From Blastocatellia bacterium (GTDB lineage Bacteria > Acidobacteriota > Blastocatellia > Chloracidobacteriales > Chloracidobacteriaceae): a stretch of 64,000 bases of DNA. Under the pieces are notes generated by a model that had not been told where the DNA came from, searched no databases, and saw only the letters and a program-made list of their open reading frames with translations. Where the stretch lies: the NCBI GenBank assembly GCA_019695185.1, contig JAIBAN010000028.1, positions 1-64,000 on the forward strand. Reading direction: 5' to 3'. Shown here one piece after another: positions 1 to 64,000 of the stretch; positions within the stretch are counted from its first letter, which is position 1, and every line of letters begins with the position of its first letter. The position numbers and the translations under genes were made by a program.

Positions 1-66
1 GGGAAAAAGAACGGAAGGAGCATTTTTGCCTTTATTTTGGCAGCTTCAAGGTTGCATTCCAATCCA

Positions 67-112
67 CCGCCTGAAGGCGGAACTCACAACCGCCGCCTGA
101 AGGCGGAACTCA
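67..112. repeat. Two copies of a palindromic 20-bp repeat
   Basis: CCGCCTGAAGGCGGAACTCA occurs at 67-86 and again at 93-112, a 26-bp period. Its core CCGCCTGAAGGCGG is a near-palindrome that can fold into a small hairpin. It lies directly before the likely mgtE start, so it is probably untranslated. Confidence 0.7.
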
Positions 113-120
113 GAACTTTT

Positions 121-1500
121 ATGGAAAACTTTTCCCAGCCTTTTCATTTGCAACGAATGGTTCATCTGGTGGCACACCTCATCAAGCGGGGTGCGACGCA
201 ATCCTATGTCGGTTTGTTGCAGAAACACCGTCCGGCTGAAATTTCCCAGGTGCTCATGCACCTCAAGCCACGTGAACGGGAAGAGGTTTTTCAACAGTTG
301 TATCAGCAGGATTTAGGTCTGGCGGCCACCATTGTCAGTGAAATGGTGGCTGCGGACCACGGCCATGACCTGTTGGAACTGCTCACCAACGAAGAGCTTT
401 CCGAATTGCTGCAAACCCTGCCGCCGGATGACACAGCCTATCTGCTGACACAGCTTCCTGATGACCGCTATGAGGAAGTTTTGGCGCTCATGGAGCTTGA
501 GCGTTCCATTGTCGCTCAGGAACTGCTCCAATATCCGGAAAACACCGCCGGGCGGATTATGACGCCTGATGTGTTTTGTCTATCGGAAGACCTGACCGTG
601 GCCCAGGCGGTCACCGAACTCCAGCAGAGCAGTGACCGCCTGGAAATGGTCTTTTATCTGTATGTAGTGGATTCCCGCAAACATCTGGTTGGGGTGGTGG
701 CGCTCCGGCAACTGCTGCTCAGTCCACCCAATACGCCACTCAAGCAGTTGATGACGACCGATGTCATCAAATGCACGGTCGAGGATGACCAGGAGGAGGT
801 TGCCCGCACCGTAGCTCAGTTCAATATTGTGGCGGTTCCGGTGGTGGATGCCGACAACAAGCTGGTGGGCATTGTCACGGTTGACGATGTCATTGACGTG
901 CTCCGCGAAGAAGCCAACGAAGACCTGTTTGCCATCGCCGGGGTGGAAAGCGACGACCGGGCTTTGACCCAACCCATGTACTCACTGCAACGCCGCCTGC
1001 CGTGGCTGCTCCTGAGTATGGGAACCGCCCTGATTTCGGCCTTTGTCGTCAGCCGCTTTCAAACGTTACTCAGTTTCAAACCGGACCTGGCTTTGGCGGC
1101 CATGCTGCCGGTGTTTGCCACCGTTGGAGGCAATGCCACGACGCAAACCTTGACCGTCACCGTGCGCAGCCTGTCACTGGGCGAAGTCAGCCCGGAAACG
1201 AGCCTGCGCGTGTTGCTCAAGGAACTTGCCGTGGGCTTGGGCAACGGTTTGTGCTTCGGAATTCTCTTGGCCATCATCGTTGGAATTTGGCAACATAATC
1301 TTTATTTTGCCGTTGTGGTCGGTATTGCTACACTGTTCAATCTGGTGGTGGCTGCCACCACCGGGGCCATGTCGCCCCTGATTTTGAAACGGCTGGGTGT
1401 GGACCCGGCTTTGGCTTCCAGTGTTTTTGCCATTACCCTGACCGATGCGCTGGGATTTTTATCCTACCTGGGTTTGGCGTGGTGGCTTCTTCGAGGATAA
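121..1500 (+). CDS. mgtE: Magnesium transporter MgtE
   Basis: Mg2+ channel/transporter of the inner membrane, 459 aa, a normal length for MgtE. From the N terminus: a helical MgtE-N domain (about residues 1-120), a CBS pair (about 125-250, with TAGRIMTP and LMTTDVIKC segments), and a membrane domain of about five helices (about 290-459) holding the family motif PVFATVGGNATTQ. In characterised MgtE the N and CBS domains sense cytosolic Mg2+ and close the pore. The frame stays open upstream to a TTG at 37. That extension would translate a palindromic intergenic repeat, so the ATG at 121 is preferred, although it has no clear Shine-Dalgarno sequence. Confidence 0.93.
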   Translation: MENFSQPFHLQRMVHLVAHLIKRGATQSYVGLLQKHRPAEISQVLMHLKPREREEVFQQLYQQDLGLAATIVSEMVAADHGHDLLELLTNEELSELLQTLPPDDTAYLLTQLPDDRYEEVLALMELERSIVAQELLQYPENTAGRIMTPDVFCLSEDLTVAQAVTELQQSSDRLEMVFYLYVVDSRKHLVGVVALRQLLLSPPNTPLKQLMTTDVIKCTVEDDQEEVARTVAQFNIVAVPVVDADNKLVGIVTVDDVIDVLREEANEDLFAIAGVESDDRALTQPMYSLQRRLPWLLLSMGTALISAFVVSRFQTLLSFKPDLALAAMLPVFATVGGNATTQTLTVTVRSLSLGEVSPETSLRVLLKELAVGLGNGLCFGILLAIIVGIWQHNLYFAVVVGIATLFNLVVAATTGAMSPLILKRLGVDPALASSVFAITLTDALGFLSYLGLAWWLLRG

Positions 1501-1620
1501 TTGAGAATTGAGAATGAAGAATGAAAAACACTGCAACTTGCCGACTCAATTGATGAAAAGCTGAAAGAATTCTCAATTCCCAATTCCCAATTCCCAATTC
1601 CCAATTCCCAATTCTCAAAT
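1501..1620. repeat. Paired inverted 7-bp arrays (GAGAATT / CAATTCC)
   Basis: The left part (about 1501-1527) has imperfect TTGAGAA-type units. The right part (about 1568-1620) has AATTCTC and five AATTCCC units with a 7-bp period. The two are largely complementary and could form a long stem between mgtE and the next gene. The right array ends 5 bp before the next ATG, leaving no Shine-Dalgarno sequence. Confidence 0.75.
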
Positions 1621-1625
1621 CACTT

Positions 1626-2105
1626 ATGGCTGAAGAACTGATTCCTTACGAAAAACCGCTTCCTCCCATTCCGGAAAGAACCATGCGTCAACTGATGCGC
1701 AACGGACTGCTGTTCCTGCCCAATCTGCTGAAGCTGGCTTTCCGTCTGTTGAAAGACGCACGGGTTCCCAGCCAGGAAAAAATCCTGTTGGCGGCAACCA
1801 TTGTGTATGTCATTTCACCGCTGGATTTTATCCCCGATTTGATTCCTTTTATCGGGCAGGTGGATGATTCCTACTTGCTTGCCCTGTCACTGCTCCGGCT
1901 GCTCAATTCGGCTGATGCGGAAGTGATACGGGAACATTGGGATGGAGGCGGGGATATTTACCGGTTGCTCATTCGCATCAGCAATCTGGCCACAATTTTC
2001 CTACCGAAACGGGTCCAAAAGCTGTTGGTCAAACGAATTGACCTGCCGGAAAGCGTGGCGGATTTTTCCGCCTATGCCGCTCAGAAGAAGTCCAGGGAGT
2101 CTTGA
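1626..2105 (+). CDS. DUF1232 (YkvA-like) protein
   Basis: 159 aa. Residues about 50-100 carry the DUF1232 signature: a hydrophobic helix, then ISPLDFIPDLIPFIG, then a second helix rich in Leu. The family is small and probably membrane-associated, and its molecular function is not established. The N terminus is Pro-rich and charged. The start is the first ATG after a repeat array and has no Shine-Dalgarno sequence. The gene follows mgtE on the same strand, but a repeat pair separates them, so co-transcription is uncertain. Confidence 0.8.
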   Translation: MAEELIPYEKPLPPIPERTMRQLMRNGLLFLPNLLKLAFRLLKDARVPSQEKILLAATIVYVISPLDFIPDLIPFIGQVDDSYLLALSLLRLLNSADAEVIREHWDGGGDIYRLLIRISNLATIFLPKRVQKLLVKRIDLPESVADFSAYAAQKKSRES

Positions 2106-2252
2106 GAGTTTTGGGAGTTTTGAGAGTCTTGGGGGTCTTGGGAGTCTTGGGAGTCAAAATCCAAAAACCAGGGTTCAGGGGCTAAATCCAACTCAAAACT
2201 CAAAACTCAAAACTAGGTTTCGACTCCCAAGACTCCCAAGACTCCCAAGACT
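2104..2252. repeat. Paired inverted 9-bp arrays (CTTGGGAGT / GACTCCCAA)
   Basis: The left array (2104-2155) repeats GTCTTGGGA-like units. The right array (2221-2252) has three to four GACTCCCAA units. Between them lie three CTCAAAA heptamers (about 2190-2214). The outer arrays are complementary and sit between two convergent genes, so they may act as a bidirectional transcription stop. Confidence 0.75.
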
Positions 2253-3300
2253 AAATGATGGAGGTCATTTCGTCGCTTGAGTCACGGCTCCGCTCAACGT
2301 GATTGAGGGTTTTTTCAACCGTATAAATGGTCTGGCCCTGTGATTCAAAATAGGTTCGGGCCAGCAATTCGGCCACCAGACCGGTGGAAACCAACTGCAC
2401 ACCCGCCAAAATCAGCAGCATGCCCATCATCATGAGCGGTCCATGCTGCAAAAAGACATCCCCGCCGCTCACCAGTTTTTTGAGCACCAGAAACACACCA
2501 ATCAACCCGCCCGCCAGCATGCCCAGGAAGCCAACCGCACCAAAAAAATGCAGCGGTCGGGTGACATACTTGAGCAAAAATCGCACGGTCAGCAAATCAA
2601 ACATCACCCGGAAGGTGCGGGAAATGCCGTAGTGTGAGGCACCGCTTTCGCGGTTGATGTTTTTAATCGGAACCTCGACGATTTTGGCACCATTCCAACT
2701 GGCAAGGGCCGGAATGAACCGGTGTAGTTCGCCATACAGTTTGATGCGTTTGATGGTGTCGCGCCGATAGGCTTTGAAGGTCGTGCCAAAATCATGCAAT
2801 TCGACTCCGGAGAGCTTGGCCATCAGCCAATTGGCAATCCGGGAGGGAACCCGCCGCATGACCAGATTGTCAATCCGTTTTTTGCGCCAACCGCTGGCCA
2901 GGTCGTACCCTTCGCGGATTTTCTCGACCAGGTTGGGGATGTCAGCCGGGTCGTGCTGCAAATCACCATCCATCGAAATAATGATTTCGCCCTGAGCATA
3001 ATCAAACCCGGCAGCCAGAGCCGGAGTTTGACCGAAATTCCGTTTAAGTTTGATGACTTTCACCCGCGCATCCCGCGCGGCAATTTCAGCCAACAGGCGA
3101 TAGGTCCGGTCGGTGCTGTTATCATCCACAAACACAATTTCAAAGGAGGGGTAACGGGTTTCCATCACCTCCAGCAATTGTTTGTAGAGTTCCGGCACGC
3201 TGTCTTCTTCATTGTGCATCGGAATCACGAGCGAAAATTCCGGCTCGGTCGGATTCAAAAAAACATCGTCGGCCCGTTCAGACGAATAGGAAAGGGGCAT
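2251..3300 (-). CDS. Family 2 glycosyltransferase (DPM1/GtrB/ArnC-like)
   Basis: Transfers a sugar from a nucleotide donor to a polyprenyl-phosphate carrier at the cytoplasmic face of the inner membrane (family knowledge; donor unknown). 349 aa. A GT-A domain covers about residues 20-240, with SLVIPMHNEE, FVDDNSTD and the metal-binding MDGDLQHDP. Two hydrophobic segments near residues 245-330 anchor the protein, as in GtrB/ArnC. The start has a good AGGAG site. The lipid-linked product could feed the ArnT-like glycosyltransferase encoded 1.3 kb upstream on the same strand, which uses such donors. Confidence 0.87.
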   Translation of the reverse strand: MPLSYSSERADDVFLNPTEPEFSLVIPMHNEEDSVPELYKQLLEVMETRYPSFEIVFVDDNSTDRTYRLLAEIAARDARVKVIKLKRNFGQTPALAAGFDYAQGEIIISMDGDLQHDPADIPNLVEKIREGYDLASGWRKKRIDNLVMRRVPSRIANWLMAKLSGVELHDFGTTFKAYRRDTIKRIKLYGELHRFIPALASWNGAKIVEVPIKNINRESGASHYGISRTFRVMFDLLTVRFLLKYVTRPLHFFGAVGFLGMLAGGLIGVFLVLKKLVSGGDVFLQHGPLMMMGMLLILAGVQLVSTGLVAELLARTYFESQGQTIYTVEKTLNHVERSRDSSDEMTSII

Positions 3301-3308
3301 AGGTACTC

Positions 3309-3608
3309 CTGAGGGTCTAGGGTCTAGGGTCTAAGGTTGAGGGACTAAATCAGGCCACGCAAGATTTGAACATCGGCAAGATTTTCTTTCACCGCCGCAG
3401 GCGCAGAGGAGGCGCAGAGGACATGCAGAGAAAAACTCTGCGAAAACTCTGCGAAAACTCCGTACCTCTGCGGTGAAGATTTTGTTCAGATCATCTGTGG
3501 TTCGATTTAGGGGGTGGAGGCTGGGGTTGGGGGCTGAAATAACAGGCAATCAGTCTCGTTGCATGGTGTTTCAAATCCTCAACCCTAGACCCTAGACCCT
3601 AGACCCTG
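3309..3608. repeat. Nested inverted repeats: GGGTCTA / AGACCCT arrays around a CGCAGAG element
   Basis: An array of GGGTCTA units (3313-3335) faces its complement AGACCCT (about 3583-3608) across 250 bp. Inside lies a second inverted pair: TTCACCGC plus CGCAGAGG units (3387-3420) against CCTCTGCGGTGAA (about 3464-3476). Between those are ACTCTGCGAAA direct repeats (about 3436-3460). Open frames here are made of repeat sequence only, so I call no gene. Confidence 0.7.
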
Positions 3609-4496
3609 CTGAAAATTCACCAGCCGGATATTGAGCCGGTTCACCGTTTCACGGACTTCCGGCGACATCATGATTTGCAACTCGCGGACTCTTGATTCTT
3701 TGAGTCGGGTCTTATAGGTCGCAAGCGTGTCGTCCAGATGTGAAGGGTGGCACATCAGTTCGCTGGTTCCGGTTGGAAGCTTGGCGAGTAAACACGTAAC
3801 CAGGGATGTGGTCAAGAGTCCGGTGTGCATGAAGCCGAAAAAATGCTCCGGAGTTCTCACCGGACGACCAGCCACATGGTGGTTGAATTGTCGGGCATAC
3901 CGGCTCATGACCAAACGGCTGGCCTGTTGTTTGAGCAAGGTAACTTTGGAACCCGTTTCCAGGGTTTTCAAAGGTGCCCGCCAGAAACGTTCAAACGGAT
4001 TGCGGATGGCAGGAATGCCAAACTCAGTGGCCACCTGGAGCATGGCATCCAAAACCAATGGATGGGCATGTGAGTGTTTGTGGCTGTCAAGATGCGTCAA
4101 CTGAAGACCTGCTGCCTGAATTTTTTCAATCTGGGCGCGAAACTCGCAAATGATTTCCGTCACCTTGAGTTTACCAGTCACCAGTCGCCGGGTGAACGTA
4201 CCGAAATCATTGTTAAAGGTTCCATCGGGTTCAAGCAGGCTGGGAACCAGTCGGGGGTTCGTCACCGGGCGTCCGCCCAGCAGCACCAGATGGCAACCGA
4301 CCCCCAGCGTGGGGTGCGCTTTGGCCAGGGCCACAGCTTCGTCAAAGGCATCGCCGTTGGCCATCAGGGTGGCGCTGGTAATAATGCCGTTGGTATGCCC
4401 GGCGACAATTCCGGTATTGACGCCGTGACACATGCCGAAATCATCGGCATTGACAATCAGGCGGCGTTCCGTGGTGGGGACTGAATGAGAGGTCAT
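3585..4496 (-). CDS. YdjC/ChbG-family deacetylase, HpnK-like
   Basis: Polysaccharide-deacetylase-like hydrolase, 303 aa. The N-terminal NADDFG motif carries the metal-binding Asp pair. The family His motifs follow: GCHLVLLGG near residue 80, then HLDSHKHSHAHP, and a C-terminal ELMCHPSHLDD. The family removes N-acetyl groups from sugars. The nearest named relative I recognise is hopanoid-associated HpnK, but no hopanoid genes are visible here. The neighbours are glycosyltransferases, which supports a role in lipid-linked or envelope sugar modification. An in-frame ATG upstream at 4574 would add 26 unconserved residues made of repeat DNA, so 4496 is chosen. Confidence 0.82.
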   Translation of the reverse strand: MTSHSVPTTERRLIVNADDFGMCHGVNTGIVAGHTNGIITSATLMANGDAFDEAVALAKAHPTLGVGCHLVLLGGRPVTNPRLVPSLLEPDGTFNNDFGTFTRRLVTGKLKVTEIICEFRAQIEKIQAAGLQLTHLDSHKHSHAHPLVLDAMLQVATEFGIPAIRNPFERFWRAPLKTLETGSKVTLLKQQASRLVMSRYARQFNHHVAGRPVRTPEHFFGFMHTGLLTTSLVTCLLAKLPTGTSELMCHPSHLDDTLATYKTRLKESRVRELQIMMSPEVRETVNRLNIRLVNFQQGLGSRV

Positions 4497-4611
4497 TGAT
4501 TTGTGAATGGTGAATGGTGAATGGCTATGGCCTGAACTTTTCCAGCATTTGCCAGGTTCTTCACAATTGACCATGCAGAATGTGCCATTTACCAGATTTG
4601 GTTCAGGGAGT

Positions 4612-6402
4612 TTACCGATGGGCTGTCTGGGTCGAAACCATCAGCAGATTCGGGGTTTGTTTCCCATTGTCAAGCCGGTATATCGCAACCGCGACTTTTC
4701 CGCCAACCCGAATTTCCTGACAGAGTTTCCCGTCTTTCCGAACCTGCTCCAGGCGGGCCATGTTTTCAAAATAGAATCGTCCTTTTTGAACCAACACAAA
4801 CTTGACGCCAGGGACGGCAAGTTGCACCTGGGGGTCGGAAAGAACGGCGGTTGCCAGGTCCGGACGGACCAATCGTTTCAAATAATAATTGACGACACAG
4901 GGCGTTTCTGAAATCACGGTTGCCTGTGGCGGAGCGGTCTGGGCCAGATAGGTCAGGGCTTCGCGCACACCGGCATCGTAAAATTCATCATGGGGAAAGT
5001 AGGTTCCGGCTTGAGCCTCCCCGCCTCCAAGGCTGTTTATATAAAGGCTGTAGTGAGGAGCCTGGTGCAGTCCAATCAACAGGGTGGGAAGCAAAAACGC
5101 AGCACAGACCGCCGCCCGGCGCAAACGACACAGTTCACCCTGACTGGCAACCGGCAGCCAGCGTGCCCAACCAGCCGGGCAATCCGGTTCACTGGCAGTC
5201 TCTTTGCCGGATTCACCCCAACCAGCCACCCACTCCGCCAGCCAGGCAATGCCAACCGCAGCCAACATGGACATCACCGGGAGCACCGCCAGCAGATAGC
5301 GCATCCATTTCCCGCCGATGATGGAAAACGGCACCAGCCAGAACACCAGCAGAAACAAGAGCATGAAGAAACGACTGTCCCGGTTGACGTTGCGAATGGC
5401 CACTGCCAGTCCAACCAGCAGGCCCAGCAAAATGGTGGGGACGGTTTTGACGCCCACCATCAAGGGATAAAACCACAACGGAAGTCCGCCGGAGAAAACC
5501 GTCCGGGAAGGATTATTGAAATAAAGCTGGTCCAGCAGGAGATAGCCATGATGGGTGACGGTTTCCTCGCCGACATAATTGACCATGTAGGAAATGGTCG
5601 AAGGCAGCCACACCACCGGGTTGGCCAGTAAAAAACACCCAATCATCGCACCGTAGAAACGGGGAAACACAAACCGGGGAATCGGGTTGGTCAAAGGATT
5701 GGCCGGACGCAGTTTATGGTCCACATACTCCCACAAAAAAAGCAGCCCCCAATAATGCGGAAAATATTTTGAGGCCAGCATCAACCCAAACGAAGCGCCA
5801 CTGGCTGTGTACCACCATGCCTGCCGTCTGCTTTTTTCCTGGGTTGGAGGGGTGGAACCTAATTTCTTGGCATGAAAATAGGTGGCATAGGCCAGCCATA
5901 AAAAAAAGACCAGGAACGTGTCTTCCTTGCCAATCCGGTTAATGGCGATGGAAAGCATACCGGTTGCCCACACGGCTCCGGTGACCAGTCCTACCAGTGG
6001 GGAAAAGAGTTCTGCTGCCAGCCAGCCCAGGACGAGAGTGGTCAACGCTCCGAGCAATGCGTTGGGAAACCGCAAAGCTGCCTCCGGCGCTACAGGATAG
6101 GCCGGAACCAGCGAGTTCCATTGTTCGGATGTCATCAAGCTGGCGGTCATCGCCAGTTTCATGAGCATGGGATGCTCGGCATTCGGGGTGAAATCCCCGT
6201 GGCGATAGGCCGCAACTGCTTCGATTTTGTGGGCTTCATCCTCGGCCAAGCCGGCGCTGCCCAGGTCCGTGACTCGCAGCCCCAGCGCCACAATCGTTAA
6301 AAGAACCAGCCCCAGCAAGGTTTGTTTCCACACCTGTCCGGTTTCAGCCGATGCAGTCCGGTTGGCGGCTGCACCCATTTGACAATGACCCAAACCACTC
6401 AC
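4612..6402 (-). CDS. ArnT/PMT-like family 39 glycosyltransferase
   Basis: Integral membrane glycosyltransferase, 596 aa, predicted to move a sugar from a polyprenyl-phosphate donor to a periplasmic acceptor. It has about 10-12 hydrophobic segments. The first extracytoplasmic loop has LAEDEAHKIEA, with the acidic pair typical of the family, followed by DFTPNAEHPMLMKL as in ArnT-type enzymes. A soluble C-terminal part (about 480-596) is also typical. The start is GTG at 6402 with AAGGAA nine bases upstream; an ATG at 6378 is the alternative. It probably works with the DPM1-like transferase and the YdjC deacetylase downstream on the same strand. Confidence 0.82.
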   Translation of the reverse strand: MSGLGHCQMGAAANRTASAETGQVWKQTLLGLVLLTIVALGLRVTDLGSAGLAEDEAHKIEAVAAYRHGDFTPNAEHPMLMKLAMTASLMTSEQWNSLVPAYPVAPEAALRFPNALLGALTTLVLGWLAAELFSPLVGLVTGAVWATGMLSIAINRIGKEDTFLVFFLWLAYATYFHAKKLGSTPPTQEKSRRQAWWYTASGASFGLMLASKYFPHYWGLLFLWEYVDHKLRPANPLTNPIPRFVFPRFYGAMIGCFLLANPVVWLPSTISYMVNYVGEETVTHHGYLLLDQLYFNNPSRTVFSGGLPLWFYPLMVGVKTVPTILLGLLVGLAVAIRNVNRDSRFFMLLFLLVFWLVPFSIIGGKWMRYLLAVLPVMSMLAAVGIAWLAEWVAGWGESGKETASEPDCPAGWARWLPVASQGELCRLRRAAVCAAFLLPTLLIGLHQAPHYSLYINSLGGGEAQAGTYFPHDEFYDAGVREALTYLAQTAPPQATVISETPCVVNYYLKRLVRPDLATAVLSDPQVQLAVPGVKFVLVQKGRFYFENMARLEQVRKDGKLCQEIRVGGKVAVAIYRLDNGKQTPNLLMVSTQTAHR

Positions 6403-6435
6403 AACGTAAGGTTCCTTACAAAGACACCCGAACCC

Positions 6436-6594
6436 TGAATTGAGAATTGAGAATTGAGAATTGAGAATTGAGAATTCAATGGCCGTGCCCAGTTTGTTGC
6501 CCTTGAAAGGTATTTACCAGCCAACGGACTGGCTTGGGGTTTTACGAGCTTTCAATTCTCAATTCTCAATTCTCAATTCTCAATTCTCAATTAA
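6436..6594. repeat. Paired inverted heptamer arrays (GAGAATT / TTCTCAA)
   Basis: About five to six GAGAATT units (6438-6478) face about six TTCTCAA units (6549-6594) across 70 bp. The arms are almost perfectly complementary over about 40 bp. They sit immediately after the stop of the large kinase gene and upstream of the ArnT-like gene, both on the minus strand. They could act as a terminator or RNA end protector. Confidence 0.85.
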
Positions 6595-9500
6595 ACTCGG
6601 ATGCCTGATTCCCGCTGCCATTCTTCGAGCAGCAATGTCACATCCTGCCGCTCCACAAGCAGACGGCGGCGTGTTTCTTCCAGTGGCAGTTCCGCCGCAT
6701 GCCGGTCCAGGGCGGCTAAACTTTCCTGTAGGGCATCAATCGCGCCAGTCCGGTCCTGCCGGAACCAGCGGCAGCGTCCGATGACCCACAGACCTCTCCA
6801 TTCAATATCAGAATTCCCTGTTTCGCGGGCAATTGCAAGCGCTTCTTGCGAGGACTCCAGGGCGCGGCCAATTTCTTTTTGAATCCAATAGACTTCCGCC
6901 AGGGCTTGCAGGCACTCGGACCGAATTCCCCGGTCACGGGTGGTTTCGTTGGCAGCCTGTGCCTGATTGAGCATGGACAGGGCTTCTTTGATTTGTCCCA
7001 GTTTGGTATACATCAACGCAGCATTGACCAGGGCAATTTCGGCGGCCCGGTCGTCTTTGAATTCGCGGGCGCTCCGCAGCGCCAGCCGGTAATAGGCCAG
7101 GGCATCGGCATAGCGCCCTTCATGCCGGAAGGTTTCACCAATGTTGTTGAGCAGCGCCGCTTCACCCTGCCGGGATTGGGTTTCCCGGCCAATAATCAGA
7201 GCCTGCTGATAGTTATCGCGGGCCCGTGCGGTCTGGCCCTGGCTGTGCAGCGAGGAAGCCATGAGGGTCAGCGCCTTGCGTTCGGAGGCCCGGTCACCGG
7301 CAGCACGGGCGGTCTGAAGCATCTGATGCCAATTGGTTTCCAACGAATTGGCGGAACTGGCCAGGTGCATGGCCGGCAGCATTTGTGGGGTGACAGGGGT
7401 CAATGGAATCGAAGGGCCCTCCGGCTTGGCAGGTGGTGGAGCCACCGGTTTGACGGTTACCGGAGCTTGGGCCGCTTCGGCGGCTTTGACATCTTCGTCT
7501 TTGACTTTTTCGAGTTTTCCGGTCTTCTTCTTGGTTTTTTCGCCCTTTTCTTTGGCTGGTTCCTCCCGGCGGCGGATTTCCCGTACCGGGTCGGAGCGCC
7601 TGGCATCCTGGTCCAGCAAATCGTCCATGCCCAGTTCGTTGGCAAAATCCATCAAATCCGACAGGACCTCATTGACGGAGCGGGTTTCCTTAGCCGGTTT
7701 TTTCGCTTCCAGACCAGGAATCTCGACCTCGGCATGGCCCCGTCGGAAGATAATCGCTTCTCCGGCTTCCTCTTTTCCAGAAGCTTCTTTGGGCTCGGCG
7801 GGCAGGGAGAAATCCGGCAGGGCCGACGGCGGCGGCGGCGCAACGCCAGCTTCGCGGGGCATCCGGGCCAGTTGTTCCAAGGCCGACATGATGGTGGTCA
7901 CCCGCTCACCTTCGGCTGGCGGCGGGGCTTCAACAATCGTGGGCTGGCTTTCACGAATAAACGAAGTTGGCGAAATCCGCTTGTCCGATTCAGGGAACTT
8001 GGCTTGACTGACCACCGTGGGCGGGGCCGCCCCAGAGTGTTTGGGTCCCAGACTGGCTGATTTCTTTTCGACCTGTTCCAGCAGTTCATAGACCCGTTCC
8101 TTGTCCCGTGTAAACGATTCAAAACAATCGTCGTCGTCGGGCAGTTCGGAACGGAGTTTTTCAATGATGGCGATACATTCGGAAAGATGTTTTTTGGCTT
8201 CCTCGGTGCGGCCCTGGGCATGTTCGCAGAGTGCCCAGGAATAGGCGGTTTGCCAGGCCACGTGCGGGTATTCCAGTTCCTGCGCCAATGAAAAAGCGCG
8301 TCCAAAGGCAATACCCGCGTCGGTGAACTTGCCCAGCCGCCGGTAGGTATCCCCCATGACACAAAGTGTTTCGGCTTCGATATGGCGGCTGCCGGCTTCC
8401 CAGGCGATGGTGAGCGATTGTTCCAGCGCAGCCATGGCCGCCTTGTATTCGCCCCGTTCCAACTGCACTCGGCCAATATTGAGCAGATAGCGTCCCTCGG
8501 CTGCCCGGTTGCCGACATCGCGGGCAATCCGGACCGCCTGCTGGTAATTTTCCAGCGCTTCCCCATACCGGTCCTGCAAAAACATCACATCGCCCAGATA
8601 ACTGAGCGAAGCCCCTTCCCCCGGACGGTGCCCAAAGGCACAGGCCATATTGAGGGCCGGTTCATAGTAACTCTTGGCTTCTTCGAGCTGGCCCACCCGG
8701 AGGCAGATATTGCCCAGGAGGTTCAGATTGCGGCGTTCCTCAAAACTGTTTCCGAGGGAGCGGGCGATGGCCAGCGCCTGATTGACCTTGGTCAATGCCT
8801 GCCCGTAATGCCCCTGCTGGTAATACATCTGCCCGAACCCTGACAGAACGGCGGCTTTGCCGGCGCGGTCATCAATTCGTTCAGCCGCTTTGAGGGCCTG
8901 CTCCAGATAGTTGAGCGTCGAGCCATGTCGCCCTTGTGAGAGATAGGCTTCGCCGATGGTGAGCAGGGCCGCCACCACACCGGCGTGGTCCTCGATTTCC
9001 CGGAGGCGGGCCAGTCCCGCGTTGGCATACTCAAGCGCTTCTTCGGAAAATCCCTGGAGGTTGCACAGGCGACCCAGGGCCGCCTGGGTCCGCCCCAGTT
9101 GCGGCAGGTTGTGTTCCTGAGAGAGCGCCAATGCCTGTTGCAGTTGCTGTTCGGCTTCCTCAATCCGGGCACATTCAATCAGGAGCAACCCATAATTGAG
9201 ATGAAACTGAACCAGAACATCAGGTTTTTGAATTTCCAGGTCGAGGCTCTTGTTGCGGCTTTCTTCCATGGCACGCAACTGTTGCAGCCCCTGGGCGACC
9301 CAGCCGTAATATTTGCCAGCCTCGCCGATGGCAAAGGTCCGCCATTTGATATAGGCCGCTTCCATTGCATACTGCATGGCGTGTGACCAGTCTTCCGCCC
9401 GAAAATAATGATAGGCAAGGTCCCCGGCAAGGCGGTCCTTGGTCAGCGAAGCGGAGGAAATACTGGCGCTCTGAGCGTTCTTTTCAAGGTGCTCGGCCAC

Positions 9501-11882
9501 CCGGCCATGCAGGCGTTTGCGGCGGCGGCGGCTGATGCGTTTATACAAAACCCGGTGGACCGTGCTTTGGGCAAACACGTACCGGTCTTCACCGGAGGCC
9601 ACCACTTCGCGCAAAATCCCGGCCTTGAGTCCGGCCTCAACTGCATCCAACAGGTCTTCTTCGCGTAACTCGGTCACCCGTTGGAGCAGGTCAAAGGTGA
9701 ATTCCTCGCCAATCACGGCTGCCTGCGCCAGAATGTCGGCCACATTTTCCTTGAGGCGGCTGATTTGGGTTGCCACCAGGGCAGCGATTGAGTCGGGTAG
9801 GTCAAACTCGCTGACATCGTTACACATCCAGCCCATGGTTTTGTCGCGCCGGATTTGGCCGTTGGAAATCATCTGGCGAATCACTTCGCCCACATAGTAG
9901 GGGTTCCCTTTGGTTTCCTCGGCCAGCAACTGAATCAGGTTGGCTGAAATCTGGACGGCGTTGTTGAGCATTCCTTCGACCATGGCCCGGACTTCGCTGT
10001 TTGAGAGCGGGGGCAGCATGATTTGCTCAAACCCGCCGGCTTCATCCAACTGGCGCATCCAGCGGCGCAACGGATGGGTGTCTATCGAGAGAATCAAAGA
10101 CCGCATCGCCACAATCACCAGGACCCGTTCGGTCAGGGTGTTCCGGTTCAAATGGGCCAAAAATTCCAGGGTCACCTCATCTGCCCATTGCATGTCGTCC
10201 AGGAAGAGCAGCACTCCCCGTCGTCGGGCCAGCAGGACAAAGAGCCGGGTCAGTTGTTCAAAAATCCGGAATCGTTCCTGGTCACCGCCGCCCAGAGCCG
10301 TGCCGCCAAAAACGCTCAAATAATCATTGCTGACGAGTGCCTTGAGAAAGGCTTTGGAAACAAAGCGTTCGTCGTCAGGGGAAAGTGACTGGTCTTCATG
10401 CAGTTGGCGGTGAAACAGGCTTTGCACCGCCGGGCGCAACCCTTCGACCAGCACCTGGTACGGGGCGGCACCGCCATATTCAAAAAACTTGCCGGACAAA
10501 ATCAGTGGAGGTTCCTCGCCGGTCAAATCCTCCAGCCGTTCGCGCAGTTCTTCCGCCAGTCGGGTTTTGCCAATCCCCGGTTCACCAAAAATCAGCACGG
10601 GCCGCCCGCCCCGGCCTGACCTTGCTCGTTGCCAGGCGGCCCGCAAGGTTCCCAGTTCCGGTGTGCGGCCAACAAACCGCTCCATCGAGGCATAGGTTGG
10701 CATACTCACCGGTTCCCGCAATGGGCGCGGCGGAATGCTGTTGATGGGCGGCATTGAAAGCTCAGAAGGAGCCGGTGCCGAGGACGTTATCGAACCGCTC
10801 AGGTTGACCCGGACGCCGCCTTCATAGGAGGTCCGGCGACTGGCCGGTCCGGCAGGGCTGCCGCCTTCCTCCTGTTTCCGGTCCAGTCCGCTGGTGGTTT
10901 TGTCGGATTTTGGGGCGATGCCTTCAGTCGGTGTCAATTCCCGAATCAGGCGGCGGAAATCATTGGCCAGTTCTTCAGCCGTCTGCTGCCGTTTGTTCGG
11001 GTCTTTTTCGAGCGCCCGCATGACCACCGTTTCAACCGATTCAGGGATTTCGGGACGTTTCTCGCGCAATCGGGGCGGTGGCTGTTTGACCTGGGCAATC
11101 ACGATGGCGAGCGGGGCCGGTCCGTCAAATGGCAGGCTGCCGGAAAGCATCTCATAGGCGATAATGCCCAGGCTGTAGACATCCGTGCGGGCGTCAACAC
11201 TGTGCGCCTGGCATTGTTCCGGCGACATGTATTGCGGGGTTCCAATGATCCCGGTTCCAGTCAGGTTCATGACATTCGGACTGGAGCTGATAGCCAGTTT
11301 GGCAATGCCGAAATCGAGCACCTTGACGACTTCACCCGTGCGCAGTTTTTCCAGCATGATGTTGGCTGGTTTCAAATCGCGGTGAATGATGCCTTCCTGA
11401 TGGGCAGCGTGAACGGCTTCACAAGCCGGGGCCAGAATGCGGGCCACCCGCAACGGGTCCATGGGGCCGACCGCCTGGATTTCCTGGTTCAGGCTACAGC
11501 CTTCCAGATACTCCATGACAATGAAGGCTTCGCTCCGGTTGGTTGTCCCGTAATCGTAAATGGTGATGGCGTTGGGATGTTTGAGCCGGCCTGAAGCAAG
11601 TGCCTCGCGGCGAAACCGTTCCATGGCCGCAGGGTTTGAAACCAGGTCCGGATTGAGGATTTTAATGGCAACGCGGCGTTGCATGGTCGTATGAATGGCC
11701 TCGTAGACCGCACCCATACCACCACGCCCAATGAGACGAGCGACCTTGTATTTGTCATCAATTAAGTGATCAAAGATGTCGCCGGACGACTTTTTGGCCA
11801 CCAGTTTGAGCGTTTGGCCATCCTGAGGACAAATATTGTACTCGTCCGGATATGTCTTTGAGCACATCGGACAGGACTTCAT
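6591..11882 (-). CDS. Giant Ser/Thr protein kinase with AAA ATPase and TPR domains
   Basis: 1763-aa signalling protein. It opens with a Cys-pair ribbon (CPMC...CPQDG, residues 3-22). The kinase domain spans about 40-310, with Gly loop GRGGMGAVYEA, catalytic HRDLKPAN and DFGIAK. After a Pro/Ser-rich linker comes an AAA_16-type ATPase, with P-loop GEPGIGKTR near 430 and Walker B LLFLDDMQWAD. Long arrays of TPR-like helical repeats follow (about 800-1270), then a charged, Pro/Lys-rich low-complexity stretch (about 1330-1510), then a final TPR block. The order resembles PknK- and MalT-like regulators but has no LuxR HTH. All kinase key residues are present, so it should be active. ATG at 11882 is preferred over TTG at 11903 because the protein then begins with the ribbon. 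Confidence 0.9.
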   Translation of the reverse strand: MKSCPMCSKTYPDEYNICPQDGQTLKLVAKKSSGDIFDHLIDDKYKVARLIGRGGMGAVYEAIHTTMQRRVAIKILNPDLVSNPAAMERFRREALASGRLKHPNAITIYDYGTTNRSEAFIVMEYLEGCSLNQEIQAVGPMDPLRVARILAPACEAVHAAHQEGIIHRDLKPANIMLEKLRTGEVVKVLDFGIAKLAISSSPNVMNLTGTGIIGTPQYMSPEQCQAHSVDARTDVYSLGIIAYEMLSGSLPFDGPAPLAIVIAQVKQPPPRLREKRPEIPESVETVVMRALEKDPNKRQQTAEELANDFRRLIRELTPTEGIAPKSDKTTSGLDRKQEEGGSPAGPASRRTSYEGGVRVNLSGSITSSAPAPSELSMPPINSIPPRPLREPVSMPTYASMERFVGRTPELGTLRAAWQRARSGRGGRPVLIFGEPGIGKTRLAEELRERLEDLTGEEPPLILSGKFFEYGGAAPYQVLVEGLRPAVQSLFHRQLHEDQSLSPDDERFVSKAFLKALVSNDYLSVFGGTALGGGDQERFRIFEQLTRLFVLLARRRGVLLFLDDMQWADEVTLEFLAHLNRNTLTERVLVIVAMRSLILSIDTHPLRRWMRQLDEAGGFEQIMLPPLSNSEVRAMVEGMLNNAVQISANLIQLLAEETKGNPYYVGEVIRQMISNGQIRRDKTMGWMCNDVSEFDLPDSIAALVATQISRLKENVADILAQAAVIGEEFTFDLLQRVTELREEDLLDAVEAGLKAGILREVVASGEDRYVFAQSTVHRVLYKRISRRRRKRLHGRVAEHLEKNAQSASISSASLTKDRLAGDLAYHYFRAEDWSHAMQYAMEAAYIKWRTFAIGEAGKYYGWVAQGLQQLRAMEESRNKSLDLEIQKPDVLVQFHLNYGLLLIECARIEEAEQQLQQALALSQEHNLPQLGRTQAALGRLCNLQGFSEEALEYANAGLARLREIEDHAGVVAALLTIGEAYLSQGRHGSTLNYLEQALKAAERIDDRAGKAAVLSGFGQMYYQQGHYGQALTKVNQALAIARSLGNSFEERRNLNLLGNICLRVGQLEEAKSYYEPALNMACAFGHRPGEGASLSYLGDVMFLQDRYGEALENYQQAVRIARDVGNRAAEGRYLLNIGRVQLERGEYKAAMAALEQSLTIAWEAGSRHIEAETLCVMGDTYRRLGKFTDAGIAFGRAFSLAQELEYPHVAWQTAYSWALCEHAQGRTEEAKKHLSECIAIIEKLRSELPDDDDCFESFTRDKERVYELLEQVEKKSASLGPKHSGAAPPTVVSQAKFPESDKRISPTSFIRESQPTIVEAPPPAEGERVTTIMSALEQLARMPREAGVAPPPPSALPDFSLPAEPKEASGKEEAGEAIIFRRGHAEVEIPGLEAKKPAKETRSVNEVLSDLMDFANELGMDDLLDQDARRSDPVREIRRREEPAKEKGEKTKKKTGKLEKVKDEDVKAAEAAQAPVTVKPVAPPPAKPEGPSIPLTPVTPQMLPAMHLASSANSLETNWHQMLQTARAAGDRASERKALTLMASSLHSQGQTARARDNYQQALIIGRETQSRQGEAALLNNIGETFRHEGRYADALAYYRLALRSAREFKDDRAAEIALVNAALMYTKLGQIKEALSMLNQAQAANETTRDRGIRSECLQALAEVYWIQKEIGRALESSQEALAIARETGNSDIEWRGLWVIGRCRWFRQDRTGAIDALQESLAALDRHAAELPLEETRRRLLVERQDVTLLLEEWQRESGIRV

Positions 11883-12374
11883 GCCGCGTGTCTCACGATT
11901 CAAAGGTGCTCACCAGTGAAACCGGCTTGATGAACACGATAAGTTTAATCCCCGAATAAATGAGTGTATGTTGAGAAATGAAGGCGAAGGCACCGGATCC
12001 GGCAGGGTAGACATACCGAAGCGGGCAATCGTCAGTATAACTAGGCTTGGTAAAGCAAATCAATTCCCCGAACGGCGACTATACCATTAGCCGCACGCTC
12101 TTTGCTATTTGGTTTTCAGAACTTTTTGGCAAAGTTGTGGAGAAATCCAAGGGTCCGGGGGCCAGGATTCAGGGGCCAGGGTTCAGGGGCCAGGGTTGGA
12201 GGTTTTCAAAACTTATTGAGTAAATGTGTATTGACTTCTTTCCTCCTGGAATCCAAGAATTCCCTAAACCCTAAACCCTAAACCCTAAACCCTAAACCCT
12301 AAACCCTAAACCCTAAACCCTAAACCCTAAACCCTAAACCCTAAACCCTGAACCCTGAACCCTGAACCCTGCTC
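11883..12374. repeat. 492-bp gap with 14-bp repeats and a (CCCTAAA)12 array
   Basis: Divergent promoter region between the kinase gene and the exporter operon. At 12156-12202 there are two to three TTCAGGGGCCAGGG units (14 bp, twice seven). At 12262-12345 there are twelve exact CCCTAAA heptamers, then three CCCTGAA and a final CCCTG ending at 12371. The two arrays are partly complementary. The rest (11883-12150) is unique sequence that probably holds the promoters; I see no confident -35/-10 pair. The array ends three bases before the HlyD start codon. Confidence 0.85.
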
Positions 12375-13925
12375 ATGGCCATTGCTTTTACCCGTTCAAT
12401 GCGGTCACTGGAAACCGACCATCACCGGCGCTCGGTGTGGGGCATGTTGCTGCTCATCCTTTTTTTAGGAGGTTGGGGGCTGTGGGGGTATTTGGCCAAA
12501 ATCCGGCTGTATGAGGTTTCCGAATTGGCACGCATTGAGGTCAATGAAGCCACCTTTCCGATTGAAGCTTTGATTGAAGGCCGCATTGTTTATACCAACC
12601 TGGAGGTGGGCAAAACGGTCCAGCCTGGCGATGTCCTGGTCGAGTTGGACGCCGAGGTGGACCGGCTTCGGCTGGAAACCGAACGTAAACGGTTTGAGGC
12701 GCTGGCCCGGCAGATTGACGCTTTGCGCAGGGAAATTTCTGCACAGGTGAAAGCTCAGACAAGCGAACAACAGGTTGACCCGGTAACCCTGGCGGAGGCC
12801 CGTGCCCGCCATCGGGAGGCGGCGGAAGATGCTGCTTACAGTCAGCAGGAAGTGACCAAGCTGACGGTGTTGCATGAGGGGGGCTACATTTCCGAGTTAC
12901 AGCTTTTACGGGCTCAGGCAGAGCTGCAAAAACGCAAAGCAGGGGCCGAAGCTCTGGACCTGGAGGTTCACCGCCTGGAGTTGAGCCAGCAAACCCGCGA
13001 CAACGAAAAAGCCGTTCGGCTGGAACAATTAAACCGTGAAGTCACCCGCCTCCAGGGGGAAATGACAACCGCTTCGGCTGGCATGGAAACGCTGTTGCAG
13101 GATACGGAAAAGTATCGGGTACGTGCTTCGGTTGCCGGAAAAATTGGTGAAGTCATGCCGCTCCAGGTGGGAACCATCGTCCATCGGGGAGAAAAGCTCG
13201 GTGCCCTGGTTCCAGCCGGAGATTTGAAAATCATTGCATTCTTTCCGCCAGCAGTGGCGCTTGGACGCCTTAAACCCGGTCAGACCGCCCGCATGAGTAT
13301 GGCGAATTTCCCCTGGACTCAATATGGGGAAGTCTGGGCCGAAATCAGTCAGATTTCGACTGAAGCCCGTGACGGCATGATTCGGGTTGAGTGCCGCGTG
13401 TTACCGACCTCGACGTTTCGGATTCCGCTTCAGCATGGAATGCCGGGCAGCCTGGAAATCGAAGTTGAACAGGTGACTCCGCTCACCCTGTTGCTGCGGT
13501 CAGCCGGAAGAAATCTGGCCCCTCTTTCAACCAGTCCGAATTCAGGTATGAAAACAACCCGTTTGACCACACCCAATGGAAACGTGCTGGTGGTGGAAAT
13601 TGCCCGAACCCCGGCTGAAGTGCAGCGCGGTTTGATGTTTCGGCAAAGCCTTTTGCCGGACACGGGCATGTTGTTTGTGTTTCCCAACGAAGGCCCGCTT
13701 CCTTTTTGGATGAAAAACACCCTGATTGATCTTGATATTGTCTTCCTGGATACTGAACGCCGCGTCACCGGTGTTGCCGCCAACATCCGGCGAACCGTTC
13801 CCGGCACACCTGACAATCAAATTGCCCGTGCAAACGGGCAGGGTCGGTTTGCGCTTGAAATCCCGGCTGGCAAAGCCAGGGAGTATGGAATTGAGCCCGG
13901 AAAAACGCTGGGGTTTGAGTTTTGA
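12375..13925 (+). CDS. HlyD-type membrane fusion protein with C-terminal DUF192 domain
   Basis: 516 aa. Residues about 1-385 form an HlyD/MFP adaptor: one N-terminal transmembrane helix (about 22-42), a biotinyl-lipoyl-like half (IEGRIVYTNLEVGKTVQPGD), an alpha-helical coiled-coil hairpin (about 95-240), then the second lipoyl half and beta barrel. Residues about 390-516 are a complete DUF192 domain (RTPAEVQRGLMFRQSL, PFWMKNTLIDLDIVFLD). The frame is continuous. An internal ATG at 13548 with only a weak ribosome site could in principle start DUF192 separately. It is the first gene of a three-gene exporter cassette. No Shine-Dalgarno sequence is possible, because a CCCTGAA array abuts the start codon. 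Confidence 0.85.
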   Translation: MAIAFTRSMRSLETDHHRRSVWGMLLLILFLGGWGLWGYLAKIRLYEVSELARIEVNEATFPIEALIEGRIVYTNLEVGKTVQPGDVLVELDAEVDRLRLETERKRFEALARQIDALRREISAQVKAQTSEQQVDPVTLAEARARHREAAEDAAYSQQEVTKLTVLHEGGYISELQLLRAQAELQKRKAGAEALDLEVHRLELSQQTRDNEKAVRLEQLNREVTRLQGEMTTASAGMETLLQDTEKYRVRASVAGKIGEVMPLQVGTIVHRGEKLGALVPAGDLKIIAFFPPAVALGRLKPGQTARMSMANFPWTQYGEVWAEISQISTEARDGMIRVECRVLPTSTFRIPLQHGMPGSLEIEVEQVTPLTLLLRSAGRNLAPLSTSPNSGMKTTRLTTPNGNVLVVEIARTPAEVQRGLMFRQSLLPDTGMLFVFPNEGPLPFWMKNTLIDLDIVFLDTERRVTGVAANIRRTVPGTPDNQIARANGQGRFALEIPAGKAREYGIEPGKTLGFEF

Positions 13926-13975
13926 CTCAAAACTCAAAACCAAAACTCAAAACTTAAAACGTAAAACTCAAACCG
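13923..13975. repeat. CTCAAAA-type heptamer tract
   Basis: Imperfect seven-base units of the form ACTCAAA fill the space between the stop of the HlyD-DUF192 gene and the next start. This leaves the following gene without a purine-rich ribosome site. Confidence 0.65.
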
Positions 13976-13990
13976 CACACCTCTATTTCC

Positions 13991-16720
13991 ATGCCTTCAA
14001 TCACGCGCCGCACACTGTTCGCTCCGGAAGTTGTCCAAACCTCTGCAATGGATTGCGGGCCGGCTTCACTCAAGTGTTTGCTGGCTGGTTATGGCATTCA
14101 GGCCAGTTATGGCCGCCTGCGTGAAGCCTGCCAGACGAGTGTGGACGGCACGTCGCTTTCAACCATGCAGGAAGTGGCCGTGCAATTGGGACTGGAAGCC
14201 GAAGAAGTCTTGCAACCGGTTGACCATATCCTGCTGCCGGAGGCCAATGCGATTCCCTCGATTGTGGTGATTCGCCAGCCGAATGGAACCACCCATTTTG
14301 TGGTTGTCTGGCGGCACTGGGGAAACTGGCTGCAAATTATGGACCCGGCAGTTGGTCGGAGGTGGATGACCGTCTCCGGCTTTCTGCGCGACCTTTATCG
14401 CCATGCCATGGATGTTCCGGCAGCGGACTGGCGGGAGTGGGCCGGAACAGATGAATTCCTGGCCCCGCTGACCCGGCGGTTGGTCGGGTTGGGAGTTGCG
14501 CCGCAAGCCGCTGCTGCGCTGGTTCAGCGGGCAACCCGGACCGACGAATGGAAACCGCTGGCGGCACTGGACGCTTCCACCCGCATGACGGCGGCGATGG
14601 TGGCTTCGGGCGGGCTTCAGACAGGGCGGCAGGCAGCCAGGGCGGTCCACAGTTTTTTTGAACGGGCAACGGGTGATTCAGCTTCCCCGACCGAACTCAT
14701 TCCAGCGGATTTCTGGTTTGCCCAGGCTTCCCGACAGGATGCTGAGGCTGTGACAATTCGCGGCGCGGTTTTGGTCCGGGTGCTGGGGCGCAAGGCGACG
14801 AAGCTGGCAGGCCGCCCAGGCAGTGAGCCTGAATCTGATATTTCGGAAGAGGGCAAGGCTCCGCAACCGCTCGCTCCGGAATTGGTGGCGGCTTTGGCGG
14901 AACCTCCCACCCGACCGGGTTGGGAACTGCTGCGGCTCCTGCGGGAAGACGGATTGCTGGCTCCGGCAGCCCTCTCTTTGACCATGCTGGTCGCTGCGGC
15001 GGGTGTGGTTTTGCAGGGGCTGGTTTTTCGCAGCTTCTTTGAAATCAACCGCTATCTGGCCTTACCGGAGCAACGGACTGCCGCTTTTGTTTCGCTGACC
15101 ACTTTTTTTGCCGCCCTGTTTTTATTGGATTTTCCGATTACAGCCGCCTTGCTGCGGCTGGGGCGTCATTTGGAAATCCGGCTCCGCATCCGCTTTCTGG
15201 AGAAAATCCCCCGTCTGGGTGACCGGTATTTTCAAAGCCGGCTGACCTCTGACATGGCCGAACGAAGTCACAGCATTCATCTCCTGCGGAGCCTGCCACA
15301 GCTTTTCGGGCAGGTTGTCCATACCCTGACCCAGTTTGTTCTGACCACGGCAGCCATCGTTTGGCTTGACCCCGCAGGCTGGCTGTTTGCGGTTGTGATT
15401 GCGGTGCTGTCGGTGGCGGTACCTCTGATGGTGTTTCCCTACACGACTGAAAAAGACATGCGGGTCCGCACGCATGGCGGTGCATTAAGCCGTTTCTATC
15501 TGGATGCGTTGTTGGGATTGATTCCGATTCGTGCGCACGGGGCGGAAAAAGCGGTTGAACGGGAGCACGAAAGCCTGCTGGTCGAATGGGTTCGGGCTCA
15601 GATGATATTGTTGCGGACCTCGCTGGCGGTGGATTTTATTCTGGCGGTGGTGGGGTTTGGACTGGCAGTCGGCTTGATGTGGAATTATTTGGCCCGTGGT
15701 GGTGAGACGGGCCAAACCTTGCTCCTGTTGTTTTGGGCGTTGAATCTGCCGACCCTGGGGCAGGAGGTGGCTTCTTTCGCCCGCCAATACCCAACCATCC
15801 GCAATGTGATGCTCAGGTTGTTGGAACCCTTGGGAGCCGTCGAAGAAACACCCCAGGCCGGTACTCCGTCGGGCAACCCCGAATCACTCCGGCCTGCCGA
15901 GGTCGACGGCGGAAAGGGGATTTCAATTCACTTGAAAAACATCACGGTGACGGCAGCCGGGCATACCATCCTGCACGATGTGAACCTGGAAATTGAACCC
16001 GGCAGCCAGATTGCCGTGGTAGGCCCATCGGGAGCCGGAAAATCGAGTCTGGCCGGGCTGCTGCTGGGCTGGCACCGACCGACTACGGGTGAAGTCCTGA
16101 TTGACGGCTGTGTGCTGGATGGGGCGGGACTGGAGCAACTTCGTCGCCAAACCGCCTGGGTGGACCCGGCGGTTCATGTCTGGAATCGCTCGTTTCTGGA
16201 AAATCTGCGCTACGGTCAGCCTCCGCACCGCTCCCTGCCGGTCGGTCAGGTGATTGAGCAGGCGTTTTTGCAGAGTGTTTTGGAAACCCTGCCCGAAGGA
16301 TTGCAAACCTCGCTGGGCGAAGGCGGTGCCCTGCTTTCGGGTGGTGAAGGGCAGCGGGTCCGTCTGGGCCGCGCCCTGCTCCGGACTGACGCCCGGCTCG
16401 TCATTCTGGATGAGCCGTTTCGCGGTCTGGACCGGGGGCGGCGGCACCAACTGCTGGAGCGTGCCCGCCGCTGGTGGCCGACTGCAACAATGTTGTGTAT
16501 TACCCATGATGTTGGTGAGACGCTTGATTTTGAAAGGGTTTTGGTAGTTGAACAAGGGACGGTGGTGGAAGACGGAACCCCCCAGGACCTTTTCCGGAAC
16601 ACGGATTCCCGCTATCGGCAATTGCTTGATGCCGAAGAGGCGGTGCGCCGGGGGTTGTGGTCAGACCCAAGCTGGCGGCGGCTGTACTTTGAGAAAGGAA
16701 CGTTGAAAAACAGTCAGTAG
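13991..16720 (+). CDS. C39 peptidase-ABC transporter (bacteriocin/NHLM-type exporter)
   Basis: 909-aa inner-membrane exporter. The N-terminal C39 peptidase domain (about 1-150) keeps the expected residues: Gln16, Cys22 in MDCGPASL, His102 in THFVVVW and Asp118 in IMDPA. It should therefore cut leader peptides during export, normally after a double Gly. An unassigned region (about 155-310) precedes a six-helix ABC membrane domain (about 320-610) and a nucleotide-binding domain with P-loop GPSGAGKSS (near 680), signature LSGGEGQR and Walker B LVILDEPF. With the HlyD protein before it and the second ABC protein after it, the order matches NHLM bacteriocin export cassettes. No substrate peptide gene is seen within this cassette. 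Confidence 0.9.
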   Translation: MPSITRRTLFAPEVVQTSAMDCGPASLKCLLAGYGIQASYGRLREACQTSVDGTSLSTMQEVAVQLGLEAEEVLQPVDHILLPEANAIPSIVVIRQPNGTTHFVVVWRHWGNWLQIMDPAVGRRWMTVSGFLRDLYRHAMDVPAADWREWAGTDEFLAPLTRRLVGLGVAPQAAAALVQRATRTDEWKPLAALDASTRMTAAMVASGGLQTGRQAARAVHSFFERATGDSASPTELIPADFWFAQASRQDAEAVTIRGAVLVRVLGRKATKLAGRPGSEPESDISEEGKAPQPLAPELVAALAEPPTRPGWELLRLLREDGLLAPAALSLTMLVAAAGVVLQGLVFRSFFEINRYLALPEQRTAAFVSLTTFFAALFLLDFPITAALLRLGRHLEIRLRIRFLEKIPRLGDRYFQSRLTSDMAERSHSIHLLRSLPQLFGQVVHTLTQFVLTTAAIVWLDPAGWLFAVVIAVLSVAVPLMVFPYTTEKDMRVRTHGGALSRFYLDALLGLIPIRAHGAEKAVEREHESLLVEWVRAQMILLRTSLAVDFILAVVGFGLAVGLMWNYLARGGETGQTLLLLFWALNLPTLGQEVASFARQYPTIRNVMLRLLEPLGAVEETPQAGTPSGNPESLRPAEVDGGKGISIHLKNITVTAAGHTILHDVNLEIEPGSQIAVVGPSGAGKSSLAGLLLGWHRPTTGEVLIDGCVLDGAGLEQLRRQTAWVDPAVHVWNRSFLENLRYGQPPHRSLPVGQVIEQAFLQSVLETLPEGLQTSLGEGGALLSGGEGQRVRLGRALLRTDARLVILDEPFRGLDRGRRHQLLERARRWWPTATMLCITHDVGETLDFERVLVVEQGTVVEDGTPQDLFRNTDSRYRQLLDAEEAVRRGLWSDPSWRRLYFEKGTLKNSQ

Positions 16721-16721
16721 G

Positions 16722-16838
16722 TTCATTTGCGATTTGCGATTTGCGATTTGCCATTTGCGATTTGCCGTATGTGATTGTGCTTGAAATCCCACGCCAGGAA
16801 CAACCTGCAACTGATGAAATGGCAAATGGCACATGGCA
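16722..16838. repeat. GCGATTT heptamer array with inverted partner
   Basis: Four to five (GCGATTT)/(GCCATTT) units at about 16726-16768 face short GGCAAAT/GGCACAT units at about 16820-16840. They separate the two ABC genes. Translation through them from 16741 would give a spurious N-terminal extension. Confidence 0.65.
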
Positions 16839-16839
16839 C

Positions 16840-19038
16840 ATGACGGTACCCTTTATGCCCATACTCACCCAATTGGTCTGGCCTGTCCATCGAATTGGTG
16901 AACTGACCGAGCAGCTTGGTCGCTCAGCCGGGTTGCCGGTGCGGGACGCGGAGATTCCTGTCCTGCCACAAGAGCTTGACTTGGCCCAGGCTGGCACGCT
17001 GGGTCGGTATGTTGAGGAAATCGCCGATTGGCTGGGGCTGGAGGCTGAGGCCGTCGAAACCCCATACAGCGAGGTTGAGTCCTTTTTGTCCGGTGCCGGT
17101 CCGGCCTTGCTCTCTCTTTCGTTTTTGCCGGAACCGGGTTTTCTGGCCGTAATTCGTGGCCGGGGGCAACGGCTGACGATGCTGACACCTGACCTGAAAC
17201 AGGTTTCCGTACCACGGGAAATGATTCGGGAAGCACTGAGTCTGCCCTTTGAGCCTCGTTATGTGGACGAAGTCAACGAGCTTTTGAACCAGGCCGGAGT
17301 TCCGAAACGAAAGCAGGCACAGGCGCGCCGGACGATTCTCCGCGAACGGTTAAGTGGTGTTCGCATTGGTCATTGCTGGTTATTACGGCTGTCACCCGGA
17401 GCCAGTGTCTGGCGTTTGTTTCTGGCTGCCGGAATGCACCGTCAGGCGGCGCAACTGCTGGTGCTGTATGCGGTGCAATACGGTTTGTTTATCTGGTCAT
17501 GGGCGGTGTTGGGACGGGGGGCTTTGGCGGGCCGGATTGAAATCGGGTGGCTGGTGGCCTGGGCGTTGCTGCTGTTGACGTTGATTCCTTTTCGGCTCTG
17601 GCTGGGCCGTACCCAGGGACGGTTTGCCATTCAGGCCGGAGCCATCATGAAGCAGAAAATGCTCTATGGCGCTTTGCGGATGGACCCGCAGTCCATTCGG
17701 GCCCAAGGGGCAGGGCAGTTGTTGAGCCGGGTGAGCGAGGCGCAGGCGCTGGAATCAGGCGTTTTGAACGGTGCCATTGTTTCAGCCCTGGCACTGCTGG
17801 AACTGTTATTGGCAGGGCTGCTGCTGGCCGGCAGCGGTATCGGCTATCTGGCCATTTTGTTTTGGCTATGGACGTTGGGGGCTTCCTTCCTTTCCTGGCG
17901 TTATTTTGTCATGCGGCGTCAATGGACCGATGAGCGGATTGAACTGACCCACGATTTGGTGGAACGGATGGTGGCCCATCGAACCCGGCTGGCACAGGAA
18001 CTGCCCGAATACTGGCATAGCGGCGAAGACCAGGCGATTGAGCAGTATCATAACTTTTCCGCCCGGTTTGACCGGTTTGGGCGGATTCAGGCATTGGCTG
18101 CCGGCGGCTGGACGATTGTGGGCATGGTCGGTTTGTTCCCGCTCTTTCTGAGCGGTGCATCGCAAACCGCCCTGGCCGTCGGGCTGGGCGGAATCATCCT
18201 GTCGCAGCGGGCTTTGGGAAAGGTTCTGGCCAGCATTGCCAACCTTACGGGGGTGCTGCTGGCGTGGAAAAATGTTTCGGTTTTCTTCACGGCAGCCACC
18301 CGTACCGACTATCCCAAGGTTTTTACGCTCACAACCGCGCACGAAGTGACCGCCAGGGTTCCCCGTCAGGCAACCCGCAGTCCTCAGTCCTCAGTTCTCG
18401 GTCCTGAAGCAGCGTCCCCAGCCCTCAGTGCTTTGGTTGAGGGGCATGATCTTTTTTTCCGGTATCGGGAGCAGGGGGAACCGATTGTGCGGGGAGTCAG
18501 CCTGTGTATTTATGCGGGCGACCGGCTGCTGCTTGAAGGTCCTTCCGGTGGGGGAAAATCAACGTTTGCTTCGTTGCTGACCGGAATCCGGGTGCCGCAA
18601 TCGGGACTGATTCTGGTCAACGGGCTGGACCGCTACACCTTGGGACCAAACGGCTGGCGGAAATTTGTGACTGCCGCACCTCAATTTCATGAAAACCATG
18701 TTTTGACCAACACGTTTTCCTTCAACTTGCTCATGGGCCGCCGCTGGCCGGCCTCTCACGAGGACAACCGGCTGGCTGAAGAAATCTGCCGTGAGCTGGG
18801 CCTGGATGAAGTCCTTTCCCGGATGCCTGCCGGAATGCTCCAAATGGTCGGTGAAACCGGCTGGCAATTGTCACATGGCGAACGGAGCCGGTTGTTTATT
18901 GCCAGAGCGCTGTTGCAAGGGGCCGAGTTGATGGTGCTGGATGAGAGTTTTGCCGCACTGGACCCGGAAACTCTCCGCAAAGCCCTGGAATGTGTCCTCC
19001 GCCGGGCGAATGCAGTGCTGGTGATTGCACATCCTTGA
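16840..19038 (+). CDS. Second exporter ABC protein (permease plus ATPase)
   Basis: 732 aa. The N-terminal domain of about 190 residues has no catalytic Cys and is not recognised. A six-helix ABC membrane domain (about 195-490) includes an AQGAGQLLSRVSEAQALES segment that resembles the second ABC subunit of NHLM systems. The nucleotide-binding domain has P-loop GPSGGGKST (near 567) and Walker B LMVLDES. Its signature is LSHGERSR rather than LSGGQ, so this half may be partly degenerate. It probably pairs with the C39-ABC protein as a heterodimer. Residues about 511-530, between the two domains, are encoded by intergenic-type repeat DNA (18378-18430). The start is 16840 or 16855; neither has a ribosome site. 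Confidence 0.83.
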   Translation: MTVPFMPILTQLVWPVHRIGELTEQLGRSAGLPVRDAEIPVLPQELDLAQAGTLGRYVEEIADWLGLEAEAVETPYSEVESFLSGAGPALLSLSFLPEPGFLAVIRGRGQRLTMLTPDLKQVSVPREMIREALSLPFEPRYVDEVNELLNQAGVPKRKQAQARRTILRERLSGVRIGHCWLLRLSPGASVWRLFLAAGMHRQAAQLLVLYAVQYGLFIWSWAVLGRGALAGRIEIGWLVAWALLLLTLIPFRLWLGRTQGRFAIQAGAIMKQKMLYGALRMDPQSIRAQGAGQLLSRVSEAQALESGVLNGAIVSALALLELLLAGLLLAGSGIGYLAILFWLWTLGASFLSWRYFVMRRQWTDERIELTHDLVERMVAHRTRLAQELPEYWHSGEDQAIEQYHNFSARFDRFGRIQALAAGGWTIVGMVGLFPLFLSGASQTALAVGLGGIILSQRALGKVLASIANLTGVLLAWKNVSVFFTAATRTDYPKVFTLTTAHEVTARVPRQATRSPQSSVLGPEAASPALSALVEGHDLFFRYREQGEPIVRGVSLCIYAGDRLLLEGPSGGGKSTFASLLTGIRVPQSGLILVNGLDRYTLGPNGWRKFVTAAPQFHENHVLTNTFSFNLLMGRRWPASHEDNRLAEEICRELGLDEVLSRMPAGMLQMVGETGWQLSHGERSRLFIARALLQGAELMVLDESFAALDPETLRKALECVLRRANAVLVIAHP
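18378..18430. repeat. CAGTCCT-type heptamer tract inside a coding sequence
   Basis: The tract reads as CAGTCCT, CAGTCCT, CAGTTCT, then degenerate CCTCAGT units. The same motif forms intergenic arrays near 32.65, 39.06 and 41.2 kb. Here it is translated in frame as a Ser/Pro/Ala-rich linker of the second exporter ABC protein. Confidence 0.65.
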
Positions 19039-19066
19039 CCGATTCCCTAAAACCTAAAGCCCAAAA

Positions 19067-19627
19067 TTAGGAATTGAGTACCTGATTGACTTCATTCAGG
19101 TCGAAATGTTCCGGGTCGAATTTTCCGCCCACCCAGGTTTTCATGCTCTTGTGTTCCGGGTGGCGGGGATTGGCCAGGATTTCCAGCAAATCACCATAGC
19201 CCCAGATTCCACCGCAATCTTCCGGCGGACAGGCGCGCTTTCCGGTCAAACAAACCGGGTACTGTTTGCCTGGCTCCACCGGCAGGACTTTTTCAACCAC
19301 AATGATATGGTCCCAACTGTCGCCAAAATCATACAGATAGGAAAATTTGGACTTTTCCCCGACAAACTGCCTGAGCTTGAGTTTGCTGGAATCAAGCACT
19401 TCAAAACCCTCCTCCGGGTCAGGGATTCCAATTGGTTCGCCATCCACTTCAAAAGCGTGTAAATGCGAATCGGTCCACCCCATGGCAATCTGGATGATGT
19501 CATGCAGTTCGGCAAAGGTGGTGTTTTCGGTAACCAGAACCCTGCGCCAGATGGGAGGTTTGCTGCCCCGCAGGGTAATTTTCAGTTGGAACACGAATTT
19601 GGACGGGTCTTTTTTGGCTCGTGGCAT
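19067..19627 (-). CDS. PRiA4b ORF-3-like (pfam07929) protein
   Basis: 186 aa, one domain of the plasmid pRiA4b ORF-3 type: FQLKITLRGSKPPIWRRVLV at the N terminus, then FAELHDIIQIAMGWTDSHLHAF, a YLYDFGDSWDHIIVVEKVL motif and a Cys pair region (RACPPEDCGGIWGY). The family is widespread, intracellular and of unknown molecular function. It has a strong GGAGGAG ribosome site. It is convergent with the exporter cassette and ends 28 bp from it, so it is probably not functionally linked. Confidence 0.88.
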   Translation of the reverse strand: MPRAKKDPSKFVFQLKITLRGSKPPIWRRVLVTENTTFAELHDIIQIAMGWTDSHLHAFEVDGEPIGIPDPEEGFEVLDSSKLKLRQFVGEKSKFSYLYDFGDSWDHIIVVEKVLPVEPGKQYPVCLTGKRACPPEDCGGIWGYGDLLEILANPRHPEHKSMKTWVGGKFDPEHFDLNEVNQVLNS

Positions 19628-19730
19628 GGATGCTCCTCCAAAAGGTGGATTGAGAATTTTTCAAACATACATTCAGCCTTGTGAGTTCTTCAAATACTCC
19701 GATTGAATCTTTTCTAAGGGTGTTTGGGAA

Positions 19731-19777
19731 TTTGGGAAATGTGGCGCGATTTGTTTAATCGCGCCACATTTCCCAAA
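19731..19777. terminator. Perfect 21-bp hairpin
   Basis: TTTGGGAAATGTGGCGCGAT plus T (19731-19751) is exactly complementary to 19757-19777 across a 5-base loop. There is no T-run after it on the minus strand. It sits 7 bp past the stop of the small minus-strand gene at 19784 and could be a terminator or an mRNA 3' end. Confidence 0.65.
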
Positions 19778-19783
19778 CACGCT

Positions 19784-19951
19784 CTAACGATTGTTTGCAT
19801 CTTGCTGGCCTTTTGTGATGAAGGCAACGCCATGCCACCTGAAGTCAGACGGCTGCAACTGGTTGCGGGCTTTGGCCTGGATAAGCTGGCGGGTGCTGTT
19901 TTTAAGGAGTTCCTGAGCCATTCGTTGTTTGATTTCTTCGGTGGTTGGCAT
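19784..19951 (-). CDS. Small protein of unknown function, 55 aa
   Basis: The predicted 55-aa product starts MPTTEEIKQRMAQELL, with an amphipathic helical N-terminal half and a charged C-terminal half. I do not recognise it. A textbook AGGAGGC ribosome site precedes the ATG by 4-5 bases, which is strong evidence of translation in a region where many genes lack such sites. It is followed by a perfect 21-bp hairpin. An upstream ATG at 19972 is in frame but lacks a ribosome site. Confidence 0.55.
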   Translation of the reverse strand: MPTTEEIKQRMAQELLKNSTRQLIQAKARNQLQPSDFRWHGVAFITKGQQDANNR

Positions 19952-20049
19952 TTTGCCTCCTCTGAATTTCACCGTTTAGCCATTGGGCTGGAAAAAATCC
20001 ACGACAGCTTTTTCCCTGTGTTTGGCAATTTTCCTCAGTTGATTCTTTG

Positions 20050-20055
20050 TATAAT
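20050..20055 (+). promoter_or_regulatory. Possible -10 box TATAAT
   Basis: Exact TATAAT lies 115 bp upstream of the small secreted-protein gene at 20170. No convincing -35 hexamer is seen at 16-18 bp, so this is tentative. Confidence 0.3.
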
Positions 20056-20169
20056 GCCCACCTCGTTACAAACCGCTTGCCCTTTTCAAATAACAGAGCC
20101 AGCTCCATTTCATCCTATCTCTGTTCCCCGTCAGGGCGGCAAACACTTGTGAGTTCAAGGAGAAAACCT

Positions 20170-20550
20170 ATGTGGAGAACCGTTTTACCGCTGTCGGTCT
20201 GTTTTGTGTTAAGCCTCTGTTTTGGGATGTTGCCTGGTGTCAAAGCTGCAGTGCCGCAGGGAGATCAGGATTTCACGCTGGTCAACCAAACCAATGTCAC
20301 AATTCATAATGTCTATGTTTCACCTTCCGCTTCGGATGACTGGGAAGAGGACATTCTGGGAGTGGACGTTTTAAGCCACGGTGACAGCGTTGATATTAGT
20401 TTTAGTCGAAAAGAAAGAGCCAAATATTGGGACCTCAAAGTCTCTGACGGTGAGGGGAATTCCATTGTTTGGACCAAACTGAACCTGCTTGAAATTTCAA
20501 AAGTGACCCTTTATTACCGAAATGGAAAAGCAACGGCGACGGTCGAATAA
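20170..20550 (+). CDS. Small secreted protein of unknown function
   Basis: 126 aa. A clear signal peptide (residues 1-26, ending PGVKA-AVP) precedes a compact domain of about 100 residues with alternating hydrophobic positions: DFTLVNQTNVTIHNVYVSP, then SDDWEEDILG, and a C-terminal YYRNGKATATVE. It is predicted to be all-beta and periplasmic or extracellular. The start has a good AAGGAG site; the frame upstream to 20047 is not protein-like. It is followed by a strong terminator, so it is probably transcribed alone. Confidence 0.75.
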   Translation: MWRTVLPLSVCFVLSLCFGMLPGVKAAVPQGDQDFTLVNQTNVTIHNVYVSPSASDDWEEDILGVDVLSHGDSVDISFSRKERAKYWDLKVSDGEGNSIVWTKLNLLEISKVTLYYRNGKATATVE

Positions 20551-20682
20551 AACCAAAGGAAAACGAGGGAAACCTTGCCAAGCGCCTGTGCCCTGACAGC
20601 AAGTGGCTGGTCTTTTGTTATCGGGAAACTCGGTTGGCAGCCTGCACGGACAAACAGGTTTCATTTTGCCACCAAATCAACT

Positions 20683-20746
20683 CGACTGAACGGAAAAGAA
20701 TCAAAGCAGACCCGGTTTGATTCTTTTCCGTTCAGTCGGGTTTTTT
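20683..20746 (+). terminator. Strong rho-independent terminator
   Basis: A perfect 23-bp stem (20683-20705 with 20716-20738) has a 10-base loop and is followed by GGTTTTTTATTT. It ends transcription of the secreted-protein gene and touches the stop codon of the convergent RelA/SpoT-domain gene. Confidence 0.9.
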
Positions 20747-21989
20747 ATTTGCCTTGCACCTGCACAGTGACCTGATTGATAGGGCCGAAAATCATGCGGC
20801 TGACTTCGACCAGCCGACCGGAATGTTCCTTGACGTATTCAGCCGCCGTTTCCTTGCCCGGCCCGAATAAAATCATCAGTTGCCGACCGGCCAGCCGCAC
20901 GGTCAGCGCCATCTGGAGCCGGGTGGTCAGTTCCTTGTCACCCAATTGGCGGAGGACGGAAATAATCAGGTCGAGGGTGTGACATTCCTGGAATTCACGG
21001 GTGCCGCGAATCCGGTCTTCGATAAAGCGGCGGCCTTCCTCCAGGTTGGTGGCCCGCCGGAAGGTACAGACCCAATGGAGAAAATCGCAGGTGGCTGCCG
21101 GACGTTTGAGCAGGTCGCGGCAAAGTTCATCCACCAGATTCAGATAGTCGCGGGAATTGGTAATCCGCACCAACTCGGCCAGATTGAGTTTTTGCAGCCG
21201 GTATTCCTCCAGCAGCGGGGCAAGCTGCGTTCCCGGCAGGTTGTCGTGAAAGCGGCGGCGGATGAATCCTTTCAAACTGAAAAGCGTCAGCCGTTCGGGG
21301 GTAATTGAATTTTCCTCGTTGAGTTCGCCTTCGAGTTTGTCGCTTTGGGCCTTCAGCCGTTGAAAAGCTTTGTCCAGAACGCCCAACAGTTCGGCGGACG
21401 AGTCAAAATAGCCGCGAATCCGTTCGGGAATGTCGTGTTTGTATCCGATGGCATGTTCCAGTGCCGCCCAGGCTTCCTGCATCAGCGTCCGGACCTGAAT
21501 CTCAAACACGATTTTGCCCAGTTCGGAATTGGGACCGACCAGGGCCGGGCTGAGCCGGGCCAGATAGTGAATCGAACCATATCCGGTTGACTTTCGGGTA
21601 ACATAAAACTCATCGGATTTGACCCAGGGCAGGTCGTCCCACAAATATACCTTGGGCACGCCTTCAAAGATAAAGCTGCCGCATTCAGTCAAATAGAGGT
21701 GAATTTTTTCCAGGTCTTCGGGGAACATGCAGATGATGCGGGCTCCCACAATGTCGGTCATCACCTGGAACACCTGGTCTTCCGGAAATCCGCGTCGCTG
21801 GATTTTGGAGAGAAAGCTTTCCAGGGTTTTGACTCGCGTCATGACCCGGTAGATGTTGGCCCCACTGTGTTCCAGAAGGAGCGGACAATTGAGTGCGCTG
21901 CTGAGACGGGCTTCAAGGTTGGAGTAAATGCCGAGGTTGGCTTGATACTGTGAACTCAGTGACGGGCGCGCCTTGAGCAAAGCACTCAT
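20745..21989 (-). CDS. RelA/SpoT-domain (p)ppGpp synthetase-like protein
   Basis: 414 aa. A nucleotidyltransferase domain of the RelA/SpoT synthetase type (about residues 20-200) shows VMTDIVGARIICMF, RKSTGYGSIHYLAR and FEIQVRTLMQEAWAALEHA, which hold the acidic and basic residues of the ppGpp synthetase fold. There is no HD hydrolase, TGS or ACT domain, so it is a stand-alone synthetase, longer than the small alarmone synthetases. The C-terminal half (about 230-414) is helical and unassigned. It has a strong GGGAGGGA ribosome site. Expected product (p)ppGpp or pppApp-type alarmone; activity is inferred. Confidence 0.83.
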   Translation of the reverse strand: MSALLKARPSLSSQYQANLGIYSNLEARLSSALNCPLLLEHSGANIYRVMTRVKTLESFLSKIQRRGFPEDQVFQVMTDIVGARIICMFPEDLEKIHLYLTECGSFIFEGVPKVYLWDDLPWVKSDEFYVTRKSTGYGSIHYLARLSPALVGPNSELGKIVFEIQVRTLMQEAWAALEHAIGYKHDIPERIRGYFDSSAELLGVLDKAFQRLKAQSDKLEGELNEENSITPERLTLFSLKGFIRRRFHDNLPGTQLAPLLEEYRLQKLNLAELVRITNSRDYLNLVDELCRDLLKRPAATCDFLHWVCTFRRATNLEEGRRFIEDRIRGTREFQECHTLDLIISVLRQLGDKELTTRLQMALTVRLAGRQLMILFGPGKETAAEYVKEHSGRLVEVSRMIFGPINQVTVQVQGK

Positions 21990-22194
21990 ACAAATCCCTC
22001 CCTGGTTTGACTGCCTGGAGACGCCGAAAATGGTGGCTTCTTGATGGGGGTGGAATCGGGCTGAGGGAACTGTTTCCGGCAGTCAGATTCTCTTTGTATC
22101 GGTTTTCGAAGTCCCTGAGGGAAGGGAGTTTACCATTCCTTTTCCAAGAGGGCTTCAAAATTTTGCTGCACCATGAATTTTGCGTCGAAGAGGT

Positions 22195-23223
22195 TTATTC
22201 CCGTCCCTGTCCGGCAGCCACAAATGCTTTGGCATTTTCCACCGGAGTTGGCGGTAATATTCCATGACCAAGGTTGAGAATGTGGCCGGGTTCACCACCC
22301 GCCAGCGTCAATGTGTCCTGCACGGCTTTGACCACACCTGCACGCGGCCCCAACAGGCGACAGGGGTCCACATTGCCTTGCAAGGCGACCCGGTTTCCAG
22401 TCCGGCGGCGAGCTTCGGCCAAATCAGTACACCAATCAATGCTGAGGACTTCCGCCCCTGACTGCTCCATCAGTTCGAGCAAGTGCGAGGAGCCGTTGAC
22501 ATACAGAATGCGCGGCACCGTGTCACCTACCTGGTCAAACACCCGTTGGGTATAGGGCAGGGCAAACTCCGCGTAATCCCGCGCCGACAGCTCTCCGGCC
22601 CAGGAATCAAAAAGTTGGACCACCTGCGCTCCGGCTTCGATTTGGGCTTTGAGATAGAGCGCCTGGGTATCAGCCACTTTTTCCATCAAATTGTGAAAAA
22701 CCTGGGGGTCGCGGTACATGAGCCCTTTGAGTGCCATGTAATTTTTTGAGCCACCGCCCTCAATCATATACGCGCCGAGTGTCAGGGGGGCACCGGCAAA
22801 CCCGATGAGCGGAACAGCCCCATCAAGTTCGCGCCGGAGTGTCCGCAAAATGTCAAAAACGAACGGCATGGTTTCCACCGGGTCGGGAATCCCAAGCCGG
22901 TCCACATCCGCCTGGGTCCGAATCGGCTGGGGCAGTTGGGGGCCGATTTTTTCGGTCAGTTCGACATGCATGCCCATGGCTTCGACCGGAATCAGAATGT
23001 CGGAAAACATAATCACGCCGTCAACCCCCAGAATCCGATAGGGTTGCAGCGAAACCTCGACCGCCAGTTCAACGGTTTTACAGAGGGTCAGAAAGGGAAT
23101 GTCCGCCCGGATGGCGCGGTATTCGGGCAGATACCGTCCGGCTTGGCGCATCATCCAGACCGGTGTGCGTTCAACCGGCTGGCGGCGGCAGGCGCGTACA
23201 AGCAAATCGTTTTTCACAAGCAA
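22195..23223 (-). CDS. hemE: Uroporphyrinogen decarboxylase
   Basis: Converts uroporphyrinogen III to coproporphyrinogen III in haem synthesis; cytoplasmic homodimer. 342 aa, normal length. Family motifs are intact: PVWMMRQAGRYLPEYR near the N terminus, GVDGVIMFSDILIP, LIGFAGAPLTLGAYM and a C-terminal LNLGHGILPPTP. It starts at TTG 23223 or GTG 23217; an AAGGA site fits the GTG slightly better. No other haem gene is adjacent. Upstream lies an inverted GTGACGG-type repeat pair. Confidence 0.95.
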   Translation of the reverse strand: MLVKNDLLVRACRRQPVERTPVWMMRQAGRYLPEYRAIRADIPFLTLCKTVELAVEVSLQPYRILGVDGVIMFSDILIPVEAMGMHVELTEKIGPQLPQPIRTQADVDRLGIPDPVETMPFVFDILRTLRRELDGAVPLIGFAGAPLTLGAYMIEGGGSKNYMALKGLMYRDPQVFHNLMEKVADTQALYLKAQIEAGAQVVQLFDSWAGELSARDYAEFALPYTQRVFDQVGDTVPRILYVNGSSHLLELMEQSGAEVLSIDWCTDLAEARRRTGNRVALQGNVDPCRLLGPRAGVVKAVQDTLTLAGGEPGHILNLGHGILPPTPVENAKAFVAAGQGRE

Positions 23224-23325
23224 TCAGTCCTTGAAAAAAATGGCGGCGGGTTTTCTGCCCGCCAGTGAACGGCGAATGTTAGCGGCAGGGTTGCTGGTGT
23301 GGCAAGTCGAGTCTGCCTGAATCCA

Positions 23326-23410
23326 GTGACGGGTGACAAGTGACAGGCGACAGGAAAGAATCAGGAAAACTTGACTTGAGGTTTTTATTTGTCACCCGTC
23401 ACCTGTCACT
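23326..23410. repeat. Inverted GTGACGG / CCGTCAC heptamer pair
   Basis: Four heptamer-like units (GTGACGG, GTGACAA, GTGACAG, GCGACAG; 23326-23353) face GTCACCC, GTCACCT, GTCACT (23391-23410). They lie between the LysR gene and hemE. Confidence 0.7.
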
Positions 23411-23413
23411 CCA

Positions 23414-24322
23414 TCAGCCTTTGGCCATTTCCTGCAATTTCACGGCATGGCCCTGAATGAACGTGGTAAAGGCACGGGTTCCCGAAGGTTGAAACCGTCC
23501 AAGTGAAACCATATCCACATTGCGCCGCAGGCGGTGTCCTGCGATTTTGAGCTTGGCCAGTTTGCCGGCAGCCACTTCCTCGCGCACCGCCCAGGCCGGC
23601 AACAAGGTCATACCCCAGCCGTGCTCAACCATGAGTTTGATAAAATAGGTGTCGTTTGATTCCAGGGCCAAATCGGGCTTGATGCCAACTTTATCGAAAA
23701 ACTGGTCGGTGGCCCGGCGGATGGAAGCTCCCCGCTCAAACAAAATCAGCCGTTCACGCTGGATTTCCTTGAGCGAAACCTCTTTCTTGGCGACCAGTCG
23801 GTGAGTATGGCTCACCACCAACATCAATTCGTCCTCAAATAATTTCGCCACCTGCAACGAAGGAGCCGACACCGGCAGCGAGGCAAACCCCACATCGGCC
23901 CGCCCGTTGAAAATATCGGCAATCGTCTGGTCGGTGCTGGGCGTGGTGTGAAATGTCAACTCAACTTGCGGAAAGGCCCGCATAAACTGTTCAAACAATG
24001 GAGCAAACAAATAAACCAGGGCCTGGGTTGCGGCTGCCACCCGGACCCGCCCGGTGGGAGCACTTTCCGGTCCGCCGATTTTTTCCTTGAGAGCCTGTTC
24101 TTCGCGCAGGATCCGTTCGGCATATTCCAATACGACCGCCCCGGCAGGTGAGAGTTTGACGCCACGCTTGGTCCGGATAAACAAAGGCTCTCCCAACTCG
24201 GATTCAAGCCCCAGAATCTGGTGACTGACGGCTGATTGAGTCAGTCCCAACCGTTCGGCGGCACGGGTAAAGTTGAGTGTTTCCGCCACCATGCGAAATG
24301 TGCGTAACGGCGTCAGTTCCAT
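23414..24322 (-). CDS. LysR-family transcriptional regulator
   Basis: 302 aa. The N-terminal winged HTH (about 1-65: FTRAAERLGLTQSAVSHQI, then FIRTKRGVKLSPAG) is followed by a LysR substrate-binding domain (about 90-295). Binding-domain positions such as ATQALVYLFAPL are typical of CysB/CbbR-like members, but the inducer cannot be told. It has a good AGAGGTG ribosome site. It is divergent from the hybrid histidine kinase gene, with 340 bp between them. LysR regulators often control a divergent neighbour, but no clear T-N11-A site was verified. Confidence 0.92.
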   Translation of the reverse strand: MELTPLRTFRMVAETLNFTRAAERLGLTQSAVSHQILGLESELGEPLFIRTKRGVKLSPAGAVVLEYAERILREEQALKEKIGGPESAPTGRVRVAAATQALVYLFAPLFEQFMRAFPQVELTFHTTPSTDQTIADIFNGRADVGFASLPVSAPSLQVAKLFEDELMLVVSHTHRLVAKKEVSLKEIQRERLILFERGASIRRATDQFFDKVGIKPDLALESNDTYFIKLMVEHGWGMTLLPAWAVREEVAAGKLAKLKIAGHRLRRNVDMVSLGRFQPSGTRAFTTFIQGHAVKLQEMAKG

Positions 24323-24663
24323 AAAACACCTCTTTCATTTGCGATTTCCCATTTGCGATTTGCAATTTGAAGAATCTGTTCCCTGGGAGAAGGAAAACTT
24401 TAAGGATGGCTGCCAGACTGCCAAGGCTGTCGGCGGTTTTCCACCGGGCTGGATTCTTTGTTCAAATGGCAAATGGGCAAGGGCGAATCTTTTGCAATCA
24501 GCAATTCCAATGAAGAAATTCCGAATAATGAATTTTGGGCATTATTCAGAGATTGTCCGGTTTACGCAATTATCCAATTTGGATTAAAGTCAGGTTCACT
24601 CGCCATTTTCCTGGTTTTCCCAATCAAACAACCGTCCAGAAATTTGTTTTCGTGGGAAGCGCT
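24323..24663. repeat. 341-bp divergent gap with GCGATTT units
   Basis: Three to four GCGATTT/CCCATTT heptamers (about 24336-24370) face a CAAATGGCAAATGGGCAA segment (about 24462-24480). The remainder is AT-richer unique sequence that should hold promoters of the LysR and kinase genes. The frame from 24535 is open but not protein-like before 24664. Confidence 0.55.
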
Positions 24664-26541
24664 ATGTATGACCGAAACGGCAGAACCGATGAAGAAGTGG
24701 CCTCGCTTCGGCAGGAGTTCGAAAAACTGAAGGAATACCTGATTGACTGGTCGCCGGATGCGGTGGTGGTGGTGGATTCCACTGGCAGCATCATTGCGGT
24801 CAACCGGGCTGCGGAGGCGATGTTTGGCTATCCGAAATCCGAGTTGCTTGGTCAGTTGATAGAAATTCTGATTCCCCGAAATGCGCGTGGCAGTCACACG
24901 ACGCATCGGAATCAGTACCATCAGGCTCCCCGGCATCGCCCGATGGGGCAATCCGGTACGGAGTTTTTTGCCCAGCGCAAAGACGGCAGTGTGTTTCCGG
25001 CTGACATCAACCTGAATCCGTTCAAGTTGGAGGGAACTACCATTGCCGCAATTCGGGATATCACTTCCCGCAAGCAAATCGAACAATCCCTGCGTGAGGC
25101 AAAAGAACAGGCCGAAGCCGCCGCCCAGGCCAAAAATGTCTTTCTGGCCAGCATGAGTCACGAATTTCGGACCCCGCTCAATGCCATTTTGGGCTTTACG
25201 CAATTGCTTGAAACCAGCCCCAATCTTTCACCGCAGGAGCAAAAATTCGTGGCTGCCATCCGCCGGGGCGGCGAGCATTTGCTGGAAATCATTGGCGATG
25301 TGCTCAATATGGCCCGGATTGAAACCGGCAGGATTACCCACGAACCCCGAACCTTTGACCTTTTCAAGCTGTTGGACGAACTGACTTCGATTTTCCGCCA
25401 GCGGGCGGAACTTAAATCATTGCGTTTTGTGGTGCAACGCGCACCCAACCTGCCGCCGGCCCTGATTGGCGATGAAGGGAAATTGCGTCAGATTCTGCTC
25501 AACCTGCTGGGAAATGCCGTTAAATTCACGTTCCGTGGGGCTGTTTCGCTCCATGTGAGTTGGAAAGACGGAATCGGACGGTTTGTGGTGGCAGACACCG
25601 GCCCCGGCATTCCGGAAGCCGAGCAGGGGCGGATTTTCAACCCGTTTGTCCAGACCAACACCCAGCAAAACGCCCGTGAAGGTACGGGGCTGGGGCTGGC
25701 CATCTGCAAAAAATACCTGGAACTGATGGGGGGCACGATTACGGTTGCCAGTCAGCTTGGAAGCGGCAGCACCTTTTCCTTTGAAATACCGTTGGCCCTG
25801 GCGCAGGGGGCTGCCTCGTCCTCCGCGACCGAATTTCACTTTTGTACCGGTTTGGAGCCCGGACAATCATCAGTTCGGTTGCTGGTGGTTGATGACAATC
25901 CCGATGATTGCGAGTTCTTGTCAGCAGTTCTGGCCCGGTTGGGGTTTGAAACCCGCATTGGAAACAACGGTCACGAAGCCGTGGAAACCTGGAAAAGCTG
26001 GTCGCCCCATTTGATTTGGATGAATCTGTCCATGCCAATCATGGACGGCCTCGAAGCCACGAAAAAAATCCGCGAGCTTGAAACCACCGGGGTGAACCGG
26101 CAACCTGACGAAAATTCCCGGCTCTCCCGCACGGTGGTCATTGCGGTTGCCGCCAATACGCCGGAACAGGTTGCGGAGCAGATTTCCCAGGCCGGGCTGG
26201 ATGATTTTCTGGCGAAACCCATCCAGGCAGCCTTGGTGTACGAAAAAATCCACCAGCATTTGGGAGTCCGGTTCCGATTTGGAGGCGAGTCGCCGCAACC
26301 TCCTCCGGAGGCTCTGCCCGTCGAAGAGATTCCACCCCCGGATTGGAAAACAGAGGTGGCCCGGATGCCTGCCGACTGGAAAGAAGCGCTCTATCAGGCA
26401 TTGCTCCAGGGAGATACTCAGGCGGCCCTGGACCTGCTCAAACCGTTGCAGGAGCCCGCGCCAGCCGTGGCTGAGGAACTGCGCCAGCACATCAGGAACT
26501 TTGCCTTTGATGAGTTGCTGGACCTGCTGGAGTCAGCCTGA
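24664..26541 (+). CDS. Hybrid sensor histidine kinase (PAS-HisKA-HATPase-REC)
   Basis: 625 aa, soluble, with no transmembrane segment. A PAS domain (about 25-145) is followed by a HisKA dimerisation domain with phospho-acceptor His in MSHEFRTPLN (near 165), an HATPase_c domain (N box LNLLGNAVKF, G boxes ADTGPGIP and GTGLGLAI), and a receiver-like domain (about 400-535). In the receiver the DD pair (VVDDNPDD) is present, but the phosphorylatable Asp is replaced: the segment reads WMNLSMPIMDG instead of MDLxMP. It should thus not accept phosphate in the usual way. The C-terminal 90 residues are helical and may be a degenerate phosphotransfer domain. The ATG at 24664 is preceded by GGGAAG. Confidence 0.9.
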   Translation: MYDRNGRTDEEVASLRQEFEKLKEYLIDWSPDAVVVVDSTGSIIAVNRAAEAMFGYPKSELLGQLIEILIPRNARGSHTTHRNQYHQAPRHRPMGQSGTEFFAQRKDGSVFPADINLNPFKLEGTTIAAIRDITSRKQIEQSLREAKEQAEAAAQAKNVFLASMSHEFRTPLNAILGFTQLLETSPNLSPQEQKFVAAIRRGGEHLLEIIGDVLNMARIETGRITHEPRTFDLFKLLDELTSIFRQRAELKSLRFVVQRAPNLPPALIGDEGKLRQILLNLLGNAVKFTFRGAVSLHVSWKDGIGRFVVADTGPGIPEAEQGRIFNPFVQTNTQQNAREGTGLGLAICKKYLELMGGTITVASQLGSGSTFSFEIPLALAQGAASSSATEFHFCTGLEPGQSSVRLLVVDDNPDDCEFLSAVLARLGFETRIGNNGHEAVETWKSWSPHLIWMNLSMPIMDGLEATKKIRELETTGVNRQPDENSRLSRTVVIAVAANTPEQVAEQISQAGLDDFLAKPIQAALVYEKIHQHLGVRFRFGGESPQPPPEALPVEEIPPPDWKTEVARMPADWKEALYQALLQGDTQAALDLLKPLQEPAPAVAEELRQHIRNFAFDELLDLLESA

Positions 26542-26747
26542 ATTCGACTGAACCGGCCCGGAAAATGAAGAATTCCAATTGCGCCAATTATAAAGATGAA
26601 TTGGACGCATTCCTGATACGCCCGTAAGATGCCTTTCAGAGTGACGCCGGGTGGCAACCGGCGGCACTTCACAAACCGGTCGGTTTCCTGTTTTCACTTT
26701 TGAAAATGGTAAATCGGCTCAATGGGAAGAAAGGAGAACTTACGGCC

Positions 26748-26981
26748 ATGCCCATCCCATTCAAATTGGATTACACCATTGCCCAGCTTGGGGCAGCGCA
26801 GATTCCAGCCGAGCAACTCATGCTCGTGTCACTCACCGGAATCGAGGTTTCAGCCGTCGAGGCGCAACGCCTCTGGTCAAATATTCAGGAACACAAATGG
26901 TATCTCAGCGAATGCCTGGGCCGCGATGTCGGCCTGCGTGTGGCAGTCGTTGACTACTGTGAAAACATCGAACCTTTTTAA
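26748..26981 (+). CDS. Small DUF4032-like protein
   Basis: 77 aa. The segment LVSLTGIEVSAVEAQRLW, followed by NIQEHKWYLSECLGRDVG, resembles the C-terminal portion of DUF4032 proteins, which are normally much larger. This gene holds only that portion and may be a stand-alone version. It has a good AAAGGAG ribosome site before ATG 26748. No neighbour suggests a function. Confidence 0.7.
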   Translation: MPIPFKLDYTIAQLGAAQIPAEQLMLVSLTGIEVSAVEAQRLWSNIQEHKWYLSECLGRDVGLRVAVVDYCENIEPF

Positions 26982-27117
26982 TTGAGAAGTTCGAATTGAG
27001 AATTGAGAATTGGAACCGCTTTCCCTAACTTGTGGGAAGTTCAATCAATGGAACTGGAATAAATTCTCAATTCTCAATTCTCAATTCTCAATTCTCAATT
27101 CTCAATTCTCAATTTTG
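26981..27117. repeat. Paired inverted heptamer arrays (GAGAATT / TTCTCAA)
   Basis: Three to four GAGAATT units (26981-27012) face seven TTCTCAA units (27062-27117). They are complementary arrays of the same motif as at 6.4-6.6 kb and 42.9-43.0 kb, lying between two convergent genes. Confidence 0.85.
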
Positions 27118-27150
27118 AAGTGTCCGCACGGGACACGCATGGTGGCTTTA

Positions 27151-28011
27151 TCAAGCCGCGCCAAACCAGCCATCTTCCTTGTTTTGGTCAGCATCCGTCA
27201 GCGGCCCGCCCAACTGGTCCTCCAGGCTGCGAATGATGTTGATATTCTGCCGGTCAATTTCGGTCAGCTTGTCGTCCGTATAGGCGGCATCCCCCTTGTA
27301 CCAGGCCATCCGTCCAAAATATTCCTGCATGATTGCCGATTTGAATTCGCGGCCCCGACGGGCATAGACCGTATTGCGCAGCAGGCGCAAATCCCGTCGT
27401 GACAGGTCGTTGAGCTGGTTGACGTTGAGCAGTTTTTCCAGCATCCGGGGGTCATCCAGCGGGGTGGCCGTGGCCGTCTCGGTTCCGGCAGGAGCCTCAC
27501 CCAAGGCCCGCCGCAGGAGCATCAACTCAATCGTATCTTCTTTGGAGAGTTCGGTTTCAGGGCGGTCCAGCAGTTTTCCCTTGCGGGCTTCAAGGTCGGT
27601 TCGTGGCAGTTTGGCCTCATACTCGGCAATGAAGGCACCATTTTTGCGGTCAAGCGCAGTCAGTTTGCTCTCATCCATTTTGGCGAGCGGCTTGTACCAT
27701 GACTGAGCCGAAAAATACTCATTCAGCCAGGCTTTGCGGAAAGGGTTTCCGGCACGGGCGTAAATCGTGTTGCGCAACAGGTTCAATTCGCGCAGGCTGC
27801 GTCCCTGCACATCGGCAGCGGTGATTTCCCGTTGGTAGTACATTTGCCGTCCACTGCCCGATTTGGCCGTATCCAGCGCAGCGGCAGCATCGCTTGTGCC
27901 CGGCTGTTTGGGCCCGGTTGTCGCCGGGGCTGAAACGGATTTTGATTGGGAACAGGCTGTGCCCAACACACTGGCGGCCAGCAATATTCCCAAAAGAAAG
28001 CGAATTTTCAT
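27151..28011 (-). CDS. Lipoprotein with two YARHG domains
   Basis: 286 aa. The lipobox LGTAC places the lipidated Cys at residue 20. Two related domains follow: the first around residues 60-130 (LRELNLLRNTIYARAGNPF...YFSAQSWYKP), the second around 195-270 (LRLLRNTVYARRGREF...YFGRMAWYKG). These are YARHG domains (pfam13308), thought to act outside the cell; their function is unknown. GGAGGTC gives a strong ribosome site. The gene is divergent from the ECF sigma gene, 95 bp apart. Confidence 0.88.
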   Translation of the reverse strand: MKIRFLLGILLAASVLGTACSQSKSVSAPATTGPKQPGTSDAAAALDTAKSGSGRQMYYQREITAADVQGRSLRELNLLRNTIYARAGNPFRKAWLNEYFSAQSWYKPLAKMDESKLTALDRKNGAFIAEYEAKLPRTDLEARKGKLLDRPETELSKEDTIELMLLRRALGEAPAGTETATATPLDDPRMLEKLLNVNQLNDLSRRDLRLLRNTVYARRGREFKSAIMQEYFGRMAWYKGDAAYTDDKLTEIDRQNINIIRSLEDQLGGPLTDADQNKEDGWFGAA

Positions 28012-28106
28012 AAAAAGACCTCCTCCAGAAAAAGCCGACGACTTTTCTCCGGTTTCTGGGAAAAATCATTTACCTGGGACAGCCTGCATTTTACCATTGT
28101 TTTCCT

Positions 28107-28799
28107 ATGCTAACCGAATCCGAACTCATCGCACAGGCGAAACAAGGTGATTTTGAAGCCTTTGAAACGCTGGTCACCCGGCATGAACGCCGGTTGTACC
28201 GACTGGTGGTGCAATTGGTTCACAAGGCCGAAGATGCGGAAGACATCATTCAGACAGCATTCCTCAATGCTCTGGAACATCTTGGCGGTTTTCGGGAGGA
28301 ATCCTCGTTTGGCACCTGGCTCACCCGGATTGCCACCCACGAGGCTTTGAAAGTCCTGCGGCGGCGCAACGGTTGGGTGCAACTTCCGGCGGAAGAGGGA
28401 ACCGAGGTTGAAGACGGCGACATTCCCCATCCGGAATACATTGCGGACTGGCGCGAAAATCCGGCGGAAATGTATGAACAACGGCTGTTGCGGGTGATTT
28501 TGGACGAGGCGATTCAGCAATTACCCGACTCGCACCGGCTGGTGTTTGTGTTGCGCGATGTCGAGGGCTTCAGCATTGAGGAAACCGCCCAGGTGCTTTC
28601 CATCAGTCCGGCCAATGTCAAGGTCCGGCTTTTGCGGGCACGGCTGGCACTGCGGGAAAAGCTGACCACCGTTTTTGGTGATGAAACCCGCCGCCACCAG
28701 CGAACCCCTGACCACGGAGGGGATTCCGAAACCGTTACCAAGGCGGCCCGCCTGCTGGAACATTACCAAGCCCAAATCAACCAACGAGGTGGAGCATGA
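28107..28799 (+). CDS. ECF RNA polymerase sigma factor
   Basis: 230 aa. Region 2 (about 20-90: AEDAEDIIQTAFLNAL, SSFGTWLTRIATH) and region 4 (about 130-190: FSIEETAQVLSISPANVKVRLLRAR) are complete. A C-terminal tail of about 40 residues is basic. The stop overlaps the anti-sigma start by four bases (ATGA), so translation is coupled. Such pairs respond to envelope or redox signals; the signal is unknown here. Confidence 0.95.
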   Translation: MLTESELIAQAKQGDFEAFETLVTRHERRLYRLVVQLVHKAEDAEDIIQTAFLNALEHLGGFREESSFGTWLTRIATHEALKVLRRRNGWVQLPAEEGTEVEDGDIPHPEYIADWRENPAEMYEQRLLRVILDEAIQQLPDSHRLVFVLRDVEGFSIEETAQVLSISPANVKVRLLRARLALREKLTTVFGDETRRHQRTPDHGGDSETVTKAARLLEHYQAQINQRGGA

Positions 28800-29038
28800 A
28801 GTGTGAAGAACTCCTGGCAATGCTGAATGATTATGTGGACGGTCAGATTGACCCAGGTGTTTGCGAAGCCTTCGAATCACACCTTGAAGGCTGCAATCCC
28901 TGCCAAGTTGTGGTGGATACCATCCGCAAAACCATCACCCTCTATAAAGATGAAGCCGTTTACGAACTCCCGTTTTCCTTTCGCACCCGCCTGCATCAAA
29001 ACCTGCGCGAACGCTGGAAGCAGAAATGGAACAACTAA
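28796..29038 (+). CDS. Zinc-finger (zf-HC2) anti-sigma factor
   Basis: 80 aa. The N-terminal HC2 zinc finger keeps Cys3, His29 and the CNPC Cys pair at 33/36 (MKCEELLAML..ESHLEGCNPCQ). No transmembrane helix follows, so it is a soluble ZAS-type protein. It should bind and hold the sigma factor encoded just before it. GAGGTGG serves as ribosome site. Confidence 0.9.
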   Translation: MKCEELLAMLNDYVDGQIDPGVCEAFESHLEGCNPCQVVVDTIRKTITLYKDEAVYELPFSFRTRLHQNLRERWKQKWNN

Positions 29039-29224
29039 CAGTCTAGGGAGTCTAGGGAGTCTAGGGAGTCTAGGGAGTCTAGGGAGTCTAGAAAATTTTC
29101 CAGAACCCAGAACCCAGAACTCTGAACCCAGAACCCAGAACCCTGGACCCAGAACCCTGGTTTTGGGATTTTGACTCCCAAGACTCCCAAGACTCCCAAG
29201 ACTCCCAAGACTCCCAAGACTCCT
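29039..29224. repeat. Paired 9-bp arrays (CTAGGGAGT / GACTCCCAA) with inner 7-bp array
   Basis: Six CTAGGGAGT units (29041-29092) face five to six GACTCCCAA units (29174-29222). Between them are AACCCAG heptamers (about 29102-29160). The outer arrays can pair except for one base per unit. The same 9-mers recur at 2.1, 37.7 and 38.9 kb. Confidence 0.85.
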
Positions 29225-29244
29225 GAAGAGGTTGGTTGTAACTT

Positions 29245-29294
29245 TTTCGACCCTCGCGGCTCTATCACTATAGGACCGCAAGGAGGGTTCGAAA
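29245..29294 (+). promoter_or_regulatory. Hairpin that buries the trxA ribosome site
   Basis: TTTCGACCCTCGCGG (29245-29259) can pair with CCGCAAGGAGGGTTCGAAA (29276-29294), with small bulges. The right arm contains the AAGGAGGG ribosome site eight bases before the trxA start, so folding would block translation. Confidence 0.55.
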
Positions 29295-29295
29295 C

Positions 29296-29658
29296 ATGAC
29301 CGTTAAACCGATTACCACCCGCCAATTTGAAACCGAAGTTTTGCAGGCACCATTGCCCGTTCTGGTGGATTTTTATGCTCCCTGGTGCGGACCTTGCCAG
29401 ATGCTCAGTCCGGTGCTGGATCGGCTGGCCGAAGAATTCGCCGGTTCCGTCACCTTCGTCAAAATCAATCTCGATACCAATCAGGACTTGGCTTCGGCGT
29501 TGCGCATTCGCAGCGTGCCAACCCTGTTTTTCTTCAAAGACGGAGCCATTGTTGACATGGTGGCCGGGCTCCAGTCCCCCCAGGTGCTGCGACAAAAACT
29601 GGCGGTCCTGGCAACGGGCGGCAGCCCTGCACGAAATTGGGGAGGGAGGATGCTATGA
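29296..29658 (+). CDS. trxA: Thioredoxin
   Basis: 120 aa, a complete thioredoxin fold with the active site WCGPC near residue 31, the cis-Pro in VPTLFFFKDG and a normal C terminus with a short Gly/Arg-rich tail. No signal peptide: cytoplasmic disulfide reductase. Its stop overlaps the start of the next gene (ATGA), and a TolC-MFP-RND operon follows, so it may be co-transcribed with efflux genes. The ribosome site is strong but lies in a hairpin. Confidence 0.93.
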   Translation: MTVKPITTRQFETEVLQAPLPVLVDFYAPWCGPCQMLSPVLDRLAEEFAGSVTFVKINLDTNQDLASALRIRSVPTLFFFKDGAIVDMVAGLQSPQVLRQKLAVLATGGSPARNWGGRML

Positions 29659-29855
29659 CCGTCGAACGCGCTCTGCGCCTGATTGCCGGAATTGTTGTCC
29701 TGGCCAGCCTGGGGCTGGCTTATTGGGGTAACCCATACTGGCTGCTTTTGACTGCCTTCGTTGGCTTAAACCTGCTGCAATCGGGGTTCACCGACTGGTG
29801 TCCGATGGTGTGGATTTTGGAAAAGCTGGGTTTGCCTCATGTGCGGAGGGTTTGA
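29655..29855 (+). CDS. DUF2892 (YgaP-type) membrane protein
   Basis: 66 aa. It is a two-helix inner-membrane protein of the DUF2892 type: MTVERALRLIAGIVVLASL, a second helix around 30-48, then TDWCPMVWILEKLG with the conserved CP. The family is often found next to thioredoxin or rhodanese domains. Here it overlaps trxA by four bases, which supports a redox or sulfur-linked role. Confidence 0.85.
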   Translation: MTVERALRLIAGIVVLASLGLAYWGNPYWLLLTAFVGLNLLQSGFTDWCPMVWILEKLGLPHVRRV

Positions 29856-29945
29856 AGGCAAGTGGATTTCAGGAAGTCCGGTTCAAAACGAACCATTCAA
29901 CATGAACAACTCAACATTCAAAACTCTCTTGAAAGCAGGTATTCC

Positions 29946-31325
29946 ATGTGGAATTACCATCAAAAAGCCATTTTCATCATTGTTGCCTTGCTCGGCATAG
30001 GGTTTCTGCCTGCAAACAGCATGTGGGCACAAAGCCAGCCAGCCGCTCAATCGTTGACGTTGAAAGAAGCGGTGGATTTGGCGCTCCGCCAAAATCCGGG
30101 TGTGCAGGCGGTCAATACCAATCGGAAGCTGGCCCGGCTGGGAACGGAAGAAGCCAAAAGCGGGCGGCTTCCCACGGTGCAGGCCAGTGAAGTGCTGACC
30201 AATGGCAACAACCCGGTTTATGTGTTTGGTTCGTTGCTGGAACAATCCCGTTTTACCGAAAAAAACTTTGGGTTGGATTCGCTCAATAACCCGACTCCGC
30301 TGACCAATTTCCGGTCGTCGGTGCAGATGCGGTTGCCGCTGTTTGACCAGCGGATGACCCAAACCCGCATCGCCAAAGCCCAAAACCATGAACAGGAAGC
30401 CGCGCTACAGGCGGAGCTGGCCGAACAGCAGGCCCGGCTGGAGGTCATCCGCGCCTATTACGGCGTGCTGGTGGCGGAAGCCCACAAAAATGTGACAGCG
30501 GCAGCAGTGCAGTCTGTTTCCGCCGAAGCCAAACGGGTCAACGATTTGTATGAAACCGGTGTGGTGACGGCAGCCGACCGGCTGGCACTGGCGACCCAGT
30601 TGGCGGAATACCAACAACAGGACATCGAAGCCGCCGGAACGCTCCGTACCGCCCATGCTGCCCTCAATCTGGTGGTGGGGCTGCCGTTGGAAACGGTTGT
30701 CACCTTAAACGGCAAGCTGACCAACCCTCAATTTACAATTCCGGCTGAAGCCGCTTTGCTGGAAGCCGCCACGACCCGGCATCCCGAACTTCAACTGGCT
30801 GAACTGGCGATTGCGCAACGCAAACAGGAACAAACCGGCGCTCGTGGGCAATATCTGCCACGGGCTGACCTGTTTGCCAATGTCGGAGCCAGTGCCGAAA
30901 AGCTGGTCAACGGCAGCAGCGATTATGCCGTTGGGGTCAGTCTCACCTGGAATCTGTTTGACCCTGGCCGCCGGGCGCGGGTCGGGCAAGCGGACACGGC
31001 CCGTGAAATTGCCGAACTTCAACAAAAACAAACGGCGGACCAGCTCCGGTTGCAGGTGATTCGGGCCCGTGAACGTTACCAATCAGCCCGCGAACGCCTG
31101 CCCGTGGCGGCCAATGCCGTAACCCAGGCGGCGGAAACGCTGCGGATTGTGCGTGACCGTTACGGCGTCGGACTGACCACCATCACCGAAGTGTTGCGGG
31201 CGCAAACGGCACTGGTCCAGGCCGAAAGCAATGAAGTGTTTGTCCGTTACGAATGCACGGTTCGTTTTGGGGAACTGCAACTGGCTGCCGGTCAATTGAC
31301 TGAAGTCACGGTATTTGACCGGTAA
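29946..31325 (+). CDS. TolC-family outer membrane efflux protein
   Basis: 459 aa. A signal peptide (about 1-30) is followed by two outer-membrane efflux (OEP) repeats with long coiled-coil helices (about 40-240 and 255-455). The motif SLTLKEAVDLALRQNPGV near the mature N terminus is typical. It forms the outer-membrane duct for the adaptor and RND pump encoded directly downstream (spacing 21 bp, then 171 bp). The frame is open further upstream, but ATG 29946 starts the signal peptide. Confidence 0.92.
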   Translation: MWNYHQKAIFIIVALLGIGFLPANSMWAQSQPAAQSLTLKEAVDLALRQNPGVQAVNTNRKLARLGTEEAKSGRLPTVQASEVLTNGNNPVYVFGSLLEQSRFTEKNFGLDSLNNPTPLTNFRSSVQMRLPLFDQRMTQTRIAKAQNHEQEAALQAELAEQQARLEVIRAYYGVLVAEAHKNVTAAAVQSVSAEAKRVNDLYETGVVTAADRLALATQLAEYQQQDIEAAGTLRTAHAALNLVVGLPLETVVTLNGKLTNPQFTIPAEAALLEAATTRHPELQLAELAIAQRKQEQTGARGQYLPRADLFANVGASAEKLVNGSSDYAVGVSLTWNLFDPGRRARVGQADTAREIAELQQKQTADQLRLQVIRARERYQSARERLPVAANAVTQAAETLRIVRDRYGVGLTTITEVLRAQTALVQAESNEVFVRYECTVRFGELQLAAGQLTEVTVFDR

Positions 31326-31346
31326 CGGGTTGAGAAGGGAAAGTCT

Positions 31347-32531
31347 ATGCGATTCAGGCTGTTATTTTTTTTCATTGTGATGTTGGGATTGAACGGGTGC
31401 AGTCGCCCGGCATCAACTCCCAAGGCAGAACATCCGGCGGTCACGGCCAAAGTTGAAACGATTCATTTGACCGACACGGCTGAAACCTACGAAGCGGTCG
31501 GAACCGTGACGGCCAAAACCTCGACCGTGCTGGCTGCCCGGATGATGGGGCAGGTAACTGCCGTTCAGGTTCACGAAGGCGACCACGTGAAAGCGGGGCA
31601 GACGCTGGTCACGCTGGACCACCGGGACGCGGCTGCCAGCGTGAAAAAAGCGACGGCGGGATTGCAGGAAGTGGAACATGCGCTCGTCGAAACCCGGCAG
31701 GCGATTACAGCGGCGGAACTGGGCAGGCAGGCTGCCGAAGCCAATCGCGTGGCGGTCACTGCAACCTATGAGCGCTATCGCACACTGTATGAACGCAAGT
31801 CCATCAGCCGTCAGGAAATGGATGAAGTGACAGCACGTTATCAAACCGCCACTGCCGAAACCGCCCGCAGCGAAGCCATGATTCAGGCGGCCAAAGCCAA
31901 ACAAAGCCAGATGCAGGCACGAATGGAACAGGCTCAGGCCGACATCAGCGGAACCCAGGTGGTGGCCGGATATGCCACGATTGCCGCCCCGTTTGCCGGA
32001 GTGGTGACGATGAAAGCAGTTGAAGTCGGCCAGATGGCCGTGCCGGGAATGCCGCTCCTGAAACTTGAATCCGGTGGTACTTTTCGGCTGGAGGTGGCGG
32101 TGGATGAAAGCAAACTGTCGTTGATACAGCTTGGAAAACAGGTTTCCGTTTCAATTGACGCCCTGGGGCACACGACATTGTTTGGCAAGGTGGCTGAAAT
32201 TGTTCCGGCAGCGGATGCGGCCAGCCGTTCGTTTACGGTCAAAATTGACCTGCCGCAGCAAAACGGAATGCGGTCCGGGATGTTCGGACGGGCGCTGTTT
32301 CCCATCGGCGAACGGCCTGTGCTGACGGTTCCGGCAACGGCGGTGCTTGAGCGCGGCCAACTGACCGGCGTTTGGGTGGTGGACTCCAACCGGATTGCCC
32401 GCCTGCGACTGGTGAAAACCGGAAAGACCATTGGCGACCGGGTTGAAATCCTTTCCGGACTTGAAGACGGCCTGCGCATTGTTTCCAACGGGCCGGAACG
32501 CATTTCGGAAGGAAACCAGATTCAGGACTGA
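31347..32531 (+). CDS. RND efflux periplasmic adaptor (membrane fusion lipoprotein)
   Basis: 394 aa. The lipobox GLNGC (Cys18) anchors it to the membrane. Lipoyl halves flank a helical hairpin (about 100-205), followed by a beta barrel and a membrane-proximal domain (AEIVPAADAASRSFTVKIDL). It links the RND pump to TolC. It has a GAAGGGA ribosome site. Confidence 0.92.
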   Translation: MRFRLLFFFIVMLGLNGCSRPASTPKAEHPAVTAKVETIHLTDTAETYEAVGTVTAKTSTVLAARMMGQVTAVQVHEGDHVKAGQTLVTLDHRDAAASVKKATAGLQEVEHALVETRQAITAAELGRQAAEANRVAVTATYERYRTLYERKSISRQEMDEVTARYQTATAETARSEAMIQAAKAKQSQMQARMEQAQADISGTQVVAGYATIAAPFAGVVTMKAVEVGQMAVPGMPLLKLESGGTFRLEVAVDESKLSLIQLGKQVSVSIDALGHTTLFGKVAEIVPAADAASRSFTVKIDLPQQNGMRSGMFGRALFPIGERPVLTVPATAVLERGQLTGVWVVDSNRIARLRLVKTGKTIGDRVEILSGLEDGLRIVSNGPERISEGNQIQD

Positions 32532-32690
32532 GGGCAAATCCAGGACTGAGGACTGAGGACTGAGGACTGAGAACAAACCAGGACTGAGTTTTCAAATAGG
32601 CAAGTTCAGGTTTGGTATCTGAAACCTGGTTCGTTTTTCACTGGGACCTCAGTCCTCAGTCCTCAGTCCTGGACTGGTCCTCAGTCCTAA
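32531..32690. repeat. Paired inverted heptamer arrays (GGACTGA / CAGTCCT)
   Basis: About five GGACTGA units (32526-32588) face four to five CAGTCCT units (32645-32690) inside an otherwise tight efflux operon. A hairpin here could lower expression of the downstream pump relative to TolC and adaptor. Confidence 0.8.
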
Positions 32691-32702
32691 AAAGAGGTTG
32701 CT

Positions 32703-35975
<3,273 letters not shown>

Positions 35976-36386
35976 GGCGATTGGTAAGAACTCAAAAAAC
36001 TGAAGGCTGAGGTCAAATCCATTCCAGCAAGGCGTGATGATGCTCCGGCAGGAGCACATTCCGGTAGCCAGGGTGTGGAGATTTTTTCGCTGACCGTTCT
36101 GAAGATTGAGGTTAAATTCATTCCAGCAGCCTTTTGGCTTCAACCGCGAAGCGGTGAAAGAATGCTAGCCTAGGGCGTTAGCCCTAGGGAACGGCGCGAA
36201 CAAAAAAACAGCCGCACAGCGGCGACACAATAAAACAGGATCTCGAATGTATGTGTTTCGCCGCTGCGCGGCTTGTTCTGTGATGGGTGCTATTTCCTAG
36301 GGCTGACGCCCTAGGCTAGCGTTCTATCGCAGCTTCGCTGCTGGAAACAAAGAGTTTATGCTGACTTGACGGTACAGGAGCGACGG
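35976..36386. repeat. 411-bp gap: direct repeats plus nested inverted element
   Basis: At 36007-36030 and 36104-36127 there are two imperfect copies of a TGAGGTCAAATCCATTCCAG unit. Between them, 36041-36074 carries a GGAGCACATTCCGGTAGCCA sequence that recurs near 37.61 kb. From about 36140 to 36345 lies a nested inverted element: outer arms ATGCTAGCCTAGGGCGTTAG (from 36162) against CTGACGCCCTAGGCTAGC (36303-36320), and inner arms CAGCCGCACAGCGGCG (about 36209-36224) against CGCCGCTGCGCGGCTTG. I see no gene. Confidence 0.75.
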
Positions 36387-37535
36387 CTACTCCAACTGTT
36401 TGCGGAACTGCCAGGCGCTGAGGCCCACCAACACCACGGCAAAGGCAAAGAGCGCCAGCAGGTTCGGATAGATGATGTCGAGCCCTGCGCCTTTGAGCAA
36501 AACACCCCGTGCAATCGTGGCGAAATGCCGGACCGGATTGATAATCGTCAACGGCTGGACCCAATGAGGCATTCCTTCAAGCGGCGAAGTCGCTCCCGAA
36601 AGCAACGCAATCGGCGGATTGACGAAGAAGTTCAAAAGCTGGGCCTGCTGCTGTGATTTCGAGAACGTCGCCAGAAACGTTCCCAGGCCGATACCGGCAA
36701 AGACACAGAGGGCTCCGGCGCAAAAGAGCACCAGCAAACTGCCGCGCATCGGCATGTCAAACACCAGCCGCATAATCAGGAGCGCCAGCCAGACATCGCA
36801 CGAAAGCAGGAGAAAAACCGGCGTGATTTTGGCCACGATGATTTCAGTTGCTCCCGCCGGGGTCATCAGGAGTTGTTCAATCGTTCCGGCTTCCTTTTCC
36901 TTGACCAGCGCTCCGGCGGCGACCAGCGACCCATTGAGCACCAGCAAAATGCCCAGCACACCCGCCAGCATAAACCACGAGCTGCGCAGTCCGGGGTTGA
37001 AGAGCAGGGCCACCCGGGCGGTCAGGTTGGGTTTGATAACCGGGCTTTCCATTTTTACCGGAGCCAAACCGTTCCGTTGATTGAAAGCCATCATGGTCCG
37101 TTGCGCGTAGCTGGAGGCAATTCCAGCCCGGTTGGAATCCACGCCGTCAAAGGCCAATTGCACGGTTGACGGCTGGCGGGCTTCGAAACGTTTGGCAAAA
37201 TCACTCGGAATGACCAGCCCGGCATCCAAATTGCCCGAACTGAGCGCCCGGCCCAATTCCGTCGGAGATTGATAATAGGCCGCCACCTGAAACGCCTGCC
37301 CTTCAACAAAAGCTGAAATCAGTTCGCGGCTGACAGCCGTGCGATTCTCGTCCACGACACCCAAACGAAGGTTGGTCACTTCGGGATTGAGCGCAAATCC
37401 CAGCAAAATAAGCTGAATCGTCGGAGGTACAATCAAGGCCACCACCATTTGCCGGTCCCGTTGAATTTGCCGCAATTCTTTGACAAACAGCGCCCACAGC
37501 CGCATTCCCGTAATTTTTTGGATCAGGTTTTTCAT
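36387..37535 (-). CDS. ABC-2 export permease (YbhR-like)
   Basis: 382 aa. One N-terminal helix (FVKELRQIQRDRQMVVALIV), a large extracytoplasmic loop (about 55-175), then five to six helices, the ABC-2 permease pattern. It is the last gene of a minus-strand operon (STAS, HlyD, double ATPase, permease, permease) with the order of E. coli ybhGFSR-type exporters. An open frame continues upstream to 37832 through intergenic repeats, so ATG 37535 is used. Confidence 0.88.
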   Translation of the reverse strand: MKNLIQKITGMRLWALFVKELRQIQRDRQMVVALIVPPTIQLILLGFALNPEVTNLRLGVVDENRTAVSRELISAFVEGQAFQVAAYYQSPTELGRALSSGNLDAGLVIPSDFAKRFEARQPSTVQLAFDGVDSNRAGIASSYAQRTMMAFNQRNGLAPVKMESPVIKPNLTARVALLFNPGLRSSWFMLAGVLGILLVLNGSLVAAGALVKEKEAGTIEQLLMTPAGATEIIVAKITPVFLLLSCDVWLALLIMRLVFDMPMRGSLLVLFCAGALCVFAGIGLGTFLATFSKSQQQAQLLNFFVNPPIALLSGATSPLEGMPHWVQPLTIINPVRHFATIARGVLLKGAGLDIIYPNLLALFAFAVVLVGLSAWQFRKQLE

Positions 37536-37596
37536 ATGACTTCTCATTTCAATGTTCGCCAGGGTCCAGGTATTTTGACAAAACAAGTCGGTTGGG

Positions 37597-37662
37597 CGCT
37601 CCGGTCGGAGCGCATTCCGGTAGCCAGGGGTTTCGCTCCGCTCCACGCCCTGGCTACCATAA
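37597..37662. repeat. Dispersed CATTCCGGTAGCCAGGG repeat, second copy
   Basis: GCTCCGGTCGGAGCGCATTC followed by CGGTAGCCAGGGG matches the copy at 36041-36074. Here the sequence is extended into an inverted partner (CCCTGGCTACC, about 37649-37659). It lies between the two permease genes. Confidence 0.65.
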
Positions 37663-37741
37663 TCTGCCCCTGCCGGGGCAGAAAAACTGTCAATCCATCC
37701 AGAGTCCGGAGCTTGATGTCTTTCCAAGACTCCCAAGACTT

Positions 37742-38854
37742 TTAATCTTCTAGTTGCATGTTCCGCATCTTGCGCCACGCCACGAACAGGAACAGGGTGC
37801 CCAGCACGAGCAGGGCCACATGCGAAGGCCAAACCGCCGGCCAGCCGCCGCCCCGCACAAAAGCGTCCCTCGTGATTTCAATGAAATAGCGGGCCGGGAC
37901 GAAGTTGGAAATCCAGCGGATGCTGGCCGGAATGTTGGAAATCGGGAACATGAAGCCGGACAACAGAAACGAAAACAGGAAACAGACCATGGCAATTGCC
38001 TGAATGGTGGATGCCTGGTCCCGGATGGAAGCTCCGGTCATTACTCCAAAGGCAACACAGCAAAAGAGATAGACGACCGTTCCGACCAGAAAGGGAATCG
38101 GGCTGGCGACAAAATGAATGCCAAAGAGCCACATCCCCAGCAGCACAATCAAAGCCCACTCAGCCACGGCCAGGATGAAAAACGCCAGCGTTTTCCCCAG
38201 CAGATATTCGTGGGCCGAAATGCTTGAGACATAGACTTGCAGGATGGTCTTCTGTTCGGTTTCGCGTGACATGGCCAGGGCTGCCAGCAACGGAGGAAAC
38301 AGTGCCAGCACCACCGCCATTGCACCGGGACCAATGTATTTGTCCGAATCGCCTCCGGGATTGAACCAAATCCGGGTTTCGGCTTTGATGACCGGGGCTA
38401 TCTCAGCCCCTTTCAGCCCATGTTCCCTGAGAAATGCTTCGGTTAAAGCCGCCGCCTGTCCGCGCAGGGTCGTGGCCGTGTTGGAATCGGTCGCGTCAAT
38501 CACCCATTGCACTTCGGCTTTGCGGCCCCGTTCGAGGTCGCGCTCAAACTGCGGCGGAATAATCACCACGATGCGGGCTTGTTCCTTGGCCAGCAGGGTT
38601 TCCGGTTTTTCGTCGGGAGCTGCTTCAACCAGTTTGTAAGAACCGGAAGCCATCAGCGTTTCCACATACTGGCGCGAGCGCGGTGTCTGGTCATAATCCC
38701 GAATCACCAGTGGCAACCCCGTGACGGTAAAGGAAATCACCTTGCCGTAGAGCACCAGCAGAATCAACGGCAGGACCAGCGCCAGCGCCAACGTCAAACG
38801 GTCACGGGTGACCTGTTTCAGTTCTTTGATAGCTTGGGCAATGATTCGTTTCAT
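37742..38854 (-). CDS. ABC-2 export permease (YbhS-like)
   Basis: 370 aa. Topology as for its neighbour: helix 1 (DRLTLALALVLPLILLVLYG), extracytoplasmic loop with ETRIWFNPGG as in YbhS, then five to six helices and the conserved PARYFIEITRD before the last one. Heterodimer with the downstream permease is likely. AAGGC precedes the start. Confidence 0.9.
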   Translation of the reverse strand: MKRIIAQAIKELKQVTRDRLTLALALVLPLILLVLYGKVISFTVTGLPLVIRDYDQTPRSRQYVETLMASGSYKLVEAAPDEKPETLLAKEQARIVVIIPPQFERDLERGRKAEVQWVIDATDSNTATTLRGQAAALTEAFLREHGLKGAEIAPVIKAETRIWFNPGGDSDKYIGPGAMAVVLALFPPLLAALAMSRETEQKTILQVYVSSISAHEYLLGKTLAFFILAVAEWALIVLLGMWLFGIHFVASPIPFLVGTVVYLFCCVAFGVMTGASIRDQASTIQAIAMVCFLFSFLLSGFMFPISNIPASIRWISNFVPARYFIEITRDAFVRGGGWPAVWPSHVALLVLGTLFLFVAWRKMRNMQLED

Positions 38855-38865
38855 ATAAGCCTTGC

Positions 38866-39080
38866 GAGTCTAGGGAGTCTAGGGAGTCTAGGGAGTCTAG
38901 GGAGTCTAGGGAGTCTAGGGAGTCTAGGGAGTCTAGGGAGTCTAGGGAGTCTGGGGAATCAGGAATTTCTTTTCACCCTGTCACCTTCTTCACTCTTCAC
39001 TTTTCCAGGCTTTAGACTCCCAAGACTCCCAAGACTCCCAAGACTCCCAAGACTTGATTTAGTCCTCAGTCCTCAGTCCT
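38866..39080. repeat. Long paired 9-bp arrays (GGGAGTCTA / GACTCCCAA) plus CAGTCCT
   Basis: About nine GGGAGTCTA units (38868-38950) face four GACTCCCAA units (39014-39054). Three CAGTCCT heptamers and TTTTTTT follow (39060-39084). They separate the ATPase gene from its permease gene within one operon. Confidence 0.85.
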
Positions 39081-41059
39081 TTTTTTCGGACCTGTTCAAC
39101 CACGGCGATAAAGACATCTTCCAGCGAAAACCGTTCCGGCTGGGCTTTCAGCACCTGAAGGTTGTGCTGCTTCAGTTGTTGGATAATCTGCCGGATGCCT
39201 GTTTCGGCGTCGCTTTCGACAATCACATGGAGCCGGTCGCCAAAGAGCGACACGCGCCAGGGTTCCATCTCCAGTTTGAGCAGGTTGGCGGCCTGTTGCG
39301 GCTGGCTGACAATCAGTTCCAGCAACTGGCCCGGCTGCGCGGCCTTGATGTTGGTGGGAGTGCCCTGGGCAACCAGTTTTCCGGCTACCATGAGACCCAG
39401 CCGGTTGCATTGTTCGGCTTCCTCCAGATAGTGGGTCGTCACCAGAATCGCCACACCCCGGTCGGCCAACTGGTTAATCATTTTCCAGAAAGCCCGGCGG
39501 GCCAGTGGGTCCACGCCGGAGGTCGGTTCATCCAGAAAGAGCACCTGCGGCTCGTGCATAATCGCGGCTCCAAAGGCAACCCGCTGTTTCCAGCCACCCG
39601 GCAGGGAACTGGTGAGAATGTCGCCTTTTCCTTCCAGTCCGGAAAACTCCAGCACCCAGCGTTTTCGCTCTTCCCGGAGTTCGGTCGGCACCTGATAGAC
39701 ACCAGCGAAGAAATCCAGATTGGCGTTGATGGTCAAATCGTCATAGAGCGAGAACTTTTGCGACATATAGCCAATCTTTTGCCGCACCTGACTGGACCGC
39801 AAACTGCCCTGCGCCCCGGCCAGTTCGATAGCCCCACTTGACGGAGCCAGCAACCCGCACAAAATCTTGATGGTAGTGGTTTTGCCGGCTCCGTTGGCTC
39901 CGAGCAGGCCGTAAATTTCGCCGTATTTGACTTCGAGATTGACATCGTTGACGGCATGAAAGGCACCAAACCGCTTGTGCAGGCCGTTGGCCCCGATGGC
40001 GATTCCAGCCCTGGAGGGAGAAAACGGCTCCCGCCGGGAAGGGAAGGCCGGAATCCGCTGTTCACCGTTCAGCTCACGCAAAATCGAGACAAACGCATTT
40101 TCCAGAGTGGGCTCGCCCACGGTGATTTCCCTGGTTTCGAGTCCTGCCGTCGTTAAGGTCTGGCGGGCTTCGGCTTCGCCTTTGGCGGTGTCGCGCACCA
40201 TGACATCCAGCCGGTCGCCAAAGCGTTGGACATCCACAATTTCCCGGCCACTTTGCAAAAGGTCTTCAGCCTGCCCCAGGTCGGAGGTCCGCAGTTCCAG
40301 CCGATGGAGCCCCAGGCCGTTGCGGATTTCCGCCGGGCTGCCGATTTGGCGAATCAGGCCGTCGTGCATGAGCGCCACCCGCTGACAGCGTTCGGCTTCG
40401 TCCAGATAGGGCGTGGCCACCACGATGGTCATGCCTGTGCCGGAAAGATGGGCCAGCGTATCCCAAAATTCGCGGCGGGAAACCGGGTCCACACCTGTGG
40501 TCGGCTCATCCAGCAGGAGCACTTTGGGTTCGGCAATCAAGGCGCAGACCAGGGCCAGTTTTTGTTTCATGCCGCCGCTCAGTTTGCCCGCCAGCCGGTC
40601 GGTAAAGCGGTCCATATCGAACATCTTCAGGTAGCGGCCTCCCCGCTCGGCAATTTCCCGTTTGGAGAGTTTGCGCAGCATTCCCACGTAGAGCAGGTTT
40701 TCCTCCACGCTCATATCCTGATAGAGACTGAAGCTCTGTGTCAGATACCCGATGGAGGAGCGGGCGTCGCGGGCGTTCTGGCCAAACACGGTGGTTTCGC
40801 CGGAAGTCGCCTGCATCACACCGCCCAGAATTTGGAAAATCGAAGTCTTTCCGGACCCGTCCGGACCAATCAAACCAAAGAGTTCGCCTTTCGGGATTTC
40901 CAAATCAACGCCGCGCACGGCCTGAATCGTGCCGTAGCTTTTCCGCAAACCCGCAATCCGGATTGCGATGTCCGGCTGGTCCGCTGCCGGAGTGTTCCAA
41001 CTGACTTTGATTTCGTTGGGCAAAAACGTATTGGGAGCGGTTTCCATGAGTGTGTTCAT
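39059..41059 (-). CDS. ABC exporter ATPase with two nucleotide-binding domains (YbhF-like)
   Basis: 666 aa, two complete ABC domains in one chain. NBD1 (about 30-250): P-loop GPDGSGKTS, signature LSGGMKQK, Walker B VLLLDEPTTG. NBD2 (about 345-570): P-loop GANGAGKTT, signature LPGGWKQR, Walker B VLFLDEPTSG. It energises the two permeases downstream. The frame upstream of ATG 41059 is low-complexity repeat and excluded. Confidence 0.92.
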   Translation of the reverse strand: MNTLMETAPNTFLPNEIKVSWNTPAADQPDIAIRIAGLRKSYGTIQAVRGVDLEIPKGELFGLIGPDGSGKTSIFQILGGVMQATSGETTVFGQNARDARSSIGYLTQSFSLYQDMSVEENLLYVGMLRKLSKREIAERGGRYLKMFDMDRFTDRLAGKLSGGMKQKLALVCALIAEPKVLLLDEPTTGVDPVSRREFWDTLAHLSGTGMTIVVATPYLDEAERCQRVALMHDGLIRQIGSPAEIRNGLGLHRLELRTSDLGQAEDLLQSGREIVDVQRFGDRLDVMVRDTAKGEAEARQTLTTAGLETREITVGEPTLENAFVSILRELNGEQRIPAFPSRREPFSPSRAGIAIGANGLHKRFGAFHAVNDVNLEVKYGEIYGLLGANGAGKTTTIKILCGLLAPSSGAIELAGAQGSLRSSQVRQKIGYMSQKFSLYDDLTINANLDFFAGVYQVPTELREERKRWVLEFSGLEGKGDILTSSLPGGWKQRVAFGAAIMHEPQVLFLDEPTSGVDPLARRAFWKMINQLADRGVAILVTTHYLEEAEQCNRLGLMVAGKLVAQGTPTNIKAAQPGQLLELIVSQPQQAANLLKLEMEPWRVSLFGDRLHVIVESDAETGIRQIIQQLKQHNLQVLKAQPERFSLEDVFIAVVEQVRKKGLRTED

Positions 41060-41084
41060 AACAAGGCTTTCAAAAATTTTTATC

Positions 41085-41210
41085 CGCGAAGGACGCGAAG
41101 AAACGCGAAGCAAGGCAAAGAAGTTAGGACTGAGGACTGAGGATTTTTGGCCTTCCATCCTCGATTTCTGAGATAAGTTCAACCTATGAACTCAGTCCTC
41201 AGTCCTTGAT
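41085..41210. repeat. CGCGAAG units and GGACTGA / CAGTCCT pair
   Basis: CGCGAAGGACGCGAAGAAAC at about 41088 is a short CGCGAAG direct repeat. GGACTGA units (41128-41142) face CAGTCCT units (41193-41208), the latter running into the stop of the HlyD gene. Confidence 0.65.
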
Positions 41211-42374
41211 TTTGATTTCACCGTCCGCCGGCATTCCCGGCTTGGCGAACCCCTGGGGATTGGTGATGCTCAGTTTGACGCCAACCACCTGTTTCACCCG
41301 GTCATCCTGAAAGTAAGTGTTTTCCGGCGTGAACGAAGCCTGCGGGTCAATTCGGGAAACCACGGCTTCGAGCGGCTGTTTCGGGTTCGAATCCAGATAG
41401 ACACGGGCCGTCTGTCCGTTGCGGACCAGCCCGATTTGCCCTTCCGGAATAAAGCCGCGCAGATAGACGGTGTTCAGGTTGACCAGGGAGACAAGCGGGG
41501 TTCCCACCGCGACGACTTCACCCGGTTCAACCATGCGGGTCACCACGGTGCCGTCAAACGGAGCCAGTACCTGCAAGTCCTTGCGGTTGGCCTGGGCTTC
41601 CTGGAGTTCAGCCCGTGCCCGTTTGGCATCAGCCGCAGCCAATTGAATCGTTGCCTGAGCCTGCTGAATCCGTTGTTCAATCACAGCCACTTGAGCTTGG
41701 CGAATAGTCGGGTTGTCGAGGTTGGCTTGCGCGGCGTGCAATGCGCCTTGGGCAGCTTCGACTTGTTTTTGGGCAGCTTCGACCAAAGCTTTTTGGGTTT
41801 TGGAATTGGTTGCCGCCAGTTTTCCTTCGCGGGCAGGAGAAATCCCCTCAGCCACCAATGCCGAGGTTCTTTCCTCGTCATACAGCGCTTGTTGGTAACC
41901 AGCCTGTGCCTGAACCAGATTGGCTTCGGCAGCCGCCACAAGGGATTGAGCCTGGCTGATACGGCCATCTGCATCCACTTTGGCCTGGTTGACACCCAAT
42001 TGGCTTTGGGCCAGTTCCGCCTGCAACACCGTCACCTGTTCCTGAGCCTGGAGGACCGAGGCTTCAGCTTGCGTGACACGAGCCTGGGCCTGCTGTTCGC
42101 GGGCTTTGACCTGTTCATCATCAAGCACGGCAATCACTTGACCGGCTTTCACCTGGTCGCCTTCGCGGACTGTAATTTCCCGCACCCGTCCGGCAGCTTT
42201 GGCCGCCAGTTGAGCGTCATCACTTTCAATCCGCCCGCTCAGGGGAACCACACCACTTGGACGGGCAGGCGGCAGGAAAAAACGCCATCCGGTTACCAAC
42301 AGAACGCTGACCAGCGCCAAGCCCACAAGCACAATGCGGGCGGTTTTTTTCGTATCTTTTTTCAATTCCGACAT
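41199..42374 (-). CDS. HlyD-family membrane fusion protein (YbhG-like)
   Basis: 391 aa. One N-terminal helix (about 12-32), lipoyl half (RVREITVREGDQVKAGQVIA), a long coiled coil rich in Ala/Gln (about 90-260), then LQVLAPFDGTVVTRMVEPGE and a beta barrel. It is the adaptor of the exporter formed by the downstream ATPase and permeases. AGGAGA ribosome site. Confidence 0.92.
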   Translation of the reverse strand: MSELKKDTKKTARIVLVGLALVSVLLVTGWRFFLPPARPSGVVPLSGRIESDDAQLAAKAAGRVREITVREGDQVKAGQVIAVLDDEQVKAREQQAQARVTQAEASVLQAQEQVTVLQAELAQSQLGVNQAKVDADGRISQAQSLVAAAEANLVQAQAGYQQALYDEERTSALVAEGISPAREGKLAATNSKTQKALVEAAQKQVEAAQGALHAAQANLDNPTIRQAQVAVIEQRIQQAQATIQLAAADAKRARAELQEAQANRKDLQVLAPFDGTVVTRMVEPGEVVAVGTPLVSLVNLNTVYLRGFIPEGQIGLVRNGQTARVYLDSNPKQPLEAVVSRIDPQASFTPENTYFQDDRVKQVVGVKLSITNPQGFAKPGMPADGEIKIKD

Positions 42375-42392
42375 ATTTTTCTCCTGACTGTA

Positions 42393-42686
42393 TCAATTGC
42401 GGTGTTCCAACAAGTGAGGCCGTGTAATTTCCGCCACAATGGTTTTAATCAGCAGGTCCGTCGCCAGCAGCTCCGCGCCATCCCGATGGAGGAGCGCCAG
42501 CAGCGCCTTGCCGGCCTCGTCCACAAAGGTCACTTCCCGGAGGTCAATCCGGCGGGTCCGTTCCCGTTCAAAGACAAAGGTTTCATGCCAAAAAAGCAAA
42601 AGCTCCCGGACCCATTCCTGAGTCAAAGCCCCTTCCAATTTGACGGTTACCGTTTGGGCACTGTGTTCTGCTGTAATCTTCATCAT
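42393..42686 (-). CDS. STAS-domain protein
   Basis: 97 aa. A single STAS domain of the SpoIIAA/anti-anti-sigma fold: VTVKLEGALTQEWV, RRIDLREVTFVDEAGKALLALL. The usual phosphorylated Ser of the D-S-x-G motif is Glu (VDEAG), so a partner-switch kinase could not act in the classic way. It lies 18 bp before the HlyD gene and is the first gene of the exporter operon, suggesting a regulatory or scaffolding role for that exporter. Confidence 0.75.
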   Translation of the reverse strand: MMKITAEHSAQTVTVKLEGALTQEWVRELLLFWHETFVFERERTRRIDLREVTFVDEAGKALLALLHRDGAELLATDLLIKTIVAEITRPHLLEHRN

Positions 42687-42998
42687 GGTGCGTGCTCCAC
42701 TTGCTGCCCTCTCTTTGCGCAATTCCCTTGCCAAAGATTTTCCGGCACGTGGAAACCACATGGAAGTAAAACCATTCAAAAGACTTAAAAGGAAAATTCA
42801 AGCTGGTGGGAAAGGGCCGTGCCGAAGCAAGTGCCGAAGCAAGTGCCGCCGATATTTCGGCAGGTGCCGATATTTCGGCATTGAGAATTGAGAATTGATA
42901 ATTGAGAATCAAATCAAGCATTTCTTCCCGCATCCAACCTGAATTTGATTGAGGATGGAAACCAGGGGTTTTAATTCTCAATTCTCAATTCTCAATTC
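42687..42998. repeat. 312-bp gap with GCCGAAGCAAGT, TATTTCGGCA and heptamer arrays
   Basis: Contains GCCGAAGCAAGT twice (about 42821-42844), TATTTCGGCA twice (about 42851-42881), and inverted heptamer arrays GAGAATT (42883-42908) and TTCTCAA (42972-43015). The part next to 42687 should hold the exporter operon promoter; no clear boxes were seen. Confidence 0.65.
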
Positions 42999-45629
42999 TC
43001 AATTCTCAATTCTCTTCGAGATTCCCAGTTTCTGCATTTTTGATTGAAGGGTGGTGCGTTTCATGCCCAGGCGGGCGGCGGCTCCGGTGGGGCCACCGAC
43101 AACCCAGTTGGTTTGGCGGAGCACGCGGAGGATATGTTCGCGTTCGGTGGCTTCAAGTGTGGAAACAGGTGTGGCAGGTGTTTCCGCCGGAGTTTTGCAT
43201 TTCAGTTCGGCCAGCGGGATTTCAAGCTGGGGGCCAGTCGTTAGAATGGTGGCCCGTTCGATAAAGTTTTCGAGTTCGCGGATATTGCCGGGCCAATGAT
43301 AGGAGGCCAGGGCCTGCATGGATTCGGTCGGGATGGTTTCAATCCGTTTGCCCATCCGTTTGCCAAACTTGCTGGCGAAATAGCTGACCAGCAGCGGAAG
43401 GTCTTCCGGGCGTTCGCGCAAAGGGGGAATCGTCAGGGGAAAGACATTAAGCCGGTAATAGAGGTCACGGCGAAACTGATTTTGTTCGACCAGGTGGGCC
43501 AAATCGCGGTTGGTGGCCGCCACCACCCTGACGTTGACCCGTTGGGTGCGGGTGCTGCCCAGTCGTTCAAATTCTTGTTCCTGCAAGACCCGCAGCAGCT
43601 TGGGCTGGAGTTCCAGCGGAATTTCCCCGATTTCGTCCAGAAACAGGGTGCCGCGATGAGCCAGTTCAAACCGTCCGGCACGGGGGGCAATGGCTCCGGT
43701 AAAGGCTCCCTTTTCGTGGCCAAACAGCTCGCTCTCCAGCAAGCCGGTGGGAATCGCCGCACAATTGAGTTTGACCAGCGTATGCGGGCGGCGCTGGCTC
43801 AGATTATGGATAGCCCGCGCAATGATTTCCTTGCCCGTACCGGTTTCCCCGTAAATGAGCACGGTGGAATCCAGCGGAGCCACGGTTTCAACCTGTTTCA
43901 AAATGCGTTTGAATGACGGACTGACACCGATAATCTGCTCAAAATTCCAGACGCTGTGGAGTTCTTCCTCCAGGTAGAGTTTTTCCTGCGTGACCTTGTT
44001 TTTGAGGGCTTCGATTTCCTGATAGGCCAGCGCATTTTCCACGGCAATCGCCACCTGTCCGGAAATCATGTTCAACAGTTCCAGGTGGGCTTCGGTAAAA
44101 GCCAGTTCCTGGGTGCTGGCAATGCCCAGAATTCCCAGTTTCCGTCCATGCGAAGTCAGGGGAACCATACAACTGGATTTCCGGCCACCAACGGCAGTAT
44201 GCAGCGAATCGCGCGAAAACCGCTCCGGGTCTGGCCGTTTGAGCAGTAGCGGTTCTCCCGAACGGAAGACATACCCTGCCGGAGTTCCTTCCAGTTGAAT
44301 GACATCACCGGCTCTCAGGACTTTGAATTGCGTGGACAGGTTGCTGACAAACATGCGCAAGTGATTTTGTTCGGGCTCGAACAGGGCAATTCCTGCCGCT
44401 TCGAGCGGCATCAGATTCCGGAGCAGATTTGAAATGGAACAGACCAGTTCATGCAGGTCCAGATGTGCCACCACCGCATTGTTGACTTCGAGCAGGAACC
44501 GCAGGTGGTCGCGCTCACGTTCGGCCTCTTGTTCGGCCTGCCGGGCGCGTTTGAAATTAAGGGCGTTGTCAACCGCAATGGCAATCTGGCGGGCAACCTG
44601 AATCTGCAAGGAAATTTCGGCAGGCGTGAATTCCTTGTCACGCATTCTGACAATATCGAGTGTACCAAGCGGCTTGCCCCGCGAAACCAATGGCACCGCG
44701 CAACCCGTTCGGATACCACGAGCCAAAACCTGTTGGACAAGTGGCGAGGCGGATTCTTTCAGTTTTTCATAGGTGGCCACATAAGGTTCAAGTGAAAAAA
44801 ACGCTGCATAGCCTGGCAAATCCTCATCCAACGGCAGCCAGGTGCCTTCTTCGACCGGAGGTGATGCTTTCCGGGCTAAATCCGGATGTGGCTCCAGCGC
44901 ATAGGCGCAGAGCATCTTTTTGTCTTCGTCATAGAGCGTCAGGGCGGTTCCGTCACATTCGAAAATCCGATGAATCCAGGTGGCAATGAGGGCAAAAAGT
45001 TCACGGATTTCCAGGCGGGAGGTCAGGGCATTTGAAACATCAAGCAAGAGTTGGAGCTGGTTGAGATGCCGGGCATGTTCCTGTTCAATGCGGTTGCAGC
45101 GCTCAAAAATCAGTATGTTGGCAACTCCCAGAGCCAGTTGCCGGGCCAGACACCCCAGCAAGGCGGATTCCGTTTCCCGGTACCGGAAGGCTTCGGCACT
45201 GACAAAGCCCAACACTCCCAACCGTTCTTCGGCAACCGTTACCGGAAAGAGGCAATAGGATTGCACTTCTTTCCCAAACATAGGCTGCCATTCTTTTCGG
45301 GAAAGATGTTCCTGCACCGCATCTTCCACAAAAAGCGGTTGCTGGTTCGTCCACACCCAACCGGCGGAAGTGTCTTCGAGGCTGACAGAGGCAGGCAAAA
45401 CAACTTGGTGTGCTGTCAGTTGCCGAAAAAGTCGTAGGTGCAAAAAAGGCTGGGTAGCCTCCTGCACCAGAATCAACAAACCGTCACACGGTGCAACCTG
45501 ACTGAAAGAAGGAAGCACGGCGGTCATAAATGATTCCAAATCACGGGATTTGGCCGCTGCTTCGGGGATGTCCAACAGGACCTGATAGGATTCAGGTCGC
45601 AGGTCTTTCGAAGGGTTTTGTGACGGCAT
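42999..45629 (-). CDS. Sigma-54-dependent regulator with three GAF domains
   Basis: 876 aa, FhlA-like layout. Three GAF sensor domains (about 15-165, 185-350, 375-530), a short coiled coil, then the sigma-54 AAA+ domain (about 560-790: Walker [15 protein letters not shown] loop that contacts sigma-54, Walker [11 protein letters not shown]), and a Fis-type HTH at the end ([21 protein letters not shown]). All activator motifs are intact. It is divergent from cstA, which is a possible target. ATG 45629 is preferred; an upstream ATG at 45704 would add 25 residues. Confidence 0.93.
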
Positions 45630-45857
45630 ATGTCTGCACCTGGGCCGCAAGGTTGGAAAAAATGTCTTCCTGGCACCGCCGAAAAGGCGCTTTTTCGGTT
45701 GCATTGAAGTATTGAAACTTGTCAGTTGTCAAAGTGATTGTTGGTTCCGGTGAAGAATTGGACTTTTCCCTGTTTCCCACACACAATACGGCACAGCCAC
45801 AAACTGTTTTCCAAAACGTTTCAGTTTCACAACACACAAATCAAAGGAGTCACCTGC

Positions 45858-47903
45858 ATGGCTCGACGACTGTTATGGGGAGGGATTGCGCTGCTCGGAG
45901 CCGGAGCATTGGGATTCATTGCCCTCCATCGGGGCGAAACCATCAACGCACTCTGGCTGGTAACGGCGGCACTGGCAACGTATGCGGTCGGTTACCGGTT
46001 TTACTGCCAGTTTTTGGCCAGCAAGGTTTATCAACTTGATGACGAGCGCAAAACCCCAGCCATTGCCCAGGAAGACGGGCGGGATTTTGTGCCAACCAAT
46101 CGGTGGGTGCTCTATGGTCACCATTTTGCTGCGATTGCCGGTCCGGGACCGCTGCTGGGGCCAACCCTGGCTGCCCAGTTTGGGTATCTGCCGGGAACGC
46201 TGTGGATTATCGTGGGCGTGGTGCTGGCCGGAGCCGTGCAGGATTTTGTGATTCTGGTTGGTTCGATGCGGCGCAAAGGGCGTTCCCTGGGACAGATGAC
46301 CAAAGACGAAATTGGCCCGGTGGGCGGATTTGTGGCGCTCATCACCATTTTGCTGATTATGGTGATTTTGATGGCGGTGCTGGCCTTGGTCGTGGTCAAT
46401 GCGCTGAAAAGCAGTCCGTGGGGAACCTTCACGATTGCCGCCACGATTCCAATTGCCATTGGGATGGGGTTATGGATGCGGTATGTCCGCCCCGGCAAGG
46501 TGCTGGAAGCCTCGTTGGTGGGGCTGGTTTTACTCCTGCTTTCGGTGGCTGGCGGGCGGTGGGTGGCCGAGTCAGGCTTGGCTCCGTATTTCACGTTTTC
46601 CGGAACCACACTGGCGTGGCTGCTGATTTTCTATGGGTTTGCCGCCTCGGTGCTGCCGATTTGGCTGTTGCTGGCTCCGCGTGATTATCTTTCCACCTTT
46701 GTCAAAATCGGAACGATTGCCGCCCTGGCGTTGGGCATTGGGGTGCTCCAGCCTGCCGTTCAAATGCCCGCCCTGACCCGCTTTATTGATGGAACCGGCC
46801 CGGTCTTTGCCGGCAATCTGTTTCCGTTTTGTTTTATCACGATTGCCTGCGGGGCCATTTCCGGCTTTCACGCATTGGTCAGTTCCGGTACCACGCCAAA
46901 AATGATTATGAAGGAAAGTGACGCGCCGCTGATTGGCTATGGCGGCATGCTCACCGAGTCGTTTGTGGCCGTGATGGCAATGGTGGCGGCCACGGTATTG
47001 GACCCAGGCGTTTATTTTGCCATCAATTCGCCACCGGCCCTGGTTGGCACCACCCCGGTCGAGGCGGTCAAAGTGATTCAAAACTGGGGGTTTGTCGTGA
47101 CGCCCGAAACCATGGAAACCCTGGCTCGCAACGTAGGTGAAGGCAGTTTGTGGGGCCGGACCGGCGGAGCCCCCACACTGGCGGTCGGTATGGCCAAAAT
47201 CTTTGCCGATGCAATGGGCAGCACCAGCCTGATGGCGCTTTGGTACCACTTTGCGATTATGTTCGAAGCGCTTTTCATTTTGACCACGCTGGATGCCGGA
47301 ACACGGGTCGGACGCTTTATCCTGCAGGATTTACTGGGAAATATCTGGAAACCGCTGGGACGCACGGACAGTTACCCGGCAGCCGTGCTGGCGAGTGCTT
47401 TGATTGTGGCAGGCTGGGGCTATTTTCTTTATCAGGGGGTACTTGACCCGAACGGCGGCATCAATTCGCTCTGGCCGTTGTTTGGCATTGCCAATCAGCT
47501 TTTGGCGATTGTGGCTTTGACGGTGGCAACTACGATTCTCATCCGGATAGGGAAAGCCCGTTTCACCTGGGTCACACTGGTGCCACTGGTGTGGCTCGTG
47601 TCAGTGACGTTCACGGCCACCTATCACAAAGTCTGGAATGCCGACCCGCGCATTGGGTTTCTGGCCCAGGCAGCCAAACTGGCAACCCAGCCGCTGACTC
47701 CTAAAAATGCCCAACTGATTTTCAACAACCGACTTGACGCTGCACTGGCTTTGATTTTTGTGGGGTTGGTGATTTTGGTCCTGACAACCGCCGTTATCAC
47801 CTGGGTCAAAGTGCTGGGTGGAAAGCTGGAAATTCGAGGCGACGCGGCTCCCGAAGACGGCTTGGCCGCCACTGGCTATGGCGGGCCGACCCGGTGCTGT
47901 TAG
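45858..47903 (+). CDS. cstA: CstA-family peptide/pyruvate transporter
   Basis: 681 aa with about 16-18 hydrophobic segments. The CstA signature is complete: [20 protein letters not shown] (about 90-110), then [15 protein letters not shown] and SSGTTPKMI. CstA/BtsT proteins import peptides or pyruvate under carbon limitation. AAAGGAG precedes the ATG. A divergent sigma-54 activator gene lies 228 bp away; sigma-54 control of cstA is plausible, but no -24/-12 GG-N10-GC element was verified. Confidence 0.92.
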
Positions 47904-47931
47904 TCTGGAAGAAGGGAAATCGGCTTATTGA

Positions 47932-48012
47932 AACCGCGAAACACGCGAAATACGCGAAACATAAAAACAAATTTCTTGTTCTTTTTTCGCCTATTTCGCG
48001 TGTTTCGCGGTT
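47932..48012. terminator. Perfect 21-bp inverted repeat of CGCGAAA units
   Basis: AACCGCGAAACACGCGAAAT plus A (47932-47952) is exactly repeated in reverse complement at 47992-48012, with a 39-base loop that contains a T-run (47982-47987). It lies between convergent cstA and typA and probably stops transcription from both sides. Confidence 0.7.
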
Positions 48013-48021
48013 AAAAATTGC

Positions 48022-49839
48022 TTATTCGCCTTTGTTGCGCTTGGGCCGGAAGTTGGCTGCCAACACCCGTTTCCGGATGCGAATCGAAGCCGGGGTGATT
48101 TCAACCAGTTCGTCATCGCGGATGAATTCCAGCGCCTGTTCCAGCGAAAGCTCGCGGAAGGGAATCAGCCGGATGGCTTCGTCGGCTGAGGAAGCACGCA
48201 TGTTGGTCAGTTTCTTTTCCCGCACGACGTTGACATCCAAATCCACGTCGCGGGCGTTTTCCCCAATCACCATGCCTTCATAAACCTGAGTGCCGGGTCT
48301 CAGGAACAGTTCGCCGCGTTCCTGCAAACCATAGAGCGCATACGCCGTGGCCGGACCCGGACGGTCTGCCACCAAGGCTCCGGTCAGCCGTGACTGGATT
48401 GGTCCCTGCCAGGTATCCCAGCGAAGAAAGAGCGTGTTCAGGATGCCGGTTCCCTTGGTGTCGGTCAAAAACTCGGAGCGGAACCCAATCAGGCCACGTG
48501 AAGGAATTTCAAACTCCAATCGGACCCGTCCCGTGCCGTTGTTAATCATTTTGACCATGGTTCCTTTGCGGCGGCCCATGGCTTCGGTGATGACCCCGAC
48601 AAAGGTATCAGGACAGTCAATCACGGCCAGTTCAATCGGTTCTTTTTTGACGCCGTCCTCAAGGCGGATCACCACTTCGGGCTTGGAAACCTGCATTTCG
48701 TACCCTTCGCGGCGCATCATTTCGATCAAAATCGCCAGTTGCAGTTCGCCGCGACCGGACACTTTGAGACTGTCGGTCTGTTCGGTGTCTTCAACCCGAA
48801 TCGAAACGTTCCCCAGCGTTTCCTTATAGAGCCGTTCCCGGACCTGCCGCGAAGTGACATATTTGCCTTCCTTTCCGGCAAACGGCGAGTTGTTGACGCT
48901 GAAAATCATCGAGATGGTCGGCTCGTCAATCTGAATCAGAGGCAGGGGGAGGGGATTGTCGGCATCAGCGATGGTTTCCCCGATATTGATGCCTTCGATG
49001 CCGGCCAGGGCGATGATGTCGCCGGCCCCGGCCCGGTCGCAATTGACCCGCTTCAGTCCGTCAAACGTGTAGAGTTGCGAAATTTTCTGCTTGTATTGTT
49101 CCCGGTCGCGTTTGATCACCGCCACCTGTTGGCCCATGGCAATTTCACCGGCGACAATCCGGCCCGTTCCCAACCGTCCGACATATTCATCATAGGAGAT
49201 GTTGGTAATCAGAACCTGCAAGGGGTCTTCGCGGCGGTCCAGGGGGGCGGGAATGGTTTCCAGAATCTGCTCAAAGAGCGGGCGCAAATCGGTGGATTCC
49301 TCTTCCATGCTCAGTTTGGCCATTCCGTCGCGGGCAATGGCGTAAATGATGGGAAACTCGATTTGTTCGTCACCGGCGTCAAGGTCAATAAACAGGTCAT
49401 AGACTTCGTTGACGACTTCCTGCGGGCGGGCGTCCTGCCGGTCAATCTTGTTAATGACCACAATGCACTTGAGGTTTTGTTCCAGTGCCTTGGAGAGCAC
49501 ATAACGGGTTTGCGGAAGCGGACCTTCCGAGGCATCCACCAGCAGCATCACGCCGTCCACCATTTTGAGAATGCGCTGGACTTCTCCGCCGAAATCCGAG
49601 TGGCCCGGTGTGTCGAGGATGTTGATTTTAACCCCGTTGTACTGCACGGCGGTATTTTTGGCCATAATTGTAATGCCGCGTTCCCGTTCGAGGTCCATAC
49701 TGTCCATGACCCGTTCGGCCACTTTTTCATTCGACCGAAAAAGCCCGGACTGTTTAAGCATGGAATCAACCAGCGTGGTCTTCCCGTGGTCAACGTGAGC
49801 GATGATGGCCACATTCCGAATATCTTGACGTGTTTTCAC
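48022..49839 (-). CDS. typA: Translational GTPase TypA/BipA
   Basis: 605 aa, normal length. The GTPase domain (about 1-200) has [14 protein letters not shown] (G1), ERGITI (G2), [12 protein letters not shown] (G3) and [10 protein letters not shown] (G4). EF-Tu domain 2, EF-G-like domains and the BipA C-terminal domain follow. It binds the ribosome and helps large-subunit assembly and stress growth. GTG start with AAGGAA upstream. Confidence 0.97.
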
Positions 49840-49859
49840 AAAAATTCCTTTTTGAATAA

Positions 49860-49997
49860 GGTCCAGGGTTCAGGGTTCGGGGTTCAGAGTTCAGGGTTCA
49901 GGGAGTTAGATTTCCTGTATGTCAGTTTGTCTGAGCGTTTCTGAAAGTAGGATTGCAGGTATACCCTGAACCCTGAACCCTAGACCCTGAACCCGAA
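49860..49997. repeat. Inverted GGGTTCA / CCCTGAA heptamer arrays
   Basis: About five GGGTTCA units (49864-49906) face four CCCTGAA/CCCTAGA units (49964-49995), in the 284-bp gap upstream of typA. Confidence 0.75.
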
Positions 49998-50065
49998 GGT
50001 AAACCGGCCATCATCCGCATTTCCCCCGGTCTCGTCAATCCCTGGCGGGCAAGTTCCTGAAAAGA

Positions 50066-50095
50066 CAAAACAAAAAGGCCGCCCGAAGGCGGCCT
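50066..50095 (-). terminator. Rho-independent terminator
   Basis: On the minus strand AGGCCGCC, a four-base loop and GGCGGCCT are followed by TTTTGTTTTGT. It lies 28 bp past the stop of the secreted-protein gene that begins at 51065. Confidence 0.88.
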
Positions 50096-50123
50096 GCTGG
50101 TAAGCAACTTTAGTTGAAAAGGG

Positions 50124-51065
50124 CTATTGCTGCTCGATGGAGTCTCCGACAAGTGCCTCGGTCGCAACTCTGGTTACAAGACAGGTAGCCGTTCCACCAT
50201 CTGCCCGCAAAACAATCAATTCACCAACCGTCGTCCGGGGCAGGGTGTTGCGCGGAGTTTGTTCAATGACTTTGGGGCGGTTTTTCCGGGAACCGGTCAA
50301 CGAGGAATTATCCACTGTGTGAAACTGGTCACTGGGGAACCCGTTGCTGCGGTGGGGGCCAATTTCATCATCACGGTAATGGGTGATAGTGCCGCCACCC
50401 AGTTTGCGGTAAACCGTCAGATAATCACCAACTTTGACGCCATTGTCGACTCCGACATTGACATACACAATATCATTGGGCCCCAACAATTCGCGGGCTG
50501 ACCGGGCCGCCACAATTTTCCCAGTGGCACGTCCGGTTGGATTGGCAACCACCGACAGGGGTTTATACAGGCGGGCTGAAGGGCTCACTCGTTTTTCATA
50601 CGGAACCACCGCATCACCCATGTAAATGTCAGAGCAGGATGTCTTAATCTGAGCTGTCGCGGTGGTGTCAGTGACCCCAATAATGCGCAACAGTCCCAGT
50701 TCATAAACCAGGGTGCCATAGGTTTTGCCCCGTTCCTTAGGGTCTTTGACAGGGCCGACATTGCGAACGACTTGATATTCGGCTCCGACCTGAAGATTGG
50801 CTCCCCGCCCTTTGTTCAGGTACACAATATCGTTTTGTGAGATCAGGTCTGTGGATGCTTCCCGTTCCATTCCGACGATTTGAATATCTTCAGGCAACGG
50901 TGTGGGTGCAATAAAGCCCGCACAGGCAAGCGTCAGTTCTGCGGCCACTGGTCTCGTCGCTTCCTGATTTTGCGCGGTGACGGGATGCCCAACAAAAACA
51001 CTTGACGATGTCAAGACTGCGGCAAACGTTCCTGTGAAGAGCAGTTTCTTCAAATTGGATGCCAT
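50124..51065 (-). CDS. Secreted protein with two related beta repeats
   Basis: 313 aa. A signal peptide (about 1-32, ending VTAQ) is followed by two similar segments: NDIVYLNKGRGANLQVGAEY (about 80-100) and NDIVYVNVGVDNGVKVGDYL (about 200-220), each followed by a YxVxRxxG strand; a third shorter copy (VGELIVLRADGGTATCLVTR) ends the protein. The pattern resembles the C-terminal domain of FlgT-like or SH3-like secreted proteins, but I cannot name the family with confidence. It has a GGAGGAG ribosome site and its own terminator. Confidence 0.75.
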   Translation of the reverse strand: MASNLKKLLFTGTFAAVLTSSSVFVGHPVTAQNQEATRPVAAELTLACAGFIAPTPLPEDIQIVGMEREASTDLISQNDIVYLNKGRGANLQVGAEYQVVRNVGPVKDPKERGKTYGTLVYELGLLRIIGVTDTTATAQIKTSCSDIYMGDAVVPYEKRVSPSARLYKPLSVVANPTGRATGKIVAARSARELLGPNDIVYVNVGVDNGVKVGDYLTVYRKLGGGTITHYRDDEIGPHRSNGFPSDQFHTVDNSSLTGSRKNRPKVIEQTPRNTLPRTTVGELIVLRADGGTATCLVTRVATEALVGDSIEQQ

Positions 51066-51374
51066 GATCTCCTCCGAAACAGGGAAAAAAGGTCGTGTTT
51101 GTACAAAGATTTCAAAACCGAACTGACTCAGCCGGTAAATATGAGTTGCGTTGTACCCTGGATGAAAAGCGTTTGGTAGGCGGTGGAACCTTACCAGAGT
51201 TGGTAGGGAGCGTCAATAATTCAATTTACCGGGGGTTGGGTATTGGATATCAGGGCTCTTTTTTTCAGTCGTTTGTTGAAATTTTCGACCATTTTCACAA
51301 GGGCAGCTCAGGAAAACCCAGAAATGCGCCCTTGGCCGGAAACGAAGCCCCGATACCCGATACCTGATACCCGA
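51066..51374. repeat. 309-bp gap with GATACCC heptamers
   Basis: The right end (51349-51376) has four (C)GATACC(C) heptamers directly before the dnaJ stop. A loose inverted partner GGGTATTGGATATCAGGG lies at 51237-51255. The rest is unique sequence with the presumed promoter of the secreted-protein gene; no gene is supported. Confidence 0.55.
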
Positions 51375-52478
51375 TTATCCGAAAATATCTTTGACCTTAT
51401 CGAAGAGACCTTTTTCCTCTTTGGTTTCAATTTTGGCAAAGTCCTCGAGCAAGCGGCGTTGTTCACGGGTCAGTCGGGTTGGGGTCACCAGATTGACCGC
51501 CACCAGCAAGTCGCCCTTGCCCCGCCCGGAAAGTGAGACAATCCCTTTGTTGCGCAGGCGGAACACGGTGCCGGTCTGGGTTCCTTCGGGAATGGTCAGG
51601 GTCTCTTCACCTTCCAGGGTGGGAACTTTGATTTCCGCTCCCAAAGCGGCCTGGGTGAAGGTAATCGGCACAGTGCAATAAAGGTTGTTGTCCTGGCGCG
51701 AAAAAACCTCGTGCTCTTTGATGTGAATCACCACATACAAATCACCCGCCGGGCCACCGCCAATGCCAGCCTCGCCCTCGCCCTGGACCCGGAGCCGGGC
51801 CCCACTGTCAACACCGGCTGGAATGCGAATTTCAAGTGTCTTCTCTTTTTGAATCCGACCGTCACCGCGACAGTCCTTGCACACGTTTTTGATGATGCGT
51901 CCGGTTCCGCGACAGGCGGAACAGGTGCGGCTGACACTGAAAAAACCTTGTTGGTAGCGGACCTGACCGCTGCCGCTACAGGTGGAACATTCCACCGGCG
52001 TGGTTCCCGGTGCGGCTCCTGAACCCGTGCAGGTGCCACAGGATTCCAGGCGCGGCACACGAATTTGGGTGCGGACGCCGGCAGCGGCATCTTCAAGCGA
52101 GATTTCCAGGTCATAGCGTAAATCCGCCCCCCGTTGAACCTGGCTCTGGCGGCGCGCACCACCAAAATTAAACCCGAATAAATCACCCAGAATGTCTTCA
52201 AAACCGGGAAACCCGCCAAACCCGGCGGCACCGGCTCCGGCAGCCGATGAGCCAACACCGGCATGACCAAACCGGTCATAGCGGGCCCGCTGGTTTGCGT
52301 CGGAGAGCACGCCATAGGCTTCAGCGGCTTCCTTGAATTTCTCTTCGGCTTCTGCGTTGTCGGGGTTTTTGTCGGGATGGTATTTGACCGCCAGTTTTCG
52401 ATAGGCGCTTTTCAGTTCGCTGTCACTGGCGTCCCGGTTGACGCCCAGCACTTCATAATAATCGCGTTTGGTTGACAT
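51375..52478 (-). CDS. dnaJ: Chaperone DnaJ
   Basis: 367 aa, full type I DnaJ. J domain (about 1-68, HPD in YHPDKNPD), Gly/Phe-rich linker, four CxxCxGxG zinc repeats ([32 protein letters not shown]), then the C-terminal client-binding domains. It stimulates DnaK ATPase and binds unfolded proteins. No dnaK or grpE is adjacent. ATG 52478 begins [11 protein letters not shown]; a TTG at 52493 is a weaker alternative. Confidence 0.96.
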
Positions 52479-52590
52479 TTCCGTTTTCGACAATCCTTCT
52501 TGCAGTGAAGTTTTAGGCTATACAGGAAAAAAGCGAACATATCATGCTCGCTTTGGTCCATGCACGTCCAGTCGCCGTGAAGTGTCAGGA

Positions 52591-52685
52591 GCCTGTGCAA
52601 TTTGCGGTTTGCGATTTTAAGAGAGGGAAAAGGGGGCCATCAGCGGCAACCGTTTCATAAATCGCAAACCGCAAATCGCACAGGC
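52591..52685. terminator. 27-bp inverted repeat (one mismatch)
   Basis: GCCTGTGCAATTTGCGGTTT plus GCGATTT (52591-52617) pairs with 52659-52685 across 41 bases. The arms contain GCGATTT units also found at 16.7 and 24.3 kb. It separates dnaJ from the TPR gene upstream of it on the minus strand. Confidence 0.7.
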
Positions 52686-52687
52686 CG

Positions 52688-53959
52688 TTATGCTTTTTTC
52701 AGTTTCTTTTTTGCTTCACCGTAGGAAAGCGCCCGTTCCAGGTTATTTTGCTTGGAATCCACAATCTGTTGGTAGATTTTCTGCGCTTCAGCCGTTTCAC
52801 CGGTTTTGTCATAGGCTCGTGCCAACAGCAGGAGGTGAAATTCATCGCCTGGACGCGACTGTTTAAGATGCTCGACGGCAGCCTTGTAGTCGCCGTTTTC
52901 CAGTTTCAGATAGCCAGCAATGTAGTGGTAGGAAGGCCAAAATTCTTTCCCTCGTTCGCCCCCTTCTTCAATCAGCTTTTTGATGTATTCAGCTTCCTTC
53001 CAGGCTTCTTCGTGTTTGCCCATTTTGGCCAGCACACGGCCCCGCCCATGGTGCATGCGACCCATCCAGATGGTTTTTTCCTGGTCGTTCATGGTGCTGC
53101 CGGGAACAGTTTTATAGCCGGCTTCATAGGATTTGAGGGCTTCTTCCAGCCGTCCGTTTTCCAGTTGCAGGCGGGCGATGGAATTCCAAACAAACACCGC
53201 CGGCAACTCAGGGAAACCGTCCGTTTTTTCATAGAGTTCACGATAGGTCTGGAGCGTCTTCAGGGCCGCTGCCAGGTTTCCTTCATAGACATAGGTGTAA
53301 GCCGTGCCATAGTAAGGCAGAAAGGGAGCCGTTGCAGGGGCTTTTTTGGCAATGGCTGTTCCATAGAGGTCACGGGCTTTCTTGTAATCATCTTTGAGCA
53401 GGGCCAGGGTTCCCAGCATGGCATGGACGCGTGGGGTGCTGCCGTCCAGTTTAAGGGCCTGTTCAAAAGCTGCCTGGGCCTGATCCGGTTGCCCGGTATT
53501 GAGGGAAATCTGCCCAATCATCATCCGGACTTTCCGATCTTCCGGATACTGCACTGCCAGTTCCTGAAAAATCTTGAGGGCGTCAGCCGCTTTTTGGGCC
53601 CGGACCAGGGAAACGGCCTCCAGATAACGGCGCTCTCCTTCCGAGGCTTTTTTGACCAGTTCCAAAGCTTTTTCCATTTCCGGTTGCCCGGCAGCCGGAG
53701 TCGGACTGGTTACCGCCACCAGGTAATGGGCAAAGGCAAAATCCGGGTCGGCTGCCACTGCCTTTTTGGCATTGCCGTTGATCTGCTGGGGAAACTGAAA
53801 ACTCTCGACACCCCGAATGGCCTCAGCCACGTATTTTTCAGCTTCCTTTGATTTGGTGGTAAACGGGACGGCCTTTCCAGCCGCTTCCGCCTGCATAACC
53901 GTCAACAGGATGGCGACGGCCATTGCGCCGAGAAAGCGCAAACTTTTCCCAAGTTTCAT
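52688..53959 (-). CDS. Secreted TPR-repeat protein
   Basis: 423 aa. A signal peptide (about 1-27, ending AEA-AGK) is followed by about nine TPR or TPR-like repeats through the whole protein (for example FAHYLVAVTS, ALKLDGSTPRVHAMLGTLAL, HLLLLARAYDKTGETAEAQK). No catalytic domain. It probably mediates protein contacts in the periplasm. ATG 53959 has GGAGGAG upstream; a longer frame to 54034 lacks signal-peptide features. Confidence 0.85.
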   Translation of the reverse strand: MKLGKSLRFLGAMAVAILLTVMQAEAAGKAVPFTTKSKEAEKYVAEAIRGVESFQFPQQINGNAKKAVAADPDFAFAHYLVAVTSPTPAAGQPEMEKALELVKKASEGERRYLEAVSLVRAQKAADALKIFQELAVQYPEDRKVRMMIGQISLNTGQPDQAQAAFEQALKLDGSTPRVHAMLGTLALLKDDYKKARDLYGTAIAKKAPATAPFLPYYGTAYTYVYEGNLAAALKTLQTYRELYEKTDGFPELPAVFVWNSIARLQLENGRLEEALKSYEAGYKTVPGSTMNDQEKTIWMGRMHHGRGRVLAKMGKHEEAWKEAEYIKKLIEEGGERGKEFWPSYHYIAGYLKLENGDYKAAVEHLKQSRPGDEFHLLLLARAYDKTGETAEAQKIYQQIVDSKQNNLERALSYGEAKKKLKKA

Positions 53960-54260
53960 GATGCTGCTCCTCCATGTGAAAGCAAGCGAATGACCGCTTG
54001 GAGTCAGTCTCCTTGCTTGCGTGATGTTCCGCAAAAATTTGATTTGAAGTTCAAGAAGGATTGAACGGTACAGAAATGTCGTCGCCCCATACGGAACGCA
54101 ACCTGTTTGGTTTCACTGGCAAGGTAAAAGAAATGTAAATGAATAAACCTGGGTTTTCAGAAGCCGGTTGAGGCGGGCAGCAGATGGGCAGACAGAATCT
54201 TGGGCAGGCAACAAACCGGGGCCGGCAGGAAAGCTGCAAGTCCCGGTTTGGTTGGAGGTG
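53960..54260. other. 301-bp gap
   Basis: Mostly unique sequence. CAAACCGGG (54212-54220) pairs with CCCGGTTTG (54242-54250), forming a hairpin just past the stop of the minus-strand lipoprotein gene, but there is no T-run. No gene is supported. Confidence 0.5.
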
Positions 54261-54863
54261 TTACTTGGCCGCAAACTCAACTAACTCAACTGTGGTTTCG
54301 ATGGGATTGGAACCACCCATTTTGGTGTGGGATTTGACTATCAGGCCAGGCACCTGCTGTGAAATCCAAACTTTCATGGAAAAAGGGTTGCCTTCATTGT
54401 TTTCGATTTCCATCCATCTGCACGGCAGAACCTGACCATTCACGGTCACATCCTCAACCCCTTCCTGCTTGGGCGTTGCCGGAGCGCGCATGTTACCCAG
54501 CGCCAGATTTCCAGCGGAAGAAAGAGGAATCTCGTTTTTGATTTTGGTTTGACTGCCCATGGTGACGGTGTCCATTTCCACCACTGCCTTATCCGAGGTT
54601 TTTTCGAGCATGGTGTAGGTAATGGTACTGGTCAAAACCGTGGGTTTTCCTCCTTCAGTGGTATTGACCACGGTTTTGGTTTTGGCGTAGGAGCCCACAT
54701 TAAAGGCAGCCCACGGGTGCAGCCCTGCGGTGGTCCGGGTGCCGGAGGAAGGTTCGGCTTTGGTTTCGGTCCGGGTTGGCGGATTTTCTGTTTTGGCAGG
54801 AGGCGGCGTGCTGCACGCAGCACAGAGCAAGGCAAACAAACAACCGTAAAGCACATGTTTCAT
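54261..54863 (-). CDS. Lipoprotein of unknown function
   Basis: 200 aa. A lipobox (LLCAAC, lipidated Cys near residue 17) is followed by a Pro/Thr/Glu-rich linker and a domain of about 150 residues with WAAFNVGSYAKTKTVVN, SDKAVVEMDTVTMG and KVWISQQVPGLIVKSHTKMG. The domain is beta-rich and unrecognised. The gene is divergent from the secreted CHAT protein gene. Confidence 0.75.
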   Translation of the reverse strand: MKHVLYGCLFALLCAACSTPPPAKTENPPTRTETKAEPSSGTRTTAGLHPWAAFNVGSYAKTKTVVNTTEGGKPTVLTSTITYTMLEKTSDKAVVEMDTVTMGSQTKIKNEIPLSSAGNLALGNMRAPATPKQEGVEDVTVNGQVLPCRWMEIENNEGNPFSMKVWISQQVPGLIVKSHTKMGGSNPIETTVELVEFAAK

Positions 54864-55048
54864 AGCAGGCAACTTTGAGAAAACTGTTGGTCAGGATTGA
54901 AAAGACGGCATGCTGCCTGAACCGGCAGGCGACATCAAGGCCGAAATTTTTTTGGTGGCAGCCATCCAAATCTGGCTGCACCTCCGTATTGGCCCGGTAT
55001 ACCAGTCCAAATGCAGCCACCGCACATCTTTTTTTATGGAAAAAGAAT

Positions 55049-58000
55049 ATGTTCCAGACCTCCCGATGCCGGGCTTTGCTCTGCATGCTTGTCTTATTCT
55101 GTCTGTGGGGGATCCCCTCTCCTCTGCTGGCCGCACCTGGATCTTCGCTGAAAAGCACCCCTGTTCTTCCTTTGCAGAATGAATCGGTTCCGGTTTTGGG
55201 CCTGCACCAATCAGTTGACCGGGAAATGAATCCCGGCGAAACGCATTCCTACCTGATCCACCTGGAAGCAAATCAGTTTTGCCGGGTGACGGTGGAGCAA
55301 AAAGGAATCGATGTCGAGGTCCAGGTATATCGGCCCGATCAACAATTGGTTGCAAAGGTAAATGACCCTGGCGGGGCTTTGGCACCGGAAAATATCTACT
55401 GGATCACTGACACAGCGGGCACCTACCGGCTGGAGATCGTTTCGGACCGGGAGATGGGACTGCCGGGCCGCTATCAGGTTTTGATTCAGGACATCCATCC
55501 GGCAACGGAACTGAACCGAGTGCAGGTCAACGCCCAAAAAGCGTTTGACACCGCCCAGATGTTCCATGAAAAGAAAACTGCCGAGTCTTTCAAAAAAGCG
55601 ATTGAATCGTATCAGGAAACCATTCGCTGGGCCCGGCAGGCGCAAGACCAAAGGTTGGAAGTAACTGCCTTGAATGGAATGGGGCAGGCGTTCCATTCAT
55701 TAAATGATTTCCCCCAGGCATTATCTGCCTATCAACAGGTGCTGCCCTTACGCCGCTTGCTGCAGGATCCTTCCGGAGAGGTTGCAACTTTAATCAACAT
55801 CGGAGCGGTTTATAACTTACAGGCAATTCCTCAAACGGCCCTGGGGTATCTCAACCAGGCGCTTGGGTTGGCGCAGGAGCATAACTTGCGCCAACGCCAG
55901 GGGCAAATTCTGATGAATATGGGAACCTCCTATAATCTTTTGGGGAAAAACCAGAGGGCGGTGGAACTCTATCGGCAAGCGCTGGATTTCCATCGGGAAT
56001 TCCACAACCGCAGCTCCGAAGCGAGCACGTTGGACAGTTTGGGGGTTGCATACAAAGCACTGGGCGAATTCCAGTCGGCGGTGGAATGCTACCAGCAAGC
56101 TTTGACTTTAGCCCAGGCCCTGAATGACAAACGCAAACAAGCTGCGACGCTGAATAATTTGGGAATGGTGTATAGTTCACTGAATGATTTCCGGAAAGCC
56201 TTGGAATATTTGAGCCGGGCGTTGCCTCTCATGGCTGAGACTGGAAACCGGGTGGGTGAAGCTGTGGTGTTGGCGAATCTGGGAATAGCTTATTTCGGAT
56301 TGAATGACAGCCAGCAGGCTTTGCGTCACTTGCACCGGGGGCTGGCGATCCTTGAGGCTGTGGGGAGCCAGAATCGGCAGGGCTTGCCGCTTCTTTCGCT
56401 GGGGCGGGTCTATCATGATTTGGGAAAACTTGACTTGGCACAGGAGTATTTCGAAAAAGCCCTGCAAAGTGTCCGGCAGGCGGGCGATCAGGTGAAAGAA
56501 GCCACTGTGTTAAGCAATCTGGGGTTTCTCTATCAGGCCTTGAACAAATCGGAACAGGCTGAGGAGTATTTCCAAAGTGCGTTGGTTTTACAGCAGACTT
56601 TAGGCAATGTCGGAGCCGAAGCGGTTGCACGATTTGACTTGGCACAATTCAGACGGGCCCAGGGAAACCTGCCGGAGGCCCTGGCTTTGATGGAAATGGG
56701 ACTCCGGCAGGTTGAAAGATTTCAGGTGAATCTGGAGCAACAAGACCTTCGCGTTTCCTATTTCGGCTCAACCCAGTGCCGGTTTGATGCATTCATTCAG
56801 TTACTGATGGAGTTGCACCGGCAGAATCCAAATCTTGGGTACGACCGGCGGGCACTCCAGGTCAGCGAACAAGGACGGGCGCGGTTGCTGCTAGAGAAGC
56901 TCCAGGTGGCACACACCAAAATCCACCGCTGGGCAGCACCCGAACTCTTGGAACAGGAGCAGGTGCTGCAACAGGAGTTCAATGCCAAAACGGAGGCTTT
57001 GACCCGGCTCAACAGCCAAAAACACACCCCGGAGCAGAAACAGAACCTGGAGCGGAAAATTGCGAGCTTACAAACCGAATTGCAACAGCTTGAGGTTCGT
57101 ATTCAAAAAGAAAGCCCGCATTATGCCGCGCTAAAGTATCCGAAAATGTACACCCTGGCTGAAATTCAACAGAAAGCCCTCGATGCGGATACCATCCTGT
57201 TGGAGTATGCGTTGGGGAACAAGGAAAGCTATCTGTGGGTGGTTACCCCAACCGGAATGAGCAGCCATGTTCTGCCAGGACGGGCGAAAATTGAGGAGGC
57301 TGCCCTCAGGGTTTATCAATTGATAACTGCCCGTGAACAACGGCCTTTTGAATCGAATCCGGAAGTGGCAACCCGCAGCCGGCAGGCGGATATTGAATTT
57401 CCCAGGGCGGCAGCAGAGTTGAGTCAGATGCTGTTGGGGCCGGTGGCCGGCCAGTTAGGGGGAAAACGGCTGTTGATTGTAGGTGACGGTGTTTTGCAGT
57501 ATCTGCCATTTGCCGCGTTACCTGAACCGTCAGGCTCTGGGGGCAGGGTTCAAAGTTCAGGGCAGGTGCCCCAAAAATCCAAAGCTGGCTTGCCTCCCAA
57601 GACTCCCAAGGTTGATTCAGCTCTCAACTCTCAGCTCTCAGCCCTAAATCCTTTAGTTGTGACTCATGAAATTGTCATGTTGCCTTCGGCTTCCACGTTG
57701 TTGGTGCAAAGAGAAGCGCCGGAACAGCGGCTTCAGGGAGCCCAATCCATTGCGATTTTTGCCAACCCTGTTTTTTCAGCCACGGACAAACGGGTGCAAG
57801 GCAGGTTGGAAGGGACGGACACAGCCTCCACTCCGTCTGACGTAGGCTTAGGCTCGGACCGCAGCCTGGACTGGGCGGCAAACCTGGATTCGGTTCCTGA
57901 AACCGAATCCATTGCCCGTGACATTTTAGCGCTGGCTCCGGTTGGAGAAAAGAAACTGGCAGTTGGATTTGATGCCAATTTGCAGACTGCAACTGCTCCT

Positions 58001-58510
58001 GAATTGAATCAGTACCGCATCATTCATTTTGCCACTCATGGTTATTTGAATACGGATCCGGAGTTGTCAGGGGTGGTTTTGTCATTGGTGGACCGGATGG
58101 GAAACCCGCAGCCAGGGGTTCTGACAGCCAATCATGTGTATAACCTCAACCTGGCGGCAGACCTTGTGGTTCTGAGCGCCTGTCAAACCGGGCTGGCTCT
58201 CGATTTCAAAGAAAACCAGGACCCGGTCAAGCGGACCCAGGTTTTGCAGCAAGTGAAAGGGCAGGGGCTGACCGGACTGGCACGTGGATTTATGTATGCC
58301 GGGGCGGAACGACTGGCCGTCAGTTTGTGGAACATCCGGGTGAAAGGCACGCGGGAACTGATGAACCGCTTTTATGCCGGAATGTTCGGACCGCAAAAAC
58401 TGTCCCCCGCTGCCGCCTTGCGGGCGGCGCAAGTGGCGATGTGGAAAGAATCCAAATGGAATGCCCCTTATTACTGGGCCGGGTTTGTGCTGATTGGGGA
58501 ATACCGCTAA
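55049..58510 (+). CDS. Secreted TPR-CHAT (caspase-like) protein
   Basis: 1153 aa. A signal peptide (about 1-29, ending LLAAP) is followed by a beta-rich prepeptidase-like domain (about 50-150: MNPGETHSYLIHLEANQFCR), about nine TPRs (about 170-560), a coiled coil (about 640-690) and a C-terminal CHAT domain (about 720-1153). The CHAT His (IIHFATHGYL) and Cys (VVLSACQTG) of the caspase-like dyad are both present, so it may be an active protease. About 40 residues (near 829-868) between LPFAALPEP and LVVTHEIVMLPSAST are encoded by intergenic-type repeat DNA. ATG 55049 starts the signal peptide. Confidence 0.9.
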   Translation: MFQTSRCRALLCMLVLFCLWGIPSPLLAAPGSSLKSTPVLPLQNESVPVLGLHQSVDREMNPGETHSYLIHLEANQFCRVTVEQKGIDVEVQVYRPDQQLVAKVNDPGGALAPENIYWITDTAGTYRLEIVSDREMGLPGRYQVLIQDIHPATELNRVQVNAQKAFDTAQMFHEKKTAESFKKAIESYQETIRWARQAQDQRLEVTALNGMGQAFHSLNDFPQALSAYQQVLPLRRLLQDPSGEVATLINIGAVYNLQAIPQTALGYLNQALGLAQEHNLRQRQGQILMNMGTSYNLLGKNQRAVELYRQALDFHREFHNRSSEASTLDSLGVAYKALGEFQSAVECYQQALTLAQALNDKRKQAATLNNLGMVYSSLNDFRKALEYLSRALPLMAETGNRVGEAVVLANLGIAYFGLNDSQQALRHLHRGLAILEAVGSQNRQGLPLLSLGRVYHDLGKLDLAQEYFEKALQSVRQAGDQVKEATVLSNLGFLYQALNKSEQAEEYFQSALVLQQTLGNVGAEAVARFDLAQFRRAQGNLPEALALMEMGLRQVERFQVNLEQQDLRVSYFGSTQCRFDAFIQLLMELHRQNPNLGYDRRALQVSEQGRARLLLEKLQVAHTKIHRWAAPELLEQEQVLQQEFNAKTEALTRLNSQKHTPEQKQNLERKIASLQTELQQLEVRIQKESPHYAALKYPKMYTLAEIQQKALDADTILLEYALGNKESYLWVVTPTGMSSHVLPGRAKIEEAALRVYQLITAREQRPFESNPEVATRSRQADIEFPRAAAELSQMLLGPVAGQLGGKRLLIVGDGVLQYLPFAALPEPSGSGGRVQSSGQVPQKSKAGLPPKTPKVDSALNSQLSALNPLVVTHEIVMLPSASTLLVQREAPEQRLQGAQSIAIFANPVFSATDKRVQGRLEGTDTASTPSDVGLGSDRSLDWAANLDSVPETESIARDILALAPVGEKKLAVGFDANLQTATAPELNQYRIIHFATHGYLNTDPELSGVVLSLVDRMGNPQPGVLTANHVYNLNLAADLVVLSACQTGLALDFKENQDPVKRTQVLQQVKGQGLTGLARGFMYAGAERLAVSLWNIRVKGTRELMNRFYAGMFGPQKLSPAAALRAAQVAMWKESKWNAPYYWAGFVLIGEYR
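57540..57655. repeat. Repeat tract inside the CHAT coding sequence
   Basis: Contains GGGTTCAAAGTTCAGGG, TCCCAAGACTCCCAAG and CTCTCAACTCTCAGCTCTCA units, the same motif classes as the intergenic arrays. The reading frame is kept. The encoded segment is rich in Ser, Gly, Pro and Gln and interrupts an otherwise well-matched CHAT domain. Confidence 0.6.
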
Positions 58511-58625
58511 GTCAGGACTGAGGGCTGGACTGAGGCTTGAGTTAAAAAGTGTCAGCCGAGTCAATAATTCGAATTTGCTTCACAAGGCATTACTCAGGGA
58601 TGGGGCAGAAAAAAGGATACCGATT

Positions 58626-58715
58626 TCGGGCTTCGGGTTTGAAAGACTGCGGATGTCACCCTGAAATATGTCAAATTTTGTGCCGCCTTCCACAATTTTC
58701 GAACCCGAAGCCCGA
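58626..58715. terminator. Inverted repeat between convergent genes
   Basis: TCGGGCTTCGGGTTTGAA (58626-58643) pairs with TTCGAACCCGAAGCCCGA (58698-58715) with one mismatch. It lies in the 252-bp gap between the CHAT gene and the convergent membrane-protein gene. Single CAGGACTGAGG and CCTCAGT units flank it. Confidence 0.6.
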
Positions 58716-58762
58716 TGGTTGTATATCTTTTTCCGACTCCCTCAATCCTCGGTCCTCAGTTC

Positions 58763-61054
58763 TCAATTTTGATTTGGTTCGGGTGGAGTCTTGGCTTTTT
58801 TCTCATCTGCGAGCGTGGTTGCCAGCCGACGGGCAATTTCCGCTGGAGTTTCATTCGTTGAAACCCGCTTTCGAGCTAACAGTTCACCTTTGGAATTGAT
58901 AAGCTGGAAGACCCAGAACCGGTTTCCGTCGTGATTCTCCACCAGCCATTTGAGCAGGGCATCAGCCTGATTTTTTTCCGTCACAATGGTGAAATCGTAC
59001 TGGGCCAATGCTTCAGCCAGAGCCGGAGCCAACTCCTCATCCTGACTGGTTGGATTTGCCGGAAGTGCAATCACGATGGCTTCAACCTGGCTGAGGTCGG
59101 CGACACTATTCGTTCCAGGAGACAACATTTGGTCGTCCTCCGGGGTGACCGCAGTCATCACTGGAGCCGACTTTTTCGGTACCGGTTGTTTGGCAACCGC
59201 TTCTTCTTTGGGCAAGGGGACAGTTGGCGCGGGCTTTGGTTCGGCAATCGGAACAGATTTTTGGTTCGGAACTGGTGGCACACCCTCTTTTTTCACCACC
59301 GGATTGGCCGGAGTTAGCCGGGTCTGGAATGTGTGAAAAGCCAACCAGCCACACATCATCAACACCAGTGCGGTAACCCCGACCGGAACCAGCAGGCTGG
59401 GCTGGGGAAGGTGAAAAGAAACCTGTCGGACCGCCTGCCGCGTCCGTTGCCACAGGCTTGAGGGGTGATAGCTGAGGGTCACCGTCAAAGGAGAGGTTTC
59501 CGGCTCGGTTTCCGGCTCATCAAATTGAAACTGGATGGCCGCACCTTCCTCAAGTTGAACTGAATATGAGGCGTTGCCCCACAGCCGTTCGGACCAGGAA
59601 CGGATTTTTTGCCGGAAGGCCGGCACACAGGAGGCAATCGGAATCAATCCTTCCGGCGTCACGGCCACCACTTTGATGAGTTTAGTTTGGGCTGGAACCG
59701 TGAAAGAGAGAGTCCCGGTCCGGGCAGGACGGATTTCCCCTGTTTTTTGCCCATCAGCAAAAACCAGCCAGGTGGTTTGGGCTCCAACATCTGAACCCGG
59801 ACGGTCGGCCCGTGCCACAAAGGCAATGGCCAATTCCTGAAAATCGGTTCCGGACTTCAACACTGGGCGGTGGTTGGATGGGTGAGACATAGGAGGGCGT
59901 CCTTGTGATTTCGGAATGTGAAAGCGGGGAACCGATAAATCAGCCAGCTCCTCCGCCGACTCGGTTCCTTCCGCCCGTTTGCGCGGACCTGTAGCCCTGG
60001 CCAGCCCGCCGTAGCAATCCGGGCAAATGACCAGATGGGCGCAACTCATTTCCTTTTGGTCCGGATTGTTGAGTTGTTCCAGCCAGTCATAGAGCCGTTC
60101 GGCATAGCGGTGTCCGGTGGTTCCTGCTGCTCCGGTCAGGCACCCGGTGGCCCAGGGAGTCAGGCGGCGGAGCCAGTTTTGCACTACTCGCTCCAGGAGC
60201 GGTTGCTCCGGTGCCGGAGCAGGCGGAGAAAGTGTTTCAGACTTGGGTTCCGGTACCAGAAATGCTCCAAATCGTTCTTTGATGCGGTTCTGGAATTTGG
60301 CTTTGAGGGTATAGAAATATTGCCCTCCCAGCGCGTTGGGGCTGAGGAGGCTGCATAGTTCCGTCACAAAACTCAGTGGGTAGTCATAAATCAAATGACT
60401 CACGACCAGCGCGACTTGCGAGGCGTTGCCTTCGACTGCATCCTGAATCAGGAGTTCGATATAACGTGCCGCCAAGTCCGATTCTGTCAAGGGGAGTCTG
60501 TGCAGATTGGCACTCAATTTGGCTAAGTGTGGGTCACAGGAAATTTCACTGCACTCAAGTTCCCGTTTCAATTTGCTTTCTGTAATCGGCTGACTGGGTT
60601 GCCAGTGGGCCTGTATTTCCGCATCGCAGGTGTGCAGCCAGTGCAGCAGATAGTCGTTTTCCTGAAACCGCTCCCATTTTTGGGCCTCGCACCAAATCAG
60701 ATATTGAAAAAGCTGGGCCCGGTTGGGCAGCACTTTGGTCGCTTTACCAGCCTGATAGGAGCGGCGGTAATGCTCCTTTTTCTGGGCCAGCCGTTTGACT
60801 TGAATCGCTGCGTCGAGTGTGATTTGAAACGCAATTTCCTCATCCGGCACCAGCGCGGCAGCCAATTCCAGCGCCTGCGGGGCAAAGCCGAGCAACTCGC
60901 GGTCAATTTCTCCAACGCGGGCCAGCATGGAGAGGGTCGAAGCCAGAACGCCTTCAAGCCTTTGGCGGTCAAACCGTTCACCTGAAGTATTTTGAGGGGC
61001 AGAAGTGGGATGGATTTCAAACATACGGTGTTCTTTGATTGCAAAACTGGACAT
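58763..61054 (-). CDS. Large single-span membrane protein of unknown function
   Basis: 763 aa. The N-terminal half (about 1-300) is helical and soluble. Around residues 325-345 is a Cys/His cluster (SCAHLVICPDCYGGLAR) resembling an anti-sigma zinc finger. About 395-520 is a beta-rich segment (TTWLVFADGQKTGEIRPA). One transmembrane helix follows near 565-585 (VTALVLMMCGWLAFHTF), then a Pro/Lys-rich linker and a C-terminal domain (about 660-763) with YDFTIVTEKNQADALLKWLV. I do not recognise the family. It is convergent with the CHAT gene. Its start faces the shared inverted repeat upstream of the 61365 gene, so it may respond to the same regulator. Confidence 0.75.
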   Translation of the reverse strand: MSSFAIKEHRMFEIHPTSAPQNTSGERFDRQRLEGVLASTLSMLARVGEIDRELLGFAPQALELAAALVPDEEIAFQITLDAAIQVKRLAQKKEHYRRSYQAGKATKVLPNRAQLFQYLIWCEAQKWERFQENDYLLHWLHTCDAEIQAHWQPSQPITESKLKRELECSEISCDPHLAKLSANLHRLPLTESDLAARYIELLIQDAVEGNASQVALVVSHLIYDYPLSFVTELCSLLSPNALGGQYFYTLKAKFQNRIKERFGAFLVPEPKSETLSPPAPAPEQPLLERVVQNWLRRLTPWATGCLTGAAGTTGHRYAERLYDWLEQLNNPDQKEMSCAHLVICPDCYGGLARATGPRKRAEGTESAEELADLSVPRFHIPKSQGRPPMSHPSNHRPVLKSGTDFQELAIAFVARADRPGSDVGAQTTWLVFADGQKTGEIRPARTGTLSFTVPAQTKLIKVVAVTPEGLIPIASCVPAFRQKIRSWSERLWGNASYSVQLEEGAAIQFQFDEPETEPETSPLTVTLSYHPSSLWQRTRQAVRQVSFHLPQPSLLVPVGVTALVLMMCGWLAFHTFQTRLTPANPVVKKEGVPPVPNQKSVPIAEPKPAPTVPLPKEEAVAKQPVPKKSAPVMTAVTPEDDQMLSPGTNSVADLSQVEAIVIALPANPTSQDEELAPALAEALAQYDFTIVTEKNQADALLKWLVENHDGNRFWVFQLINSKGELLARKRVSTNETPAEIARRLATTLADEKKAKTPPEPNQN

Positions 61055-61364
61055 TCCAGGCGGCCTCTCTGGATACCTTCAAGGGTACAGCTTCTTATAT
61101 TTTTCGGGCATTTCACTTTTCAGTGAAATTTTTTGTCGAAAAGTGAATCAGTCTGGGAGTGTGGTGAGGGTATGCTCCAACTCGCTGCGGAAAGATCGTT
61201 GCGAGCCATTGTCTGGACATCGCTACGTATTGGCTGCCGTTTTAGGATGTTAGGTTCGCAACGATTTTTTCCACCCTTTCTCCAATCTCCCTTTTCAACT
61301 TGTCCAACGCCCGCCGTTTGTGATTCCGGGCATTTTTTCCCTTGCACAGGAAGTAAAGCTCCCT
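61055..61364. other. 310-bp divergent regulatory gap
   Basis: Holds the first copy of the shared inverted repeat (61112-61147) and its -10-like box. From 61177 to 61364 no repeat or gene is apparent; this would be a 5' leader of about 180 bases for the secreted-protein gene. Confidence 0.6.
61112..61176 (+). promoter_or_regulatory. Shared operator/promoter, copy 1
   Basis: TTCACTTTTC (61112-61121) and GAAAAGTGAA (61138-61147) form a 10-bp inverted repeat with a 16-bp spacer. After 23 more bases comes TATGCT (61171-61176), a -10-like hexamer. The same layout precedes both precursor genes. Confidence 0.7.
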
Positions 61365-62282
61365 ATGAAAAGACCACGTTACAGATTTGTATTGATTTGG
61401 GTCATGGCAGTCGTGTTGAGTTTTTGCGGCATCCAGACCCGGCTGGCTGAGGCAAAACAGGTGCCGGTGCCGAATGCACAGACCCAAACCGGGAAAGAAA
61501 GACGGTTCAGCCGGATTGGATTTCCTCAGGAACCAGCGGAAGTTCTTTCGTTCAATGCTTCCGGTGACGTAATCCCGCTTTCAGGCAAGCCCTTTGCGGC
61601 TGGTGACGATTGGTTGCAGGGACTTTCCCTGCAACTCAAAAATACTTCCCGTCAAGCGATTCAATATGCGGAAATCGCCTTGTCCGTTCCGGGTTCACAA
61701 CCTGGTTTGGTCGCGCCGAACAGTCAGATGGCCCGCACCGTCCTGCTGACCTTTGGAAAGCTCAGTGCGGCGGATGACGTAGCTCCCGTGCCACCTTTGC
61801 TTTCCGGACAGTCTGCCACTCTCCACTTTACCCCTGATCAATATGCTTCTTTCCAACTGATGCTGGAAGAGTCCGGCTTGCATTCCCCAATTCACCATGC
61901 CCAGGTGAACGTACGGGGAATTCTCTTTACTGACAATACGGTTTGGATGGGTGGAAAAAGTTTTTATCCAGCCAGTGACGGCATCAGTTGGCTGGAAAAA
62001 GCGAGGAGCGGCGTTCCGCAACGGGAAGTGGCCAAAGCCGCTTATTCCGTTTCGCCGGGAAATGAATTTGCTCCGAGAGGTGCCTGTGGGGCCTACATCG
62101 GGGTGACACGGAGAACAAAGTGTACCGGAGCGCAATGCTCTCCACGCAATGTTTCCTATTTGGCACCTTTGATTGACCGGACCGTCTCGGGCTCTTATAC
62201 GACCAAGTTTGAATACACCGCCTGTTCCGGATGCACTGGTCAGATTTGGGAAATTTTGGATTTTTGCAGCCTGCCTGAATAA
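61365..62282 (+). CDS. Secreted protein co-regulated with the graspetide precursors
   Basis: 305 aa. A signal peptide (about 1-30, ending RLAEA) is followed by a beta-rich domain (about 60-220: LSLQLKNTSRQAIQYAEIAL, QSATLHFTPDQYASFQLML) and a C-terminal part of about 70 residues with seven Cys (GACGAY, RTKCTGAQC, TACSGCTG, DFC), probably forming disulfides outside the cell. I do not recognise the family. Its promoter region carries the inverted repeat also found before both RiPP precursor genes, and a terminator follows it, so it is a separate unit of the same regulon. It could be a target, partner or export helper of the peptides. ATG 61365 begins the signal peptide. Confidence 0.8.
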   Translation: MKRPRYRFVLIWVMAVVLSFCGIQTRLAEAKQVPVPNAQTQTGKERRFSRIGFPQEPAEVLSFNASGDVIPLSGKPFAAGDDWLQGLSLQLKNTSRQAIQYAEIALSVPGSQPGLVAPNSQMARTVLLTFGKLSAADDVAPVPPLLSGQSATLHFTPDQYASFQLMLEESGLHSPIHHAQVNVRGILFTDNTVWMGGKSFYPASDGISWLEKARSGVPQREVAKAAYSVSPGNEFAPRGACGAYIGVTRRTKCTGAQCSPRNVSYLAPLIDRTVSGSYTTKFEYTACSGCTGQIWEILDFCSLPE

Positions 62283-62317
62283 TGAGGGGCTGGAGTCGAA
62301 ATGTGAAAACCTAAGGT

Positions 62318-62359
62318 CCGGAGTGTCTACCTTGACGTGGCACTCCGGTCATTTTTTTT
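62318..62359 (+). terminator. Rho-independent terminator
   Basis: CCGGAGTG (62318-62325) pairs with CACTCCGG (62341-62348), followed by TCATTTTTTTT. It ends the secreted-protein transcript 36 bp past its stop codon. Confidence 0.85.
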
Positions 62360-62394
62360 CGCAGGAATCCCGGTTTGGTTGAATCAAAAAGGGG

Positions 62395-62459
62395 TTCACT
62401 TTTCCATAAAAGATCATTCTGAAAAGTGAATCGGTTTAACTGCCGGTTGCCGGTAAACT
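62395..62459 (+). promoter_or_regulatory. Shared operator/promoter, copy 2
   Basis: TTCACTTTTC (62395-62404), 16-bp spacer, GAAAAGTGAA (62421-62430), then 23 bp to TAAACT (62454-62459). It would start a transcript with a leader of about 90 bases for the first precursor gene. Confidence 0.7.
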
Positions 62460-62552
62460 GGCTTGCGTGACGGGAACTGTCCCGGAAAGAGGACTGGGAA
62501 CATGTCCTCAAAATTTTTACCAACCCTAACTTTTTAACAGGAGAAACCTTCA

Positions 62553-62711
62553 ATGTCAGAAGCACTGCAACCTTTTGGAATCGAATTTTTTGAAGAAGTC
62601 AAACCGGCTGAAGTCCGTGGCAGCTTTTTCACTCATGTCATCACCAAGGATACCGTCCCCACCGGGAATAAAACCGATAAAGTGGTGGATAGCGAAGAAG
62701 ATTTTCGATAA
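62553..62711 (+). CDS. Putative graspetide precursor peptide 1
   Basis: 52 aa, too short for routine calling. The leader carries PFGIEFFEE (residues 7-15), resembling the PFFARFLE helix by which microviridin-type ATP-grasp ligases bind their precursors. After R-G-S-F (22-25) comes a core-like tail with many possible linkage residues: Thr27, 31, 34, 37, 41, Lys32, 40, 43 and Ser47 as nucleophiles, and Asp33, 42, 46, Glu48, 49, Asp50 as acids. A strong AGGAG lies nine bases before the ATG. It is paralogous to the next small gene and is followed by an ATP-grasp ligase gene. The core matches no ring pattern I know (not TxKxPSD, not TTxxxxEE). Confidence 0.8.
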   Translation: MSEALQPFGIEFFEEVKPAEVRGSFFTHVITKDTVPTGNKTDKVVDSEEDFR

Positions 62712-62745
62712 TTGACCATCCTTTGTCGAAGTGGGTATCTGGCCT

Positions 62746-62821
62746 GAGCCTGGAGTTGTCCCAACCAGCGTGAGTGTTTGTCGCTCCCCTGGTTCAACAG
62801 CTCCAGGCTCACGCTGTTTTT
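62746..62821 (+). terminator. Terminator with competing upstream hairpin
   Basis: GAGCCTGGAG (62746-62755) pairs with CTCCAGGCTC (62801-62810). CAGCGTGAG (62766-62774) pairs with CTCACGCTG (62808-62816), directly followed by TTTTT. The two stems share 62808-62810, so only one can form fully, as in attenuators. Confidence 0.6.
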
Positions 62822-62868
62822 AGTAACACAGAGAGCAGCCGGGCAGGGTTGGGGGCGCTGGGGTGAAG

Positions 62869-62933
62869 TTTAATTTTCCACTGAATTTTCTTCTGAAAAG
62901 TGAACAGTGATTTTTCAGGACTGGGCTTATGAT
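62869..62933 (+). promoter_or_regulatory. Shared operator/promoter, copy 3
   Basis: TTTAATTTTC (62869-62878; eight of ten bases as in the other copies), 16-bp spacer, GAAAAGTGAA (62895-62904), then 23 bp to TATGAT (62928-62933). It is upstream of the second precursor gene. Confidence 0.65.
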
Positions 62934-63071
62934 CCGGCTCGTTCGAAGGAAACAGGCCCCAAACGGCTGAAATGAAAGTGCTCCCATTTTGTGACACCAC
63001 ATCAGTTGCTTTGGATTGGTCCTTGCACCCTTCACATTTTACAACCCTAACTTTTTTCAGGAGAAACACAG

Positions 63072-63236
63072 ATGTCAGTTGAACAAGTCAAACCCTTTGG
63101 AGTCGAGTTTTTGGAAAACGCTGAAGTCATCGAATTTCATGGCAGCGTCGTGCTCCGGACCCGGAAGATTACACGGGAAACCACCCAGGCTGGAGGCCAA
63201 ATCGATTTTGGTGAAAGTGATGTAATCACGGACTAG
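63072..63236 (+). CDS. Putative graspetide precursor peptide 2
   Basis: 54 aa. Leader motif PFGVEFLE (residues 8-15) matches precursor 1 and the microviridin-type ligase-binding helix. H-G-S-V (23-26) aligns with R-G-S-F. The tail offers Thr30, 34, 37, 38, 53, Lys32 and Ser49 against Glu36, Asp45, Glu48, Asp50, Asp54, so the two peptides share the leader but differ in core. AGGAG lies eight bases before the ATG. A hairpin with a short T-run follows, then the ligase gene 122 bp away. Gly41-Gly42 are present but have no counterpart in precursor 1. Confidence 0.8.
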   Translation: MSVEQVKPFGVEFLENAEVIEFHGSVVLRTRKITRETTQAGGQIDFGESDVITD

Positions 63237-63283
63237 GTGAAGGTACACGCCCATCATTTACTTGATGCCTTCTTCCTTACATT

Positions 63284-63337
63284 GGCAGCCGGACGGGACT
63301 GTTGTGGGTTGTTCAAACACCTGCCCGGCTGCATTTT
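63284..63337 (+). terminator. Hairpin before the ATP-grasp gene
   Basis: GCAGCCGG (63285-63292) pairs with CCGGCTGC (63325-63332), followed by ATTTTT. It may let only part of the transcripts continue into the ligase gene, giving more precursor than enzyme. Confidence 0.6.
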
Positions 63338-63358
63338 TAATGCTTTTTGCATATTCTT

Positions 63359-64000
63359 ATGATTCTGATTCTGACCGAAGCCCAAGATGCCACTGCCGAT
63401 GACATGATTGAACGTTTCAAGGCGAAAGGCGTGCGTACCATTCGCTATGAAACCGCTGATTTCCCGCAGAAGGTGCAACATACCATCCGCAAAGGGGCCG
63501 GGATTTCCCAGGACCTGATGGGGATAAACGGCGAAACGATTGATCTGACTGAAGTTCGCACAGTGTGGAACCGTCGCCCCCAAGCTCCGTCGGTGACGGC
63601 AAACATGAGTGCGGAAGACCGCAAATTTGCCCAAAAGGAAACCGAGCTGATTTTTCGGGGTATTCTCCAAACCTTGCGGGACCGGTTTTGGGTCAACCCT
63701 TACTTGAACAGTCAGGTAGGTGAATACAAGCCCTATCAATTACAACTGGCCCAACAGGTTGGCTGGGAAATTCCGCAGACCCTGATTACCAATCAACCGG
63801 ATGAGGTGCGGGAATTTTATCGCCAGTTGGATGGAAATATTATTTATAAAGCTGTTTTTCCGCACACCCGTTTGGGGAATCCGCAGGCCGGCATTCCAGC
63901 CCAACTGATTTATACCAACCGGGTCAGGGAGTCCCATCTGGAGCAACTTGATGCGGTCGCCCATGCGCCTTGCCTGTTCCAGGAGTATGTGCCTAAAAAA
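63359..64000 (+). CDS. MvdD/MdnC-like ATP-grasp peptide ligase (partial)
   Basis: The first 214 residues are visible; the gene runs off the window. MILILTEAQDATADDMI is followed by VRTVWNRRPQAP (about 67-76), ETELIFRGILQTL, WVNPYLNSQVGEYKPYQLQLA (111-131) and GWEIPQTLITNQP, an order typical of graspetide ATP-grasp ligases (MvdC/MvdD, MdnB/MdnC). Lys124 and Lys164 fit ATP-binding positions. These enzymes make ester or amide side-chain links between Ser/Thr/Lys and Asp/Glu of the precursor core. No ribosome site is evident before ATG 63359. Only one ligase is in view; a second one or an acetyltransferase could lie beyond 64000. Confidence 0.88.
   Translation, partial: MILILTEAQDATADDMIERFKAKGVRTIRYETADFPQKVQHTIRKGAGISQDLMGINGETIDLTEVRTVWNRRPQAPSVTANMSAEDRKFAQKETELIFRGILQTLRDRFWVNPYLNSQVGEYKPYQLQLAQQVGWEIPQTLITNQPDEVREFYRQLDGNIIYKAVFPHTRLGNPQAGIPAQLIYTNRVRESHLEQLDAVAHAPCLFQEYVPKK

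Follow-up and report, generated by a model that had tools for sequence, protein, structure and literature searches.

We report a gene cluster in an acidobacterial genome that probably encodes graspetides, with precursors that would dock on their ligases through a shared leader, nested-ester rings in four of the five cores, cleavage by a C39 peptidase and export through an ABC/HlyD pump; taken as a whole, we hold this reading with fairly high confidence. Assignment to the graspetides follows from the ligases, the leader and the order of residues in the cores, from which the ring chemistry of the products is predicted. Judged against the curated models, with the numbered groups 25-43 (Carter et al. 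2026) outside that comparison, the cluster represents a new graspetide family by sequence; its mechanism is one already known, as its ring topology probably is too. This adds a sequence-defined graspetide family for the Acidobacteriota, in whose graspetide literature we found neither a characterised member nor a paper on the PFG-leader family, and its short leader tag picks out further members cleanly.

Organisation and host of the cluster

The window, the whole stretch of 64,000 nucleotides that was analysed, comprises bases 1-64000 of a contig that runs on to 78,255 within a genome of 8.33 Mb, and its edge splits the locus, which carries on past 64000 on the same strand. Five precursors sharing a leader (62553-66565), three ATP-grasp ligases, a C39-peptidase ABC exporter and an HlyD adaptor make up the cluster, all on the plus strand. 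Within the window lie precursors P1 (62553-62711, 52 aa) and P2 (63072-63236, 54 aa), each defined by its reading frame, leader and core pattern, together with the first part (63359-64000) of the graspetide ligase LigA (63359-64390, 343 aa). Beyond the window follow P3 (64437-64619), P4 (64733-64897), LigB (65021-66052), P5 (66389-66565), LigC (66896-67924), the C39-ABC exporter (67929-70121) and the HlyD-type adaptor (70362-71639). These genes appear to be arranged as three tandem precursor-ligase modules (P1 and P2 with LigA, P3 and P4 with LigB, P5 with LigC) that would share one exporter. The first-pass annotation had described two tiny genes with ribosome sites and an ATP-grasp gene after them in a non-cyanobacterial host, and this description holds: CAGGAGAAA stands ahead of each small gene, the ligase frame runs from the ATG at 63359 to contig position 64390, and the host belongs to the Acidobacteriota, in the family of Chloracidobacterium. 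Among Acidobacteriota, the FMO protein (PF02327) is known from Chloracidobacterium; its presence in three genomes of the host's family is the basis for this placement, while the host and G009, a genome of a second genus in that family, have no PF02327.

Downstream, the cluster is followed by an SSB gene and an opposite-strand peptidase-like gene, both of which appear unrelated. Directly upstream on the same strand lies a frame for a 320-aa protein that has a signal-like start and matches nothing in Pfam (61320-62282), and further upstream a long frame (54875-58510) contains TPR-like repeats and, towards its C-terminus, a region resembling a CHAT protease, as judged by eye from its translation. 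An Rfam scan of 56000-64000 gave no match. Folding identified a very stable, terminator-like hairpin with a U run after P1 (62741-62821, plus strand; -47.2 kcal/mol, z -8.1, 0/200 shuffles as good). A second hairpin, also ending in a U run, separates P2 from LigA (63285-63337, plus strand; -25.4 kcal/mol, z -2.65, 0/200 shuffles), and a third, lacking such a run, separates P4 from LigB (z -3.5). These hairpins are defined by folding, as a consensus terminator scan showed no excess over shuffles and did not list the P1 hairpin. They may hold the level of precursor above that of ligase, with the P2-LigA hairpin a possible attenuator.

Ligases, leader and their evolution

The curated full-length family that fits the ligases best is TIGR04187, which scores the three at 301, 301 and 298 bits (LigA, 301; all below the family cut-off of 350), followed by MvdC at 264-268 and MvdD at 237-250 bits (below cut-offs of 425 and 475; LigA, 264 and 237), with E-values to these three models of 1e-70 to 1e-90. 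LigA, the one ligase compared with Pfam, matches the MvdD pre-ATP-grasp domain PF21068 and RimK above cut-off, and its relatives in the PDB are the graspetide ligases MdnB, AMdnB, MdnC and CdnC (best 5ig8, E 1.7e-58), with whose solved structures the ATP-grasp-site motifs (Lys, Glu, Asp and Asn) align. Maturase models, domain and structural matches agree with the MvdD/MdnC likeness proposed at first pass, and all three ligases score much lower against RimK-type models. In a tree of 47 ligases, the deep forks of which are weakly supported, LigA, LigB, LigC and the G009 ligase (62-66% identical) form a clade with support 100/99, joined at 87/89 by two ligases of G256, a genome from a different family in the phylum. 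The actinobacterial enzymes and the class's microviridin-type pairs are placed elsewhere.

All five precursors carry the leader PFG[hydrophobic]E[FY][FL]E ahead of variable cores. In P1 (within 62553-62711, plus strand) the leader is MSEALQPFGIEFFEEVKPAEVRGS and the core FFTHVITKDTVPTGNKTDKVVDSEEDFR, and in P2 (within 63072-63236, plus strand) they are MSVEQVKPFGVEFLENAEVIEFHGS and VVLRTRKITRETTQAGGQIDFGESDVITD, confirming the PFG[IV]EF[FL]E motif first noticed in this pair and lending support to its putative role in recruiting the ligase. The precursors are small, possess a Phhx(1,2)h-like leader motif and place Thr/Ser/Lys donors upstream of C-terminal acceptors, which are the marks of membership in the graspetides. 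We searched 396 genomes of the phylum with a 24-base degenerate DNA pattern for PFG-x-E-[FY]-[FL]-E, using the reversed pattern as a control. The pattern occurs at seven sites in three genomes (five in the host, one each in G009 and G256), all directly upstream of a ligase of the graspetide type found here, against one match for its reverse; the leader is a specific tag for such ligase loci, beyond what chance would give. Matches in two further genomes (G133 and G160) from a class-wide search were set aside as chance, falling inside or across longer unrelated frames. A search of the host genome with the precursor alignment recovered P1-P5 and no others, and a Herpetosiphon plasmid ligase has an annotated small frame upstream without a PFG-type leader. 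Profile searches of the small proteins with curated precursor families gave no match, which places the precursors outside those models, in line with the initial interpretation. The order leader peptide-ligase-C39 exporter recurs in G009 (66% identity to the host for the ligase, 69% for the exporter) and in G256.

These data bear on two other explanations of the locus. The ligases might be RimK-like residue adders or protein taggers and the small peptides plain double-glycine bacteriocins, given the RimK-like ATP-grasp domain and a C39 exporter of the kind typical of unmodified bacteriocins. We regard this as highly improbable in light of the RimK-family score of 47 bits against 301 for TIGR04187, the presence of the MvdD pre-ATP-grasp domain and a leader-ligase linkage maintained across genera and families of the phylum. 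The products could also be cage peptides of the microviridin type, formed by an MdnB/MdnC pair, which the ligases do resemble, and genomes of the same class hold true microviridin loci with PFFARFLE, TLKYPSD and paired ligases. Here, however, no core contains TxKYPSD, Gly and Glu replace the Phe and Arg of that leader, and the ligase clade lies apart from the MdnB/MdnC-like pairs of the class. At the positions of the Arg-binding, leader-contact residues E191/D192/N195 of MdnC (PMC7823629), LigA, LigB and LigC have S-H-Q, S-D-R and S-D-R and the G009 ligase K-D-R, while most of one microviridin-type branch has E-D-D and the precursor-adjacent G256 ligase E-D-G. Core, leader and clade largely refute a microviridin assignment, which we give almost no weight. 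A charge swap pairing leader Glu with ligase Arg in LigB, LigC and G009 was considered and kept as a lead, LigA having Gln and the G256 ligase E-D-G.

LigB and LigC (65021-67924) share 429 identical nucleotides (codons 180-323) between flanks that are 48-77% identical, and LigA is 78-88% identical to both across most of this stretch, whereas over the first 180 residues the three diverge. Such a pattern suggests that the C-terminal half underwent gene conversion recently, an assembly error being a conceivable alternative, and this half takes in the segment aligned with MdnC E191, D192 and N195. In addition, a 5' block ahead of P1, running from CCAACCCTAACTTTTT to CAGGAGAAA (62520-62546, plus strand), is repeated ahead of P2 (63042-63068, plus strand; CAACCCTAACTTTTTTCAGGAGAAA) and P3, with 88% and 91% identity respectively over 35 nt. 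Together, the identical tract and the near-identical 5' blocks of the first three precursors suggest that the precursor-ligase unit has been duplicated repeatedly, with cores varying freely. A bolder scenario, which we consider rather doubtful, would treat the locus as a diversification cluster in which conversion preserves identity in the ligase halves that bind leader and ATP and lets N-terminal halves and cores diverge, yielding one recognition code, several ring scaffolds and one pump, with leader-ligase specificity governed by exchanged charges (Arg to Glu in the leader, Asn195 to Arg in the ligase). With three near-twin ligases and five cores, the cluster is naturally suited to testing whether ring formation depends on leader or core.

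Cores, predicted rings and leader removal

Every precursor carries D-x3-D near its C-terminus, within the last few residues, and four of the five cores fit [TS]x3[TS]-x14/15-Dx3D: P1 (T27-x3-T31-x14-D46-x3-D50), P2 (T30-x3-T34-x15-D50-x3-D54), P3 (T34/T38 and D54/D58) and P5 (T33/S37 and D53/D57), with P4 a variant (Tx2T-x15-Dx3D). With both spacings free at 0-5 and the loop at 4-21, a fit of four in five with Asp acceptors arose in 0 of 10,000 full shuffles and in 47 of 10,000 local-composition shuffles that kept the acidic tail (scan-corrected, at most 0.0047); with Glu also allowed, the counts rose to 25 and 268 of 10,000, the latter for local-composition (half) shuffles. T-x3-T on its own was discarded as evidence, since at least four of five arises in a quarter of shuffles. 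The spacing of donors and acceptors is that of fuscimiditide, in which Thr3-Asp22 and Thr7-Asp18 esters form a nested x3/x3 stem (PMC12291112), and the prediction is therefore of nested bis-ester stem-loops and no new ring class. In the proposed mechanism, the leader helix PFG-h-E-[FY]-[FL]-E of a ribosomal precursor of 52-60 residues would dock on the ligase, which would phosphorylate core Asp (or Glu) with ATP, allowing a Thr/Ser hydroxyl to attack with loss of one water per ring. The outer ester would join T(i) to D(j+4) and the inner one T/S(i+4) to D(j), closing a loop of 14-15 residues in the manner of pre-fuscimiditide, and the P4 product would have a variant ring pattern. A nested stem-loop is probably the best prediction for these four cores by analogy with this known topology.

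The cores had at first been judged to fit no known ring pattern and to be unlike each other, and neither view is supported: the D-x3-D end is common to all five and the fuscimiditide spacing to four. Accordingly, what had been proposed as an undescribed graspetide class is reduced to a new family inside a known class; the novelty survives at the level of sequence, while class and spacing had already been described. A related view, which we consider unlikely but worth weighing, is that each ligase gives its own core a different, undescribed ring pattern and that the common spacing arises by accident in sequence rich in Thr and Asp. In its favour, the cores align poorly and are mutually just 51-69% identical in DNA, the ligases differ over their first 180 residues, a single branch of ligases is reported to act on varied cores (PMC8939145), and the P4, G009 and G256 cores misfit the common spacing. 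Since neither outside relative meets [TS]x3[TS]-x14/15-Dx3D, the pattern may be local to the host genome. Against such an accident stand the universal D-x3-D terminus and the shuffle result for Asp acceptors, together with the identity of the best-fitting spacing to a known one, and we favour nested esters in the four fitting cores.

The exporter provides an indication of where the leader ends. Its C39 motifs are intact (NDCGPA, GHFVVLH and ADPA), and a Gly lies 16 residues past the leader Pro in all five precursors and in that of G009, followed by Ser in four, Asn in P5 and Met in G009. An intact C39 domain and a Gly at a fixed place make a boundary after the G-S or G-N pair likely, with cleavage at residues 23-25 and cores beginning at residue 25 or 26, correcting the start at about residue 27 suggested initially. 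The exporter's C39 domain would then remove the leader and the peptide would exit through the ABC/HlyD pump, as a product that may have inhibitory activity. Evidence against this reading comes from G009, where the Met after the conserved Gly makes an atypical double-glycine site and no HlyD gene lies alongside the exporter.

Relation to known systems

Other graspetide-like loci occur in the host and its relatives. A second one in the host genome (contig C176, 605-3098, minus strand) has an ATP-grasp ligase adjoining a TIGR04500 PpiC-related protein (155 bits, below the cut-off of 180), a pairing also seen in the partner-dependent system of rosaritide. Upstream of it lies a Thr/Gly/Asp-rich candidate precursor of 120 aa (2736-3098), and close by is a C39 exporter that carries a cyclic-nucleotide-binding domain. 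In G161, from a different family of the class, a rosaritide-like locus (6732-12063) combines a candidate precursor with a double-glycine-type leader LSDEQLRLVAGG, an ATP-grasp ligase, a TIGR04500 protein above cut-off (332 bits) and two frames that by eye resemble an HlyD-type protein and a C39 exporter. Five loci of class relatives (L101, L102, L103, L105 and L116) encode true microviridin precursors with PFFARFLE and TLKYPSD, one of which (L103, 950-1291) holds several KYPSD cores.

Among characterised systems, the TIGR04187 maturases (SAV_5884/TgmB, with TgmA precursors, and including MirB of rosaritide) are the best-scoring curated family, and P-[FW]-G leaders are also present next to relatives in Actinomycetota and Chloroflexota. 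However, the cluster ligases form a separate clade in the tree, with 32-37% identity to its actinobacterial and chloroflexotal members, and the cluster differs from TgmA systems in the lack of a curated model match for its precursors and in its C39 exporter and three ligases. Microviridin and marinostatin systems (MdnA, MdnB, MdnC) share the P-F-x-x-x-F-L-E leader, the MvdD pre-ATP-grasp domain and, by sequence, the ligase fold (PDB 5ig8/5ig9), whereas here Glu stands for Arg and Gly for the second Phe, and the ligases are not an MdnB/MdnC pair. In branch 1 of the CPR graspetides (Makarova et al. 2022), the majority of cores show the signature TxxxTx(6-10)Dx(1-4)D (PMC8939145), and two CPR ligases that may belong to this branch (L013 and L015) are 40-45% identical to LigA; neither locus yielded a PFG leader, and they join the clade without support. 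The main text of Carter et al. 2026 (groups 25-43) makes no mention of Acidobacteria. The closest parallel in core spacing is fuscimiditide (ThfA/ThfB, group 13), which shares T-x3-T and D-x3-D with four of the five cores (PMC12291112) and differs in its loop of 10 residues, against 14-15 in this acidobacterial host. No isoaspartyl methyltransferase was recognised by eye among the reading frames of contig positions 61300-78255, so that, unlike in fuscimiditide, no aspartimide is expected. Finally, no leader protease is reported to be known for the graspimiditides (PMC12291112), and in contrast to those systems the present cluster has a built-in C39 exporter that points to the likely site of cleavage.
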